Shown here: one piece after another, positions 1 through 64,000 of the stretch
Layout of the letters: each line of letters begins with the position of its first letter
Position numbering within the stretch: position 1 is the stretch's first letter
NCBI RefSeq assembly: GCF_000024765.1
Contig: NC_013422.1
Coordinates: forward strand, 2,483,501-2,547,500
Length of the DNA stretch: 64,000 nucleotides
From: Halothiobacillus neapolitanus c2
GTDB lineage: Bacteria; Pseudomonadota; Gammaproteobacteria; Halothiobacillales; Halothiobacillaceae
Reading direction: 5' to 3'
Notes under the pieces: generated by a model
The model's input: only the letters and a program-made list of their open reading frames with translations
What the model was told of the DNA's origin: nothing
The model's database searches: none
Position numbers and translations under genes: made by a program

Positions 1-502
1 TGCCATGCACATCAACCCGCCGAAGATCCATCTGTTTGACCAGCGCAGAATGCACGCGTTGCCGCCATAACAGCATGTCCGTGTTTTGACTCAGGATCGA
101 CGCCGCAGCGTGTGCGGCACGGGCATTGTCAGCTTCTGCTTCGGCGGACACAGGTTGCGGCACCATGACATGAGAATGGCTAACCGCGGCTGGCTCGGGC
201 CCGGAGGCCGACTCAGTAGCCACCCGCAATCGATAATCCCCGATGAGCACCGTGTCGTCTCTGTGCAATGGACCGTGCCTGTCTTTGACACGATCACCGT
301 TCACCGATACGGGCGCACGGCCACTCAACACCTCGATATGAACCCCATCGTGCGCCGCACGAATCAGCGCATGCTCGCGCGCGATATTCCAACCCTGAAG
401 CATGATCAGGTTGTCTTCGCCACGCCCGATGCCACAACTATCATTCAGACAACGCACCTGTCTTGGGTCGCGTTTGGATGTTTCCACCGTTACAACGAAC
501 AT
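1..502 (-). CDS. cpaF: FHA-domain CpaF/TadA-type pilus ATPase, N-terminal part (runs off window)
   Basis: Only the first 167 codons lie in the window; the gene continues beyond base 1. The start ATG at 502 is preceded by GGAGAGGAAAT. Residues 1-95 look like a forkhead-associated (FHA) fold: Gly26-Arg27, the strand-turn IAREHA with His44, and a VNG at 67-69. The usual phosphothreonine-contacting Ser of the S-x-x-H motif is Ala41 here. A low-complexity linker rich in Ala, Glu and Pro follows. From about 143 the chain (LLWRQRVHSALVKQMDL) resembles the helical lead-in of CpaF/TadA secretion ATPases, which power Flp pilus assembly at the cytoplasmic face. The gene follows the secretin gene by 16 bases, as expected for cpaF in a Tad operon. 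The ATPase core itself is not visible, so the CpaF call rests on context and this short stretch. Confidence 0.7.
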   Translation of the reverse strand, partial: MFVVTVETSKRDPRQVRCLNDSCGIGRGEDNLIMLQGWNIAREHALIRAAHDGVHIEVLSGRAPVSVNGDRVKDRHGPLHRDDTVLIGDYRLRVATESASGPEPAAVSHSHVMVPQPVSAEAEADNARAAHAAASILSQNTDMLLWRQRVHSALVKQMDLRRVDVHG

Positions 503-518
503 ATTTCCTCTCCTTGGA

Positions 519-1850
519 TCAGTTCAGGATGTCGCTCCCGACTGTTTTACGGAATTCATCGGCCAGCTTGTTGCTCTTGCTGATTAACGCCTTATTCAAA
601 GGCGCATCCGGAGTGACAAGATAGGGCGTGACAAAGATCACAAGATCACTGCGTTTCGATTTGAAATCGCGCGAACGAAACAACTCGCCAAGCACGGGGA
701 TTTGACCCAACCCGGGCACCTTATCGATTGTTTTTGATGCCGAAGAGTCAACCAACCCCGAAATCACGATGGTCTGACCTTCGTGAACATTGACTTCTGT
801 GCTGGCTTTGCGAGTCAGGAATCCTGGGTACCCCTGCACGGTCACACTGGGATCGATGTGACTGATTTCCGCTTTGATCGTCGTCGAAATATCTCCCGTA
901 CTACTGACGACGGGCTCGATGTGAAGCTTGATTCCATAAGGTTTGTACTCAACCGATGTCTGCCCCAAACCTTGTGCAATGGGTATGGGCACCTCCCCGC
1001 CGACAAGGAAATCAGCCGTTCCGCCGCTCCGTGCCGCCAGCTGCGGTGTAGCAAGCTCCCAGGCGTTGCCCGTCTGCATCATCAAATTGATTTTCGAAGT
1101 GATAGACGTCACCAAACCAAAGAAGGCTGGCGTACCTGACAAGGACAATGGCAAATTGACAGCCCCATTCGCACCGATACCGCCGAAGCTACTGGGTGTC
1201 ATGCGATACAGTGAATTCGAAGCAAAGTCATGGGCCAGCGCTCCGCCAGGGCCATCGATCACGGAATCCCACTTAATACCGATCTGATGCAGGGCGCTTT
1301 TGTCGAATTCCATGATGCGCACTTTCATCATGACCATCGGTTTCATCTGCACCGCATTGGCCTGTGTGAAATCAAGAACCTGAGGGTAAACCTTTTTAAT
1401 CGCGGCAATCTGGGCAACATCCTCCTGAGTCAGGTTGACCCCACTTAACACAACGTTTCCACCAACTGTATTAACAGATACGGCTTTGCTCGCTTTCAGC
1501 AGTGTGCGAACTAGCTCCGCCACCTGATCGGTATTGCCCGACACGATATGCAAATCAATGCTGCGACGACTGCCATCCCGCATCCATAGCTGCAATGAGG
1601 TATCGCCCGCTTGATTGGCAATAATCACCATTTGCCGACGTCCGAGAACGCGTACCTCAACCAGCTTGCCATTGCCAACGGCGACACGAAGAAGCGAACC
1701 CGGTGCCGACCTCACCAAAGCTTGCCCTGCATACATCGTGACCGCATCAGGCAACGCGGGCGCATCAGCAGAAAAAACGGGTACGGAAAACAGCCACAAC
1801 GCCAACAACCAGCGTGTATACCTATTGCGTCTGGCGACCAAATTGCACAT
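519..1850 (-). CDS. cpaC: CpaC/RcpA-type outer-membrane secretin of the Tad pilus
   Basis: About 443 residues. It forms the outer-membrane ring through which the Flp pilus emerges. A signal peptide (WLLALWLFSVPVFSA) is followed by a pilus-secretin N-domain (QALVRSAPGSLLRVAVGNG onward), a BON-like segment with the VNTVGGNVVLSG motif, and the C-terminal secretin domain with VPIPIAQGLGQTSVEYKPYG and FLTRKASTEVNVHEGQTIVISGL. An ATG 21 bases upstream (1871) is open, but the ATG at 1850 has GAGAGGA at good spacing, so I prefer 1850. It lies downstream of cpaB in the same direction and just before the FHA-CpaF gene. Confidence 0.93.
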   Translation of the reverse strand: MCNLVARRNRYTRWLLALWLFSVPVFSADAPALPDAVTMYAGQALVRSAPGSLLRVAVGNGKLVEVRVLGRRQMVIIANQAGDTSLQLWMRDGSRRSIDLHIVSGNTDQVAELVRTLLKASKAVSVNTVGGNVVLSGVNLTQEDVAQIAAIKKVYPQVLDFTQANAVQMKPMVMMKVRIMEFDKSALHQIGIKWDSVIDGPGGALAHDFASNSLYRMTPSSFGGIGANGAVNLPLSLSGTPAFFGLVTSITSKINLMMQTGNAWELATPQLAARSGGTADFLVGGEVPIPIAQGLGQTSVEYKPYGIKLHIEPVVSSTGDISTTIKAEISHIDPSVTVQGYPGFLTRKASTEVNVHEGQTIVISGLVDSSASKTIDKVPGLGQIPVLGELFRSRDFKSKRSDLVIFVTPYLVTPDAPLNKALISKSNKLADEFRKTVGSDILN

Positions 1851-1874
1851 TAATAATCCTCTCGATTCCATGAG

Positions 1875-2651
1875 TTACTGCCTTCCACCGATAATGAATT
1901 GGACGCCGCCACCATGTGCACGAGGACCCGCGCCCAAAAGGTCGGATGCTGTCAACAACCCCAGGTTTGGTGGAAATTTGGTGTCGGGCGAACGCAGCAT
2001 GACGAGCAGTTGACCCATCTTTTTAGCGATGCCGATTCGTTGCGCATTCTTAGGAGTCAACTCCAGCGTGAGATTGGAGTAGCCTTGGTTTCCTTCTGTG
2101 CCGTCGCTTCTAACCCCTTTGGCGTGCTTCCCGGTAGCGAGCACTAGAACATCGCTAAGGAGTGGGCGAATATCGTCCTTACTGTTTTTGGACAAGAGCA
2201 GAAGAATGTCGATGTGATCACCCGGCACAATCAAACCAGAAATCGAATTGGTTTCACTGACATCAATGGTGTAGGCGACACGGTCTGGCTTGATGATGTC
2301 GGAAAAGTGATTCGCGATCGGTTCCATCGCCATCGCGGATATGGGCGCGCCTTGGGCCAATGGAGTCGTCAACATCTGTCCCAAGTGACTTTCGTAGTCA
2401 TCCGGGGTCAGTGCATCAGCGGGGACATAGGCCACAGGAATATCCCGTGTAGCCAGATCTTTTGCTGACAACACGTCACCCACTTTAAGGTTATGCACAG
2501 GCACAACCACCGTGCGCATCTTTTGCGGCGCGGCCGTATGAGTTCTCGTGGCAACCTGCTGGTTGATGTATTTCACAGCCAAAACGCTGGCTAAACCACC
2601 GAGCAAAACGGCTACAGCAACATACAAAAAGTTGCGATTTACTTTAGGCAT
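1875..2651 (-). CDS. cpaB: CpaB/RcpC-type Flp pilus assembly protein
   Basis: 258 residues. A single N-terminal membrane segment (LYVAVAVLLGGLASVLAV) anchors a periplasmic SAF domain (about 45-110: VPVHNLKVGDVLSAKDLATRD) and an RcpC/CpaB C-terminal domain with the typical VAYTIDVSE and LIVPGDHIDILL strings. Family members work with the secretin during Flp pilus assembly. The gene lies between the second Flp-like pilin and cpaC, four bases before the longest possible cpaC start, so the two are probably co-translated. Confidence 0.93.
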   Translation of the reverse strand: MPKVNRNFLYVAVAVLLGGLASVLAVKYINQQVATRTHTAAPQKMRTVVVPVHNLKVGDVLSAKDLATRDIPVAYVPADALTPDDYESHLGQMLTTPLAQGAPISAMAMEPIANHFSDIIKPDRVAYTIDVSETNSISGLIVPGDHIDILLLLSKNSKDDIRPLLSDVLVLATGKHAKGVRSDGTEGNQGYSNLTLELTPKNAQRIGIAKKMGQLLVMLRSPDTKFPPNLGLLTASDLLGAGPRAHGGGVQFIIGGRQ

Positions 2652-2673
2652 CTACAAATCCCTTTGATCAGGC

Positions 2674-2877
2674 TCAAGGAGCCGACAGAACAAACACAAA
2701 ACTCTGATAAGCCTGCCCAAGAGCAAGCGCCAATTGGTGCATGACATTCGGGCCGGCAACGAGCAACAAAACGAACAAGAAGGCGATGATGATGTACTCA
2801 ACCAACGCCGCACCATGTTGACAGCTAGACGGCGCGCCATATTTCGGGTAACGATGCTTCAATCCATGTGAGCGCAT
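2674..2877 (-). CDS. Flp-like pilin or pseudopilin
   Basis: 67 residues. A positively charged 22-residue leader ends in Gly and is followed by AALVEYIIIAFLFVLLLV. This is the class IVb Flp pattern, with Glu at +5 and Tyr at +6 after the predicted prepilin-peptidase cut, then a hydrophobic helix. The leader is long for the family. TAGG before the ATG provides a ribosome site. It differs strongly from the main Flp gene at 7884-8162, so it may be a minor pilin. It lies between cpaB and the gene at 2885-3577. Confidence 0.75.
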   Translation of the reverse strand: MRSHGLKHRYPKYGAPSSCQHGAALVEYIIIAFLFVLLLVAGPNVMHQLALALGQAYQSFVFVLSAP

Positions 2878-2884
2878 GCGTTAC

Positions 2885-3577
2885 CTACGGATTCTGAATA
2901 GTCATGACTATTTGTGACCGAACATTCTTTTGCGGTTCAATGACCAAGTTCATTTTTTGATCACCTCGCTGGAAGTCCAGCACGCAACCGGACGAGGTAC
3001 AGCTATCATTCAATGGTTTCCAGCCCTCGCCTTCGAGACGCTCGCGATAGAAGCTAACATTTTGTTGCGTAGACAGTTTATTCTTCAACGCAATCATCCG
3101 AGTTGGGATGGGATCATCCGGATAGCGGATGTCGTTAAAGACTTTGGAATCCATCGGGGTCGGTATGCCCTTGCCCGGCACGAAGTGCTCGGGGGCCGAA
3201 GCAACATCAACCACACCAATATTTCCTCTGCTTCCAGAACCTGATGCGCTGACCTGAATCGTCATGAAGTAATCACCTTCTCGATGACCAATCACCTGTT
3301 CATTACCCATCTGGTTGACGACAACTTGCTCCCGCCAGACTTTGCGATAAAACGCCAGAATCGCCTCGGGTGACTGCTGCGATTTGAAAACCTGCGCACG
3401 CATATCGAGGCCGTTGAAAATGATTCGATGAGCAACATCCTGAGTGGTGGTTTCTGGCGGAACAGGTGGCGATGGCCAGGAAAACAACCCCGCCATAGCC
3501 ACCAGAGGAAGCCATAAGAGAATGCTGCCCCCAACACCCCGTAACCCAAAGAACGCTTCACACCTTTGAACAAGCAT
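2885..3577 (-). CDS. Unrecognised membrane-anchored protein with two FYR/GW repeats, in the Tad locus
   Basis: 230 residues, no confident family assignment. One N-terminal membrane helix (about 16-34) precedes a periplasmic region. Two internal copies of a motif are visible. The first, at about 70-110, is SPEAILAFYRKVWREQ followed by a strand with FMTIQVS. The second, at about 170-215, is QQNVSFYRERLEGEGW followed by a Cys pair (193, 198), FQRGDQ and MNLVIEP. This FY...L..GW layout recurs in many small secreted proteins of unknown role. The gene lies two bases after the TadE-like gene, which implies a role in pilus biogenesis. The OmpA-family protein at 8637 has a loosely similar stretch. Confidence 0.55.
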   Translation of the reverse strand: MLVQRCEAFFGLRGVGGSILLWLPLVAMAGLFSWPSPPVPPETTTQDVAHRIIFNGLDMRAQVFKSQQSPEAILAFYRKVWREQVVVNQMGNEQVIGHREGDYFMTIQVSASGSGSRGNIGVVDVASAPEHFVPGKGIPTPMDSKVFNDIRYPDDPIPTRMIALKNKLSTQQNVSFYRERLEGEGWKPLNDSCTSSGCVLDFQRGDQKMNLVIEPQKNVRSQIVMTIQNP

Positions 3578-3578
3578 C

Positions 3579-4454
3579 CTATTTCACCAACTTGTCGACG
3601 GGGACAACATCCGGAGCGGTTCGGCCCATTTCAAAGTGATCCATATTGGGTGTGAGCAAATCGTTAATTAATGGAATGCTCCCGAGCAGCTTAGCGGCCC
3701 CGTTAATCACGGAACTCAAGCTACCCAACCACGTGGAGGGCACCATTGGCTGGATAACCGCCCTTACCGTTCGATTGGCATAGGCGCCGCCTGCAGATTG
3801 CCCATTCAGGGTTTCGCCTCCACCAGCCGCATCCCAAGTGTCTGCTAAGAGGACGGTCTTAGCAGAAATGTCCATTCGTTTATTGACCAAGCCGCCCAGA
3901 AACTGCAAGGGAGAACCGTCAGTGCTCAGAATCTTTTGGGTATTCGCATGAACTTCAGCGGTAACCAGACCCTGCCGATTTGGAGGCAAGGTATCAGAAA
4001 GCGCATTGCCGAGCATGCTTATGGCTTGATCCAGGTAGCTGGGCGATGCTTGCTGCTGATAGACCTTTAGGGTCAGGTCAGAGGGATTCAGTAGTGGGCG
4101 CCCTGCAAATGTGGTCAACATGGGATCAGGGAAGCCAGCAGGAGCAGATCCTCCGCTGAGTAATGCTGAGTCTGCATCCGCAAACTGATGTTGGCGTAGT
4201 TGTGTTTCTTCGGTCGTTTTGCTCGGAATGACGGCAGTTGCAAGGGCGGGATCGACCGTAGCGGCCCAAGCGGCTTCTCGAACGGCATTCTGGGTTTGCA
4301 ATTTGATGTGAATAAATTGCCCTAACAACATCACACCCATGGCAAGTGGCACTAGAACCGTTAAAGAAATTGCCATCTCAACCAGACTTTGCCCCCGCTG
4401 CTTATGGCGGTTGCTCCCGGTTTGAGGAGGTGCTGATTTTGTGCGGTAATTCAT
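3579..4454 (-). CDS. TadE-like pseudopilin
   Basis: 291 residues. A charged leader (MNYRTKSAPPQTGSNRHKQRG) is followed by QSLVEMAISLTVLVPLAMGVMLL. This fits the TadE pattern of a Gly cleavage site, Glu at +5 and a hydrophobic helix. The following NAVREAAWAATV is also common in TadE/TadG proteins. The large remainder is presumably periplasmic and lacks a recognised domain. At almost 300 residues it is longer than a typical TadE (about 150-200). It is transcribed with its Tad neighbours on both sides. Confidence 0.8.
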   Translation of the reverse strand: MNYRTKSAPPQTGSNRHKQRGQSLVEMAISLTVLVPLAMGVMLLGQFIHIKLQTQNAVREAAWAATVDPALATAVIPSKTTEETQLRQHQFADADSALLSGGSAPAGFPDPMLTTFAGRPLLNPSDLTLKVYQQQASPSYLDQAISMLGNALSDTLPPNRQGLVTAEVHANTQKILSTDGSPLQFLGGLVNKRMDISAKTVLLADTWDAAGGGETLNGQSAGGAYANRTVRAVIQPMVPSTWLGSLSSVINGAAKLLGSIPLINDLLTPNMDHFEMGRTAPDVVPVDKLVK

Positions 4455-4461
4455 GCCAGAG

Positions 4462-4956
4462 TTATTCTGTGGCTGTCGTGCAAGTCAATCGGCCGTCAAG
4501 GGTTAACTCGTCGTTATTTGATCCTCGCTTACGCAGCAACACATGGGTGAAGGTGATTGTTTTGGTGTTTGATACGGTCGATGCATCCAATCCAGGAATC
4601 GTGCCGGATGCCTTGGCAGAGAAATAGAAATCCTGTTGACTCTTGCCACTGGGAACGAATCCAAGACGCTGCTGCGTACCGTCATCATTGACGCTAAATA
4701 AGGCAATATTCGGTCCATCAGATTTACCGATGGCAGAAAAATAACCAAGACCTACCAGATGCCCAGATCTCAGAGTGCAGTTAATGGCGTTAAATGTCGC
4801 CGTACCAGTTAAAACGCCGGTGTAATGCAATTCATTACCTGCAGGCCGTTGATTATCTGCACTGACGACGCCCAGTCCCGATGCAGCAAAAAGAAAAAAC
4901 ATGCCTGCTGTTTTAATGGTACTTAAAAATAAATTTGATTTGGTATATTTATTCAT
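4462..4956 (-). CDS. Small secreted protein, member 1 of a local three-paralogue family
   Basis: 164 residues, function unknown. It has a signal-peptide-like N-terminus (TAGMFFLFAASGLGVVSA). The mature part starts with ELHYTGVLTGTATFNAINC and ends with LTLDGRLTCTT. The two Cys (60 and 159) sit at the same relative places in the two following genes and could form a disulfide. A near-C-terminal strand (ITFTHVLLR) also matches the paralogues. All-beta composition and tandem position within the Tad operon suggest a secreted or pilus-associated factor, but no function can be assigned from sequence. Confidence 0.7.
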   Translation of the reverse strand: MNKYTKSNLFLSTIKTAGMFFLFAASGLGVVSADNQRPAGNELHYTGVLTGTATFNAINCTLRSGHLVGLGYFSAIGKSDGPNIALFSVNDDGTQQRLGFVPSGKSQQDFYFSAKASGTIPGLDASTVSNTKTITFTHVLLRKRGSNNDELTLDGRLTCTTATE

Positions 4957-4971
4957 CTCGCAGTCACCTCG

Positions 4972-5526
4972 TCATGGATTCGATTTTTTGGATAAAATTT
5001 TATTAATATTTTGCATACTTTGATTGGCATCAATATTGCAATATATCTTTCCACTTAAATAAGTTATGTGCCGCACACCATCCTCACCAATGCTTGTCAT
5101 CATTACTTTATCCAAAGTGATTTCGAAGTTTTTATTCTCTTCTTTATGCCAAATAATTGCCGGGTGGTTCGCAGGAATGTCGTAGGTAAAAGTCGTGAGC
5201 GGCTGCTGGTGATATTGATCGGGCACGAACTCAAACCCTCTGCCAGCAATCAGAGTGAATCTCGGTCCAAATAGTCTGCCATCACGAACCAAGGGCAAGT
5301 CAGGCGCATAAACGTAGAGTGCTTTGGGATCATTGTTCATGTCATAGCAAGCAACTTTCTCAAACTGAACCGTGCCATTAACGACTCCTTGATAATGCAG
5401 CACACTCGTGGGTGTTTTTTCAGCCCAAGCACAGTGCGAGGCAAAGACAAAGGCAGACAAAATGATTATCTTGTCGACTGACTTCTTCAAAAAAACCGCA
5501 TCAATAAAACTTCTTTTCGAGTTCAT
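4972..5526 (-). CDS. Small secreted protein, member 2 of the three-paralogue family
   Basis: 184 residues, function unknown. A signal peptide (IIILSAFVFASHCAWA) is followed by VLHYQGVVNGTVQFEKVAC, which aligns directly with ELHYTGVLTGTATFNAINC of the gene at 4462. The C-terminal LSGKIYC matches LDGRLTC, giving the conserved Cys pair 60 and 163. A 20-residue Asn/Lys/Ser-rich tail is peculiar to this copy. The coding region is markedly AT-rich compared with flanking genes, especially around 4980-5060. Confidence 0.7.
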   Translation of the reverse strand: MNSKRSFIDAVFLKKSVDKIIILSAFVFASHCAWAEKTPTSVLHYQGVVNGTVQFEKVACYDMNNDPKALYVYAPDLPLVRDGRLFGPRFTLIAGRGFEFVPDQYHQQPLTTFTYDIPANHPAIIWHKEENKNFEITLDKVMMTSIGEDGVRHITYLSGKIYCNIDANQSMQNINKILSKKSNP

Positions 5527-5569
5527 AAATTACTTTCCATTGTGCCTATTTAAATTTAGTCACGTGTAT

Positions 5570-6076
5570 TTAATCCTTATTCATGTTGTGGGTGCAGGCC
5601 AACGTTCCATTTAAGTTAACTTTAATCTGAATTGGAAGAGAGTCTCCCTCGTACTTAGTGCAAGAGACCTGAACATCCTTGAATGTCAAAGACCAGTTAT
5701 TACCGACATGATGCCAGAAAACCCCCTGGCTATTCTTAGCTCTGCCGCAAAGCCCCAATCCCTTAGAGGAGAACATAATTTTATAATCGCTCGTTTCAAA
5801 CCCAAGTGTCGCAACTTCTCTTTTTCGATTTGATCGATCCGAAGGCGCGGTGAAGGTCCCAATATCTTCACCTATAGGTGTGCAATCAGCGCTGCCAAAT
5901 GATAACTTTCCGTTACTGGCACCAGAAATTAGCAATTCGCCTGACGCCGCATAAGCCTGGTTCACTGCCATGATCACCCCCACAAGAACAGCGACATGCA
6001 AAGCACGATATAAGAATCCATGTTTTTCATGGATGAATCTGCCGAGTTTTTTTTGGTGTATGGATATTTTTTTCAT
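5570..6076 (-). CDS. Small secreted protein, member 3 of the three-paralogue family
   Basis: 168 residues from the ATG at 6076, which has AAGGA seven bases upstream; the open frame extends further but would overlap the TadG-like gene. A long charged N-region precedes a signal helix (ALHVAVLVGVIMAVNQAYAA). The mature part opens with ELLISGASNGKLSFGSADC and closes with LNGTLACTHN, matching the paralogues including the outer Cys pair (65 and 161). It has extra Cys inside (in GLGLCGRA and VSCTKY) that may form a second disulfide. Function unknown. Confidence 0.7.
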   Translation of the reverse strand: MKKISIHQKKLGRFIHEKHGFLYRALHVAVLVGVIMAVNQAYAASGELLISGASNGKLSFGSADCTPIGEDIGTFTAPSDRSNRKREVATLGFETSDYKIMFSSKGLGLCGRAKNSQGVFWHHVGNNWSLTFKDVQVSCTKYEGDSLPIQIKVNLNGTLACTHNMNKD

Positions 6077-6122
6077 CAATAGTCCTTGTTGGAATAAGGT
6101 GGTAGCTGATAACAATGCAATT

Positions 6123-7715
6123 TCACGGCGAACAAACGCCGACCACGCCATAGGTGGCCGCAACCGCCAATTGAGTCGTGCAAGGTGTTTCCACGAGGCG
6201 CACCTGCCAGTACGGGCTGAACAGACTGCCTGTCTCTCGATGCGAATCGACAAGATTCGGAAACAAAGTTTGCGAGCGACTGAAATACACCTGAGCAGAT
6301 GAAAGCGCGGTCATCTTGTCGTGTACGGTTTTATCGGCAATATCAAAATCCGGCGGGCCTCCGATACCGGGCACATGGCTGCTGGTGCGGACGGTGCTCA
6401 TGGACTCTTCAACGAGCACCGTAAATAAGGGGCCGACATCTAAATTATTCACCCCGTTAGCGGAGGCGCTCTTGCCATTCAGGTAGGGAACGGTGGCCTT
6501 GTCACTTTTGATATCGTTGTAGTCGGGAAGGCCGACGGTGGCTCCCGAAATAACGGATAAAGATGGTTTGATCCAAGGGGTGCCGTTTTCTGCGGGATCG
6601 GAAAGTACCTTATTGCCCGCATCCCCATTTTGCAGAGCGCCACTGTAGGCAGGGTAACTCCCGGGGCCTGCGTATTCCTGCGGTCTCCACGTGTATGGGC
6701 CCTTCCAACCATTATCCTGACGAGCCAAACCACTAAAACCGTTGCTAGGCGTTTGATCCACGCCCGCCGCACCACCCCAGGCCATTGGCACATTGACGTG
6801 GCAGGTTGTTGGATGAGAGGACCATCCGCCCGACCAACAGGGAAACCAGACATGCAAGTTCAGTGTATCCAGACCAACCCAATTGCGATAATTAACAAGG
6901 TCGGTACCGCCCTTCTTATCCATCGATAATCCTATGCTGGCCAATCCGCTACCCGCGCCGAAACCGACATGACCATCACGCACTCGTGAAAAAGGATCAC
7001 GGGCTTCCATAACTACATTGGCAAAGCGATCCGCCTCTGCGGACTGACTTCCATCCGTAGGAATCACATATCGAGCAACATAACCATTCGCACTCCGTGC
7101 ACTCTGTGCCAACAATGCCAAGCCCATTGCAGGAATATCCACCCGAGGATTATTCAACCGCGCGATCCGACGAGCCAAATTGGCAATATCTGCAGATTGC
7201 ACAGGGCTGGCAATCAAATGCGAAGCTTTAGAATAGGCTCCATCAAGGTTTGCAATAACGGCTGATGCAATATTTAAAACCTCTTGCTCTATATCTCGCC
7301 CCTGAACTAAAGCATCCTTAACGTTACCAAGAATGTTTGCGGCTTGTTGCAGAACAGCACCAAGCTCAGCACCGACGACTGATATATCAGCGACAATCGC
7401 CACTTTTTGTATGGCATTCTTGAGATGATCTGTCGCACTAATGGCAAAATTGGTCCACGAATACCAGCTGACCATTTGAGCCATGGCGACCTGATTCGCG
7501 ACGGTCGCTCGATTCATGTACGAGATCATGTTAAGCGCGCGCGCCTGTTGTACTGCCGCACTGTAGGCAGCGGCGTCAGCCGTGTTAACCAACTGCATTT
7601 TTTTGCTTACCGCCTGGCCGGAATTGAACAGCACGATTACCCCGACCACCAGCACGACCAGTGTAATCAGTGCAAGAATAAGAGCCTGCCCGCTGAGCCG
7701 GGAAGGCAAGGACAT
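6123..7715 (-). CDS. TadG-like pilus assembly protein
   Basis: About 530 residues from the ATG at 7715. The N-terminus SGQALILALITLVVLVVGVIVLFNSG followed by QLVNTADAAAYSAA and QARALNMISYMNRA is the TadG-like N-terminal domain: a membrane helix and an Ala-rich segment. The rest is a large, presumably periplasmic domain without a recognised family. Unlike the pilins it lacks Glu at +5. The start is uncertain. A GTG at 7751 has AAGAGG at good spacing, and an ATG at 7778 overlaps the stop of a 26-codon reading frame in a TGATG arrangement. It lies directly after the Flp pilin gene. Confidence 0.8.
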   Translation of the reverse strand: MSLPSRLSGQALILALITLVVLVVGVIVLFNSGQAVSKKMQLVNTADAAAYSAAVQQARALNMISYMNRATVANQVAMAQMVSWYSWTNFAISATDHLKNAIQKVAIVADISVVGAELGAVLQQAANILGNVKDALVQGRDIEQEVLNIASAVIANLDGAYSKASHLIASPVQSADIANLARRIARLNNPRVDIPAMGLALLAQSARSANGYVARYVIPTDGSQSAEADRFANVVMEARDPFSRVRDGHVGFGAGSGLASIGLSMDKKGGTDLVNYRNWVGLDTLNLHVWFPCWSGGWSSHPTTCHVNVPMAWGGAAGVDQTPSNGFSGLARQDNGWKGPYTWRPQEYAGPGSYPAYSGALQNGDAGNKVLSDPAENGTPWIKPSLSVISGATVGLPDYNDIKSDKATVPYLNGKSASANGVNNLDVGPLFTVLVEESMSTVRTSSHVPGIGGPPDFDIADKTVHDKMTALSSAQVYFSRSQTLFPNLVDSHRETGSLFSPYWQVRLVETPCTTQLAVAATYGVVGVCSP

Positions 7716-7777
7716 TTTTTTCCGTCGGAGCTTCAATGCAATTCCCTGCACCTGACACCTCTTAGATGATGCAAGCA

Positions 7778-7858
7778 TCAGAGCAACAGCCTGATGAGAC
7801 CGGGAAGAAGCAGAGAGAGCATTAGCGGCGCAAGTACCGCTGAGGCACCCACCCACAT
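7778..7858 (-). CDS. Possible 26-residue hydrophobic peptide
   Basis: A short open frame between flp and the TadG-like gene encodes MWVGASAVLAPLMLSLLLPG plus IRLLL, almost entirely hydrophobic. CCGGAAAAA precedes the ATG, a weak ribosome site. Its TGA overlaps an in-frame ATG of the TadG-like frame (TGATG at 7776-7780). It may be a leader peptide coupling translation, a micro-protein, or chance. Confidence 0.3.
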   Translation of the reverse strand: MWVGASAVLAPLMLSLLLPGLIRLLL

Positions 7859-7883
7859 TTTTTCCGGATCTAGGCCATTGCTG

Positions 7884-8162
7884 TTACTGCGAGTTGTCGT
7901 AACTGTTGAGGGATTTTTGCTTATGTTCCGAGCGAGCTTGACCAGCAGCTGATTTGGCAGTCTGGATATCAGAAGTGGCGGACTGACCTGACAACTCCTC
8001 CGCCATACCACCAATTTGCGAGCGGGCCGTTTGCCCGAAGTACATGACGGCACCGATAGCGGCGATTGCGATTAGAGCGGTGATTATGATGTACTCGGTC
8101 ATTCCTTGACCTCGTTGACGAGCGCGGGTGTTGTTGCGGCGAGTGTTTAGCGTTTTGTTCAT
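7884..8162 (-). CDS. flp: Flp-type major pilin
   Basis: 92 residues. The leader MNKTLNTRRNNTRARQRG is followed by QGMTEYIIITALIAIAAIGAV. This is the classic Flp motif, with a Gly at the predicted cut, Glu +5 and Tyr +6. The C-terminal region is hydrophilic and rich in Ser, Gln and Lys, as in exposed Flp tails. GGAGG lies five bases before the ATG at 8162; an upstream TTG in the same frame falls inside this ribosome site and is discounted. As the first gene of the Tad operon it is probably the most highly expressed subunit. Confidence 0.92.
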   Translation of the reverse strand: MNKTLNTRRNNTRARQRGQGMTEYIIITALIAIAAIGAVMYFGQTARSQIGGMAEELSGQSATSDIQTAKSAAGQARSEHKQKSLNSYDNSQ

Positions 8163-8636
8163 AGCTACCTCCAAGTTGTAAAGTTCTGAAACAACCCAAA
8201 ATCCATATCGACAAATCCAAACCTGTTTGATCCGCGGGAGTGGACATGGAATTCAGGAGGGCCATTTATCCAATAAATATACGGGCACTCACCTAGGAGC
8301 ACCCATACAACGACCCTTTTTTATTTGTAATGCAATCATGTAAAATAAGTCAACAAAAGTTTATCCTGATAAACTAATTAGCCCTTGAATATACCTGCGT
8401 GGTTGTGGGTGAGTTCAGGCATTTTCTTCTGGAAATGTGATCGAGCCGCGAACTCACTTGGGTATGGAGGGTGTAACCTCGGATGAAAGCCAACGAACTA
8501 GGTTGTTGTTGACTTGATACACTCTGTCAAAACAGAACCACGTGTTCCATCCATTAAAAGGAATCTGATCGCCCAATGACTGTGACGACGTTCACCGCAC
8601 ACTAATTCTTTCACTAAGTTATGGATGACTTAAATC
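8163..8636. other. 474-base divergent intergenic region
   Basis: This separates the minus-strand Tad operon from the plus-strand OmpA-family gene. It is AT-rich near 8330-8390 and holds the candidate promoter at 8324-8353. No coding frame, RNA gene or convincing operator was seen. It probably carries both promoters and the control sites of the pilus operon. Confidence 0.5.
8324..8353 (-). promoter_or_regulatory. Candidate sigma-70 promoter for the Tad operon
   Basis: On the minus strand TTGACT (8353-8348) is followed after 18 bases by TACAAA (8329-8324), within an AT-rich stretch. It points towards flp and would leave a leader of about 155 bases. The spacing is acceptable but the -10 is poor. 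Confidence 0.35.
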
Positions 8637-9632
8637 ATGATCTACCGCACCGCGATCAAATTTGCTTTTTTTCTTTGCCTTTCAGTGACGTCCACGTCTG
8701 TATTTGCCGCCAAGGATGCGGTCGGTTGCAAGGACAACCCGATCGTGTCCAGATTCCAGGGAGCGACCTTACTGGCCTGCCAACAGAAGAACTACGATGA
8801 GTCGGCATTGCCGCTCGGGATATGGAAAGATAATCAACCAACACCCAGTAAAGTCATGACGGCCAGCGGAAAGTCGGCGTGGTACTTCTATAGCATCCCC
8901 CAAAGCGTCAGTGGCATGGAGGTGTTTCGCAATTACGAATCGGCGCTGACCAAAGCCGGATTCAGTATTCCGTTCCAATGCTCGGGCACACAGCAATGTG
9001 GCTGGGAGTTGGCCAATCAGGGGCTACAACCACTCCATGGCTTCGCCGGGCATATTGGCACTTCAAATTATGCGATCGGCGCTGCAGGCATGGACGGCGT
9101 TTTTCATGAGTTGACGGCACACCTTCAACGTCCGCAAGGCAATGTTGACCTTATGCTTATGGTGATCGACCGCGACTCGGCGCAAGGTCTGCAAGCACCC
9201 GCGGTTTACCTGAAACTGATTGAAGGCCAACCGATGAAGACCGGCGAGGTGACGGTAACAGCTAAGGCCATCAGTAACGGACTTGCCCAGAATGGCCATA
9301 TTGCCCTTTATGGCATTCATTTCGCGACTGATAGCGCGGCGCTGGAGGCGAGCTCTGACAAGGAACTAGGCGAGATGGCTAAAATGCTGAAGCAAGAACC
9401 TTCGGCGCATGTATATATCGTGGGGCATACCGATGATACAGGCGCGTTGCCCCATAATCTGAAGCTTTCCCGGGATCGAGCTGACGCGGTGGTTAAAGCT
9501 CTGATTACCCGGTACGGTATTTCGTCGAACCGGTTGGTTGCCGAGGGCGTCGCTTCTTTTGCGCCCGTTGCCAGTAACGCATCGGATCAGGGTCGCGCGC
9601 TCAATCGACGAGTTGAGATAGTTCTGCAATAG
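8637..9632 (+). CDS. OmpA-family outer-membrane protein
   Basis: 331 residues. A signal peptide (FAFFLCLSVTSTSVFA) is followed by an N-terminal domain of about 190 residues resembling the DUF4892-like lead of some OmpA proteins, with Cys pairs in QCSGTQQC. The C-terminal 110 residues are an OmpA/MotB peptidoglycan-binding domain: IALYGIHFATDSAAL, VYIVGHTDDTG, LKLSRDRADAVV and ALNRRVEIVL. It therefore probably links the outer membrane to peptidoglycan. It is divergent from the Tad operon; a role with the pilus is only suggested by position. Confidence 0.85.
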   Translation: MIYRTAIKFAFFLCLSVTSTSVFAAKDAVGCKDNPIVSRFQGATLLACQQKNYDESALPLGIWKDNQPTPSKVMTASGKSAWYFYSIPQSVSGMEVFRNYESALTKAGFSIPFQCSGTQQCGWELANQGLQPLHGFAGHIGTSNYAIGAAGMDGVFHELTAHLQRPQGNVDLMLMVIDRDSAQGLQAPAVYLKLIEGQPMKTGEVTVTAKAISNGLAQNGHIALYGIHFATDSAALEASSDKELGEMAKMLKQEPSAHVYIVGHTDDTGALPHNLKLSRDRADAVVKALITRYGISSNRLVAEGVASFAPVASNASDQGRALNRRVEIVLQ

Positions 9633-9732
9633 ACTTGTGGGCACCTCTTTCTGTCTCGACCCGAGCCAGTGCCGCCGGTCATTTTCACCTATAATTGCGC
9701 CTGTTTTATTCGTTTCTAGCAAGCAGGAACCC

Positions 9733-10359
9733 ATGACAACGACGCTGGTTATCGCCACCCACAATTTGGGCAAACTCCGAGAATTCGAAGCCATGCGGCT
9801 TAGCCTCATGCCCCGCTTCTCTGCCTTGGCCAATATTGAATTTGTACCGCTGACCGATTGGGCGGGTGAGCCGCCTGAGGAAGATGGGGATACGTTTTTC
9901 GAAAATGCCCTGATTAAAGCGCGCTCGGCCGCGGCGCTGACCGGGCTGCCTGCCATTGCCGATGACTCAGGGCTTGAAGTCGTTGGACTCGATGGCGCAC
10001 CGGGTATTTATTCGGCGCGTTACGCGGGGCCGGATGCGGACGATGCCGAGAATAATCAACGACTTTTACAGGAACTGGCGAAGCGTCCGCAAGCCGATCG
10101 CTCTGCGCGTTTTGTCAGCACGCTCGCCATGGTACGAACGGCAGATGACTCCGCACCCCTATTGGCCGAAGGCTTCTGGCACGGTCAAATTGTGGATACA
10201 CCCCGCGGCGCGACCGGATTTGGCTATGACCCCCTGTTCTACGTGCCCGATCGCAATTGCACGGCGGCGGAGCTCCCTGCCAGCATCAAAAATCGCATCA
10301 GCCACCGTGCTCAAGCGCTGATTGAATTGATGCGTCAGTTAAGCAATATGCGTTTCTAA
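9733..10359 (+). CDS. rdgB: XTP/dITP diphosphatase (Ham1/RdgB)
   Basis: 208 residues. It hydrolyses dITP, XTP and ITP to monophosphates, keeping deaminated purines out of nucleic acids. The Ham1 motifs are clear: VIATHNLGKLREFE at the N-terminus, FFENALIKARSAA, ADDSGLEVVGLDGAPGIYSARYAG, and ATGFGYDPLFYVP. AGCAGGAA before the ATG at 9733 decides the start over longer frames. Its TAA overlaps the ATG of hemW by one base (TAATG), so the two are translationally coupled. Confidence 0.96.
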   Translation: MTTTLVIATHNLGKLREFEAMRLSLMPRFSALANIEFVPLTDWAGEPPEEDGDTFFENALIKARSAAALTGLPAIADDSGLEVVGLDGAPGIYSARYAGPDADDAENNQRLLQELAKRPQADRSARFVSTLAMVRTADDSAPLLAEGFWHGQIVDTPRGATGFGYDPLFYVPDRNCTAAELPASIKNRISHRAQALIELMRQLSNMRF

Positions 10360-11525
10360 TGCAACTGCTGCAATTCACCGAAAATCCGCCGCTTGCGCTT
10401 TATGTTCACTTGCCTTGGTGCGTGGAAAAATGCCCTTATTGCGACTTCAACTCGCATGGACTCAAGGGGAAAACCCTGCCTGAACGTGACTACATCGATG
10501 CGCTGCTTCGCGATGTGGAGCGCGAGCTACCGCTGATTTGGGGGCGGCCGATCGAAACGATCTTCATTGGTGGCGGCACGCCGAGTTTGTTCCACCCGGA
10601 AGCGATTGATCGCTTGATGTGCGGTTTGCGTGCCTTGCTCGATTTGCGGTTTTGCTGTGAAGTGACGTTTGAGGTCAATCCGGGCACCGAAATGGCTGGA
10701 CATCTGGCCGATTACCGCGCTATCGGCATCACGCGGGTTTCCATCGGGGTGCAAAGCTTTAACGAACGGCATTTGAAGAAACTCGGGCGCATCCATGATG
10801 CCAAGGCCGCTTTCCGTGCCATCGAAGCCGCCCATGATGCCGGACTCAATAGTTTTAATATCGATCTGATGCATGGCCTGCCAGAACAATCGGCAGAGGA
10901 AGCATTAGCAGATCTACACACCGCCATCAGCCTGAACCCGCCGCATCTGTCTTGGTACCAGCTCACGCTGGAACCAAACACGCCGTTTGCAGCCCACCCG
11001 CCCGTTCTGCCCGATGACGAGACCATGGATCGAATGCAAGCGCAGGGTTTGGCCGCTTTGCATGAAGCGGGGTTGATTCAATATGAAGTGTCGGCCTACG
11101 CGCAAGACAACCATCAATGCCAGCACAACCGCAACTACTGGGAATTTGGCGATTATCTTGGCATCGGCGCGGGCGCGCACGGCAAGATAACGCTGGCAGC
11201 CGAAAACCGCATCGAACGCCGGGAGCGCCTGCGCCATCCGAATGAGTACCTGACCAAGGCGGGCACGGAACAGGCCATCACCGCCCACAGCATTCCAACC
11301 GATGAGCTGCCGTTTGAATTCATGCTCAATGCCCTGCGCCTGACCGATGGCTTTGAGGTGCCGCTGTTTACAGCGCGAACGGGAATGCCGATCAAAGTGA
11401 TTAGCGACGTGCTCCATCAGCTAGAAAAAGAAGAGCTGATTCGCTGGGATATTACCCGCATCGCACCGACGCTGCGCGGTACACGTTATTTGAACGACCT
11501 ACTGCTGCGTTTCCTGCCGGACTAA
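10359..11525 (+). CDS. hemW: HemW-type radical SAM heme chaperone
   Basis: 388 residues. The radical SAM cluster motif C-x3-C-x2-C is present in WCVEKCPYCDFNSHG, placing this in the HemN/HemW superfamily. HemW proteins bind and deliver heme rather than act as coproporphyrinogen oxidases. GGGTPS, VSIGVQSF, NIDLMHGLPEQ and the C-terminal HemN domain (EFMLNALRLTDGFE) agree. The rdgB-hemW order is common in gammaproteobacteria. It converges on glmU with 18 bases between them. Confidence 0.93.
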   Translation: MQLLQFTENPPLALYVHLPWCVEKCPYCDFNSHGLKGKTLPERDYIDALLRDVERELPLIWGRPIETIFIGGGTPSLFHPEAIDRLMCGLRALLDLRFCCEVTFEVNPGTEMAGHLADYRAIGITRVSIGVQSFNERHLKKLGRIHDAKAAFRAIEAAHDAGLNSFNIDLMHGLPEQSAEEALADLHTAISLNPPHLSWYQLTLEPNTPFAAHPPVLPDDETMDRMQAQGLAALHEAGLIQYEVSAYAQDNHQCQHNRNYWEFGDYLGIGAGAHGKITLAAENRIERRERLRHPNEYLTKAGTEQAITAHSIPTDELPFEFMLNALRLTDGFEVPLFTARTGMPIKVISDVLHQLEKEELIRWDITRIAPTLRGTRYLNDLLLRFLPD

Positions 11526-11543
11526 CTAATCGACGATAAGGGC

Positions 11544-12932
11544 TTACTCGACCTTGAGTTTCTCCTTGGGGCGTGCCCAGCCGCCCTTCATGATCTGGCG
11601 GGATCGTGCCACGGCGAGGTGGCCTGGTGGCACATCCTGAGTGATGGTCGAACCCGCGCCGACGGTGGCCTCATCGCCCAAGCTAACCGGGGCGACCAGC
11701 TGGCTACTGGAGCCAACGAACACTCGATCCCCGATGACCGTTTGGTGCTTATTGGCCCCATCGTAATTACAGGTGATGGTGCCCGCACCGATATTGCAGT
11801 CCGCACCCATCACGGTGTCACCGATGTACGAGAGGTGATTGACTTTAGATCGGGCGCCAATACGGCTCGCTTTGACTTCAACGAAGTTACCGATCTTGCT
11901 ATGTTCAGCCAAATCGCTACCGGGCCGAAGTCGTGCATAGGGGCCGACTTCCACACCTTCACCCAAAGTGGCCCCCTCCAGATGACTGAAGGCACGAACG
12001 CGAACGCCATCGCCTAACGTGACATGACGCAATACACAATTGGGTTCGATGACGACGTTATCGCCCATCCGCACATGCCCTTCGAACACGACATTGACGT
12101 CGATCTGGCAGTCCATCCCACAAATCACCTCGCCCCGGAAATCGATCCGCGCTGGATCGACAATTGTCGTCCCCGACAGAGCCAGTGTCTGCGCCTGACG
12201 AAGCTGCCAGGCGCGTTCCATTTGGGCAAGCGCCCAACGGTCATTCACACCCGCGACCCGCAACGGATCGGGGGCAAGATGGGTGGCGATGGATTTGCCG
12301 TCTTCTTCTGCCATTTGCACGATATCCGTCAGATAGAGCTCGCCCTGTGCGTTGTGTGGCTTAAGTTTCGGCAACCACGCACGCAAAGAGCCTAACCTCG
12401 CAACCAGCATGCCGGTATTGATCTCGGTGATTTTCTTTTCGTCTGAGCTGGCATCGCGTTCTTCACGGATGGCGATCATGCGATGTTCGTGATCGCGGAT
12501 GATTCGACCGTAGCCACTGGGATCGTCCAACCGTGTGGTCAAAACCGCGAGATCGGCGGAGTGGGCGGAACCCAGAAGAGATGAAAGCACGTTGGCATCG
12601 AGTAAGGGGACATCACCGTACAGCACCAAAACTCGGTCACCAGATTGACCTTGAATAACCGCAACTGCGCAGGCCACTGCATGCCCCGTTCCGCGCTGCT
12701 CTCTTTGTTCTACCCAAGAAACGCCCGGGCGTGGGCAGTGCTGGCGAATGTGTTCTGCGCCATAGCCGATTACGACATGTAAGGAAGCAGGATCTAATGA
12801 TTCGGCCACATCGAGCACACGATCCAGCATCGACCGACCGGCCAAAGGATGCAGAACCTTGGGCTTGGCCGACCGCATTCGTGTGCCCTTTCCAGCGGCA
12901 AGAACAACGATGTGCAGGGATTGAGTGGACAT
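11544..12932 (-). CDS. glmU: Bifunctional GlmU: glucosamine-1-P acetyltransferase / GlcNAc-1-P uridylyltransferase
   Basis: 462 residues. It makes UDP-GlcNAc for peptidoglycan and LPS. The N-terminal uridylyltransferase has VVLAAGKGTRMRSAKPKVLHPLAG and LYGDVPLL. The C-terminal half is a left-handed beta-helix of hexapeptide repeats ending in the acetyltransferase motifs (KIGNFVEVKAS, NHLSYIGD, GTITCNYDGANKHQT). AGAGG lies five bases before the ATG at 12932; a GTG six bases earlier is less likely. It follows the ATP synthase operon terminator. Confidence 0.97.
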   Translation of the reverse strand: MSTQSLHIVVLAAGKGTRMRSAKPKVLHPLAGRSMLDRVLDVAESLDPASLHVVIGYGAEHIRQHCPRPGVSWVEQREQRGTGHAVACAVAVIQGQSGDRVLVLYGDVPLLDANVLSSLLGSAHSADLAVLTTRLDDPSGYGRIIRDHEHRMIAIREERDASSDEKKITEINTGMLVARLGSLRAWLPKLKPHNAQGELYLTDIVQMAEEDGKSIATHLAPDPLRVAGVNDRWALAQMERAWQLRQAQTLALSGTTIVDPARIDFRGEVICGMDCQIDVNVVFEGHVRMGDNVVIEPNCVLRHVTLGDGVRVRAFSHLEGATLGEGVEVGPYARLRPGSDLAEHSKIGNFVEVKASRIGARSKVNHLSYIGDTVMGADCNIGAGTITCNYDGANKHQTVIGDRVFVGSSSQLVAPVSLGDEATVGAGSTITQDVPPGHLAVARSRQIMKGGWARPKEKLKVE

Positions 12933-12956
12933 AAACACCTCTACGAAAGGGAAGCG

Positions 12957-12993
12957 AAAAAAAAGGAGCCAAGACGAATGTCAGGGCTCCTTT
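12957..12993 (-). terminator. Rho-independent terminator of the ATP synthase operon
   Basis: Read on the minus strand, AAAGGAGCC pairs with GGCTCCTTT around a 14-base loop and ends in a run of eight T. It lies between the atpC stop and glmU. Confidence 0.85.
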
Positions 12994-13052
12994 ATCAAAT
13001 TGCGAATTATTTACGTGGTTTGCGCACGATATTCACAATGAGCATTTGGTCT

Positions 13053-13499
13053 TTAATGACGTCCGCCGCCCATGCCTCGCATGGAACGCACCCATTTGAG
13101 TCGCTCTTCAGCTTCGATCATGACCGATTGAGCAGACGTAAAGTCCAGTTGGCCGCGTTGCTCATAGTCCGCGATCATGGCGGATTCCTCAGACAATTTC
13201 GCTTCGAGTTCAGCCGCATCGATACCCTGTGCATCCGCTTCTGTCAGTGCCCAGTCCGCAATGATGCTGACCACCATCGGTTGTACTTCGAGCACACCGA
13301 AGCCGACAAAATAGCGCACAACCGTACCATCAGGCTGGTGAACACGAACCTCGCCCGGACGAAGAATGGACAACGTCTGCGTATGCATGGGTGTAACACC
13401 CATCTCGCCCGCTTCAGTCGGGATGGACACAAACGTGGCCTCGCCGCTGAAAATAGGCTTCTCCATACTCACGATGTCAACACGAATGGTCATAGCCAT
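13053..13499 (-). CDS. atpC: ATP synthase epsilon subunit
   Basis: 148 residues. The F1 epsilon subunit of the central stalk couples rotation and can inhibit ATP hydrolysis. MTIRVDIVSMEKPIFSGEATFVSIPTEAGEMGVTPMHTQ (abridged reading) is the epsilon beta-sandwich; the C-terminal helices carry AELEAKLSEE. GGAGGAG lies five bases before the ATG at 13499. It is the last gene of the atp operon and is followed by a terminator. Confidence 0.95.
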   Translation of the reverse strand: MAMTIRVDIVSMEKPIFSGEATFVSIPTEAGEMGVTPMHTQTLSILRPGEVRVHQPDGTVVRYFVGFGVLEVQPMVVSIIADWALTEADAQGIDAAELEAKLSEESAMIADYEQRGQLDFTSAQSVMIEAEERLKWVRSMRGMGGGRH

Positions 13500-13513
13500 A
13501 TCGTCTCCTCCAA

Positions 13514-15804
<2,291 letters not shown>

Positions 15805-15819
15805 GACAGCGCCCCCTGA

Positions 15820-17358
15820 TTAATAAACGCCCTTCGCCTTGAAGGTTTCGATCACTTGCTTCAATTGAGCAGCAATTTCATCGTTGAAGGCACCGTTGTC
15901 ACCAATTTTCTCGGCCAAATCTTTGGCATTGGCACCAGCGTAGTCGTGCAGGGCGGTTTCGAAATCGTTAATCTTTTCAACCGCGATATCGTCCAGGTAG
16001 CCTTCGTTAGCAGCGGTCAAGGAAAGCGCCATCTCAGTGACGGACAACGGCTTGAACTGCTTCTGCTTCATCAACTCGGTCACGCGCTTACCGCGTTCGA
16101 GCTGCTTGCGGGTAACTTCATCAAGATCTGATGCAAACTGCGAGAACGCCGCCAATTCACGATACTGCGCCAAGTCGGTACGAATACCACCGGCCAGCTT
16201 CTTGATCGCCTTGGTTTGCGCTGCACCACCTACCCGCGATACAGAAATACCTGGGTTGATCGCAGGACGAATGCCTGAGTTGAACAGATCGGTTTCCAAG
16301 AAGATCTGACCATCGGTGATAGAGATCACGTTGGTCGGTACGAACGCGGAAACGTCACCACCTTGGGTTTCGATGATCGGCAGCGCGGTCAATGAACCGG
16401 TCTGGCCGGTCACTTCACCCTTGGTGAACTCGGCAACATAGTCGGCATTCACGCGGGATGCGCGCTCCAGCAGACGAGAATGCAGATAGAACACGTCGCC
16501 AGGATAGGCTTCACGACCTGGTGGACGACGCAGCAGCAGGGAAATCTGACGATAAGCCCAGGCTTGCTTGGTGAGATCGTCATAAACGATCAGTGAATCC
16601 ATACCGCGGTCACGGAAGTATTCGCCCATGGTGCAACCGGCGTAGGCTGCCAGATACTGCATGGCCGCAGGATCAGATGCGGTTGCAGCAACGACGATGG
16701 TGTATTCCAGCGCGCCGTATTCTTCCAGCTTACGAACAACGTTCGCAATAGAAGAGGCTTTCTGGCCAATCGCCACGTAAACGCAGAATACGCCTTTGCC
16801 TTTCTGGTTGATGATGGTGTCGATCGCAACGGCCGTTTTACCGGTCTGGCGGTCACCGATGATCAACTCACGCTGACCACGACCGATGGGAACCATGGCG
16901 TCTAGCGCCTTGATACCGGTCAACAATGGCTGATCAACGCTTTGACGTTCAATAACGCCTGGTGCGATTTTTTCGATTGGTGCGGTGATCTTCGCGTTGA
17001 TATCACCTTTACCATCGATGGGCTGGCCCAGTGTGTTCACCACACGGCCGAGCAGTTCTTTACCTACCGGCACTTCGAGAATGCGTTGGGTGCATTTGAC
17101 CTGATCGCCTTCACGCAGGTGGTCGTAACCACCCAGAACGATGGCGCCAACGGAATCGCGCTCAAGGTTCATGGCAACGGCAAAGCCGCCGCCGGGCAAT
17201 TCGATCATTTCACCAAGCATCACGTCGTTGAGACCGTGAATTCGCAGAATACCGTCGCTGACAGAAACGATGGTGCCTACAGTTTGCGCATCCGCACTTT
17301 GATCAAAGTTCTCAATGCGTTGCTTAATCAGACTACTAATTTCAGAGGGATTGATCAT
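15820..17358 (-). CDS. atpA: ATP synthase alpha subunit
   Basis: 512 residues. The non-catalytic nucleotide-binding subunit of F1. The P-loop GDRQTGKT, the [15 protein letters not shown] segment and [17 protein letters not shown] (alpha signature) are present. The N-terminal IKQRIENF helix for delta binding is also visible. It follows atpH by nine bases and precedes atpG by 15. Confidence 0.98.
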
Positions 17359-17367
17359 GTGATCTCC

Positions 17368-17904
17368 TTAGCGACTCAGCTGAGTGGCAAGTTTTTGGAT
17401 ACCGCCGCGCATGGAACCGTCAATCACCAGATCGCCCGCACGAATAATCGCACCCGCAATCAGCGAGTCGTCCGTTTCGGTTATCAGGTCAATCGTACGA
17501 TTCAATCGCTTGTTGAGCGCCGATTTAATGTTGTTGATTTCGCTTTCGGTCAGGGGATAAGCAGATACGACGGTCGCCGTCATCCGCTGCTCGGCCTGGG
17601 CACGCAGCAGCTCAAACTGATCTGCGATCTCCGGTAGGATCGCCAGCCGACCATTTTCGCCCAACAAGCGCACCATGTTGACAGCCTGTGGTTCCAACTC
17701 ACTGGATACAACAGACAGAAAGCTATTGGTTCGCACTTCGGAAGGGCGGGAAATGTCAGCAAGAAAACGATCCATGTCCGGGTTCTTAACGACCTGCGCC
17801 AGAAACGCGAGACTCTTAGACCATACATTAGCTACTGCGGGTGTCGAGCAAAGCTCATGAATGGCCTTTGCATAGGATTGCGCCACTTGGATATTTTCGG
17901 ACAT
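17368..17904 (-). CDS. atpH: ATP synthase delta subunit
   Basis: 178 residues. The stator subunit linking the F1 head to the b subunits. The N-terminal helical bundle opens with VAQSYAKAIHEL. The C-terminal OSCP/delta signature is LIAGAIIRAGDLVIDGSMRG with QKLATQL. It lies between atpF and atpA in the standard order. Confidence 0.96.
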   Translation of the reverse strand: MSENIQVAQSYAKAIHELCSTPAVANVWSKSLAFLAQVVKNPDMDRFLADISRPSEVRTNSFLSVVSSELEPQAVNMVRLLGENGRLAILPEIADQFELLRAQAEQRMTATVVSAYPLTESEINNIKSALNKRLNRTIDLITETDDSLIAGAIIRAGDLVIDGSMRGGIQKLATQLSR

Positions 17905-17922
17905 ACGATTACCTCTATATCC

Positions 17923-18393
17923 TTAAATGTGCGCAATCAGATCAGCCAAAGCCACTTCGTGATCCTTGTTTGTCACTTCACGCTTCAGAATGCGTTCTGC
18001 ACCGGTAACTGCAATAGCAGACACCTGCGTGCGCAGCACTTCTTTAGCGCGATTCACTTCGCGATCAATCTCAGCCGATGCCTGAGCCACGATGCGCTCA
18101 GCTTCTGCTTTCGCATTGACGCGAGCATCTTCAAGAATCTGATTGGCGCGCGAGTTGGCCTGAGCCACGATATCGTTCGCTTTTTCTTTTGTTTCGCGCA
18201 GCATTTCCGCTGAACGCTCTTGCGCCAGTTTCAGCTCATGCTTGCCACGCTCGGAGGCGGAAAGACCGTCGGCAATCTTCTGGCGACGCGCTTCCATCAA
18301 TGCGGAGAGCGGCGTCCAGAGGTATTTGCTGACCAGCCAAACCAGCACCACGAAGGCGATAATTTGAGCAACCAGTGTGATATTAATGTTCAC
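17923..18393 (-). CDS. atpF: ATP synthase b subunit
   Basis: 156 residues. The peripheral stalk. One N-terminal membrane helix ([20 protein letters not shown]) is followed by [21 protein letters not shown] and a long charged coiled coil. It is the single b subunit; no b-prime gene is present. It lies between atpE and atpH. Confidence 0.96.
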
Positions 18394-18484
18394 AGCATAA
18401 CCTCGATTGTTGCAGTTTCATGGTTTGGGCCCTCAGCCAAACGGCCAGGGCAAGCCCCGGCCATGTAGATCCGGCCCGGACGAA

Positions 18485-18772
18485 TTACATTGCACCAATC
18501 GCAGCTTTCAGCGCACCAACGAAGGGGTTGGCGAACAGGAACCACATGGCGAAGGCCAGAATGATGAACGGGAATGATTCCATCAGGCCCGCGAAGATGA
18601 ACATGTTGGTCATCAATTGAGGACGCATTTCAGGCTGACGTGCGATGCCTTCCAGAGTTTTGGAGCAGATCAAGCCCCAGCCAATTGCAGAACCCAAACC
18701 GGCCGCAGCCAGAATCACACCAACGCCTACTGCTGTGTAGGCATAAATTGTCGCGAGCATATCAGGGGTCAT
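18485..18772 (-). CDS. atpE: ATP synthase c subunit
   Basis: 95 residues. The proteolipid of the rotor ring: a Gly-rich first helix ([18 protein letters not shown]), the polar loop EGIARQPEM, and a second helix with the ion-carrying acid in [12 protein letters not shown]. The carboxylate is Glu. The Gln of sodium-type rings is absent from helix 1, so proton coupling is inferred. A gap of about 90 bases before atpF is usual and may support the high dose of this subunit. Confidence 0.96.
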
Positions 18773-18821
18773 TTACATTCTCCTCAGTCGAACAGTTAAA
18801 AAACGAAACAGAAAACAGAAA

Positions 18822-19664
<843 letters not shown>

Positions 19665-19682
19665 TTAAATCTATTTTTAGTG

Positions 19683-20090
19683 TCAATCCGTCTTGCTCAT
19701 GGGGCGGCCGGAATCGCGTCCGCGAGAGGCCAACACACCCACAATCATCACGCCGACAAAGCCCGCTACCGTATACAGGGCTGATAACTTCAACCCGCCC
19801 AGCGCGATGCCGAATAATACGAGAACCAGAACGAATCGAACCACCGCACCGACATACATCACATTCATGCTGGTCTGCGGTGATTCAACCGCCAGTTCAC
19901 TTGCCTTGCGCATGGTATACCCCAGCACAAGCATCAGGGTGATGGCGATTACTGCACCGCCAACGACCCCCGAAAAAGCCCCCGGCCCGGCATACCAGAA
20001 GGCCAAACTGGCTGATATTGCGGCCACAAGGAATTGGGCGATCAGTACCGTTCGACCACGTCGGGCAATGCCGTCAGACATCACGGTCAT
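19683..20090 (-). CDS. atpI: AtpI-type ATP synthase assembly protein
   Basis: About 135 residues with four membrane helices. AtpI helps assemble the c ring in some bacteria and is often dispensable. I place the start at the ATG at 20090, preceded by AGGCAGGCGCAC. It overlaps the end of the AtpZ-type gene, a sign of coupling. A second ATG at 20081 is possible. Confidence 0.85.
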   Translation of the reverse strand: MTVMSDGIARRGRTVLIAQFLVAAISASLAFWYAGPGAFSGVVGGAVIAITLMLVLGYTMRKASELAVESPQTSMNVMYVGAVVRFVLVLVLFGIALGGLKLSALYTVAGFVGVMIVGVLASRGRDSGRPMSKTD

Positions 20091-20340
20091 GTGCGCCTGC
20101 CTGCATGAGCCGATGCGCGTTGCGCATACCGCCAATAAAACCCAGAAGGCCGCCCAGCAACATGGCTATGGGCGCCATGTCGAGCCAGCGATCAACAAGA
20201 AACCCGAGCAGCAGGCCTGCGATAACGGTTGAGGCAAATACATTGCCTGCGCCAACATTCATCAGGCCACGCAGCCGAATGGCAAAATAACCTTCCTGCT
20301 TCGTGCTTTCGGGCTTAGCCCCTTGTTTTTGATCGGCCAT
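20074..20340 (-). CDS. AtpZ-type (ATPase_gene1) membrane protein
   Basis: 88 residues with two membrane helices (NVFASTVIAGLLLGFLVDRW and MAPIAMLLGGLLGFIGGM). This is the AtpZ/ATPase_gene1 family, found upstream of atpI in many ATP synthase operons. In alkaliphiles AtpI and AtpZ have been proposed to move Mg2+ or Ca2+; that has not been shown here. It is the first gene of this atp operon. Confidence 0.8.
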   Translation of the reverse strand: MADQKQGAKPESTKQEGYFAIRLRGLMNVGAGNVFASTVIAGLLLGFLVDRWLDMAPIAMLLGGLLGFIGGMRNAHRLMQAGAHDRDV

Positions 20341-20454
20341 GACGCTTCTCTGTTTCCGACGGCCAAAATTTGGTGGCTAGTGTACCGGCATATTCAAGCG
20401 TCAACAACTGTTGGCAAGGCTACCTGAATACAGGTTGTTGAATTCACCCTGCCC

Positions 20455-21315
20455 TCAACCCTGCTCTTGCAACAGTCGATCAAGGATGCGACTCAATTGG
20501 CCCGGTTGGTCGAATCGAAGCTTAAGCCGACCACCGCCGCGCGTATTCAGCACCAGATCGACCTGGACACCCAAAGCATCCGAAATCTGGCGAAGCAATA
20601 ATGCTGTATCCGGGTCAGCGGGCTGTGGCGCGGTTGGACTCAAAGCCGACTCATTCAACTTGCGCACCATGCCTTCGACCTGTCGAACCGTCAGCGCCTT
20701 GGCTACGATCTTTTCCGCCAGCAACGGCTGTTGCGCCATCGGCAAGCCAGCCAACGCCCGCGCATGACCAGCATCCAGTTGCTTGTTCTGCAGGAGTTGC
20801 CGTACCGGTTCGGCCAGATCGAGCAAACGCAGGGCATTGGACACGACCGGGCGCGAAATACCGAGAATATCGGCGACCCGCTGGTGCGTCATCTCAAATT
20901 CCTTGATCAGTCGCCGCATGGCTTCGGCCTGTTCGATGGGATCGAGATCTTCGCGTTGAAGATTTTCTATCAGGGCGAGTGCGGCCGCCTGATGATCATC
21001 GATATCCCGAACAATGGCAGGGATTTGCTGCAATCCGGCCAATTGCGCGGCACGCCATCGTCGTTCACCGGCGATCAGTTCATATTCGCCGGAACGACGA
21101 CGCAGTACCACCGGCTGAATGAGCCCTTGCGCCCGGATTGAATCGGCGAGACTGCGCAACGCATCCTCATCGAAATGCGTGCGCGGCTGAAACGGACTGG
21201 GGTGTATCAACTCCAGGGCCACGTCGCGCAGTTGCGCGCCGGGATCGTCCTTCGCCTCACTCGAACGCAGCAAAGCGTCCAGCCCCCTGCCCAATCCTTT
21301 CTTTTTGACTGTCAT
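20455..21315 (-). CDS. parB: Chromosome partitioning protein ParB
   Basis: 286 residues. It binds parS sites and, with CTP, spreads as a clamp for origin segregation. KKKGLGRGLDALL is the ParA-interacting N-terminus. IHPSPFQPRTHF, LIQPVVLRRR and the CTP-binding GERRWRAA follow. The helix-turn-helix is HQRVADILGISRPVVSNALRLL. It lies 37 bases after parA in the same direction. No 16-base parS palindrome was noticed in the window. Confidence 0.97.
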   Translation of the reverse strand: MTVKKKGLGRGLDALLRSSEAKDDPGAQLRDVALELIHPSPFQPRTHFDEDALRSLADSIRAQGLIQPVVLRRRSGEYELIAGERRWRAAQLAGLQQIPAIVRDIDDHQAAALALIENLQREDLDPIEQAEAMRRLIKEFEMTHQRVADILGISRPVVSNALRLLDLAEPVRQLLQNKQLDAGHARALAGLPMAQQPLLAEKIVAKALTVRQVEGMVRKLNESALSPTAPQPADPDTALLLRQISDALGVQVDLVLNTRGGGRLKLRFDQPGQLSRILDRLLQEQG

Positions 21316-21352
21316 CTGATGCTATCCATTCTCGAATCCGTTGATATTGAGA

Positions 21353-22132
21353 CTAGTGCCCGGCTCGCTGTTCGGCCCGTGCGACCAATTCATGCGCGAG
21401 ATCAGTGTACGCCTGGGCGCCTGCCGAGCCGCGGTCATAATACAAGGCGGGCAGGCCATGGCTGGGCGCTTCCGCCAAGCGCACATTGCGCGGAATAAGT
21501 GTGCGGAACAACTGGTCGCCAAAATGAGCCTGCAACTGTTCGGAAACCTGCTGCGCCAACAGATTGCGCGCGTCATACAGTGTACGGAGCACACCTGCCA
21601 CGCCCAGAGCAGGCTGCAAGGCCATTCGCACCTGTTCGATCGTTTCCAGCAGCGAACTCAGCCCCTCTAGCGCAAAGTATTCGCACTGAACCGGAATGAG
21701 CACATCGTCGGATGCCACAAGGGCGTTGATGGTCAGGGTGTTGAGGGCGGGTGGGCAGTCGATCAGCACGAAATCGTAGTTTGTCAGCAAGGGCGCTAAT
21801 GCACGCCGGAGTTTCATTTCGCGCCCGATCCGGCTGACAAGCTGGAATTCCGCACCCGCCAGCTCGATATTGGCTGGCAACAAATCAAATCCCGCGGGCT
21901 CGCTTCTGATAATGACGTCGGAGATGGATGCCTCATCCAGCAAAACATCGGCCATGGTATGAGCAAGAACGGATTTATCCTGCCCTGCGCTGACGGTGGC
22001 ATTGCCTTGCGGGTCCAGGTCGATCATGAGCACGCGCTGCCCGATGGATTGCAGGGCGGCCGCCAGATTGACCGCGGTGGTGGTCTTGCCCACGCCGCCT
22101 TTCTGATTGGTGATGGCGAGCGTCCAGCTCAT
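21353..22132 (-). CDS. parA: Chromosome partitioning ATPase ParA
   Basis: 259 residues. The deviant Walker A motif KGGVGKTTTAVNLAAAL, Walker A' region LMIDLDPQGNAT and DFVLIDCPPALN are complete. It drives ParB-parS complexes to the cell poles. Its ATG overlaps the rsmG stop (ATGA), and parB follows. The mnmG-rsmG-parA-parB order is usually near the replication origin. Confidence 0.97.
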   Translation of the reverse strand: MSWTLAITNQKGGVGKTTTAVNLAAALQSIGQRVLMIDLDPQGNATVSAGQDKSVLAHTMADVLLDEASISDVIIRSEPAGFDLLPANIELAGAEFQLVSRIGREMKLRRALAPLLTNYDFVLIDCPPALNTLTINALVASDDVLIPVQCEYFALEGLSSLLETIEQVRMALQPALGVAGVLRTLYDARNLLAQQVSEQLQAHFGDQLFRTLIPRNVRLAEAPSHGLPALYYDRGSAGAQAYTDLAHELVARAEQRAGH

Positions 22133-22809
22133 AATTGCGCCTCTCGTTGATAGATCAGTAAATGACGCGCCGCATCCAGCGAGGGAACAGACAGCGGGAT
22201 GGTTTCCCGACAGATAAAACCATCCGCAACGGCTTGCTGCTCGCGCTCATCAAGACGCCCTTTCATCGCAAGCCACTCGCCGCCGGGACGCACGAGATGA
22301 CAGGTCAGGCGCAAAAAATCTGCCGTGGATGCGAACGCACGCGATATGGCTTGATCGAACGATGAAGCGGGTACTTCCTCGACCCGTGAACGCAGCACGG
22401 TTACATTTTCGATTGCCAGCTCACGCACGGCCGCTTCAGCGAATCGGGTCATTTTCAAGTTTGAGTCAATAAGCGTTACGGCCAAGGATTCATCGGCCAG
22501 CGCCAGCAGGATACCCGGAATACCGGGGCCGCTACCAACATCGACCAAATGTCCTGCCGACCTTATCCACGGGCGCACGGCCAATGCATCCAGTACATGA
22601 CGCACACGCATGTCTTCAAGGTTACGCACGGCTGTCAGGTTGTAGGTTCGATTCCACTTGGCCAGCAAATGGATATAAGCCGAGATACGCTGCGCACTGC
22701 GAAGGGCTATATCTTGCCCCATCGCCTGTACGCCCTGCTCGATGTGCTCGGCATAGCGCATGACCCTATCGTTCATGACCATATCGTTATTGGGCGACAA
22801 TGCAATCAA
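22129..22809 (-). CDS. rsmG: 16S rRNA (guanine527-N7)-methyltransferase RsmG
   Basis: 226 residues. It methylates G527 of 16S rRNA using SAM. The motif [18 protein letters not shown] is the SAM site. [26 protein letters not shown] (abridged) is the GidB signature, and ISRAFAS and [10 protein letters not shown] follow. The first ATG overlaps the mnmG stop by four bases; internal ATGs at residues 10 and 12 are possible starts. Confidence 0.96.
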
Positions 22810-24686
22810 GCCGATGCCGCCAGCAGGCTTCGACGCTTGAGATGAACCTGCAACAAAGAGATGGCCGCCGGCGTGACGCCGGGAATGCGTCCGGCCTGAC
22901 CCAAAGTGCTCGGCCGATGTGTTTCAAGCTTGCTGCGCACTTCATTGGAAAGACCGTAAATCTGGCTGTAATCGAGATCGTCCGGCAAAACCTGCGTTTC
23001 CTGCTTCACCGAACGGCTCACCTCGTCCTTCTGTCGGTCAACGTATCCTGCGTATTTTGCTTCGATTTCGATCTGCTCGGTCACCGCAGCGGGCAACGGC
23101 GACTCGGGCGCCAAACTCGGCACCTGGGCCAACTGCTGGTAATCCATTTCCGGACGACGTAATAAATCGAGCGCATTGACGCCACGACTGATGACACCGG
23201 GCAAGCGGGATACATCGGGGTGGTCGGGATGCACCCAGAGCGCACCAAGACGCGCCTGCTCGCGTGCGATGGCTTCCATTTTTTCGTTGAACGCCCGCCA
23301 GCGCGCTTCATCCACCAGACCCAGCGCATGGCCGATCGGCGTCAGACGTTGATCGGCATTGTCCTCGCGCAGCATCAGGCGATATTCGGCCCGACTGGTG
23401 AACATACGGTAGGGCTCGAGCGTACCTTGCGTGATCAGATCGTCGATCATGACCCCGGCATAGGCTTCGTCACGTCGTAATGTCAACGGTTCGCGTCCCA
23501 GCACGCGTGCCGCCGCGTTGGCACCAGCCATCAAACCCTGGGCACCGGCTTCTTCGTAACCGGTCGTACCATTGATTTGTCCGGCAAAGAACAGCCCTTC
23601 GATCGCGCGGGTTTCCAGCGTGGGTTTCAGGCCGCGGGGGTCGAAAAAGTCATATTCGATGGCATAGCCGGGTCGGGTAATGACCGCGCGCTCGAAGCCA
23701 CGAATCGAACGAACGTAATCCAGTTGAATATCAAACGGCAGGCTGGTTGAAATCCCGTTCGGATAGATTTCGTTCGTGGTCAGGCCTTCCGGCTCGACGA
23801 ACACCTGATGAGAATCCTTATCGGCAAAACGGTGGATTTTATCCTCGATAGATGGGCAGTAACGCGGCCCCACCCCTTCGATCACTCCCGTGAACATGGG
23901 CGATCGGTCCAGACCGCCGCGGATAATTTCGTGCGTCCGCTCGTTGGTATGAGTAATGTAACAATTGACCTGCTGCGGATGATCCTTGACCGACCCCATG
24001 AACGAGAATACCGGCTCCGGCGTATCGCCGGGCTGGACCTGCATGACGGACAAATCAATCGAACGAATGTCGATGCGTGGCGGCGTACCCGTCTTGAGCC
24101 GACCCACACCCAGAGACAGCTCGCGCAGGCGATCGGCCAGCCGCTGCGCAGGTGGATCACCGGCACGACCGCCCTGGTAATTGTTCATGCCGATATGAAT
24201 CTGTCCGGCCAGGAAGGTGCCCGCCGTCAGCACGACCGTCTTGCCGGTGAATTCGATACCGGCCTGAGTTCGAATACCCGTGACCCGCTCGCCGTCCAAC
24301 AGCAGGTCATCGACTGCCTGCTGGAACAGCATGAGATTCGGTTGGTTTTCAAGCATCTGCCGGATGGCTGCCTTGTAGAGGATGCGGTCAGCCTGCGCAC
24401 GGGTGGCACGCACGGCGGGGCCTTTGCGGGCATTGAGGGTGCGGAACTGAATCCCGCCTCGATCGGCCGCCAATGCCATCGCGCCGCCCAAGGCGTCGAT
24501 TTCCCGCACCAGATGGCCCTTGCCAATGCCCCCGATAGCCGGATTGCAGCTCATTTGACCGAGCGTTTCGATGTTGTGACTGATCAGCAGCGTTTTCGCG
24601 CCCATGCGGGCAGCCGCCAGCGCCGCCTCCGTACCGGCATGGCCGCCGCCAACAACAATCACATCAAAGACTTCAGGGTATCGCAC
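22806..24686 (-). CDS. mnmG: tRNA uridine-5-carboxymethylaminomethyl modification enzyme MnmG
   Basis: 626 residues from the GTG at 24686, close to the family's 629. With MnmE it installs the cmnm5 group on U34 of tRNAs. The FAD-binding [21 protein letters not shown] is at the N-terminus. [31 protein letters not shown] and [18 protein letters not shown] are intact. CCGGAGAG four bases before the GTG supports this start; the longer open frame upstream has no family similarity. It leads the mnmG-rsmG-parA-parB run. Confidence 0.96.
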
Positions 24687-25103
24687 GATGCTCTCCGGAA
24701 AAACGAGCAGTAAAAAACATTGCTTACCGACTAACCAGTCGGCGTGGGCGGATTTTACGCGCAAGCGGGGCCAAAATCGAGAAAAACCCCATAATTCAAA
24801 AAAATAATTGTGGAAAAACAGTCTGATAGAGACCACCAGCACAGTCTCACCATCACCAAGTTTTATGCGCTCCACTGTTGAGCAGATCATCTCGGCAAGC
24901 CCCGAGGCCAGCGAACTACTTCTGCCGAGTGCTTTAACGAAGGTTCACTTTCGTGCAGAATGATCGGTCGGTCGGCGCGTCGCCTACCGACTCCAGCGTG
25001 GCTGGTAACAGCCCGAATGCACTACCTCGCCGAACCAGCGGGTTTACGCAGAATTCTCACGAATAGTTAATCATAATCAATCACTTGAAACGCACAGGTA
25101 AGA
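24687..25103. other. 417-base divergent intergenic region upstream of mnmG
   Basis: It separates mnmG (minus) from the cold-shock-domain gene (plus). It contains a perfect small hairpin CCGACT-AACC-AGTCGG (24727-24742) and a later GTCGGT/ACCGAC pair around 24968-24991. One sequence, TGTGGAAAA at 24809-24817, is one base from a DnaA box. No cluster of DnaA boxes, AT-rich 13-mers or coding frame was seen. Confidence 0.5.
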
Positions 25104-25535
25104 ATGAACACACTGACCGAATCTCGAATTTTTTCTACGCTTGTCGCCCTCGGCGCGGCTTTAATCACGGCCCTGGCCATCACCCAAATCCAATCCGCCC
25201 AACTCATTGAATCCAATCTGCTGCGTTTTATCGCAACCGCCGCCATTATCTTCATCGTTATTCTTTTGAGCGGCCTGCTGCCGCGTAAATCTGTTTCAGT
25301 CACCGAAAAACGTGCCGAATCTGAACCCGCTCGCGAAGTCGGGCACGTCAAATGGTTCAACACCGACAAAGGCTTCGGTTTTATCGTACGCGAAAATGGC
25401 GAAGATCTGTTCGTCCACTTCCGCGCGGTCGGCGACGGCTCTACACTGCAACTCGTCGAAGGCCAGAAGGTCGAATACCACATCGGCCAAGGTCGCAAAG
25501 GGCCCCAGGCAGAGCAGGTCGTTATCCTGGATTAA
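25104..25535 (+). CDS. Membrane-anchored cold-shock-domain protein
   Basis: 143 residues. Two N-terminal membrane helices (about 10-27 and 40-59) precede a basic linker and a complete cold-shock domain at 79-143. The RNA-binding motifs are intact: KGFGFI (89-94, RNP1) and LFVHF (102-106, RNP2), with the preceding VKWFNTDKG. Free Csp proteins bind single-stranded RNA or DNA as chaperones; here the domain would be tethered to the inner membrane on the cytoplasmic side. It converges on oxyR with six bases between them. Confidence 0.85.
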   Translation: MNTLTESRIFSTLVALGAALITALAITQIQSAQLIESNLLRFIATAAIIFIVILLSGLLPRKSVSVTEKRAESEPAREVGHVKWFNTDKGFGFIVRENGEDLFVHFRAVGDGSTLQLVEGQKVEYHIGQGRKGPQAEQVVILD

Positions 25536-25541
25536 TTCGCT

Positions 25542-26468
25542 TCAAATGGCGGCACAACAGGCGGGAAGATGCGCTCGAATCATTTCGCACAGCAAATCCA
25601 CCGCCGAGCCTCGTGCAAAACGAGCTCGGCTGGCCACGGCCACATCACGGTAAGGAACGGGCTTGGCAAACTCGAGATAGCGGATCAAATCACCTGCATT
25701 TCCACTTTGCGAGATATTGGATGAACACGGCAGGACGGTAATACCCGCACCGGATGCAACCATCATGCGCATGGTCTCCAGTGAGCCGCCCTCCAGCGTT
25801 TTCTGCAAGCGCCCCGTATTGGCAGGTTGCGAGCACTCAGGGCACATGCTCAATACCTGATCCCGAAAACAGTGCCCCTGGCCTAACAACAGCAAATCTT
25901 GCGCGGCCAGGGCTTCTGCCGAAACCACCTTCACCGAAGCCAAAGGATGATCACTGGGCACCGCAACGGTGAACGGCTCACGATACACCGGGCGGACATC
26001 CAGCTTCGATGCCAGAAAAGGCAACGACAACACCACGGCATCCAGCGCGCCCTGTTGTAATTGATAGACAAGATCATGAGTAAACCCTTCGACGATCTCG
26101 ATCGGCATGCGCGGTGCGCGTTTATGCAATGCCGGAATCAACGAAGGCAACAGATAAGGCCCGATGGTGTAAATCAGCCCGATCCTCAAGGTGCCGACCA
26201 ATGGATCCTTGGCGGCATCGGCAATCGCCTGAAGCTGCTCAACCTCCTGAAGTATCCGCGTGGCCTGCTCGATAATGGCTTCGCCGCGGGGCGTGATGCG
26301 CAATTCCGTGCGACTCGCCCGCTCGAAAATCTGCACATCCAAAGCCTCCTCAATACGTTTGACCCCGACACTCAAGGTGGGCTGACTCACAAAACAAGCC
26401 GCGGCGGCTCGTCCAAAATGGCGTTCACGCGCCACGGCCACCACGTATCTCAGTTCAGTTAAGGTCAT
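25542..26468 (-). CDS. oxyR: OxyR-type LysR-family peroxide sensor
   Basis: 308 residues. An N-terminal winged HTH (TELRYVVAVARERHFGRAAA) and a substrate-binding-like domain. The redox Cys of OxyR are conserved as Cys200 and Cys209 in GHCFRDQVLSMC, matching Cys199/Cys208 of E. coli. Oxidation by peroxide forms a disulfide and activates transcription of antioxidant genes. It is divergent from trxA, a common OxyR target, which suggests local control. No clear ATAG-type OxyR site was seen between them. Confidence 0.93.
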   Translation of the reverse strand: MTLTELRYVVAVARERHFGRAAAACFVSQPTLSVGVKRIEEALDVQIFERASRTELRITPRGEAIIEQATRILQEVEQLQAIADAAKDPLVGTLRIGLIYTIGPYLLPSLIPALHKRAPRMPIEIVEGFTHDLVYQLQQGALDAVVLSLPFLASKLDVRPVYREPFTVAVPSDHPLASVKVVSAEALAAQDLLLLGQGHCFRDQVLSMCPECSQPANTGRLQKTLEGGSLETMRMMVASGAGITVLPCSSNISQSGNAGDLIRYLEFAKPVPYRDVAVASRARFARGSAVDLLCEMIRAHLPACCAAI

Positions 26469-26620
26469 GCGCGTTATCTCAAAAGTGGAAAAATGACGGA
26501 AACATTGAAAGAAATCGCAGTTAAAACTTGCAAAGCGACCTCAGCCCATGAACAATTATCGGCCATGGCGCATCCATGATCTATATTCGTGGGCATTCAT
26601 TGACACCAAGGAGTATCACC

Positions 26621-26947
26621 GTGAGCGACAAAATCGCCTATGTTAACGACAGCAATTTTGACCAAGAAGTCCTGAAAAGTGACCTGCCGGTACTGGTAGA
26701 TTACTGGGCGGAATGGTGCGGCCCCTGCCGAATGATCGCACCTATTCTCGATGAGATCGCCGATCAATACGATGGCAAAGTCAAGGTTGCCAAACTCAAT
26801 ATCGATGAAAATCCGGAAACACCTCGTCAACATGCCATTCGGGGCATCCCGACACTGATGCTGTTCAAAAACGGCAAAGTGGAAGGCACTAAAGTTGGCG
26901 CCGTTTCCAAATCGCAACTCACCGCGTTCATTGATGGCGCTCTGTAA
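26621..26947 (+). CDS. trxA: Thioredoxin 1
   Basis: 108 residues. The active site WCGPC is in [17 protein letters not shown], followed by the cis-Pro loop [12 protein letters not shown]. It reduces cytoplasmic disulfides using electrons from thioredoxin reductase. The start is the GTG at 26621, with AAGGAG at correct spacing; an upstream ATG at 26576 would add a non-homologous extension. The trxA-rho order is typical of gammaproteobacteria. Confidence 0.96.
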
Positions 26948-27131
26948 GCACTCGTGATTCGAAGTGGTTTCGGCCCCGCCGGTTGGCATCGGGTCGAAAC
27001 TGTGCAACAATCGATCAGTTATTTTCTGTTGCGATCAATTTCGCGTTTCTTCGGCGTATCCGCCAATTAAAACTCTTCCCCCCACTCAAGCTTTCCCAAG
27101 CTCACATTCATAGCTGAATCAATCTAAACCG

Positions 27132-28391
27132 ATGAATCTCACCGAACTCAAAGCAAAGCCCGTTGCCGATCTTCTGGCCATGGCAGAATCTATGGGCATT
27201 GAAAACATTGCCCGCACCCGCAAACACGACGTGATCTTTGCGTTGCTCAAAGCCCACGCCAAATCGGGTGAATCCATCTTCGGCGACGGGGTACTTGAAA
27301 TTCTGCCGGATGGCTTCGGATTCCTGCGTGGGGCAGACAGCTCTTATCTTGCGGGGCCTGCGGATGTTTACGTATCCCCCTCGCAAATCCGCCGATTCAA
27401 CCTGCAAACCGGTGACACCATCGCCGGCACGGTTCGATCTCCGAAGGACGGCGAGCGCTATTTCGCGCTGTTGAAGATCGACACCATCAATTTCGAAGCA
27501 CCCAACATGGCCAAGGGCAAGGTGCTGTTCGAAAACCTGACGCCACTGCATGCCAACCAGCGGATGCGAATGGAGCGCGGCAATGGCTCGACCGAAGATT
27601 TGACGGCGCGAATCATTGATATTGTCTCGCCCGTCGGCAAAGGCCAGCGTGGCTTGATTGTGGCGCCACCGAAAGCCGGTAAAACGATGTTGCTACAAAA
27701 CATCGCCCAAAGCATCAGCGCCAATCATCCCGAGTGTGATCTGATCGTATTGCTGATTGACGAGCGCCCGGAAGAAGTCACCGAAATGCAGCGCACCGTG
27801 CGCGGCGAAGTCGTGGCTTCCACCTTCGATGAACCCGCCACGCGCCATGTGCAAGTCGCCGAAATGGTTATTGAAAAGGCCAAACGGCTGGTCGAGCATA
27901 AGCGGGATGTGATTATTTTGCTCGACTCCATCACCCGTCTGGCGCGTGCCTACAACACCGTTGTGCCGTCATCGGGCAAGGTGCTCACCGGCGGTGTGGA
28001 TGCCAATGCCCTGCATCGCCCCAAACGCTTTTTCGGTGCGGCCCGAAATATCGAAGAAGGCGGCTCACTCACCATTCTGGCCACGGCGCTGATCGATACC
28101 GGCTCGAAGATGGATGAAGTCATCTACGAAGAATTCAAAGGCACCGGCAACATGGAGTTGCACCTCGATCGCCGCATAGCCGAGAAGCGCGTGTACCCCG
28201 CCATCAACATCAACCGTTCGGGCACGCGCCGCGAAGAGTTGCTGACCGATGCGGAAGAACTCCAAAAGATGTGGATTCTGCGCAAGTTCCTGCACCCGAT
28301 GAGCGAACTCGAATCGATGGAGTTCCTGCTGGACAAGCTCCTGAAAACGAAGACCAACAACGAGTTCTACGACTCCATGCGGCGCGGGTAA
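27132..28391 (+). CDS. rho: Transcription termination factor Rho
   Basis: 419 residues. The N-terminal Rho domain ([19 protein letters not shown]) and the RNA-binding cold-shock-like fold ([29 protein letters not shown], abridged) precede the ATPase core. The P-loop is [11 protein letters not shown] and Walker B is [16 protein letters not shown]. The Q- and R-loop region [19 protein letters not shown] is intact. It is preceded by about 180 bases of leader, where Rho usually autoregulates, and followed by a strong terminator. Confidence 0.98.
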
Positions 28392-28408
28392 TCCGCTCAC
28401 CTCGCATG

Positions 28409-28442
28409 AAAAAGCCCCGCCAGATTTGGTGGGGCTTTTTTT
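28409..28442 (+). terminator. Rho-independent terminator downstream of rho
   Basis: A 14-bp stem (AAAAAGCCCCGCCA with TGGTGGGGCTTTTT, one G-T pair) around a GATT loop, with a T run. It also reads as a terminator in the other direction, where purD converges. Confidence 0.9.
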
Positions 28443-28617
28443 CACCTGTTTCAATGCCAGAGAATATTGCACCAAGGTAATACCGCTCGGGAGTGGCTCC
28501 AGATGCTGGGTGATATAAGCCTCAATCCCGACATGATCAGCATCACAAGCGGTGCCTGCAATGAACCGCTCGCCCAGTGGCGTGACGCACTTAACTTGAT
28601 TAGGAATCCGCGTGGGC

Positions 28618-29904
28618 TCAGCCCACCGCTTTCTCTCGAGCCGCGGCACGCCAGCCGATGTCGTCTCGATAGAACCCACCGTCAAAATCAATCGTCTTGA
28701 CACCCGCATAGGCAGCGGCTTGGGCATCACGCACTGTGTCGCCTAGAGCGGTCACACACAGCACGCGGCCCCCTGCCGTGACTATATTTGCCCCATCGCT
28801 GCGCGTACCAGCCTGGAACACCTTTACGTTGTTCGGTATGGCGTCCAAACCACGGATGACATCGCCGGTTCGCACGTCAGCGGGGTAACCATGCGCCGCA
28901 ATGACCACGCCAATCGCCGTTTGCTGGTTCCACTGACACTGCACTTCATCCAGCGAACCTGCGATACCCGCTTGGAGCAGATCGACCAGATCACTGTCGA
29001 GCCGCATCATGATGGGCTGAGTTTCGGGATCACCGAAGCGACAGTTGAACTCCAGCACACTGGGCCGTCCCTCGTCATCGATCATCAGGCCGGCATACAG
29101 GAATCCGGTGTACGGAATGCCATCAAGAGCCATGCCCTTGACTGTCGGCTCGATGATGGTTTCCATCACTATATCGGCGATTTGTGGGGTGACGACCGGC
29201 GTCGGTGAGTAGGCCCCCATGCCACCGGTATTCGGGCCGGTGTCGCCACTATCGCGCGCCTTGTGATCCTGGCTGGTCGCCATCGGCAGGATATTCCCGC
29301 CATCGACCATCACGATGAAGCTCGCCTCCTCGCCGCTCAGAAAAGACTCGACCACGACCCGTGCGCCTGCTTCGCCAAATTGCCCGCCCAGCATATCGTT
29401 GATGGCCGCCTCGGCTTCCGCCACGCTCTGGGCGACGATCACGCCTTTACCGGCCGCCAGGCCATCGGCCTTGACCACAATCGGCGCACCATGTTCACGC
29501 ACATAGTCAATGGCCGGTGCTGCTTCGGTAAACACGCGATACATTGCGGTGGGAATGCGATGACGCGCCAGAAAATCTTTGCTGAATGCCTTTGATCCTT
29601 CGAGCTGTGCTGCTTGTTTCGACGGCCCGAAAATCGGCAGACCGGCATCACGGAAGCTATCGACAATGCCCAGCACCAAGGGCGCTTCCGGCCCAACCAC
29701 GGTCAGATCGATTTGTTCGCGACCGGCAAACGCAAGCAGCTCGGCAATATTGGTTGCCGCAATCGAGACATTTTCACACTTAGACTCGGTCGCTGTTCCG
29801 GGATTCCCGGGGGCGACAAATACCTTGGACACACGCGGTGACTGCGCCAATTTCCACGCCAAAGCATGTTCCCGACCGCCACCACCAATGACTAAAACTT
29901 TCAT
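28618..29904 (-). CDS. purD: Phosphoribosylamine-glycine ligase (GARS)
   Basis: 428 residues. It makes GAR from phosphoribosylamine, glycine and ATP in purine synthesis. KVLVIGGGGREHALAWKL is the N-terminal domain. KDFLARHRIPTA, VVKADGLAAGKGV and FNCRFGDPETQ are ATP-grasp signatures. GAGG lies five bases before the ATG at 29904, which decides against the longer frame. purH is not in the window. Confidence 0.97.
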   Translation of the reverse strand: MKVLVIGGGGREHALAWKLAQSPRVSKVFVAPGNPGTATESKCENVSIAATNIAELLAFAGREQIDLTVVGPEAPLVLGIVDSFRDAGLPIFGPSKQAAQLEGSKAFSKDFLARHRIPTAMYRVFTEAAPAIDYVREHGAPIVVKADGLAAGKGVIVAQSVAEAEAAINDMLGGQFGEAGARVVVESFLSGEEASFIVMVDGGNILPMATSQDHKARDSGDTGPNTGGMGAYSPTPVVTPQIADIVMETIIEPTVKGMALDGIPYTGFLYAGLMIDDEGRPSVLEFNCRFGDPETQPIMMRLDSDLVDLLQAGIAGSLDEVQCQWNQQTAIGVVIAAHGYPADVRTGDVIRGLDAIPNNVKVFQAGTRSDGANIVTAGGRVLCVTALGDTVRDAQAAAYAGVKTIDFDGGFYRDDIGWRAAAREKAVG

Positions 29905-29978
29905 ATGTGCCTCGATCTCCAATCTCAAACGCAATAATTGAACGACATTTTGCCACAGGCACAGGATAATCTTGCCCC

Positions 29979-30458
29979 ATGATCGACATTGTTTTATTTG
30001 AACCGGAAATCCCGCCGAACACCGGCAACATCATCCGTCTGTGTGCCAACACGGGCGTGCGGCTGCATTTGGTCGAGCCATTGGGTTTTTCTATGGAAAC
30101 CAAAGCGCTGCGGCGGGCGGGGCTTGATTATCACGAATTTGCCGAAGTTACGGTGCATTCAGATTGGGCCGCTCTTCGCTCGGTACTGGATGGCCGTCGT
30201 CTTTTTGCCATGACCACCAAAGGCAGCACTTCGTTTTATGCCGCTCGGTTTGAAGCGGGCGATGTGCTGGTTTTCGGGCCGGAAACCCGCGGCCTGCCGC
30301 CGCATATTCTGGCTGAATTCGATGCCGATAGCCGCTTGCGATTACCCATGAAACCCGACTCCCGCAGCTTGAATTTATCGAACACTGTCGCCATTGCCGT
30401 TTATGAAGTCTGGCGGCAACTCGATTTTGCCGGGGCGACGGAAACCGACCGGCCATGA
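29979..30458 (+). CDS. trmL: tRNA (cytidine/uridine34-2'-O)-methyltransferase TrmL
   Basis: 159 residues, a SPOUT methyltransferase. It 2'-O-methylates the wobble base of two leucine tRNAs. IDIVLFEPEIPPNTGNIIRL is the TrmL N-terminus, and LVFGPETRGLPPHIL with LRLPMKPDSRSLNLSNTVAI form the trefoil-knot SAM site. Its last four bases overlap trmO (ATGA), so both tRNA modification genes are coupled. Confidence 0.95.
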   Translation: MIDIVLFEPEIPPNTGNIIRLCANTGVRLHLVEPLGFSMETKALRRAGLDYHEFAEVTVHSDWAALRSVLDGRRLFAMTTKGSTSFYAARFEAGDVLVFGPETRGLPPHILAEFDADSRLRLPMKPDSRSLNLSNTVAIAVYEVWRQLDFAGATETDRP

Positions 30459-31150
30459 CTGCAAATTCCCTGGAGCTTAATCCTGTCGCGACGATTCAAA
30501 GTCCGTTCAAGAGCCGTTTCGGCATACCCCGGCAATCGGGATTGGTGCCCGATGCTATCGGCTGGATCGAGCCGCACGCACCCTGGCATCGCGCCGAGGC
30601 GTGGGCAGGCATTGAGCAATACACGCATCTTTGGCTGATCTGGCAGGTTCATGATCGTCCCCACCAGCCAGTATCCAGTGTGCGGCCGCCGCGATTGGGG
30701 GGCAATGCCCGACTCGGTGTCTTCGCCACGCGCTCGCCTGCACGGCCCAATCCCCTGGGGCTTTCCTTGGTGCGTTTGCTCGCGATGGAGCATCAGGCAG
30801 GCCAGGTGCGGATTCGTGTCGGCGGGTTGGATTTGCTTGACGGTACGCCGATCATCGATATCAAGCCGCATATCGCATTCACCGATTGCCCGCCCAATTC
30901 ACACAGCGGATTTGCTCAGAATGAACCCGAGCGGTTGCGGGTGGATTGGTCCATGCTGCCGCATGACGAGGCACTCAGGCTTAACGATCACCAACGCTTG
31001 GTGATCACGCAAACCCTGTCGCTTGATCCACGACCGGCGTTCCATGACGATCCCGAGCGGGTTTATGGCTGCCCGTTATTTGAATTTGATGTGCAGTTTC
31101 GAGTTGAGAATGGCACGCTCTTCGTTCTGGGATTAAATCCTTTTCCTTGA
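30455..31150 (+). CDS. trmO: tRNA (N6-threonylcarbamoyladenosine37-N6)-methyltransferase TrmO
   Basis: 231 residues. The TsaA/TrmO family methylates t6A37 in threonine tRNAs. VATIQSPFKSRFGIPRQSGL, YTHLWLIWQVHD and GVFATRSPARPNPLGLSLV are family motifs. LLDGTPIIDIKPHIAFTD completes the SAM-binding domain. The C-terminal part (from about 160) is the usual second domain. Start codon overlaps the trmL stop. Confidence 0.94.
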   Translation: MTANSLELNPVATIQSPFKSRFGIPRQSGLVPDAIGWIEPHAPWHRAEAWAGIEQYTHLWLIWQVHDRPHQPVSSVRPPRLGGNARLGVFATRSPARPNPLGLSLVRLLAMEHQAGQVRIRVGGLDLLDGTPIIDIKPHIAFTDCPPNSHSGFAQNEPERLRVDWSMLPHDEALRLNDHQRLVITQTLSLDPRPAFHDDPERVYGCPLFEFDVQFRVENGTLFVLGLNPFP

Positions 31151-31162
31151 GCCCACCATGTT

Positions 31163-32167
31163 CTAAACCTCCTGATGACGGGGTTCACGCGCCAGAATCT
31201 GGCTGACGGCCTCCCGCGCCAGAACCCCTTCGTAGAGCACCTGATACACCGCATGGACAATCGGCATATCCACTTGGTAACGCCCGGCAAGACGCTCGCC
31301 CTCGGCGGCCGCGCCGATGCCTTCGACCGCCTGGCCGATGGCTGCCACAGCTTCGTCACGGGTATATCCCTGCGCCAACTTGAGGCCGAATCGGCGATTG
31401 CGGGACTGATCATCGGTGCAAGTCAGCACCAAATCGCCCACGCCTGCCAACCCCATGAACGTCTCCGGTTTGGCGCCCGCTAACCCGCCAAGGCGCATCA
31501 ACTCGGCTAATCCCCGGGTTATCAATGCCGCCCGCGCATTGGCACCAAAACCAAAACCATCGGCCACACCCGCCGCAATAGCCAGCACATTTTTCAGACC
31601 GCCGGCGATTTCGACGCCGATGACATCCTCGGTCGGGTAGGTGCGCAGTGTGTGGTTGCGTAGCGTGGCGGCAATGCATTCGGCAGCCTGAGGCTGCACG
31701 CTGGCCACGGTAATGGCTGAGGGTTTTGCGGTGGCTACTTCATGCGCGAAGGTCGGGCCGGATACCGCGACAAAAGGATGTTTGGGAAGGCAAGAGGCAA
31801 CCATTTGACTGATTTGCCGCCCGGTTCCCTGCTCAAAGCCTTTGGATGCGTTTACAACGATGGCATCAACGGGAAAATGTGACGCATGGTCACTCAGAAA
31901 ATCGGCCAGCACCTTGGTCGGCAAGGCCAACCAGACCTGCTCGGCCGCGTTTAACGTGAGCGGAAGATCAGCGGTGATCTTCAAGGATTCGGGAAAGGGG
32001 CAATCGGGCAGATAGCGGGCATTCACGCGATCTTGCTGGCTGCGCTCGGCCAACCCTGGATCGCGCGCCCACAGGCAGACATTGTGACCATTCCTGGCCA
32101 ACACAATGCCCAGCGCGGTGCCCCAGGAACCTGCGCCCAGTACCGCGATTGATGCCTGAGCACTCAT
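31163..32167 (-). CDS. gpsA: Glycerol-3-phosphate dehydrogenase [NAD(P)+]
   Basis: 334 residues. It makes sn-glycerol-3-phosphate for phospholipids. The Rossmann motif is VLGAGSWGTALGIVLARNGH. The catalytic region is GVEIAGGLKNVLAIAAGVADG with the Lys in GLKN, and GLAGVGDLVLTC follows. It is the last gene of a secB-gpsA run, as in E. coli. Confidence 0.97.
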   Translation of the reverse strand: MSAQASIAVLGAGSWGTALGIVLARNGHNVCLWARDPGLAERSQQDRVNARYLPDCPFPESLKITADLPLTLNAAEQVWLALPTKVLADFLSDHASHFPVDAIVVNASKGFEQGTGRQISQMVASCLPKHPFVAVSGPTFAHEVATAKPSAITVASVQPQAAECIAATLRNHTLRTYPTEDVIGVEIAGGLKNVLAIAAGVADGFGFGANARAALITRGLAELMRLGGLAGAKPETFMGLAGVGDLVLTCTDDQSRNRRFGLKLAQGYTRDEAVAAIGQAVEGIGAAAEGERLAGRYQVDMPIVHAVYQVLYEGVLAREAVSQILAREPRHQEV

Positions 32168-32176
32168 TGCGGAACC

Positions 32177-32671
32177 TTACTGCGGACGCCCCTGAACCTG
32201 TTCGAGTTGCTCCTGCACATGTTGCGAATACAGTTGATCAAAATTGACGGGTTGCAAAACAAGTTGCGGGAAGCCGCCTTTCATCACCAAATCGGAAACC
32301 GTTTCACGGATATAAGGCTGCAACAGGTTGGGGCAGTACGCACCCAGAATCTGTTGTGTATTTTCATCATCGAAACCGGCCACGGTAAAGATCCCGGCAT
32401 ACTGAACTTCGGCCAGGTAGATGGTTTCTTCGTTGTGCACAGCGGTGGCCGTGATGGTCAGCGCGGTTTCGAACACACCCTCACCCAGCTTGCGTGCGTT
32501 GTTGGCCACTTGAATGTTGACCTCTGGCGACCACTCTGTCGCCACGAAAATATCCGGCGCTTGCGGCGATTCGAACGACACGTCTTTCAGATAAATCTTC
32601 TGAATCGCAAATTGCTGCTCTACCGCACCTTCTTGCGTGGCGGCGTGATCGTTATTGGTCTGTTCGGCCAT
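32177..32671 (-). CDS. secB: Protein-export chaperone SecB
   Basis: 164 residues. It holds preproteins unfolded and passes them to SecA. FAIQKIYLKDVSFESPQAP and the acidic YCPNLLQPYIRETVSDLVMKGGFPQL (abridged) are SecB signatures. GGGAG precedes the ATG. It lies between trxC and gpsA, separated from trxC by an inverted-repeat element. Confidence 0.97.
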   Translation of the reverse strand: MAEQTNNDHAATQEGAVEQQFAIQKIYLKDVSFESPQAPDIFVATEWSPEVNIQVANNARKLGEGVFETALTITATAVHNEETIYLAEVQYAGIFTVAGFDDENTQQILGAYCPNLLQPYIRETVSDLVMKGGFPQLVLQPVNFDQLYSQHVQEQLEQVQGRPQ

Positions 32672-32750
32672 GGAAACAACTCCCTATGCATGAGAAAAAT
32701 AAAACCGTTATACCCGGTTGCTATGCCAACCGGATGACAAATGAAATCTA

Positions 32751-32842
32751 GCAGCCTGTCGGACTTTAGGAATCTTAGCGAAAATCAAGCGGGCGAGGGC
32801 AGATGGATTTGCAGCCGATTTCCCTGAAGTCCGACAGGCTGC
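32751..32842. repeat. 92-bp element with perfect 16-bp terminal inverted repeats
   Basis: GCAGCCTGTCGGACTT at 32751-32766 is the exact reverse complement of 32827-32842. The 60-bp interior has no coding capacity. It sits between the trxC stop and secB. No target-site duplication is visible. It could be a MITE-like remnant, a paired repeat, or an mRNA hairpin. Confidence 0.7.
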
Positions 32843-32847
32843 GTGGA

Positions 32848-33291
32848 TTATCGAACGCCTTGTTGTTGCAGCCAGCTTTCTAATGCCTGCAACGGCATGG
32901 CACCGGACGTGCGGGCAACTTCCTGCCCACCCCGGAACAGGATTAAGGTCGGAATGCTGCGAATGCCAAACCGAGCCGCTGTTTGCGGCGCCTGTTCCGT
33001 TTCCAGTTTGCCGACCCGCAACTTGGTTTTCTGACGGCCAGCCAACTGCTCGAACACGGGCGCCATCATCTGGCAGGGACCGCACCATGTCGCCCAGAAA
33101 TCGACCAAGACAGGTAAATCATTGCGGCCGATCTGGCGTGCGAAATTCTGATCGGTCAGGGTGATGGGCTGACCCGAAAACAGTTCAGCACCGCACTTGC
33201 CGCATTGACCACTGCCTTTACGCTCGCCAGGAATGCGATTCACCGCGTCACATTTAGGGCAAACAACGTGTATGGAAGAAGTTTCGCTCAT
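32848..33291 (-). CDS. trxC: Thioredoxin 2 (zinc-ribbon type)
   Basis: 147 residues. The N-terminal zinc ribbon has C-x2-C twice (CPKC and CGKC), and the thioredoxin domain has WCGPC in DFWATWCGPCQMMAPVF. TrxC is an oxidative-stress disulfide reductase. GGAG precedes the ATG. It is inserted between grxC and secB, where E. coli has none. Confidence 0.96.
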   Translation of the reverse strand: MSETSSIHVVCPKCDAVNRIPGERKGSGQCGKCGAELFSGQPITLTDQNFARQIGRNDLPVLVDFWATWCGPCQMMAPVFEQLAGRQKTKLRVGKLETEQAPQTAARFGIRSIPTLILFRGGQEVARTSGAMPLQALESWLQQQGVR

Positions 33292-33314
33292 CGCCTTACT
33301 CCGTCAATTCGGGA

Positions 33315-33662
33315 TTACTCATGTACATCAGGTTGTACGTTGGGCTGAATGTGGGGGCGGGTGCGTTCTTTTTCCAGTAGGGCGGGCAATTTTCCTGAGC
33401 TGACGAGCGCGGACAAGTCATCATATCCGCCCACATGGGTCTGACCGATGAAGATTTGCGGCACGGTTTCGCGCCCGGATCGTTGCTCCATTTCTGCCCG
33501 ACGGTCCGAATGGAAGTCCACAGAAATCGTCGAAAACTCAAGGCCTTGCTCTTTGAGGAGTCGTTTGGCGAAATGGCAGTAGGGGCAAAAGGCGCTGAGA
33601 TAAACTTCGACGATGGGGACGTCTGACGAAGTGTCTGAGGAACTTCCTGTCTGCTCACTCAC
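33315..33662 (-). CDS. grxC: Glutaredoxin 3-like protein
   Basis: About 115 residues. The dithiol active site CPYC is in YLSAFCPYCHFAKRLL, and VPQIFIGQTHVGGYDDL is the glutathione-binding loop. An additional C-terminal tail of about 20 residues ends in QPNVQPDVHE. The start is uncertain: I chose the GTG at 33662, which overlaps no conserved region, but the ribosome site is weak. It lies between the rhodanese and trxC. Confidence 0.85.
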   Translation of the reverse strand: MSEQTGSSSDTSSDVPIVEVYLSAFCPYCHFAKRLLKEQGLEFSTISVDFHSDRRAEMEQRSGRETVPQIFIGQTHVGGYDDLSALVSSGKLPALLEKERTRPHIQPNVQPDVHE

Positions 33663-33678
33663 AAAAACAGAACCGATG

Positions 33679-34107
33679 CTATTTGCGGACAACGGGAAAT
33701 TTTTCGGCCTTCCACGCCGTGATGCCCCCCGCAAGATGGGCCACTTGAGTAAAACCCGCCTTCACGAACATGTTGGCAGCTGACGCGGAGCGGTTGCCGG
33801 AGCGGCAATAAAGCAGAATTTGATCCGCCTTGTGCTTCTCGAATTCCGAGAGTTTGCTCGCTACCGTACCCAACGCGATATGGCGCGCGCCCTTGATATG
33901 TTCTCCGCGGAACTCGTCTGTTTCTCGCACGTCGATGAGCAACACGTTCTCCCGACCGATCAGACGGGCAAACTCGGCAGCGGTCATGTCGCGGAATTTT
34001 TTCATTCCCCGCGTCATTTCGTTACCCAAAAGCAAAACGATCAGCACCACAGCAGCCAGAGACAAGGCCCAGTGCCGCATCAGAAAGTCGATATATTCCT
34101 GCATCAT
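33679..34107 (-). CDS. Membrane-anchored rhodanese-like protein (YibN type)
   Basis: 142 residues. One N-terminal membrane helix (WALSLAAVVLIVLLLG) precedes a rhodanese domain with the active-site Cys101 in LLYCRSGNRS. LLIDVRETDEFRGEHIKGA is the CH2A-type motif. It probably transfers sulfane sulfur or binds persulfides at the membrane. The yibN-grxC-secB-gpsA order is conserved in gammaproteobacteria. Confidence 0.9.
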   Translation of the reverse strand: MMQEYIDFLMRHWALSLAAVVLIVLLLGNEMTRGMKKFRDMTAAEFARLIGRENVLLIDVRETDEFRGEHIKGARHIALGTVASKLSEFEKHKADQILLYCRSGNRSASAANMFVKAGFTQVAHLAGGITAWKAEKFPVVRK

Positions 34108-34154
34108 TTACCCTTAAAACAGAATTCGAAGCGCGTAAAGCCATTCAAGGCCGG

Positions 34155-34367
34155 TTATTGTGCTCGGCGCACGCCCAACTTGGACAGAATCGAATCCATT
34201 GGACAAAAACGGGTAATGCCGCTCTGGAACAGGTTCAGGCCAACAAACGCGGTCAACCACAACCAGCTTGGCTTCGCGAGATCGACCTGGCCGGTAACAT
34301 GCGCCAATATCAAGGTGAGCAGAATCATCAACCCTGCCATAATGCGGACGATACGATCAGTCGTCAT
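34155..34367 (-). CDS. DUF2892 inner-membrane protein
   Basis: 70 residues with two membrane helices (IMAGLMILLTLILAHV and WLWLTAFVGLNLFQSG), then FCPMDSILSKLGVRR. This is the DUF2892 family, found alone or fused to rhodaneses such as YgaP. Its Cys in the FCP motif is conserved. GAGG eight bases before the ATG at 34367 sets the start. It lies between the ArsR regulator and the rhodanese. Confidence 0.85.
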   Translation of the reverse strand: MTTDRIVRIMAGLMILLTLILAHVTGQVDLAKPSWLWLTAFVGLNLFQSGITRFCPMDSILSKLGVRRAQ

Positions 34368-34427
34368 ATCAAAAACCTCAGGAGTCAGAAAACGCGCACC
34401 AAAGCCATCTGGCACGCGTTTACGTTA

Positions 34428-34757
34428 TCAATTAAAGGGGCAAAACACTTCCTGCATCATGCTGATCAAACGGAGCGTGCGGGCATCGGATACCCGGTAG
34501 AAGACGCGGTTGGCATCTTTGCGGGAGGCCAGAATACCTTTGTCGCGAAGAATCGCCAGATGCTGGGAAATATTACTCTGGGTCGTGCCAACGGCATCAA
34601 CGATTTCTTGCACATGCAGTTCGCGATCGCCCAGCACGCAAAGAATCTTAAGGCGCAAGGGGTGCGACATCGCCTTGAGCGAACGCGACGCCCGGTCGAT
34701 ATCTTCCGTCCGAGCCATCAAGCGTTCGGTGCCACACTCATTCATTTCAAGGATCAT
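34428..34757 (-). CDS. ArsR-family repressor, BigR/SqrR/YgaV-like persulfide sensor
   Basis: 109 residues. The winged HTH is SQHLAILRDKGILASRKD. Cys40 in LKILCVLGD and Cys106 in QEVFCPFN fall where BigR and SqrR carry the two Cys that form a sulfide-bridged disulfide with polysulfides, which releases DNA. Heavy-metal ArsR motifs (ELCVCDL) are absent. It leads a run with DUF2892 and rhodanese genes, the usual BigR/YgaV partners. AGGAA precedes the ATG at 34757. Confidence 0.85.
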   Translation of the reverse strand: MILEMNECGTERLMARTEDIDRASRSLKAMSHPLRLKILCVLGDRELHVQEIVDAVGTTQSNISQHLAILRDKGILASRKDANRVFYRVSDARTLRLISMMQEVFCPFN

Positions 34758-34775
34758 TCGCGGTTCCTGGCAAAA

Positions 34776-34800
34776 ATAGTTACATTTTTCGATATGCTAT
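34776..34800. promoter_or_regulatory. Candidate operator upstream of the ArsR-type gene
   Basis: An imperfect inverted repeat, ATAGTTACAT ... ATATGCTAT, 19 bases before the regulator's start. The spacing and AT-rich character suit autorepression. It is not a perfect palindrome. Confidence 0.35.
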
Positions 34801-34952
34801 CAGACTGGTGGCGCTTTGGAATTCAACGACCCCGTTATGGGGTGGCTCAAAGACTCGCCAACAACCTGTTATTGAAAGCATACTAACTATTTTCGATGCG
34901 TCTGTCGTGGAAAATTGGAAATTTAACGCCATTTTGAGCAACAACCCAAGCA

Positions 34953-36226
34953 ATGCCTTATTTTTCCCGATTTAAATTACCAGCGCGTCACCGGAAAACA
35001 GACTCATTCCGGTTTAGCGCGCGCGCATTAAGTTACCCTGCCGCCCTGTTTTTCTGTGTGGCTTGCACACTCGGTCAAAACGCCCACGCAGATAGTCCAA
35101 GCGAGCTAAAGCAGGCCATTGACCAGCAAAAATCAGCCTTGAGCAAAACACGCGAGGCTCAGGATGAAATCAAAAGCCAGCTTAAGGCCACTCAGGCCAA
35201 ACTGGATCAGACTGAAAAAGCACAAAAAGATATCGAAGATCATATTGAAGCAATCGAAGCGCAGCGATCCGATCTGGAGGATCGAACCGCGCAACTGGCC
35301 ACCGACATAAAACATATCAAGTCACAAATTAACGACAGCCTGAGCGTGGCTTACCTGCTGGGTAATCAGGCGCCGATATCGACGCTTTTGTCCCATGATG
35401 ATGCCTTATCCTCCGAACGTTACCTGTATTACATCAAAACGCTGGTTGCTCAATCGATCGGGCAATTAAACGCGCTTAAACAGACCGAGCAGGCTCAAGC
35501 GGAAAACAAAAAGGCCCTCGAAAACACACAAGCCGAGCTGAACCAAGCGGAAACGCAACTGGCCGCAGCCCTTGCGGCGCATCAGGCGCAATTGGCCGAG
35601 CAGAATAAACTGCTCCTAAAACTTAGCCAGCGCGCCGATACGCAATCCCAGCGACTGGCTGAACTGCTTGCGCAGAAAAAAGAACTGGACGCACGGATAG
35701 CTGCCCTGAACGCACAAGCAGCAAAGGATCGGGCAGAGCAGAATCGTCGCCGCAAGCAAGCCCATCAGCGCAAATTACCCCCCCAGCAGATGACACCGAC
35801 ATTCGTTCGGGCCAATCAAGCGCCCCGGATGAGGTCGCCCACGGCGGCATTCCGATTACCGGGCGCATTGTTCGCACCTATGGCGCCCCTATTGCCGAGG
35901 GCGATATGCGCTCACAAGGCATTCTGTTTTCTGCGCCCTCGGGCACGTCGGTTAGGGCCGTCGCGGCGGGCACGGTTGTCTTTGCAGACAGCATGAAAGG
36001 TTGGGGCAATCTGGTCATTCTTAGGCACGCCAACGGCTATCTGTCACTGTATGCCCACAACAGTGAACTCAAAGTCCGTACTGGCATGCGGGTAAAACAA
36101 GGCACCGTTCTGGGCCTGAGCGGCCAGGTTGAAGGGCGTGAAACCGGCATGTACTTTGAAGTGCGCAAGGGGAACGACACCATCAACCCTCTGCGCTGGG
36201 CACCGTACCGATCTCTAAAACACTAA
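34953..36226 (+). pseudogene. envC: EnvC-like murein hydrolase activator, frameshifted
   Basis: Two frames together make one EnvC-like protein of about 424 residues. Frame one (34953 onward) has a signal peptide, coiled coils (SELKQAIDQQKSALSKTREA onward) and a Gln/Ala-rich end. The frame changes at a C7 tract (35778-35784), after which the second frame runs ITGRIVRTYGAPIAEGDMRS and a LytM/M23 domain to 36226. The LytM domain is degenerate (YAHNSEL, TGMYFEVRKG), as in EnvC, which activates amidases and is not a peptidase. One extra C would restore the frame. Whether this is a sequencing error, phase variation or decay is not decided. Confidence 0.8.
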
Positions 36227-36436
36227 GTTGCGCGATGGCAATGGCGACAAAATCGGTATCAGTCCGCCTGTTGGGCAAAAAGCTTGCTATGCTTTTGCAA
36301 GCTTGACGCGCGCCGTTGAACGTATGTCCTATTCAGCAGTCTCAGGCATGATTTTCAGTATGCACGGGAATGGATTCCGCGAACCATCACGTTTGATGTA
36401 TCGCCTGTTTGTTTTTGTTTTGGAGTAAAAATTATT

Positions 36437-37777
36437 ATGGCTCAGTGGTTACGTAAAACATCTGCCCTTGGCGTTGCCGCCGTTTTCGGGTTCTCTGTGG
36501 CGATTGCCGTTAACGCGCTTGCTGACAAGGATCAGGCCACTGATTCCAACATTCCGCTGAGCGAATTGCGCACATTCACCGATGTTTTAACACGCGTAAA
36601 AGCGGACTATGTCGACAATGTCACCGACAAGACCCTGATGGACAATGCCATTCGCGGCATGATCGATCGCCTCGACCCGCATTCGAATTATCTCGATAAG
36701 GCCGAGTTCAAGGATCTGCGGGAAACCACAACCGGCAAATTCGGTGGCTTGGGATTACAGGTCGGCATGAAGGACAAGGTGATCACCGTCATCTCGCCAA
36801 TCGACGACACCCCGGCCCAAAAAGCTGGTATTAAGGCCGGCGACAGGATCGTCAAGATCAATGGTGAGTTCACCCAGGGTCTTGACCTTGAGAAAGCAGT
36901 AAAACAGATGCGCGGCGACCCGGGCACGAAAATCACGCTGACACTGGTTCGCGATGGCGTCGACAAACCGTTTGACGTCACACTTGAGCGCGCCATCATC
37001 AACGTCAAGTCGGTCAAGGCGCGCATGCTTGATCCGAACTTCGGCTATGTGCGCATCGCCCAATTCCAGTCCGACACGACAGAACAGTTGCATGATGCGC
37101 TCAATCAACTGATCAAGGACAACGACAACAAGCCACTCAAAGGCTTGGTACTTGATCTGCGCAACAATCCCGGCGGCGTGCTTCAGGCAGCAGTCGGCGT
37201 GGTGGATACCTTCGTCAACAAGGGTTTGATCGTATATACCAAGGGTCGTGTCGAAGATGCGCAGATGAGCTTCAAGGCGCATGAGGGCGACATGCTCAAC
37301 GGCGCCCCCATCGTGGTGTTGGTGAACGGCGGCTCGGCGTCAGCATCGGAAATCGTTGCCGGTGCTCTGCAAGATGACAGCCGGGCATTGATTGCCGGTG
37401 AACGCACCTTCGGCAAGGGCTCGGTTCAGTCCATCATGCCATTGACCAATGGCGGGGCGCTGCGCCTGACCACGGCCCGCTACTTCACGCCCTCGGGCCG
37501 CTCAATTCAGGGCGAGGGCATCAAGCCGGACGTGGAAGTGCATCAGTTGAAAGTTACCGATATCGACAAGGTGTTCTCCATCAAGGAAGCTGATCTGGCC
37601 GGTCACATCAGCAACCCCACCAAGCCAGATCAAAAACCGGCTACCCAGCCGATCAAGCAAATGATCGACTCCGACGGTAAGCCGTTGGTAGAAACCGATT
37701 ATCAGCTCTACGAGGCACTCAATCTACTCAAGGGCATGTCCATCGTGGCGCATCGAGATCGGGATTCCGCACAGTAA
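36437..37777 (+). CDS. ctpA: Carboxyl-terminal processing protease (S41)
   Basis: 446 residues. A signal/anchor sequence is followed by an N-terminal helix region, a PDZ domain (KVITVISPIDDTPAQKAGIKAGDR) and the S41 core. The catalytic Ser is in GGSASASEIVAG at about residue 300, with the Lys 25 residues on in RTFGKGSVQ. It acts in the periplasm on C-termini, often of cell-wall hydrolases. The envC-ctpA order is conserved in gammaproteobacteria. A strong terminator follows. Confidence 0.95.
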   Translation: MAQWLRKTSALGVAAVFGFSVAIAVNALADKDQATDSNIPLSELRTFTDVLTRVKADYVDNVTDKTLMDNAIRGMIDRLDPHSNYLDKAEFKDLRETTTGKFGGLGLQVGMKDKVITVISPIDDTPAQKAGIKAGDRIVKINGEFTQGLDLEKAVKQMRGDPGTKITLTLVRDGVDKPFDVTLERAIINVKSVKARMLDPNFGYVRIAQFQSDTTEQLHDALNQLIKDNDNKPLKGLVLDLRNNPGGVLQAAVGVVDTFVNKGLIVYTKGRVEDAQMSFKAHEGDMLNGAPIVVLVNGGSASASEIVAGALQDDSRALIAGERTFGKGSVQSIMPLTNGGALRLTTARYFTPSGRSIQGEGIKPDVEVHQLKVTDIDKVFSIKEADLAGHISNPTKPDQKPATQPIKQMIDSDGKPLVETDYQLYEALNLLKGMSIVAHRDRDSAQ

Positions 37778-37845
37778 GTCCGGATTAATAACATTCAAAC
37801 CGAATGGGAATTGTCTGACACATAATGTTTCTTGCTATTTATTTT

Positions 37846-37884
37846 CGGCCCGCCTAAAGGTAACTTAGGCGGGCCGTTTTTTTT
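37846..37884 (+). terminator. Rho-independent terminator after ctpA
   Basis: CGGCCCGCCTAA pairs with TTAGGCGGGCCG around a short loop, followed by eight T. Confidence 0.9.
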
Positions 37885-37930
37885 GCCTCATTGCAGGGGC
37901 ACATCCGTCCAATCCAAAGGGAGTAAAGAG

Positions 37931-38485
37931 ATGTCAATTAAGGCTATGATCCTGTTGGCGCCGGGCTTTGAGGATCTCGAAGCGGTGACCATCATCGATA
38001 TACTGCGCCGTGCGAAATTTCAGGTTGCGGTGATCAGCCTGCGGGAGGATGAAGTCACCGGGACCCGCGGAACCCGAATCGTTACCGATGGCAACCTCGC
38101 CTTGCTCGATAAACAGGCAGCGTTTGATCTCATCGTCATGCCAGGTGGACAACCCGGCTCAGACAACCTGGTGGCCGACCCGCGCGTGATCAATCTGCTC
38201 AAGACGCAGACTTCGGCTGGTCGCTTTGTGGCTGCGTTATGTGCCGCCCCAAAAGTATTGGCGAAGGCCGGTCTGATCAAGAATAAACGAATCACCCATT
38301 ACCCAGGTGCGTTGACGGCGGCAGAACAGCAAGGCGCAACCGTCACCGAAAACCTGGTAGAAGTGGATGGCAAACTGATTACCGGCCGAAGCCCGGGTGC
38401 GGCCATGGACTTTGCCCTGATGCTGATCGAGCAATTGGGCGGCCACGAACTTCGCCAGACAATCGAGACTGATCTGGTGCGCTGA
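37931..38485 (+). CDS. DJ-1/PfpI family protein
   Basis: 184 residues. It has KAMILLAPGFEDLEAVT, the nucleophile Cys in FVAALCAAPKVLAKAG and ITHYPGA, all DJ-1/ThiJ hallmarks. Family members are proposed as glyoxalase, deglycase or redox-sensing proteins; which applies here is open. GGGAG precedes the ATG at 37931. It sits alone between two terminators. Confidence 0.92.
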   Translation: MSIKAMILLAPGFEDLEAVTIIDILRRAKFQVAVISLREDEVTGTRGTRIVTDGNLALLDKQAAFDLIVMPGGQPGSDNLVADPRVINLLKTQTSAGRFVAALCAAPKVLAKAGLIKNKRITHYPGALTAAEQQGATVTENLVEVDGKLITGRSPGAAMDFALMLIEQLGGHELRQTIETDLVR

Positions 38486-38591
38486 TTGCTCGATCGGGAC
38501 AATGCATGGATGAACAATACCGGACGATGATGCAATCATGGCCCGGTATTTTTTATGACGTCAACCTGTTGATTACCTGTTTTGCACAAAC

Positions 38592-38619
38592 AAAAACACC
38601 CGCTTTCGCGGGTGTTTTT
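38592..38619. terminator. Bidirectional terminator between the DJ-1 gene and amtB
   Basis: AAAAACACCCGC and GCGGGTGTTTTT form a 12-bp perfect stem around TTTC. It ends both the DJ-1 gene (plus) and the glnK-amtB operon (minus). Confidence 0.9.
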
Positions 38620-38656
38620 TATCTGTCCGAAAGGATCGGTATTAATTCAAGGCGAA

Positions 38657-39964
38657 TTAAACCCGTTCACCATGCTGGTTGATATCCAGACCTTCGGCTT
38701 CTTCTTCTTCCGTAACCCGAATACCAATCGTGAATTTCAGTGCCATCAAGATGAGGAAGGTAACCACCGCATCATAGACAACAGTGAAGCCAACACCCTT
38801 GAGCTGAATCATGAACTGAGCCAGGATGCTGCCGTTGGCAGCGGCATTCAAACCGGCGCCACCGAAAGCGGCCGCAGAGAAGATACCGGTCAACAAGGCA
38901 CCCACAATACCGCCTATCGCATGCACGCCGAAGGCATCGAGCGAGTCGTCATAACCCAGCATCCGCTTAAGGTAGACCGCGGCGAGGAACGGGATGATAC
39001 CGGCTGCGATACCAATCACAAACGCACCGGTTGGGCCGACAAAACCCGAGGCGGGGGTGATGGCAACTAAGCCCGCAACCGCACCGGAGGCCATACCCAA
39101 CAGAGTGGGTTTGCCGCGCATGATCCATTCGATCAACATCCATGCCATTGCAGCAACGGCTGTTGCAATCTGGGTAACGGCCATCGCCATGCCCGCAGTA
39201 CCATCGGCAGCCAGTTCAGAACCGGCGTTGAAGCCAAACCAGCCCACCCACAGAAGGGCGGCACCGGCCATGGTATACACCAGGTTAACCGGCGGCATGG
39301 CCTCAGTGCCGTAGCCTTTGCGCTTGCCCAATACCAGTGCAGCGACCAGACCAGCGATACCGGCGTTGATGTGTACCACGGTACCACCGGCAAAATCCTG
39401 GATACCGTCTCCGGCAAGCCAGCCACCGCCCCAAACCATGTGCGCAATAGGTGAATACACCAACACGGACCAGAGGCCAAGGAAGATCAGCAATGCGGAG
39501 AACTTCATCCGTTCAACAACAGCACCGATGATCAGCGCAGGTGTAATGATGGCGAAGGTCATCTGGAAGGTCATAAAGACACTTTCCGGAATGGTGCCTT
39601 GGATGCTGTCATAACCCATGCCCTTGAGGAACAAGGCGCTGAAGTCACCCACATAGGCGCCGCTGCCTTTGAAGGCCAGCGAGTAACCCACCACTGCCCA
39701 GATCACGCTGATCATGGCCGTCGTGGCAAATGTGGCCGCTGCGACGGACAACAAGTTTTTACGACGAACCATACCGCCGTAGAACAGCGCTACGCCCGGA
39801 ATGGTCATTAACAGAACCAGTGCCGTAGAGGTCAACATCCATGAGGTGTTGCCCGCATCCAGAACGGGTTTGGCATCTTCTGCCGAGGCGCCTGTTGACA
39901 TCAGCAGGCCGATAATCGCCAGCATGCCCAGCCCGAAGCTAGGCTTGATTTTAAAATTACTCAT
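38657..39964 (-). CDS. amtB: Ammonium transporter AmtB
   Basis: 435 residues. A signal-like first helix is followed by about 11 membrane helices of the Amt/Rh family. GVALFYGGMVRRKN, the GGTVVHINAGIAGLVAAL stretch with its pore His, and FGVHAIGGIVGALLTG are Amt signatures. The C-terminal tail binds GlnK under nitrogen sufficiency. It is 12 bases after glnK in the same operon. Confidence 0.97.
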   Translation of the reverse strand: MSNFKIKPSFGLGMLAIIGLLMSTGASAEDAKPVLDAGNTSWMLTSTALVLLMTIPGVALFYGGMVRRKNLLSVAAATFATTAMISVIWAVVGYSLAFKGSGAYVGDFSALFLKGMGYDSIQGTIPESVFMTFQMTFAIITPALIIGAVVERMKFSALLIFLGLWSVLVYSPIAHMVWGGGWLAGDGIQDFAGGTVVHINAGIAGLVAALVLGKRKGYGTEAMPPVNLVYTMAGAALLWVGWFGFNAGSELAADGTAGMAMAVTQIATAVAAMAWMLIEWIMRGKPTLLGMASGAVAGLVAITPASGFVGPTGAFVIGIAAGIIPFLAAVYLKRMLGYDDSLDAFGVHAIGGIVGALLTGIFSAAAFGGAGLNAAANGSILAQFMIQLKGVGFTVVYDAVVTFLILMALKFTIGIRVTEEEEAEGLDINQHGERV

Positions 39965-39976
39965 GTTACCTGCTCC

Positions 39977-40324
<348 letters not shown>

Positions 40325-40343
40325 TCAGATAATTGGCGCGGTA

Positions 40344-41123
40344 TTAGAAGCTCTTGGTGACGCTCAGGACAGCAGTTGGGCCGCCAAGGAATTTCGTTGA
40401 GCCATCGCTCGCTGTCGCAGTATCAAATGATTCTTTTACATTCGAGTCGACATAGGCCAGGCTCACCGCCCAGTCTTGTGGCAAGGAGTAGGTGCCACCC
40501 AATGACCAATCGGTATAATTGTTATCACTGTTGCTTGTGCCGTCCATTTGCGAACCCTTAAACATTTGGTGACCCACGTGGGCGTCCAGCGTCAAACTAT
40601 CGGTCAGCGGGTAATGCGCATCCAGCTGGATGTAGGATGTGCCCTTACTGTCGTACATGCCGTAGTATTTGGATGCATTAATGTTGTATTGAGCTGTCAA
40701 CCATTTATAGGATGCCGCGATATGCAACTCGGTTGTATTGATACCAGAATTGCCTGTGGTTGTCGGGTAGTAGACATAGAGAATTCCTGCATCGAATCCA
40801 ACGTCATCGTTCAGTGTGTAGTGATATCCGCCGTACCAATCGCTCTCCAGCCCGACCAATTTATCGTTGAACAGCGCATCATTGGAGATGCTTGATCCCC
40901 AGAAACCAGCGTAGAAGCCAGCCGGCAACCCCAGATTGAAGCTCACTTGTACTGCGGGCTTTTTGTAGGTTTGCGACATACCGCGGTAGCGATAGTCGCT
41001 CACCACTGCCGCAGTACCAGATACGCTCACTGCTGGTGCGTCAGCCGCATAAGTAGGCACAGCAAATACAGACAATGAAGCGACAACAGATGAAGCAATC
41101 AGCGTCTTTTTAAATTTATTCAT
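40344..41123 (-). CDS. TorF-family putative outer-membrane porin
   Basis: 259 residues with a signal peptide (LIASSVVASLSVFAVPTYA). The rest is alternating beta strands rich in Tyr and Gly, with the family motif DYRYRGMSQTYKKPAVQ near the N-terminus and a C-terminal Phe. This TIGR02001-type family is often next to glnK-amtB and is thought to be an outer-membrane channel; its substrate is unknown. GAGG lies nine bases before the ATG. It leads the operon with glnK and amtB. Confidence 0.85.
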   Translation of the reverse strand: MNKFKKTLIASSVVASLSVFAVPTYAADAPAVSVSGTAAVVSDYRYRGMSQTYKKPAVQVSFNLGLPAGFYAGFWGSSISNDALFNDKLVGLESDWYGGYHYTLNDDVGFDAGILYVYYPTTTGNSGINTTELHIAASYKWLTAQYNINASKYYGMYDSKGTSYIQLDAHYPLTDSLTLDAHVGHQMFKGSQMDGTSNSDNNYTDWSLGGTYSLPQDWAVSLAYVDSNVKESFDTATASDGSTKFLGGPTAVLSVTKSF

Positions 41124-41172
41124 GGATCCGATCCTCTAAAAGAGTGTGTTTGTGCGAGTTGCCTGCTAGCTT

Positions 41173-41190
41173 TAACAGGAACCATGCCAA
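41173..41190 (-). promoter_or_regulatory. Candidate sigma-54 promoter of the porin-glnK-amtB operon
   Basis: On the minus strand TTGGCATGGTTCCTGTTA matches the -24 element well and has the correct GG-N10 spacing, but the -12 dinucleotide is GT rather than GC. The predicted start is about 40 bases before the porin ATG. Confidence 0.5.
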
Positions 41191-41252
41191 CTACATATCC
41201 ATTTGTTTTTTATATATAAATCCATCTTGAGCAAATCACGGGCTCTTGCTTA

Positions 41253-41269
41253 TGCACTTAATTAGTGCG
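41253..41269. promoter_or_regulatory. NtrC-type binding site
   Basis: TGCACTTAATTAGTGCG fits the NtrC consensus GCAC-N7-GTGC exactly. It lies about 100 bases upstream of the predicted sigma-54 start, the normal enhancer distance. Confidence 0.65.
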
Positions 41270-41486
41270 GCAGCCGCAGTGCTTGGGCTTTAAAATAGTG
41301 CAACCGCTGTGGCCTTAAAACGACAATCCACGCCACGCGCATCGTGGTTTTTACAAATACGGGAACCTCGAACGGTTTTTAAAGGCGCCCGCATGCATCG
41401 AAAACAACACAAATGAACACCCGAACGAGAACCAAGAATTCGCAAGCACTGGGTTCAAACCGTTGTACTGTGCTGATAACGGTCAG

Positions 41487-42563
41487 TCAGTTTGTCGATC
41501 TGCTGACGTAGGTACGAGATTGCATTTCCGCCAGACGACTCAACACGCGCTTGAATTCGCCATCAAGCAAGTCGGCATGGTCAAAATGCGCTGTGGATGC
41601 GGCATCGGGGAAGATCAACTGAACGCCGCGATCGTAAAACTCGTCAACCAACCACATAAAGCGGCGTGCCTGGGCAAGCGAATGCTGATCGAACCGAGGC
41701 ACGCCGGAAAGACAGATCGTGTGAAACCGATTGGCCAGTTCGATGTAGTCGGCCTTGCCGCGCGCGCCGGTACACAATTCGTGGAAATCGAACCAGACAG
41801 CACCATCGACCAGGCATCTTGCGGTAATGGCACGCCCTACTATTTCAAGCGATATCTTCTGATCAACATGGCCTTCTGCCATCGCCGTGAACGCTTCGGG
41901 TAGGGCCGAGATATCGGCAGATTGCGGGTCGAAGGCGAGACGGTAGTCCACGTCGCTATCGAATGGCACCATCGCCATACTCTGCTTGAGCAACGCGATG
42001 GTGGGAAGAAACTGCGCGCGTTGCAGGCCGTTGCGGTAGAGATCATCCGGGGACGTATTGGATGTGATAACCACTACGACGCCGTGATCGAACAGCCCTT
42101 GCATCAGCCCCCGAATCAGCATGGCATCGGTGATGTCGGCTATGTGGAATTCGTCCAGACACAACAACCGGACACCGCGCGCGATGTCCCGAGCGATCCG
42201 CAGCAAAGGGTTCTCGCACCCTTTTAGTTCAGTAAGCCGTGCGTGGACATCCGCCATAAAGCGATGGAAATGTATCCGCTGCTTCTGTGCCAGCGGCACG
42301 CAGGAGAAGAATGCGTTCATCACAAAGCTCTTGCCGCGCCCGACACCGCCGTGCAGATAAACCCCTTTGACGGGCGTGACTGCGGGGACGCTTCCCAGCA
42401 ATCGACGCAACAACGGCACGGCAGGTAATGGAGATGATCGTTTTACGCACTGTTCATACGCGGTTTGCAGAACGGAACAGGCGTTCAATTGCGCAGCATC
42501 CAGCGAGAAACCACGCGTTTGCGCCTCGGCCTGCATGCACGAAGTCAGTTGATCGCTCGACAT
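41487..42563 (-). CDS. zapE: Cell division ATPase ZapE (AFG1-like)
   Basis: 358 residues. The Walker A GGVGRGKS is at 72-79 and Walker B LLCLDEFHI follows at about 133. VITSNTSPDDLYRNGLQR and the C-terminal LARFMWLVDEFYD-type region are AFG1/ZapE features. ZapE is reported to bind FtsZ and affect constriction, especially without oxygen. It ends the sdh cluster. Confidence 0.93.
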   Translation of the reverse strand: MSSDQLTSCMQAEAQTRGFSLDAAQLNACSVLQTAYEQCVKRSSPLPAVPLLRRLLGSVPAVTPVKGVYLHGGVGRGKSFVMNAFFSCVPLAQKQRIHFHRFMADVHARLTELKGCENPLLRIARDIARGVRLLCLDEFHIADITDAMLIRGLMQGLFDHGVVVVITSNTSPDDLYRNGLQRAQFLPTIALLKQSMAMVPFDSDVDYRLAFDPQSADISALPEAFTAMAEGHVDQKISLEIVGRAITARCLVDGAVWFDFHELCTGARGKADYIELANRFHTICLSGVPRFDQHSLAQARRFMWLVDEFYDRGVQLIFPDAASTAHFDHADLLDGEFKRVLSRLAEMQSRTYVSRSTN

Positions 42564-42646
42564 GAGCGGCCTCCGTTTGCGGCAGACGACTCACGGAAAA
42601 TCGAAGCGCAGCATGGTGCGGGTGAGTGCATTGTCCCGTTCCTCTC

Positions 42647-42895
42647 TTAAGAGACAATACAGCCGCGTAACAATCGCTCGACGGTCGAATCCGTTACAGC
42701 AGTGGCGGTGATGCGCTGCCACAGCACCTGATCTTCCAGAGCGACGAGCCGCTCGAATTCCTGCCATTGTGGCGTAGCGAGCCGATCAATGTGTTCTTCC
42801 AGAAAACGGGCCAGCACCATATCGAGTTCGAGCATGCCGCGGCGGCAGTGCCAACGGATGCGACTGATGTCCTCCTCTGCAATCAGAGCGGTCAT
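42647..42895 (-). CDS. sdhE: FAD assembly factor SdhE
   Basis: 82 residues. The RGxxE motif is RRGMLELD, where the Glu is needed for covalent flavinylation of SdhA. The ATG at 42895 overlaps the sdhB stop (ATGA); a longer frame upstream inside sdhB is ignored. Position beside sdhB fits its job of loading FAD on SdhA. Confidence 0.9.
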   Translation of the reverse strand: MTALIAEEDISRIRWHCRRGMLELDMVLARFLEEHIDRLATPQWQEFERLVALEDQVLWQRITATAVTDSTVERLLRGCIVS

Positions 42896-43590
42896 ACCGT
42901 CCGCTTCACCAGCAATGATTTGATCTTGCCGATCGCCTGCGTGGGGTTGAGTTCTTTCGGGCAAACATCCACGCAGTTCATGATGCTGTGGCAGCGGAAC
43001 AATCGGTAGGGGTCTTCCAGATCGTCCAAGCGTTCAGTGAGTGCCTGATCGCGGCTATCGGCGATGAACCGATACGCTTGCAGCAACCCGGCCGGGCCGA
43101 CGAACTTATCCGGGTTCCACCAGAACGAGGGGCAGGCGGTGGTGCAACAGGCGCACAGAATGCACTCGTACAGGCCATCGAGCTTGGCTCGGTCTTCTGG
43201 CGATTGCAGGCGCTCGGTATCCTGACCGGGCTCGTCCTTATTGATGAGGTAGGGTTTGACGGATCGGTAGTGGTCGAGGAACTGGCTCATATCCACAACC
43301 AGATCGCGGATGACCGGCAAACCGGACAGCGGACGCAGCGTGATCGGCTGCTTCAGTTCGCTTAAGGGTGTAACGCACGCCAGACCATTTTTGCCGTTGA
43401 TATTCATGCCATCCGAGCCACACACGCCCTCGCGACAGGAACAGCGCACGCTGAGCGTCTCATCCTGTTCCTTGATCATCAAGATGGCGTCGAGCAGCAT
43501 ATTGCCTTCCGGCTCGATATCCAGCTCGTAGTCCTGCATGTAGGGCTTAGCGTCGGTGTCGGGGTTGTAGCGGTAGATGGAAAAGCGCAT
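42892..43590 (-). CDS. sdhB: Succinate dehydrogenase iron-sulfur subunit
   Basis: 232 residues. The N-terminal [2Fe-2S] ligands are in CSCREGVCGSDGMNINGKNG and the C-terminal clusters in CILCACCTTACP and CHSIMNCVDVCP. It passes electrons from SdhA to quinone. It follows sdhA by 12 bases and overlaps sdhE. Confidence 0.97.
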   Translation of the reverse strand: MRFSIYRYNPDTDAKPYMQDYELDIEPEGNMLLDAILMIKEQDETLSVRCSCREGVCGSDGMNINGKNGLACVTPLSELKQPITLRPLSGLPVIRDLVVDMSQFLDHYRSVKPYLINKDEPGQDTERLQSPEDRAKLDGLYECILCACCTTACPSFWWNPDKFVGPAGLLQAYRFIADSRDQALTERLDDLEDPYRLFRCHSIMNCVDVCPKELNPTQAIGKIKSLLVKRTV

Positions 43591-43602
43591 GACGGAATCC
43601 TG

Positions 43603-45390
43603 CTAGTAAACGCGTGGCTTAGGTTGGAAGGCATCCACGGTCAGTGGCTGCTGGCGTACCGGCTTGTAATCGAGACGTTGGTCGGCGGCGAAATAGAGCG
43701 AGTGCTTCATCCATTCGGCGTCGTTGCGTTCGGGGAAATCGTCGCGGGCATGCGCGCCGCGGCTCTCCTTGCGCGCGGCCGCCGAGATCATCGTGGCCAG
43801 CGCTACCGCCATCAGGTTTTCAAGCTCCAGCGCCTCAATGCGCCCCGTGTTGAATACCTTGCTGTGATCGCGCAGCACCACATCGGGCAATTTTGCGGCA
43901 ATTTCCTGCATTTTTCGGACACCATCCTGCAAGACGGCTTCTGTTCGGAACACGCCGCAATGCTGCTGCATCGTCGTGCGCATTTCTTCGCGCAACTGCG
44001 CCACGGTGGGGCCTTCGCCCTTTCGCTCCCAACGCGCCATCCGCGCCGAGATGCGTTCCAAGGAAGCCGACGGAACAGCACGTGCCGATGGGTTTTCACG
44101 GCAGTACGCAATCACATCGTTACCGGCGGCCCGACCGAACACGATCAGATCCAGCAGGGAATTACTGCCCAGACGATTGGCACCATGCACCGATACGCAG
44201 GCGCATTCGCCGATGGCGTAGAGGCCGGGAACCGCAGCCTGCGTGCCGTCAGCCGCTGGCTTCACCACGCGACCATGCAGGTCGGTCGGAATGCCGCCCA
44301 TCATGTAATGCACGGTGGGTACGACGGGAATCGGATCTTTGGCCGGATCGACATGGGCGAATTTTTTCGCCAGCTCACTGATTCCCGGCAGACGCTGATG
44401 AATGACATCAGGTCCGAGGTGGTCGAGCTTGAGCAGCACGTGGTCGCCCTGTTCGCCGCAGCCTCGACCTTCGAAAATCTCTACCGCCATGGCGCGGGAA
44501 ACAACATCCCGGCTGGCCAGATCCTTGGCATTGGGCGCGTAACGCTCCATAAAGCGCTCGCCGTGCTTGTTCACCAGATAACCGCCTTCGCCGCGCACCC
44601 CTTCGGTCACCAGCACGCCCGCACCATGAATCCCGGTGGGGTGAAATTGCCAGAACTCCATGTCTTCCAGCGGGATGCCTGCGCGCAGTGCCATCCCGAG
44701 GCCATCGCCCGTATTGATCAAGGCATTGGTGGTGGCCGAGAAAATCCGTCCCGCACCGCCGGTCGCGAGCAGGGTGGCGCGCGCCTCGATGAACACTGGT
44801 TCTCCGGATTCGATGCCCAAAGCCACCACGCCCAAGGCGTGACCCTGTTCGTCCATAACGAGATCAATTGCGAAGTATTCTTCAAAAAAATGGGTACGGG
44901 CGGCGATATTGCGCTGATACAACGTATGGAGCATGGCATGCCCGGTGCGATCGGCCACCGAGCAGGTTCGCACAGCAGGTGCGCCACCGTACTCTTGAGT
45001 CATGCCACCGAACGGGCGCTGATAGATCTTGCCGTTATCTAGGCGGTCGAACGGCATGCCGTAATGCTCCAGCTCAATCACCGCTTCGTTTGCGTTACGA
45101 CACATGAATTCGATAGCGTCCTGATCGCCCAGATAATCCGAACCCTTGACCGTGTCGTACATGTGCCAGTGCCAGTTATCCGCACTCACATTGCCGAGAC
45201 TGGCGGCAATGCCGCCCTGGGCCGAAACCGTATGCGAGCGGGTGGGATACACTTTGGAGACCACGGCTACCTTGATCCCCGATTCGGCAAGCTGCAAGGC
45301 CGCGCGCAGGCCCGCGCCGCCGCCACCGATGATTACCGCATCGAATGTTTTCTTTTCCATCGTCCTACCCAAGGTCATGGTTGTGTTCAT
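43603..45390 (-). CDS. sdhA: Succinate dehydrogenase flavoprotein subunit
   Basis: 595 residues. It oxidises succinate to fumarate in the TCA cycle. [20 protein letters not shown] binds FAD and the covalent His is in [24 protein letters not shown] and [21 protein letters not shown] are active-site and FAD motifs. The ATG at 45390 overlaps the sdhD stop and has GGAG six bases upstream; longer frames run through sdhD and are rejected. Confidence 0.97.
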
Positions 45391-45737
45391 GCAGGGCTCC
45401 ATAAAATCTGCACGGCCCACGCGGTATAGGCCACCAGCGCCAGAATCACGAGTGCGTGCAGGCCGAGCCGGATCAACGTGGGATGAATGTAATCCATGAA
45501 AATATCCCGCATGCCCAACCAAGCGTGAACAAACAAGCTCAATAGAAAAATCAGGCTGAACAGGCGAACGGGCAGGCTATGGAACATCATTTGCCAGTCG
45601 GCGAAATTCGATACGGGATGCCACAACAGATACCCGGTGATGAACAGGGTATAAATGACCATAACGACGGCCGTGAGCCGCTGCACCAGCCAATCCTTGA
45701 TGCCGTAGCGCGCGCCGCTGGGAACGCGGTTCACCAT
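45387..45737 (-). CDS. sdhD: Succinate dehydrogenase membrane anchor SdhD
   Basis: 116 residues with three membrane helices. The heme-ligand region is [17 protein letters not shown], the standard SdhD motif. It and SdhC hold heme b and the quinone site. It overlaps sdhC by seven bases and sdhA by four. Confidence 0.95.
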
Positions 45738-46105
45738 ATCAGCACCCCGATCAGCAGCGTGAGCGCGATGCTGACGACGAGCACCAACTTTGCGGTGAAT
45801 CGCGCCTGCGCCAGATGGACACCGATATCCAAGTCCAGCGCCAGATAACGCAACCCCATGCAGAAATGGTGCAGATAGGCCCAGACGACGACCAGCAATG
45901 CGAGTTTCGCCACGGGCGAGTGAAACCAGGATTGCACCTCGGCGAAGCCTTCGGCCGAACCGAGCGACAACTGGAAAACATACAGCAGTACCGGCAGCAG
46001 CAGGAACAAAAACGCCCCGCTGATGCGGTGCATGATCGAAACGATGCCCGGCAAGGGCAGCTTGATCTTGAGCAAATTGAGGGAAACCGGTCGACTGCCT
46101 GCCAC
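45731..46105 (-). CDS. sdhC: Succinate dehydrogenase cytochrome b556 subunit SdhC
   Basis: 124 residues with three membrane helices. The N-terminus SIMHRISGAFLFLLLP is the SdhC signature; HHFCMGLRYLALD includes the heme-ligand His. It is the first sdh gene, about 100 bases downstream of the GntR gene and transcribed with it. Confidence 0.95.
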   Translation of the reverse strand: MAGSRPVSLNLLKIKLPLPGIVSIMHRISGAFLFLLLPVLLYVFQLSLGSAEGFAEVQSWFHSPVAKLALLVVVWAYLHHFCMGLRYLALDLDIGVHLAQARFTAKLVLVVSIALTLLIGVLIW

Positions 46106-46204
46106 GATTATCCTCCCTTCCGCATGATCAAAAGCCCGGAGCAGGCCGTCTTCTGGCGATCTGGAAAATGAGCGGCATGGGGCATCGGCTGGTACATAAG
46201 CGTC

Positions 46205-46951
46205 TTAATTCAACTCGTCGAAGTAATAGTGGTGCTCGGTATTCACATAACTGATGCGCCATTCCACCGGCTGGTTCTTGTAGGTGAACGCCACCCGCTC
46301 GATGCACAGCAAAGGCGCGCCCACGGCCACGTCCAGCAGTCCAGCCACCCGTCCATCGGCGAGCGCGGCACGAATGCGTTCTTCCGCCGAAATAATGCGA
46401 ATCTGGTACTGCGTTTCATAGAGCGAATACAGCGTACCCTTGTGCGCGTTCACGTGCTCTTCGACCATGGCGCTGGAAATGCCTTTCAGCAGAGATGCGG
46501 GCAGGCGGATGTCGTCATACACCACCGCCTTGCCCGACAAACTCAACACCCGCTGAATCTGTACCAGCGCGCTGCCGCTGCGAACGCCCAGCCGTCTGGC
46601 CAGTACCGCATCGGCTTTGCCTCGACCAAAACCAATAAAATCGCTCTGCGGATAGGTTTGTTCACCGGCCAGATTGCGCAGATGCAAAAATCGATACGTC
46701 GTGCCGTCATCGGCATGGGTCGCCACGAAAGTGCCCCTTCCCTGACGTCGAACCAGCATGTTCTCGGCCACCAGCTCGTTAATCGCCTTGCGCACCGTGC
46801 CCTGACTGACTTCATACCGGCGGGCCAACGCCATTTCGCTGGGAATCATGGCGCCGGGCGTCCACTCACCTTCAGAAAGGCTCCGTGTGATCAACCGCTT
46901 GATCTGTTCATACAACGGCAAAAAACTGGGGGTCTGCTGCTTCATCATCAT
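46205..46951 (-). CDS. GntR/HutC-family regulator upstream of sdh
   Basis: 248 residues. An N-terminal GntR winged HTH (PLYEQIKRLITRSLSEGEW, MIPSEMALARRYEVSQGTVR, RRQGRGTFVA) is followed by a UTRA ligand-binding domain of the HutC type. It lies directly upstream of sdhC in the same direction and behind a palindrome at 46992, so autoregulation and control of sdh are likely. Three consecutive ATGs make the exact start unclear, and the ribosome site is weak. Its ligand is unknown. Confidence 0.88.
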   Translation of the reverse strand: MMMKQQTPSFLPLYEQIKRLITRSLSEGEWTPGAMIPSEMALARRYEVSQGTVRKAINELVAENMLVRRQGRGTFVATHADDGTTYRFLHLRNLAGEQTYPQSDFIGFGRGKADAVLARRLGVRSGSALVQIQRVLSLSGKAVVYDDIRLPASLLKGISSAMVEEHVNAHKGTLYSLYETQYQIRIISAEERIRAALADGRVAGLLDVAVGAPLLCIERVAFTYKNQPVEWRISYVNTEHHYYFDELN

Positions 46952-46991
46952 GGCAAAAATAATACATCACAGTATTCAAACAAGTCTATGT

Positions 46992-47007
46992 TGTCTTATA
47001 TAAGACA
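46992..47007. promoter_or_regulatory. Perfect palindrome upstream of the GntR gene
   Basis: TGTCTTATATAAGACA is a perfect 16-bp palindrome, 41 bases before the GntR start. GntR/HutC dimers bind such sites, so this is a candidate operator. Confidence 0.6.
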
Positions 47008-47054
47008 TAAGATGACGCGAAAAGGCAAGTAGCGTCGCAAGAACCGCCGAACAC

Positions 47055-47609
47055 TCAGAACGAAGGCGGGCTGCACGAGCTGACGAGCGTGCAGGGCTCC
47101 TTGCCGACATTGCGGAAGCGGTGTGGTTGTCGACTGTTGAAATAATAGGCATCGCCCGATTTGAGCACGCGCGTCGCCTCGCCCACCGTCACCTCCAGTT
47201 GACCGGAGAGAATGACCCCGCCTTCCTCGCCTTCGTGATGCAGCATGTTCAAGCCGGTATCCGCGCCCACGTCGTAATGCTCGAACAGAATTTGCAGCGC
47301 ATGACCCGCCCGGGCCGAACCGATCTGGCGATAAGAGATGCCTTCCCCGCCACTGATCTCGGTCAGCTCTCCGGCACGGTAGAAAATTTCGCTTTCCGCA
47401 GGCGGCAACTCATCGGAGAAAAACTCGCCCAACGTCATCGGAATCCCCGCCAGAATCCGCTTGAGTGCACTCACTGACGGGCTGGTCCGCCCCGACTCGA
47501 TCAGTGAAATGGTGGCGTGCGCCACCCCTGTTCTTTTGGCCAATGCGCGCTGCGACAATTGATGCCGCAATCGCACCAATCGAAGCCGAAAACCGACGTC
47601 TTGTTCCAT
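47055..47609 (-). CDS. puuR: PuuR-like XRE/cupin transcriptional regulator
   Basis: 184 residues. An N-terminal XRE HTH (SQRALAKRTGVAHATISLIE) precedes a C-terminal cupin with HHEGEEGGVILSGQLEVTV and DAYYFNSRQPHRFRNVG. This is the layout of PuuR, which represses putrescine genes until putrescine binds. Here it diverges from bauA. Its target is probably the amine genes around it. Confidence 0.9.
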   Translation of the reverse strand: MEQDVGFRLRLVRLRHQLSQRALAKRTGVAHATISLIESGRTSPSVSALKRILAGIPMTLGEFFSDELPPAESEIFYRAGELTEISGGEGISYRQIGSARAGHALQILFEHYDVGADTGLNMLHHEGEEGGVILSGQLEVTVGEATRVLKSGDAYYFNSRQPHRFRNVGKEPCTLVSSCSPPSF

Positions 47610-47633
47610 AAGTTTCCCCGCCGTGTGATGAGG

Positions 47634-47676
47634 CTGTTATGAGTGTTAATAATTCAATAACAATACACCATAACAG
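47634..47676. promoter_or_regulatory. Candidate PuuR operator region
   Basis: CTGTTATG (47634-47641) and CATAACAG (47669-47676) form an exact inverted repeat around an AT-rich centre, with GTTA (47645-47648) and TAAC (47658-47661) inside. It lies between puuR and bauA. Confidence 0.45.
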
Positions 47677-47729
47677 AGCAATAAAATCAGCCAGTTAAAT
47701 AGATAAAAATACAGTCTTGACGGCAGATA

Positions 47730-49208
47730 ATGAACACCCCGACACTCGCCTCATCTTCAACCGAGGAATCAACCGTGTCCGACCTGCCCAATCTCGATCA
47801 TTACTGGTTGCCCTTCACCGCAAACCGCCAGTTCAAAAGCATGCCGCGCCTGTTCCAGGCTGCAAAAGGCAACTACTACACCACCATTGACGACCGCAGG
47901 CTGCTGGATGGCACCGCCGGGTTGTGGTGTGTCGCTGCCGGGCATGGCCGCGAGGAAATTGCTGTGAGCGTGGCAAACCAATTGCGCACATTGGACTACG
48001 CACCGGCCTTCCAGAACAGCCATCCGCTCGCTTTCGAAGCCGCCGAACGCCTGGCCCAATACATGCCGCCCGGTCTGGATCGCATTTTCTTCACGGGTTC
48101 CGGTTCGGAGTCTGCCGACACCGCACTGAAAATCGCACTGGCGTATCACCGCGTGACAGGCAACCCGCTGCGCAACAAACTGGTCGGCCGCGAGCGCGGT
48201 TATCACGGCGTCAACTTCGGCGGCATCGCCGTGGGCGGCATCGCGGGCAACCGCAAGGCATTCGGCAATGGTCTGGCCGGCGTCGATCACATCCGTCATA
48301 CGCTGGACATCGGACGCAATGCCTTTACGCGCGGCCTGCCGCAAGATGGTGGCATCGCACTGGCCAATGAATTCGAACAACGCATCACCACCCTGCACGA
48401 TCCGGCCACCATCGCCGCGCTGATCGTGGAACCGATGCAAGGCTCCGCGGGTGTGCTGCTCCCGCCGGTGGGCTACCTCAAGCGCCTGCGCGAGATTTGC
48501 GACAAGCACGGCATCCTGCTGATTTTTGACGAGGTCATCACCGGTTTCGGCCGCCTCGGCACCAAGTTCGCCTCGGATTATTTCGGCGTGGTGCCGGACA
48601 TCATCACCTGCGCCAAGGCACTGACCAACGGCGCCGTGCCGATGGGTGCCGTCGCCGTCAAACGTGATATTTACGACGCCTTTATGGCCAACAGCCCGGC
48701 CGGTGGCATCGAGCTGCCGCACGGTTACACCTACAGCGCACACCCGGTCGCTTGCGCCGCGGCGCTTGCCACACTGGATATCTTCGCCACCGAAAAACTC
48801 GAAGACCGTGCCGCTGGCCTGAGTACACACTTCGAGCAGGTAGCACACAGCCTCAAAGGCCTGCCGTTCGTCAAGGATATCCGCAACCTCGGGCTCGTGG
48901 CGGGCATTGAACTGGAATCAATTCCGGGCAAACCCGGCGCGGCCGCCTTCGCGACCTACCTCAAGTGCTACGAGATGGGTGTGCTGGTGCGCTACACCGG
49001 CGACATCCTCGCCATTTCGCCGCCCCTCACCATCGAGAAAGACGAAATCGACCGTATTTTCAGCACCATCGGCGAAGCGCTCACCACATTGGCCGCAGAG
49101 GGTGAAGCCGGACTGGACCCGACCCGCCACCTCAAAAACGAGCAGCAATGGGTCGCGCATCAACAAGAAATTCATCAACAACACCTCATTTTGGAGCACA
49201 CCGCATGA
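47730..49208 (+). CDS. bauA: Beta-alanine:pyruvate aminotransferase (class III)
   Basis: 492 residues. A class III PLP aminotransferase; the PLP Lys lies in [11 protein letters not shown]-type context ([10 protein letters not shown]) and [16 protein letters not shown] is the class signature. The N-terminus [17 protein letters not shown] and [15 protein letters not shown] match omega-amino acid:pyruvate transaminases. It converts beta-alanine and pyruvate to malonate semialdehyde and alanine. Its stop overlaps bauC (ATGA). Confidence 0.9.
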
Positions 49209-50719
49209 CCTCGCCGGAACACACCCTGCCGATGATCGGCCACTACATTAATGGTCAGCACATCGCGGGCAACGGCGAGCAAAAAGCCGATGTGTTCAAT
49301 CCCGCTACCGGCGCGGTTCAGGCACAGGTTTGCTTCGCCACGGAATCGGAAGTTCAGCAAGCCATCGCGGCGGCGGCCGAAGCCTTCCCGGCGTGGTCGG
49401 CCACCTCGCCGCTCAAGCGTGCACGGATCATGTTTACGTTCCGGGAATTGCTTGAGAAAAACAGCGCGGCACTGGCGCGCGCCATCACGCTGGAACACGG
49501 CAAGACCCTCAGCGATGCGCACGGCGAAATTACCCGTGGTCTCGAAGTGGTCGAGTTCGCCTGCGGCATGCCGCACCTGCTCAAGGGCGAGTTCAGCGAT
49601 CAGGTGGGTACCGGCATCGATACCCACAGCCTGCGCCAACCGCTCGGCGTCGTGGCGGGCATCACGCCGTTCAACTTTCCGGTCATGGTGCCACTGTGGA
49701 TGATCCCGATGGCGCTGGCGACCGGCAATACCTTCGTCCTCAAGCCGTCGGAGCGCGATCCGAGCGCCAGCCTGATGCTGGCCGACCTGCTCGCGCAGGC
49801 AGGGTTGCCGAGCGGTGTGTTCAACGTGGTTCAGGGCGACAAACTGGCGGTGGATACCCTGCTGACCGACAAGCGGGTGCAGGCGATCAGCTTTGTCGGC
49901 TCAACGCCCATCGCGGAATATATCTACACCACGGGCACGGCGAACGGCAAACGGGTGCAGGCTCTGGGTGGCGCGAAGAATCACCTCGTGGTCATGCCCG
50001 ATGCGGATCTCGATCAGGTTGCCGATGCGCTGATCGGTGCGGGTTTCGGTTCTGCGGGGGAACGCTGCATGGCCATCACGGTGGCGGTTGCCGTGGGCGG
50101 TGTCGGCGAAGCGCTGGTGGACAAACTCGCAAACAAAGCGCGCAGCATTCGCGTCGGCCAGGGGCTGGATGAAAACGCCGATATGGGTCCGCTCGTTACG
50201 CCGCAGCATTATGCGAAGGTCAAATCTTATGTGGATTGTGGCGTGCAGGAAGGCGCCAAGCTTGTGGTGGATGGTCGCGACTTCAAACTGCCGGGCTTTG
50301 ATAACGGGTTCTTCATCGGCCCTTGCCTGTTCGATCAGGTCACGCCGGACATGACCATCTACAAGGAAGAAATTTTCGGCCCCGTGCTGTCCGTCATGCA
50401 CGTCAGCGATTTCGAAACCGCACTGAAACTGGTCAATGACCACGAGTACGGCAACGGCACGGCCATCTTCACCCGCGACGGCGGTGTGGCGCGCGAGTTT
50501 TCCCGCCGCGTGCAGGCGGGCATGGTGGGCATTAACGTACCGATCCCGGTGCCGATTGCCTTCCACAGCTTCGGCGGCTGGAAACGCTCGCTGTTCGGCG
50601 ATCACCACATCTATGGCCCGGAAGGTGTCCGGTTCTACACCCGCATCAAGACCACAACGACGCGCTGGCCTGCGGGAGCACCGCTTGCCGCAGAATTTGT
50701 CCTACCGACGATGAAGTAA
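49205..50719 (+). CDS. bauC: CoA-acylating (methyl)malonate-semialdehyde dehydrogenase
   Basis: 504 residues, ALDH family of the MmsA type. The catalytic Cys is in [34 protein letters not shown] and [21 protein letters not shown] are MmsA motifs. It converts malonate semialdehyde with CoA to acetyl-CoA and CO2. It is coupled to bauA by an ATGA overlap, giving beta-alanine to acetyl-CoA. GGAG precedes the ATG at 49205. Confidence 0.92.
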
Positions 50720-50732
50720 GCAAGAATGCCTG

Positions 50733-50776
50733 CCGTCCATCCCGAGCACTATCTTGGGTGGGCGGCGGTTTTTTGG
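50733..50776 (+). terminator. Rho-independent terminator after bauC
   Basis: CCGTCCATCCCGAG pairs with CTTGGGTGGGCGG (with G-T pairs) and is followed by T6. Confidence 0.75.
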
Positions 50777-50886
50777 GCATGCCTGCTTATCGAAACGTCC
50801 CAGCGGCGATATGATGTGACGCGCTGAGCCGTTGCCCACATCATGCGGGATCAGACCTTTTCCGCTCAGCACTGAGGTATCTGCTC

Positions 50887-51408
50887 ATGACTGCTTTAGA
50901 CTCCGGCCGGATTGCGGCTCAAACCACCCTGGTGTCTGTCGCGTCCTATCTGGCTGGTTTTTATTTTACCGAACTCTTTCATGCACCCTCGGCAAGCATG
51001 GGCGCGCTTTGGTCTGCGGTGTCGGGTATCGTGGTGTTGCAGGCAACACGGCGCGATACCTGGTCGTCGGCGTCGCTGCGGATATTCGGCTCGCTCATCG
51101 GCGCGATCATCAGCGCCATTTACCTTTCCTTCCTGCCGTTTAGCCCGTTCGGCATGGCCGCATCCATCTTCGTGACCGTGCTCCTGTGCCATGTCGCACG
51201 GATTCCCGATCACGCCCGTCTGGCCGCAATCACGGTGGTCGTGATCATGGTCATCACCAGCATCGACCCATCATTGAATCCGATCGGTAATGCGGCCTTG
51301 CGGTTCAGCGAGTCGTTCATCGGCGCAACAATTGCCGTGTTTGCGGCGCTGCTGTGGCCGGGGCCGAAGGATATGCCCAGTGCGCCGCTACCGAGCGCCC
51401 AAGACTAG
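50887..51408 (+). CDS. FUSC/aromatic acid exporter-like membrane protein
   Basis: 173 residues with about five membrane helices. The pattern APSASMGALWSAVSGIVVLQ and SLIGAIISAIYLSFLP resembles the short FUSC/ArAE-1 transporters. It probably exports organic acids or other small molecules; the substrate is unknown. GAGG precedes the ATG. It stands alone, convergent with the glnT-like gene. Confidence 0.75.
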   Translation: MTALDSGRIAAQTTLVSVASYLAGFYFTELFHAPSASMGALWSAVSGIVVLQATRRDTWSSASLRIFGSLIGAIISAIYLSFLPFSPFGMAASIFVTVLLCHVARIPDHARLAAITVVVIMVITSIDPSLNPIGNAALRFSESFIGATIAVFAALLWPGPKDMPSAPLPSAQD

Positions 51409-51415
51409 AAGATGT

Positions 51416-51444
51416 TGGACTAACAGATACTGGACTGACAGATA
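51416..51444. repeat. Short tandem repeat
   Basis: TGGACTAACAGATA and TGGACTGACAGATA lie 15 bases apart, one difference, between the FUSC-like gene and the ligase gene. Confidence 0.6.
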
Positions 51445-51473
51445 AATCGAGCGCACTGACCCTTTCGTAACCG

Positions 51474-52832
51474 TTACGGCCACGTCAGATAACGCCGGTA
51501 TTCCCAGTCGCTAACCGACCGGCAATAGTCGATCCACTCACTGCGCATGGTTTCGATAAACCCGGCCACGAGGTCATCGCCCACAGCCGAACCCAATACC
51601 GTGTCCGCAGCCAGTGCGTCCAGCGCCTGTCCGAGGGTTTGCGGCAAGGTCGCCACCCCGCGCTCGGTAAAGCGAGACTCTGGCCATTCGTACATGTCTT
51701 CATCAACCGACGCAGGCGGCGTCATGCCTCGCGCCACGCCATCGAGCATGGCGGCAATGGCCGAAGCCAGCGCCAAATAGATGTTGCAACTGCCATCGGT
51801 CAGGCGGAATTCAAGCCGCCCGCCGGTCGTTCGCACCACGGTGGTGCGATTGTTGTCGCCCCAGGCAATGTGCGCCGGCGCCCAGCTCGTGCCGGACAGC
51901 GAACGCCCCACCACCAGCCGCTTGTACGAGTTCACGGTGGGCGCGTGGAAGGCGGTCAACGCCGGGCAGTGCGCCAGCAAACCCGCCACACACTGCCGAC
52001 CGATGTCGGAAAGACCGTGCGAATCCGACGCGTCGGCCATGACCGCCCGACCCTCGTTGTCCCGCAACGACAAATGCATGTGCAGCCCGTTACCGGGGCG
52101 GTCGGCAAAGGGCTTGGGCATCATCGTAAAGATTAAGCCCGCGTCCTCGGCGATGTGATGCGCCGCCATCTTGAACAGAACGAAACGGTCAGCCGCCGTC
52201 AGCGCATCGCTGTAATGGTAGTTGAGTTCGTACTGCCCGCTGGCATCCTCGTGATCGATCTGGAATACGTCGAAACCGCAGGCGTCCAGCCCTTGTTCCA
52301 GTCGGCGCAACACATCGCTGACGCGCGCCATGGCCTTGAAATCGTAGGAAGGTTTGTCCAGCATATCCGCCGCATCGGCCGGAATCGGTCGGCCCGCCGA
52401 ATCTTGATGGAACAGGCAGAACTCGGGTTCGATGCCAACGTTGAGCGTCCAGCCCCGCCCGGCCAAACGCGCCATTTGCCGTTTGAGCAGATAGCGTGAA
52501 CACCGGCCGTATGGCTCGTCTAGCACCACCCCGTCGCAGGCGATGCGGGCGTAACCCGGCATCCAGGGCATCGCCTGCAACGTGGTCAGATCGCCTTGGC
52601 CATAAAACTCGGCCCGAGGGCCATGCCGCGGCAACCCGGTTCCATTGATGGAAGGCGAGCCGAAACCCGCTCCCGGAGAAACGATGTCGTCGAGATGGGC
52701 GAGCGGGATGTAGGTGCCCTTCACCGCGCCATGAATATCCACAAACTGCGCGATGACCGTATGCACACCCGCCGCCGCCAAGCGCTGTTTGGCCGCGGCA
52801 ATCTCCGCCTTGTCCCGTTCTGAGGTACTCAT
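51474..52832 (-). CDS. Glutamine-synthetase-like ligase (GlnT/gamma-glutamyl ligase type)
   Basis: 452 residues. The GS catalytic domain has WTLNVGIEPEFCLF, NGLHMHLSLRDNEG and APTVNSYKRLV. The N-terminal beta-grasp carries AQFVDIHGAVKGTYIPL. It resembles GlnT and gamma-glutamylmethylamide or gamma-glutamyl-amine ligases rather than GlnA-I. As the last gene of the putrescine operon it may ligate glutamate to an amine. The true substrate is not readable from sequence. Confidence 0.85.
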   Translation of the reverse strand: MSTSERDKAEIAAAKQRLAAAGVHTVIAQFVDIHGAVKGTYIPLAHLDDIVSPGAGFGSPSINGTGLPRHGPRAEFYGQGDLTTLQAMPWMPGYARIACDGVVLDEPYGRCSRYLLKRQMARLAGRGWTLNVGIEPEFCLFHQDSAGRPIPADAADMLDKPSYDFKAMARVSDVLRRLEQGLDACGFDVFQIDHEDASGQYELNYHYSDALTAADRFVLFKMAAHHIAEDAGLIFTMMPKPFADRPGNGLHMHLSLRDNEGRAVMADASDSHGLSDIGRQCVAGLLAHCPALTAFHAPTVNSYKRLVVGRSLSGTSWAPAHIAWGDNNRTTVVRTTGGRLEFRLTDGSCNIYLALASAIAAMLDGVARGMTPPASVDEDMYEWPESRFTERGVATLPQTLGQALDALAADTVLGSAVGDDLVAGFIETMRSEWIDYCRSVSDWEYRRYLTWP

Positions 52833-52834
52833 GA

Positions 52835-54157
52835 TTACGCCTTGGCCAGCGCCCGGTCGAGAATATCCAGTGCCTCATCGAATACCGTATCTTCGGTGGT
52901 CAGCGGGTAGAGGAAGCGGATTACATTGGCATAAACGCCGCAGGTGAGCAGAATCAGGCCTTCTTCCAGCGCCGCTTGCTGAACGCGTTTGACTGCATCG
53001 GGCGAGGGTGCGCCGGTGGCCGGATCGCAAAACTCGGCCGCAACCATCGAACCCAGTCCGCGCACTTCTTTCAATGCTGGCACGGCGGCCTGTGCCGCGT
53101 TCAGACGCGCCATCAATTTTTCGCCCAGAAAGTTGGAGCGTTCGACCAATTGTTCCTTCTCCATGACGTCGATCACGGCGAGCGCAGCGGCAATCGCCAG
53201 CGGATTACCGGCGTAGGTGCCACCCAGTCCGCCCGGCGCGGGTGCATCCATCACCTCGGCCCGACCGCACACGGCAGACAGCGTCATGCCGCCGGCCATA
53301 CTCTTGGCCATGGTCACGATGTCCGGCAGAACGTCGTAGTATTCGGTGGCGAACAACTTGCCGGTACGCCCGAAACCGGTCTGCACTTCGTCGAAAATCA
53401 GCAAAATGCCGTGCTCGTCGCAGACCTTACGCAAACCGTGCAACAACTGGGGTGGCGCAACATAAAAACCGCCCTCGCCTTGAACCGGCTCGATGATGAT
53501 GGCCGCCACGCGGCTTGGTTCGATCTCGGCCTTGAACAAAGTTTCCAGCGCGTGCAGCGAATCCTCGACGGTGACGCCATGCAGTTCCATCGGGAACGGC
53601 AGGTGATAGACCTCTGAGGGGAACGGCCCGAAACCGACCTTGTAGGGCACCACCTTGCCGGTCAGGGCACAGCCCATCATCGTGCGGCCATGAAAGCCAC
53701 CCGAGAACGCGATAATGCCCGGACGGCCCGTGCTGGAACGGGCGATCTTGACGGCGTTTTCCACCGCTTCGGCGCCACTGGAAAAGAACGCGGTCTTTTT
53801 GGCGTAATGACCGGGCACGAGTGCATTGATGCGTTCGGCCAGGCGCACATAGCTTTCATAGGGCAGAACCTGATAGCAGGTGTGGGTGAAGCGCTTGAGT
53901 TGTTCCTCGATGGCCGCAACCAGCGCCGGATGACGATGGCCGGTATTGAGCACAGCGATACCGCCAGCGAAATCGATGTATCGATTACCTTCAACATCCC
54001 ACACTTCGGCGTTTTGCGCACGATCGATGTAGAAACCGGCCATCACGCCGACGCCGCGCGGGGTGGCTGCCAGCCGACGCGCCTGCAGATCGGCGTTCAT
54101 GGATTGATCGTTTGGCGCGGTTGTTTGGGCGCTTTTTGTCATTGCATGGGCGGTCAT
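52835..54157 (-). CDS. gabT: 4-aminobutyrate aminotransferase
   Basis: 440 residues, class III PLP enzyme. ARSSTGRPGIIAFSGGFHGRT, IFDEVQTGFGRTGKLFA and the PLP-Lys region TMAKSMAGGMTLSAV are GabT motifs. It turns GABA and 2-oxoglutarate into succinate semialdehyde and glutamate. AAGGAA precedes the ATG at 54157; the open frame upstream overlaps puuC and is rejected. It lies between puuC and the GS-like gene. Confidence 0.93.
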   Translation of the reverse strand: MTAHAMTKSAQTTAPNDQSMNADLQARRLAATPRGVGVMAGFYIDRAQNAEVWDVEGNRYIDFAGGIAVLNTGHRHPALVAAIEEQLKRFTHTCYQVLPYESYVRLAERINALVPGHYAKKTAFFSSGAEAVENAVKIARSSTGRPGIIAFSGGFHGRTMMGCALTGKVVPYKVGFGPFPSEVYHLPFPMELHGVTVEDSLHALETLFKAEIEPSRVAAIIIEPVQGEGGFYVAPPQLLHGLRKVCDEHGILLIFDEVQTGFGRTGKLFATEYYDVLPDIVTMAKSMAGGMTLSAVCGRAEVMDAPAPGGLGGTYAGNPLAIAAALAVIDVMEKEQLVERSNFLGEKLMARLNAAQAAVPALKEVRGLGSMVAAEFCDPATGAPSPDAVKRVQQAALEEGLILLTCGVYANVIRFLYPLTTEDTVFDEALDILDRALAKA

Positions 54158-54180
54158 GTCGCTGTTCCTTGCTCGCCGTA

Positions 54181-55668
54181 TCAGGCGAGGCTGATCCACG
54201 TGGTTTTGAGTTCGGTGTATTTTTCGAGCGCGTGCAGCGACTTGTCGCGACCGTTGCCGGATTGCTTGAATCCGCCGAACGGCACGGTGATGTCGTCTTC
54301 GTCGTAGCAGTTGACGTGCACGGTCCCGGCGCGCAGGGCACGGGCCACAAGATGCGCCCGTGAAATATCCCGCGTCCAGACGGCGGCGGCCAGGCCGTAG
54401 CTGGTGTCGTTGGCGATTCGGATCGCTTCTTCCTGCGAGTCGAAGGTGATGATCGACAGCACGGGGCCGAAGATTTCTTCGCTGGCGATGATCATTTCGT
54501 TGGTCACGCCGTCGAAAATGGTCGGCGACACATAGAAACCGCCGGTTTCCGTGCGGACGCGCTCGCCACCACAGCACAAGGTCGCGCCTTGGCTTTTGCC
54601 CGCTTCGATGTATTTGAGCACGTTATCCATCTGCATCTGGTCGACCAGCGCACCCATCGTCGTGTTGGGATCGAGCGGGTCGCCCGGCATGTGCTTGGGC
54701 GAGTACTGCTTGAGTTTCTCGACGAATTCATCGCGGATGGAGCGCTCGACCAGCAGGCGCGACGGCGCGTTGCAGCTTTCGCCCTGGTTGTAGAAGATCG
54801 AACCGGCAGCAGCAGCCACGGCACGGTCCAGATCGGGACAGTCGGCGAAGACGATGTTGGGCGACTTGCCCCCCAGCTCGCACCACGCGCGCTTGAGATT
54901 GCTCTCGCCCGCCATGACCTGGATTTTCTTGCCCACCGCGGTCGAACCGGTGAAGGCGATGCAGTCGATATCCCTGTGAAGAGCCAGCGGCGAACCGGCC
55001 TCCGGGCCAAAGCCCGGCACCACATTCAACACACCCGCCGGAATACCCGCTTCCAAAGCGAGTTCGCCCAGACGCAGCGCGGTCAATGGCGATTTTTCCG
55101 AAGGCTTGAGGATGACGCTGTTCCCGGCGGCCAGCGCCGGTGCAATCTTCCAAGAAGCCATCAGCATGGGATAATTCCACGGCACGATGGCCGCGACCAC
55201 GCCTATGGGTTCGCGGGTAATCAGCGCCAGGGTGCGGTCGTTGGTCGGCGCGATCTCGTCGTAGACCTTGTCGATCGCTTCGCCGTACCAGCGCAGGGTA
55301 TTCGCCGTAGCGGGCACATCGGTGCTCATGCTGGCCGAGATGGGTTTGCCCATATCCAGCGTTTCCAGCAGCGCCAGTTCTTCGCGGTTTGCCAACACCA
55401 GATCGGCAAAACGGATCAGGATCGTCTTGCGCTCCCGCGGCGACAGACCGGCCCAGCGCCGGTCTTCGAACGCGCCGCGCGCCGCGACGACAGCCTGGTC
55501 GACATCCGCCGCCTTGCAGCGCGCCACCTCCGCCAGTTTGCGACCATCCACCGGCGACAGACATTCGAACGTGTTGCCATCGGCGGCATCGACGCGTTGG
55601 CCGTTGATCCAGGCGCGACCGTCAATTGTGAGCGCCGCCGCCCGGGCATGCCAATCAATCGTGTTCAT
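54181..55668 (-). CDS. puuC: Aminoaldehyde dehydrogenase (PuuC/AldH type)
   Basis: 495 residues, NAD(P)-dependent ALDH. The catalytic Cys is in FYNQGESCNAPSRLLV and the Glu in CELGGKSP. VAAIVPWNYPMLMASWKIAPAL and GGFKQSGNGRDKSLHALEKYTELKTTW (abridged) are PuuC features. It oxidises 4-aminobutanal or gamma-glutamyl-aminobutanal to GABA or its glutamyl form. It precedes gabT in the operon. Confidence 0.92.
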   Translation of the reverse strand: MNTIDWHARAAALTIDGRAWINGQRVDAADGNTFECLSPVDGRKLAEVARCKAADVDQAVVAARGAFEDRRWAGLSPRERKTILIRFADLVLANREELALLETLDMGKPISASMSTDVPATANTLRWYGEAIDKVYDEIAPTNDRTLALITREPIGVVAAIVPWNYPMLMASWKIAPALAAGNSVILKPSEKSPLTALRLGELALEAGIPAGVLNVVPGFGPEAGSPLALHRDIDCIAFTGSTAVGKKIQVMAGESNLKRAWCELGGKSPNIVFADCPDLDRAVAAAAGSIFYNQGESCNAPSRLLVERSIRDEFVEKLKQYSPKHMPGDPLDPNTTMGALVDQMQMDNVLKYIEAGKSQGATLCCGGERVRTETGGFYVSPTIFDGVTNEMIIASEEIFGPVLSIITFDSQEEAIRIANDTSYGLAAAVWTRDISRAHLVARALRAGTVHVNCYDEDDITVPFGGFKQSGNGRDKSLHALEKYTELKTTWISLA

Positions 55669-55757
55669 TTCATCACCCCTGTTTACCGTGCTTTTTTACT
55701 GTGCTTTTTGCTGTGTTGGCCGAACGATGGCGCGGCCCTGTCTCTCACCAAGCGTGC

Positions 55758-57218
55758 TTACAGCCCGGCCATGGCGACGTATTTGATCTCCAGATACTCG
55801 TCGATGCCGTGATGGGAACCTTCACGCCCCAGACCCGACTGCTTGACCCCACCGAAGGGCGCCACTTCATTCGAGATGATGCCGGTGTTGACGCCGACCA
55901 TGCCGTATTCAAGCGCTTCCGCCACCCGCCAGATGCGCCCGATATCTCGACTATAAAAGTACGAGGCCAGGCCGAATTCAGTCCGGTTGGCCAGCTCGAT
56001 CACTTCCTCGTCGGTCTTGAAGCGGAATAGCGGCGCGACCGGGCCGAAGGTTTCTTCGCGGAACATCAGGGCATCCGGGCTCACATCCGCGAGCACGGTC
56101 GGCTCGTAGAATGTGCCGCCCAACGCATGGCGCTTGCCGCCCGAGACCAGACGGGCACCCTTGGCAATCGCATCGCCAACGTGGCTTTCCACCTTGGATA
56201 GCGCCGCTTCGTCGATCAACGGGCCTTGTGTAATGCCGTCGGTAAACCCATCGCCGACCTCCAGTTTGGCCACACGATCGGCCAGTTTCTGCGCGAAGGC
56301 ATCGAATACGCCGTCCTGCACAAATAACCGGTTGGCACAGACACAGGTCTGACCCGCATTGCGGTATTTGCTGGCAATGGCGCCGTCCACGGCCGCATCC
56401 AGATCCGCGTCGTCGAACACGATGAACGGTGCGTTGCCACCCAACTCCAGCGACAGCTTCTTGATGGTGTCCGCACTCTGACGCATCAGGATGCGACCCA
56501 CTTCGGTCGAGCCGGTAAAGGACAATTTGGTCACCACCGGGCTGTCGCAGATGGCGCCGCCGATTTCCCGCGGATCGCCGGTAATGACCTGGAACACGCC
56601 GCCGGGAATGCCCGCTTCTTCGGCCAGCACGGCCAGCGCCAAGGCGGACAACGGGGTTTGCTCGGCGGGCTTGACGATCATGGCGCAACCGGCCGCCAGC
56701 GCCGGGCCGACTTTGCGGGTAATCATCGCGGTCGGGAAGTTCCAGGGCGTAATGGCGGCGGTGACGCCGATCGGTTGCTTTAATACCAGCAATCGGCGGT
56801 CACCCTGCGGTGCCGGGATCACCTCGCCGTACACGCGTTTGGCTTCTTCGGCGAACCATTCGATAAAGCTGGCGCCGTACGCGATTTCACCGCGCGCTTC
56901 GGCCAGCGGCTTGCCTTGTTCTGCGGTCAGAATCCGCGCCAGATCGTCTTGATGCTGCATGATCAGCGCGAACCATGCCTTCAACCGTGCGGCGCGATCC
57001 TTGGCCGTCAAGCTGCGCCATGCCTTTTGGGGTTCGGCGGCGGCGGCAATGGCGCGCTCTGTTTCGACCCTTCCCATCAAGGGCACTTCGGCAATCGGTT
57101 GCGCCGTGGCCGGGTTCGTCACCGTCAGGGTGGCACCAGAGTCGGCGCCGACCCAAGCACCCGCCAACCAGGCAACGCCTTGTTTAAGCAGTGCCGGATA
57201 TTTGAGTTGGATAGACAT
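55758..57218 (-). CDS. gabD: NADP-dependent succinate-semialdehyde dehydrogenase
   Basis: 486 residues. The catalytic Cys is in KYRNAGQTCVCANRLFVQ and GGVKQSGLGREGSHHGIDEYLE is the GabD tail. AAITPWNFPTAMITRKVGPAL is the ALDH substrate-binding segment. It oxidises succinate semialdehyde to succinate. GGAGAATTT precedes the ATG. It lies between potI and puuC. Confidence 0.94.
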   Translation of the reverse strand: MSIQLKYPALLKQGVAWLAGAWVGADSGATLTVTNPATAQPIAEVPLMGRVETERAIAAAAEPQKAWRSLTAKDRAARLKAWFALIMQHQDDLARILTAEQGKPLAEARGEIAYGASFIEWFAEEAKRVYGEVIPAPQGDRRLLVLKQPIGVTAAITPWNFPTAMITRKVGPALAAGCAMIVKPAEQTPLSALALAVLAEEAGIPGGVFQVITGDPREIGGAICDSPVVTKLSFTGSTEVGRILMRQSADTIKKLSLELGGNAPFIVFDDADLDAAVDGAIASKYRNAGQTCVCANRLFVQDGVFDAFAQKLADRVAKLEVGDGFTDGITQGPLIDEAALSKVESHVGDAIAKGARLVSGGKRHALGGTFYEPTVLADVSPDALMFREETFGPVAPLFRFKTDEEVIELANRTEFGLASYFYSRDIGRIWRVAEALEYGMVGVNTGIISNEVAPFGGVKQSGLGREGSHHGIDEYLEIKYVAMAGL

Positions 57219-57332
57219 AAATTCTCCAGATTTGGTAGACAGCCTAGCCGCCCGGCTCGACTGTGGGGTTTGATTTGATTAGAGCGACGCCCATCAGCCT
57301 AACTAGTCGACATTCAATCTCGACCCGATTAG

Positions 57333-57367
57333 CCCTTTTCCTGGACTCTTTTCCTGGACCCTTTCCC
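57333..57367. repeat. Short direct repeats between potI and gabD
   Basis: CTTTTCCTGGAC occurs twice in tandem, followed by TTTCCCTTAACCCTTTCC-type repeats in a 149-base spacer. It could stall or stabilise the transcript; no hairpin is seen. Confidence 0.5.
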
Positions 57368-58201
57368 TTAACCCTTTCCTTGCGCATACGCATCGGCAAC
57401 TTCACGTTGTCGTCGACGTTCCGCCCGCAGTTGATACAGGCTGGAGGCAATGACGCCGATGCTGACGACCACGATAATGACGGTGGCGACGGCATTGATG
57501 GAGGGATCGAGCCCCAAACGTGCCCGCGAGAAGATGACGAGCGGCAGGGTGGTCGAACCCGGCCCGGACAGGAAGGCTGCGATCACCACGTCATCGAACG
57601 ATAGGGTAAACGTGAGCAGGAAGGCCGAAACCAGCGCAGACGCGATCAGGGGCAGGGTAACCAGCCAGAACACCTGAAAGGGCTTGCAACCAAGGTCCAT
57701 CGCTGCTTCTTCGAGCCGAAGATCGATTTCGCGTAGCCTTGAAATGATCACCACGGTCGCAAACGAGGTACCGATCAGAGCATGCCCCAACAGAATCGTA
57801 CCAATGCCGCGCTCGGGAAAGCCCAACCACTTCTGCAGGGCCACCAGCATGAGCAGCAGCGAAATACCCACGATGACATCCGGCATGACCAGCGGCGCGT
57901 TGGCCATAGAGGATAAAAGCCCACGCCCCTTGAAGCGACCGTACCGCACCAGCACAAAGGCCGTGAACGTGCCGAAGATCACCGACAGGGTGGCGCTCAT
58001 GAATGCCAGCTTGAGCGAGATGATCAAGCCGTCGATCAACTCACGGTCGTGCGATGCATCCACATACCATTTGAAGGTGAAGCCGGTCCAGACCGTGCTC
58101 AGCCGTGAATCGTTGAACGAGTACACCACCAGCGTGACGATCGGGATATACAGAAAGATGAATACGGCGATCAGCCACGATCGACCAAACAGGTTCTTCA
58201 T
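57368..58201 (-). CDS. potI: Putrescine ABC transporter permease PotI
   Basis: 277 residues with six membrane helices. The EAA loop is LRLEEAAMDLGCKPFQVFWLVTLP (abridged), the coupling site for PotG. VVYSFNDSRLSTVWTGFTFKWY is the PotI/PotC N-terminal loop. Its ATG overlaps the potH stop by four bases. Confidence 0.94.
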   Translation of the reverse strand: MKNLFGRSWLIAVFIFLYIPIVTLVVYSFNDSRLSTVWTGFTFKWYVDASHDRELIDGLIISLKLAFMSATLSVIFGTFTAFVLVRYGRFKGRGLLSSMANAPLVMPDVIVGISLLLMLVALQKWLGFPERGIGTILLGHALIGTSFATVVIISRLREIDLRLEEAAMDLGCKPFQVFWLVTLPLIASALVSAFLLTFTLSFDDVVIAAFLSGPGSTTLPLVIFSRARLGLDPSINAVATVIIVVVSIGVIASSLYQLRAERRRQREVADAYAQGKG

Positions 58202-59112
58202 GATTTCTCTCCCAGTCTGGTTTCATCGTTGTAACGATTGAACAAGGCCATGGGCACGAGAATGAGCAGGATCATCACGATGGTGACGGCAGAGGCCATG
58301 GGCCAATCGTTGTTGCTGAAGAACTCATCCCACAGGACGCGGGCAATCATGAGTGTGCGCGCACCGCCGAGCAACTCGGGAATCACGTATTCACCGAACG
58401 CCGGGATGAACACCAAAAGCGAACCGGCGATGATGCCGCGCTTGGTCAGCGGTACGGTGACCAGCCAGAAGGTCTTGAATGGACTGGCCCCGAGATCGGC
58501 CGCCGCTTCGAGCATGCGCCCGTCCAGTTTCACCAGCGTTGCGTACAGCGGCAACACCATGAACGGCAGATAGGCGTACACCATACCGATGGTGAGTGAA
58601 AACGAGGTGTGCATCATGTGGATCGGGGAGGCAATCACACCCAGCCCCATCAATCCGTTATTGACGATGCCGTTGTCCGCCAGCAGGGCTTTCCATGCAT
58701 AAATGCGCAGCAGAAACGATGTCCAGAACGGCAACATGACCAGCATCAGCAGCACAGTACGCAGATGCGCCGGGGCACGCGAGATGAAATACGCGAACGG
58801 ATAACCCACGATCAGACAGTACAAGGTGGTTATCGCCGCGAATTTCAACGAAGAGAAATACGTATCGAAATAAAGCGAGTCCTGACCAAGGTACAGGTAG
58901 TTGCCGAAATTGAACTTCAGCGTCAGTTCGTCATCGGCCCACTGCCACAGGCTGGACACCGAGGTGACGTCCATGTGAGCCAGACTGATATCCAGAACAA
59001 GCAGGAGGGGGGCGGCCGCCAGGGCGAACAGCCAGATCATCGGGATGCCGATCACCAGATTGCGGGTGGTGAAAACACCCTGAAGCCAGGGAACGATGGA
59101 TTTGAGTCTCAT
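58198..59112 (-). CDS. potH: Putrescine ABC transporter permease PotH
   Basis: 304 residues with six membrane helices. The EAA loop is LEAAADLGASPFKTFWLVTVPLT (abridged). LPFWTSFLLRIYAWKALL is PotH/PotB-like. The ATG at 59112 has AGAGG upstream; longer frames overlap potG and are not used. It pairs with PotI in the inner membrane. Confidence 0.93.
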   Translation of the reverse strand: MRLKSIVPWLQGVFTTRNLVIGIPMIWLFALAAAPLLLVLDISLAHMDVTSVSSLWQWADDELTLKFNFGNYLYLGQDSLYFDTYFSSLKFAAITTLYCLIVGYPFAYFISRAPAHLRTVLLMLVMLPFWTSFLLRIYAWKALLADNGIVNNGLMGLGVIASPIHMMHTSFSLTIGMVYAYLPFMVLPLYATLVKLDGRMLEAAADLGASPFKTFWLVTVPLTKRGIIAGSLLVFIPAFGEYVIPELLGGARTLMIARVLWDEFFSNNDWPMASAVTIVMILLILVPMALFNRYNDETRLGEKS

Positions 59113-59126
59113 GTTTACGGCCCTCT

Positions 59127-60239
59127 TTATTCCGTCAGTACAACCATGGCCAGATTGTCCCACTGGGCATATGCACGATCACCCCAAGTCAGGCCACAAC
59201 TCAAATCCCGGGTAATGTTTATTTCTTGGGCCTTTAGGATCATGCCACTGGCCAACTTGAGGTGATACGTTGTGTGCGCACCGAAATAAGCCATTTCGAC
59301 CACCTCGCCTTCACACCAGTTGTATTTGGCCTCTGGCTTTTCCTTGGAGAGCTGGATTTTCTCCGGGCGAAGGGCGCCGGCGACGTCCATGCCCGATGTC
59401 CCGGATATGCCATGGCCCACATAGTGCGTACACTCCGGGCAGCGCACGGTGACGTGATCGGGCTCGTCTTCGTCGACCTTGCCCTCGAAGATATTCACAT
59501 TGCCAATAAAGCCTGCCACGAATCGGCTGTTGGGGGTTTCGTAAATCTCGTCCGGTGTGCCCACCTGAAGCAGTGTTCCCTCATCCATGACCGCGATGCT
59601 GCAGGCCATGGTCATCGCTTCTTCCTGATCATGCGTCACCAGAACACAGGTAACCCCTACCTGTTCGATAATGTTGACCAATTCGAACTGCGTGGTTTCC
59701 CGCAGCTTCTTGTCAAGCGCACCGAGTGGTTCGTCAAGCAGCAGGAGGGTGGGCCGCTTGGCCAGACTGCGCGCCAGGGCGACCCGCTGTTGCTGGCCGC
59801 CAGACAATTGATGGGGTTTGCGCTTACCGTACTTGGACAGCTGAACGAGATTGAGCATGGCATTGACGCGCTCGTTGAGCTCCGCGCCCTTGAGTCCATC
59901 GCGCCGCAGGCCGAATGCCACGTTGTCCCAAACGCTCAGATGGGGGAAAAGCGCATAGGACTGAAACATCATGTTGACCGGCCGTTCATATGGGGATAGG
60001 TCGGTAATGTCTTGTCCGGAGAGATAAATTCGGCCGCTCGTCGGTGTTTCGAACCCGGCCAGCATCCTGAGCAAGGTTGATTTGCCGCAGCCCGAACTGC
60101 CGACAAGGGCAAAAATCTTGCCTTTGGGCACCGTCAGAGAAACATTATCAACCGCCTTTACGACACCGTCGAAGACCTTGCTGACGCCATCAATTTTCAA
60201 TAAGACATCCTGATCTGTCGTGGCCGTTACCGATGCCAT
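59127..60239 (-). CDS. potG: Putrescine ABC transporter ATPase PotG
   Basis: 370 residues. The ABC core has Walker A GSSGCGKSTLL, signature LSGGQQQRVALARSLA and Walker B LLLLDEPLGALDKKLR; a TOBE domain follows. It powers putrescine uptake with PotH/PotI. GAGGAGA precedes the ATG at 60239. Two hairpins lie between potF and this gene. Confidence 0.95.
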   Translation of the reverse strand: MASVTATTDQDVLLKIDGVSKVFDGVVKAVDNVSLTVPKGKIFALVGSSGCGKSTLLRMLAGFETPTSGRIYLSGQDITDLSPYERPVNMMFQSYALFPHLSVWDNVAFGLRRDGLKGAELNERVNAMLNLVQLSKYGKRKPHQLSGGQQQRVALARSLAKRPTLLLLDEPLGALDKKLRETTQFELVNIIEQVGVTCVLVTHDQEEAMTMACSIAVMDEGTLLQVGTPDEIYETPNSRFVAGFIGNVNIFEGKVDEDEPDHVTVRCPECTHYVGHGISGTSGMDVAGALRPEKIQLSKEKPEAKYNWCEGEVVEMAYFGAHTTYHLKLASGMILKAQEINITRDLSCGLTWGDRAYAQWDNLAMVVLTE

Positions 60240-60262
60240 AACTATCTCCTCGTGGGGTTCAA

Positions 60263-60322
60263 CTTTTCTACCCAACCAGCAAAACGAACGGGCCGCCGAA
60301 GGGTGCTGCTTGGGTAGAAAAG
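60263..60322 (-). promoter_or_regulatory. Long hairpin in the potF-potG spacer
   Basis: CTTTTCTACCCAA (60263-60275) and TTGGGTAGAAAAG (60310-60322) are exact 13-bp complements around a 34-base loop. On the transcript the hairpin sits just before the potG ribosome site. Confidence 0.65.
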
Positions 60323-60351
60323 CACTCCGTCCATTAAATACGGACGGAGTG
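60323..60351 (-). promoter_or_regulatory. Hairpin just after potF
   Basis: CACTCCGTCC and GGACGGAGTG form a 10-bp perfect stem, immediately after the potF stop and directly abutting the longer hairpin. No T tract follows, so it is more likely an attenuating or mRNA-stabilising stem than a full terminator. Confidence 0.65.
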
Positions 60352-60359
60352 ATGGGGTA

Positions 60360-61478
60360 TTAAGAGCCTGTCTTGAACTTGGTGTACAGACGCGTCATCA
60401 GACGACGGGTGTCGCTGTCGACAGCCTTGGGTGTCACCAGTTTCGCCAAATCCGCATCGGAGAGGAACACGGACTTATTGTTGGCCACGTCCGGCGTCAC
60501 AAACGGCAGGGAATCCTTGTTGGGATTCGCGTACAGCACTTCGTTGGTCAAAGATGCGTCAACCTTCGGTTGCAGGATATAGTTCATCCACTTGAGTGCA
60601 TTCTCGGGATGCGGCGCATCTTTTGGAATCGCCATGCTATCGAAGAATGCAAGGCCGCCATTTTCGGGAATCAGGACCTCGATTTTCTGCCCGTTCTTGC
60701 TGTCGATCGCACGCTGCGCGGACTGGCTCATGTCGCCGGACCAGCCGAGGGAAACGCATAGGGAGCCGTTTGCCAGGTCGTCAATGTAGCTTGAGGAAGA
60801 GAACTCCTTGATGTACGGACGAACCTTCTCAATTTTTTTGTACGCGGCCTCGTAATCGGCTTTTTTATTGGTAAACGGCGGCAAATTCATTGAATGCAGC
60901 GCGGCTGGCAGCACTTCATAGGCCGAATCCAGAACGGAAATACCGCATGATTTCAGCTTGCTGGCGTATTTCGGATCGAAAATCAGATCCCATGCGCTTT
61001 TGGGCATCGGCGTATCGCCAAGTGCTGCCTTCACCTTGTCGACATTGATACCCACCGTGGTGTAACCCCACAGCCAGTTGACGAGGTACTGGTTGCCCGG
61101 ATCGACCACCGCCAGCTGTTTCTGAATGGCCGGGTTGAGGTGGACCAGGTTCGGAACTTTACTCTTGTCGATTTTCTGGAACAGACCGCCTTTTATTTGC
61201 AGCTCGGCCCAGTTGGCTGAGGGCACAACGATGTCATAACCGGTATGACCGGCAACAAGTTTCGCGTGGAGCGTTTCGTTGCTGTCGTAGTTGTCGTAAT
61301 TGACCTTGATGCCGGTTTCCTTTTCAAAGTTCTTGATGGTGTCCGGTGCAATGTAATCCGACCAGTTGTAGATGTTGAGGACCTTTTCCTCTGCAGCGCC
61401 TGCCGCAGGGACCAGCCCGGCGGTAAACGCGACGGCGATCATGCCGCCAAGCAATTGTTTCTTGAACACAGGTTTCAT
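60360..61478 (-). CDS. potF: Putrescine-binding periplasmic protein PotF
   Basis: 372 residues. A signal peptide (QLLGGMIAVAFTAGLVPAAGA) is followed by the PotD/PotF fold: VLNIYNWSDYIAPDTIKNFE, YDIVVPSANWAE and SLGWSGDMSQSA. AAGGAGA precedes the ATG at 61478. It delivers polyamines to PotGHI. It lies between spuC and potG. Confidence 0.94.
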   Translation of the reverse strand: MKPVFKKQLLGGMIAVAFTAGLVPAAGAAEEKVLNIYNWSDYIAPDTIKNFEKETGIKVNYDNYDSNETLHAKLVAGHTGYDIVVPSANWAELQIKGGLFQKIDKSKVPNLVHLNPAIQKQLAVVDPGNQYLVNWLWGYTTVGINVDKVKAALGDTPMPKSAWDLIFDPKYASKLKSCGISVLDSAYEVLPAALHSMNLPPFTNKKADYEAAYKKIEKVRPYIKEFSSSSYIDDLANGSLCVSLGWSGDMSQSAQRAIDSKNGQKIEVLIPENGGLAFFDSMAIPKDAPHPENALKWMNYILQPKVDASLTNEVLYANPNKDSLPFVTPDVANNKSVFLSDADLAKLVTPKAVDSDTRRLMTRLYTKFKTGS

Positions 61479-61622
61479 ACTAAGTTCTCCTTCAGGGTCA
61501 TTGGCAAGTTCGAAAAAATACATCCCACACACGTGCGTCAAAATCGAGTACATCCAACCTAGGGTCACAATGGGTGGTCGCTTCGAACACACCCTCTGTA
61601 AACCGTTTACGAGCGTTGCCGC

Positions 61623-63038
61623 TCATGCAGTCACTTCCGCTGAGTGCGCTGCATCCATCCAGCCTCGCGACTGTATGTCCTTGAGGGTCGCATCCAGACA
61701 GATGCGCACCCGATTTATCAGTTCGTCAATGTCCGACTTGGTGCATACCAAAGGTGGCGCGATGATCATCCGATCGCCCACCGCACGCATGATCAGTCCA
61801 TTGGCAAAGCAGTGATCGCGACAAATCATGCCCACTTCCAGCGATGCATCAAAGGGCTGCTTTTCGGCCTTGTCCTTCATCAACACGAATCCGCCAACCA
61901 TGCCGAATGTCTCGGGCGCCGCGACCAACGGGTGGTCGGACAATTCGGCAAACCGCTCGGCAAGGTAAGGACCGGTTACCTCATGAACCCGCTCCACCAG
62001 CCCTTCGCGTTCAATAATATCCAAATTGGCCAGTGCCACAGCACAGGCGACGGGGTGCCCGGAATAGGTATAGCCGTGGTTGAACTCGCCGCCTTTCTCG
62101 ATAAGCACCTCGGCCACCCGCTTGCCGACCACGACGCCACCGAGCGGTATATACCCAGAAGTCACGCCCTTGGCAAAGGTAATCAGATCCGGTTTCGCGC
62201 CCATCATCTCCGAACTGAACCACGCACCCAGCCGCCCGAAGCCGCAGATGACCTCATCACAGATCAGCAGAATCCCGTACTTGTCGCAGATCCGCTGAAT
62301 CTCGGGCCAATAGGTTTTCGGTGGGATGATCACACCACCGGCTCCCTGCACCGGCTCGCCGATGAACGCTGCGACCTTTTCCGGGCCGACTTCGAGAATC
62401 TTCTGCTCCAGCCAACCTGCCGCTTCGATACCGAAAGCATCCTTGTCTTGATCCGGCGCCAGATCGAAGTGGTAAGGCTGCTCGATGTGCTCGATGCCCG
62501 GCACCGGCAAGCCACCCTGCGCATGCATGCCCGTCATGCCGCCGAGCGAGGAACCGCACACCGTCGAGCCGTGGTAAGCGTTTTTCCGGCTGATGATGAT
62601 ACTGCGCTCCGGATGACCGAGCGTTGCCCAATAATGGCGCACCATGCGCACATTTGTGTCATTCGATTCCGATCCGGAAGAGCTGAAAAACACATGGGAG
62701 AAACGGTCCCCGGCTAAGCTCACAATACGCTCGGCCAATTTTGTCGCAGGCTCGTTGGTCGTCTGGAAAAAACTGTTGTAATACGGCAGCACCTGCATCT
62801 GTTGCGCGGCGGCATCTACGAGTTCCTTGCGACCGTAACCCACGTTGACACACCACAATCCGGACATGCCATCGAAAATTTTATTGCCCTCGGAATCCCA
62901 GACATACACGCCTTCGCCACGGGTGATCACCCTCGCCCCTTTATTCGCCAGTGATTTATGGTTCGTAAAAGGATGCATGTAATGTGCCGAATCCAGTGCT
63001 TGAATTTCATCGGTCTTTGCACGGGTTGGTGCCGACAT
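61623..63038 (-). CDS. spuC: Putrescine (polyamine):pyruvate aminotransferase SpuC
   Basis: 471 residues, class III aminotransferase. AGDRFSHVFFSSSGSESNDTNVRMVR (abridged), ICDEVICGFGRLGAWFSSE and ITFAKGVTSGYIPLGGVVVG with the PLP Lys match SpuC. It deaminates putrescine to 4-aminobutanal using pyruvate. GAGGAGA precedes the ATG at 63038. It lies between the partial PuuA-type ligase and potF. Confidence 0.92.
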   Translation of the reverse strand: MSAPTRAKTDEIQALDSAHYMHPFTNHKSLANKGARVITRGEGVYVWDSEGNKIFDGMSGLWCVNVGYGRKELVDAAAQQMQVLPYYNSFFQTTNEPATKLAERIVSLAGDRFSHVFFSSSGSESNDTNVRMVRHYWATLGHPERSIIISRKNAYHGSTVCGSSLGGMTGMHAQGGLPVPGIEHIEQPYHFDLAPDQDKDAFGIEAAGWLEQKILEVGPEKVAAFIGEPVQGAGGVIIPPKTYWPEIQRICDKYGILLICDEVICGFGRLGAWFSSEMMGAKPDLITFAKGVTSGYIPLGGVVVGKRVAEVLIEKGGEFNHGYTYSGHPVACAVALANLDIIEREGLVERVHEVTGPYLAERFAELSDHPLVAAPETFGMVGGFVLMKDKAEKQPFDASLEVGMICRDHCFANGLIMRAVGDRMIIAPPLVCTKSDIDELINRVRICLDATLKDIQSRGWMDAAHSAEVTA

Positions 63039-63078
63039 GGTGTTCTCCTCGTTTTGACTCTGTTTAATCAAGTTCAAA

Positions 63079-64000
63079 TTAAACGTGCATCAACAGATGC
63101 TCGCGTTCCCACGGGCTGATGACACGCATGAATTCCTCATGCTCGGTTTCTTTAACCGCCACATAAACATCAATAAAGTTGTCACCCAGCACTTCACGCA
63201 GCGGCTTGGATGCATCCAATTGGCGCAGAGCTTCCGAGAGCTCTCTGGGCAATTGATAGTTCGAGTCATAAGCACTGCCGGTTGTCACGGCGCTTGGCTG
63301 TAATTTCTCGACTATGCCGAGATAACCACAGGCAAGCGTGACCGCCATAGCCAAATAAGGATTGGCATCGGCACCCACGACCCGGTTTTCGACCCGGCGT
63401 GCTTCCGGCCCGGAATGCGGCACGCGGATGCCGACGGTGCGGTTGTCGTAACCCCACTCGATGTTGATGGGTGCGGCACCACCGCGCACGATGCGTCGAT
63501 ACGAGTTCACATAAGGCGCCAGCAGGGCCATGGCGGCGGGCAGGTATTTTTGCAGACCGGCGATGTACTGCTGGAACAATGGCGATTCACTGCCATCCGG
63601 ATTGCTGAAAATATTCTGGCCGGTACCGGTATCGAGGACGCTCTGATGGATATGCATGGCCGAGCCGGGCTCGTTGGCCATCGGCTTGGCCATGAAGGTG
63701 GCATACATGTTGTGACGCAGTGCCGCTTCACGCAGCGTGCGCTTGAAGAAGAACACCTTGTCGGCAAGAACCATGGGGTCGTCGTGCAGGAAATTGATTT
63801 CCATCTGACCGGCACCGAATTCGTGAATCAGCGTATCGAGTTCCAGCCCCATGATGTCGCAGTACTCGTAGATTTCCTCGAACAGCGGATCGAATTCATT
63901 CACCGCATCGATGCTGTACAGCTGACGACTGGTTTCCGCGCGGCCACTGCGGCCGATCGGCGGCACCAGCGGTTGGTTGGGATCGGTATTTCGCGCCAAC
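63079..64000 (-). CDS. puuA: PuuA/SpuB-type gamma-glutamylputrescine synthetase, partial
   Basis: C-terminal 306 residues; the 5' part lies beyond the right edge. The GS catalytic fold is shown by LIHEFGAGQMEINFLHDDPM, EPGSAMHIHQSVLD, NSYRRIVRGGAAPINIEWGYDNRT (abridged) and ENRVVGADANPYLAMAVTLA. It ligates glutamate to putrescine in the Puu pathway. Being next to spuC and pot genes supports this over other GS-like ligases. Confidence 0.88.
   Translation of the reverse strand, partial: LARNTDPNQPLVPPIGRSGRAETSRQLYSIDAVNEFDPLFEEIYEYCDIMGLELDTLIHEFGAGQMEINFLHDDPMVLADKVFFFKRTLREAALRHNMYATFMAKPMANEPGSAMHIHQSVLDTGTGQNIFSNPDGSESPLFQQYIAGLQKYLPAAMALLAPYVNSYRRIVRGGAAPINIEWGYDNRTVGIRVPHSGPEARRVENRVVGADANPYLAMAVTLACGYLGIVEKLQPSAVTTGSAYDSNYQLPRELSEALRQLDASKPLREVLGDNFIDVYVAVKETEHEEFMRVISPWEREHLLMHV

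Follow-up and report, generated by a model that had tools for sequence, protein, structure and literature searches.

What three small exported proteins do inside a pilus operon, encoded between the genes of two of its minor pilins, is the question raised by a locus of Halothiobacillus neapolitanus c2. Halothiobacillus oxidises sulfur and is found growing on concrete and on minerals. The window, the whole 64,000-nucleotide stretch of its chromosome that was analysed, contains three minus-strand open reading frames, here called A, B and C, that span positions 4462-6076 exactly and are transcribed in the order C, then B, then A. A sequence-only reading of the window had taken them for tandem paralogues of an undescribed secreted, cysteine-paired family inside a Tad operon. 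The literature searched gave no account of a tad pilus in Halothiobacillus.

Table 1. Genes of the tad cluster in the window, with relatives in other loci.
Feature	Position	Strand	Description	Basis or relatives
Gene A	4462..4956	-	164 aa; predicted signal peptide to ~residue 33; mature domain with C60 + C159	orthologues L014:523-1017; L013:10274-10822
Gene B	4972..5526	-	184 aa; predicted signal peptide to ~residue 35; mature domain with C60 + C163	counterparts L014:1033-1587; L013:9738-10259
Gene C	5570..6076	-	168 aa; predicted signal peptide to ~residue 43; mature domain with C65/C161 + C110/C139	orthologues L014:1607-2134; L013:9132-9695
Flp-type pilin (QGMTEYIIITALIAIAAIG)	7884..8174	-	first gene of the tad cluster	sequence; relatives in the same place
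TadG-like large minor pilin	6123..7712	-	directly upstream of the triple	PF13400, E 2.6e-8
TadE-like minor pilin	3579..4454	-	directly downstream, 7 bp after A	PF07811, E 1.7e-9
230-aa exported protein	2885..3577	-		counterparts in most related tad loci read
Second small Flp-like pilin	2674..2877	-	67 aa	sequence; counterparts in related tad loci
CpaB/RcpC	1875..2651	-		PF16976, E 7.7e-24
CpaC/RcpA secretin	519..1871	-		PF00263, E 7.8e-41

In transcription order the operon reads Flp-like pilin, TadG-like protein, C, B, A, TadE, the 230-aa protein, the second Flp-like pilin, CpaB/RcpC and CpaC/RcpA. Past the start of the window, reading of locus L015 identified a TadA ATPase, then TadB and TadC, then a TPR-type lipoprotein and another TadE-like protein. 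The tad operon held by the window and L015 together is nearly complete; a gene for a prepilin peptidase is present at another site of the genome. Around the triple the genes are on one strand with gaps of 7 bp (TadE-A), 15 bp (A-B), 43 bp (B-C) and 46 bp (C-TadG). The location inside a Tad operon is confirmed by the Pfam matches of the neighbours and by the upstream genes in L015. So is the AT-richness noted earlier: the GC content of A, B and C is 0.41-0.45, against 0.52-0.53 in the adjoining tad genes and 0.555 in the window.

Other parts of the locus have features of their own. The 230-aa protein, encoded after TadE and before the second Flp-like pilin, has same-place counterparts in most of the related tad loci that were read (for example L065, L067, L068, L069, L071-L074, L076, L077, L089-L091 and L095-L097). 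Pfam and NCBIfam give no family for it above cut-off, and it is apparently a conserved unnamed Tad component. The TadA/CpaF-type ATPase (L015:4297-6003, minus strand) has an N-terminal FHA-like segment recognised by eye, as do those of related loci. Divergent from the operon is the gene of an OmpA-domain protein with a weakly DUF4892-like N-terminus (window 8637-9632, plus strand), which lies beside the operon in each of the three tad-bearing Halothiobacillus genomes.

Pairwise BLAST of the single A, B and C sequences gave E values of 1e-4, 2e-4 and 0.037, which are marginal alone. Profile-profile comparison of the orthologue sets gave 6.8e-11 for A/B, 8.8e-6 for A/C and 2.2e-9 for B/C. Judged by this comparison A, B and C are real, homologous genes and true paralogues, as had been proposed. 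Eight positions of the mature protein do not vary among the nine proteins of the three genomes: L, G, G, F and C on the N-terminal side and L, G and C on the C-terminal side. The two motifs described earlier extend beyond the window. They take the form L-x3-G-x3-G-x3-F-x4-C close to the N-terminus of the mature protein and L-x-G-x2-C towards its C-terminal end, and both are invariant in 9/9. Among 2,986 stop-to-stop frames taken from 39 tad loci, the two-part motif matched the nine family members only.

The two invariant cysteines agree with the earlier description of a cysteine-paired family. Mature A and mature B contain just two cysteines apiece in each of the three species, and mature C has 4, 4 and 2. 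The extra pair of C (C110 and C139) is present in two species and absent from the third, always as a unit, which is the pattern expected of disulfide partners. A disulfide in A, B and C can be inferred from the invariant pairing and from this joint presence or absence. All nine proteins start with a single hydrophobic segment behind a positive n-region, none (0/9) has a later membrane segment, and an A-x-A cleavage site is found in 8/9. Their signal peptides contain no lipobox ([LVI][ASTVI][GAS]C), and the prepilin motif G-x4-E at the hydrophobic segment, which TadE (G21) and Flp1 (G22) have, is absent in 9/9. The signal peptides are of the Sec type and the proteins are predicted to be soluble and exported, with mature sizes of 125-152 aa. 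The earlier claim of secretion is supported as far as predicted export goes.

In Myxococcus, minor pilins of the TadE/TadF/TadG type assemble into tip complexes that are interchangeable, and the same is predicted for other bacteria, with a large TadG as the predicted backbone (PMC12075869). A tip location is predicted for CpaL, the Caulobacter orthologue of TadG (PMC12607857). A, B and C are encoded beside such minor pilins, the counterparts of KilL/M/N in Myxococcus and CpaJ/K/L in Caulobacter, and the same site, the tip, is proposed for them. Unlike the minor pilins they have an ordinary cleavable signal peptide and no membrane helix after cleavage. PF07811 and PF13400 match the neighbouring genes but no member of the family, and A, B and C are not pilins. 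In other type IV pili the minor pilins bear soluble non-pilin partners, TcpF and PilY1 (PMC12075869, PMC12607857); TcpF is docked by the minor pilin TcpB (PMC12075869). TcpF on TcpB and PilY1 on the type IVa minor pilins are, like A, B and C, exported non-pilins encoded with minor pilins, but they have no sequence relation to the triple and PilY1 is far larger. The vWA domain of PilY1-type tip adhesins is not found in A, B or C, nor is any Pfam family in any member.

The AlphaFold2 models of A (pLDDT 55, from six sequences) and C (pLDDT 45, from two sequences, none of them from A or B) are both all-beta. They have the same strand order, with strands at the N-terminal motif, a hairpin at '(W)xxx-x-N-x-x-(I/L)TFxxV' and the last strand at LxGxxC. 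A shared beta fold had been proposed as a check on the family; the two low-confidence models are consistent with one and give weak evidence for it, and no known fold is established. Foldseek against the PDB and viral models gave no match with E < 0.001. For the A model VIA-align placed LpqH chains first, in the chance range (Z 4.4 and 4.1, rmsd 3.8 and 3.7, over 85 and 84 residues). For the C model the CR domain of ChtA and avidin-type barrels came first and LpqH was not listed. The ChtA CR domain is in both the A and C lists with Z of 3.3 and 5.7, within noise, as all VIA-align Z values are at or below 5.7 and the models are poor. The LpqH family itself (PF05481, Myco_19_kDa) gave no match at E up to 10, and its lipobox cysteine is found in none of the family (0/9).

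The triple occurs in 3 of 10 Halothiobacillus genomes, in identical place and order in each. Exactly the same three congeners have the TadE gene, and the same three are the only ones with the TadG gene among 27 genomes of the order; class-wide, TadG relatives are present in 36 of 369 genomes. Searched with a profile of the nine members, neither the 369 gammaproteobacterial genomes nor 398 from across the phylum gave a convincing relative. A scan of GTDB contigs, sensitive to close relatives only, gave nothing beyond one MAG already known to match, and IMG/VR and plasmids gave no family match. The weak hits in G035, G129, G255, G364, G456, G514 and G729 were put down to chance (GNAT-like or DUF177-like proteins, frames with stops, or poor coverage). 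Searches of Pfam, NCBIfam, PHROGs, PADLOC and PDB sequences with A, B, C and their relatives gave no credible family; one member matched PADLOC 'Tmn' (E 0.0012), which no other member did, and this too was taken as chance. Without a match in Pfam, NCBIfam or PDB sequences the family is indeed undescribed. At the sensitivity used it appears restricted to one Halothiobacillus lineage, though highly diverged relatives may exist. Matches scattered only outside Tad loci, which were to count against the proposal, did not occur, and the family was never seen away from a tad locus in the genomes searched. Lying inside the tad cluster, conserved in position and missing from genomes that lack tad, A, B and C are genetically accessory proteins of the Tad locus.

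Between the two closest species the dN/dS of the mature parts is 0.32 for A, 0.30 for B and 0.48 for C. Values below 1 indicate purifying selection at the protein level. They are above those of TadG (0.21) and of the housekeeping genes AtpD (0.02), HemW (0.06) and GlmU (0.11), which fits an exposed, adapting protein. Protein divergence among the three species reaches ~70-75% (B, C). In the tree A and C each group by position (support 87/94 and 75/81) and B does not resolve; B as a strict orthologue in G007 is not supported. As far as the tree tells, the three paralogues predate the split of the three species.

The dS between genome G000, to which the window belongs, and its near relative G002 is 0.5-0.7 for B and C, and 0.30, 0.55 and 0.60 for AtpD, GlmU and HemW. 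A divergent recombined block of B and C with a sharp edge at 6077 was rejected, since 0.5-0.7 is normal for the species pair. The TadG-Flp1-OmpA stretch (window 6077-9460) is the unusually similar part, 95-100% identical to L014 with dS of 0.11-0.12, suggesting that this block was recently exchanged, whereas the A-B-C divergence is ordinary. Next to it the rdgB gene (~9733-10359) is very divergent between the same genomes, with dS ~2. The similarity of the block and the divergence of rdgB may be read as signs of recombination around the locus.

The interval between TadG and TadE was surveyed in 36 tad loci of other Gammaproteobacteria, picked by similarity to the Halothiobacillus TadG, and could be scored, or nearly so, in 27. 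TadE comes straight after TadG in 19 of these 27 (17 called by script, plus L095 and L097 from reading the loci), an exported protein lies between them in six (L065, L068, L071, L072, L083 and L084), and two (L081 and L098) are ambiguous. The slot proteins of L068, L071, L072, L083 and L084 belong to a single divergent family, 260-296 aa long, with four similarly placed mature cysteines (e.g. L068:9591-10478 and L071:9905-10702); that of L065 is a different protein of 444 aa. None of the six significantly resembles A, B or C in sequence (the best E of the four-cysteine family is 0.014, over 44 residues), and the two members of the four-cysteine family that were scanned had no Pfam or NCBIfam match. 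This family resembles A, B and C in its place between TadG and TadE, its export and its paired cysteines, but it is twice their size. With an unrelated exported protein in six loci the interval looks like an accessory slot, and it is repeatedly used for exported proteins outside the core machine. The slot itself is a more interesting lead than the triple. A broader proposal, possible but doubtful, is that many gammaproteobacterial Tad loci have an exchangeable cargo slot whose exported cysteine-paired products, unrelated from lineage to lineage, dock on the tip and set what the pilus binds, A, B and C being the Halothiobacillus set.

The position between TadG and TadE and the unrelated slot proteins elsewhere favour a pilus-accessory role for the triple. 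Most likely it is a lineage-specific accessory set, displayed at or near the TadG/TadE tip; a family dedicated to the Tad pilus would probably be a custom fitting of it, for instance of its tip. In the leading reading, held tentatively and at somewhat less than even confidence, A, B and C are Sec-exported, paralogous, cysteine-paired, beta-rich accessories from the TadG-TadE slot that dock on the minor-pilin tip as a binding surface. They would share a transcript with the minor pilins, leave the cytoplasm through Sec, be cleaved by signal peptidase I, and fold in the periplasm around one disulfide (two in C). They would then dock on the TadG/TadE complex, which would prime and cap the pilus, and as binding modules give the tip its binding surface. 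The docking step is drawn from gene position and from the precedent of TcpF and PilY1. Counted against it are the low pLDDT of the models, the want of a slot protein in most related tad pili, and the lack of a match to DsbB (PF02600) or VKOR (PF07884) in genome G000, where DsbA-family matches do exist. Alternatively the proteins could remain in the envelope as periplasmic or outer-membrane assembly accessories that fold, stabilise or export TadG/TadE or the secretin channel. Their predicted solubility and export, the adjoining minor-pilin and cpaB/cpaC genes, and the constancy of the set, as if all three were needed, would suit such helpers. Most related loci do without the triple or any substitute, though, and A, B and C diverge faster than the machine parts they would serve, which makes this role rather unlikely.

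Signal peptides, stable small cysteine-paired domains and fast divergence would be expected of proteins secreted to the matrix or the cell surface, for which the tad operon provides co-expression only and which act in the biofilm rather than on the pilus. That is less probable still, as the pilus channel is the only known outer-membrane route for free periplasmic proteins and the family is never found away from a tad locus. The low GC and the confinement to one genus could also mark A, B and C as passengers, members of a small exported family brought into the operon by accident and with no functional link to the pilus. Such an origin is highly unlikely for a triple that is under purifying selection, is kept in one slot in three species through all their divergence, and is missing wherever the tad genes are missing. 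Contact delivery of an anti-competitor effector from the tip of the pilus, as the Kil system suggests by analogy, would have precedents in TcpF and in the killing of prey by Tad-type pili with exchangeable tips in Myxococcus (PMC12075869). It is the most improbable of these explanations: no catalytic motif, enzyme family or immunity-type partner was recognised, and three paralogues of one small domain resemble binding modules. Of the original interpretation, what stands is a family of unclassified exported proteins with paired cysteines and a tie to the tad locus, and the suggested tip, adhesin or matrix role is plausible.

Tad pili are widespread and the ligands of their tips are largely unknown. 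If the exchangeable slot is real, the genes next to the minor pilins would give candidate ligand-binding proteins of the tip from genome reading alone. For Halothiobacillus such a slot would point to the attachment factor.
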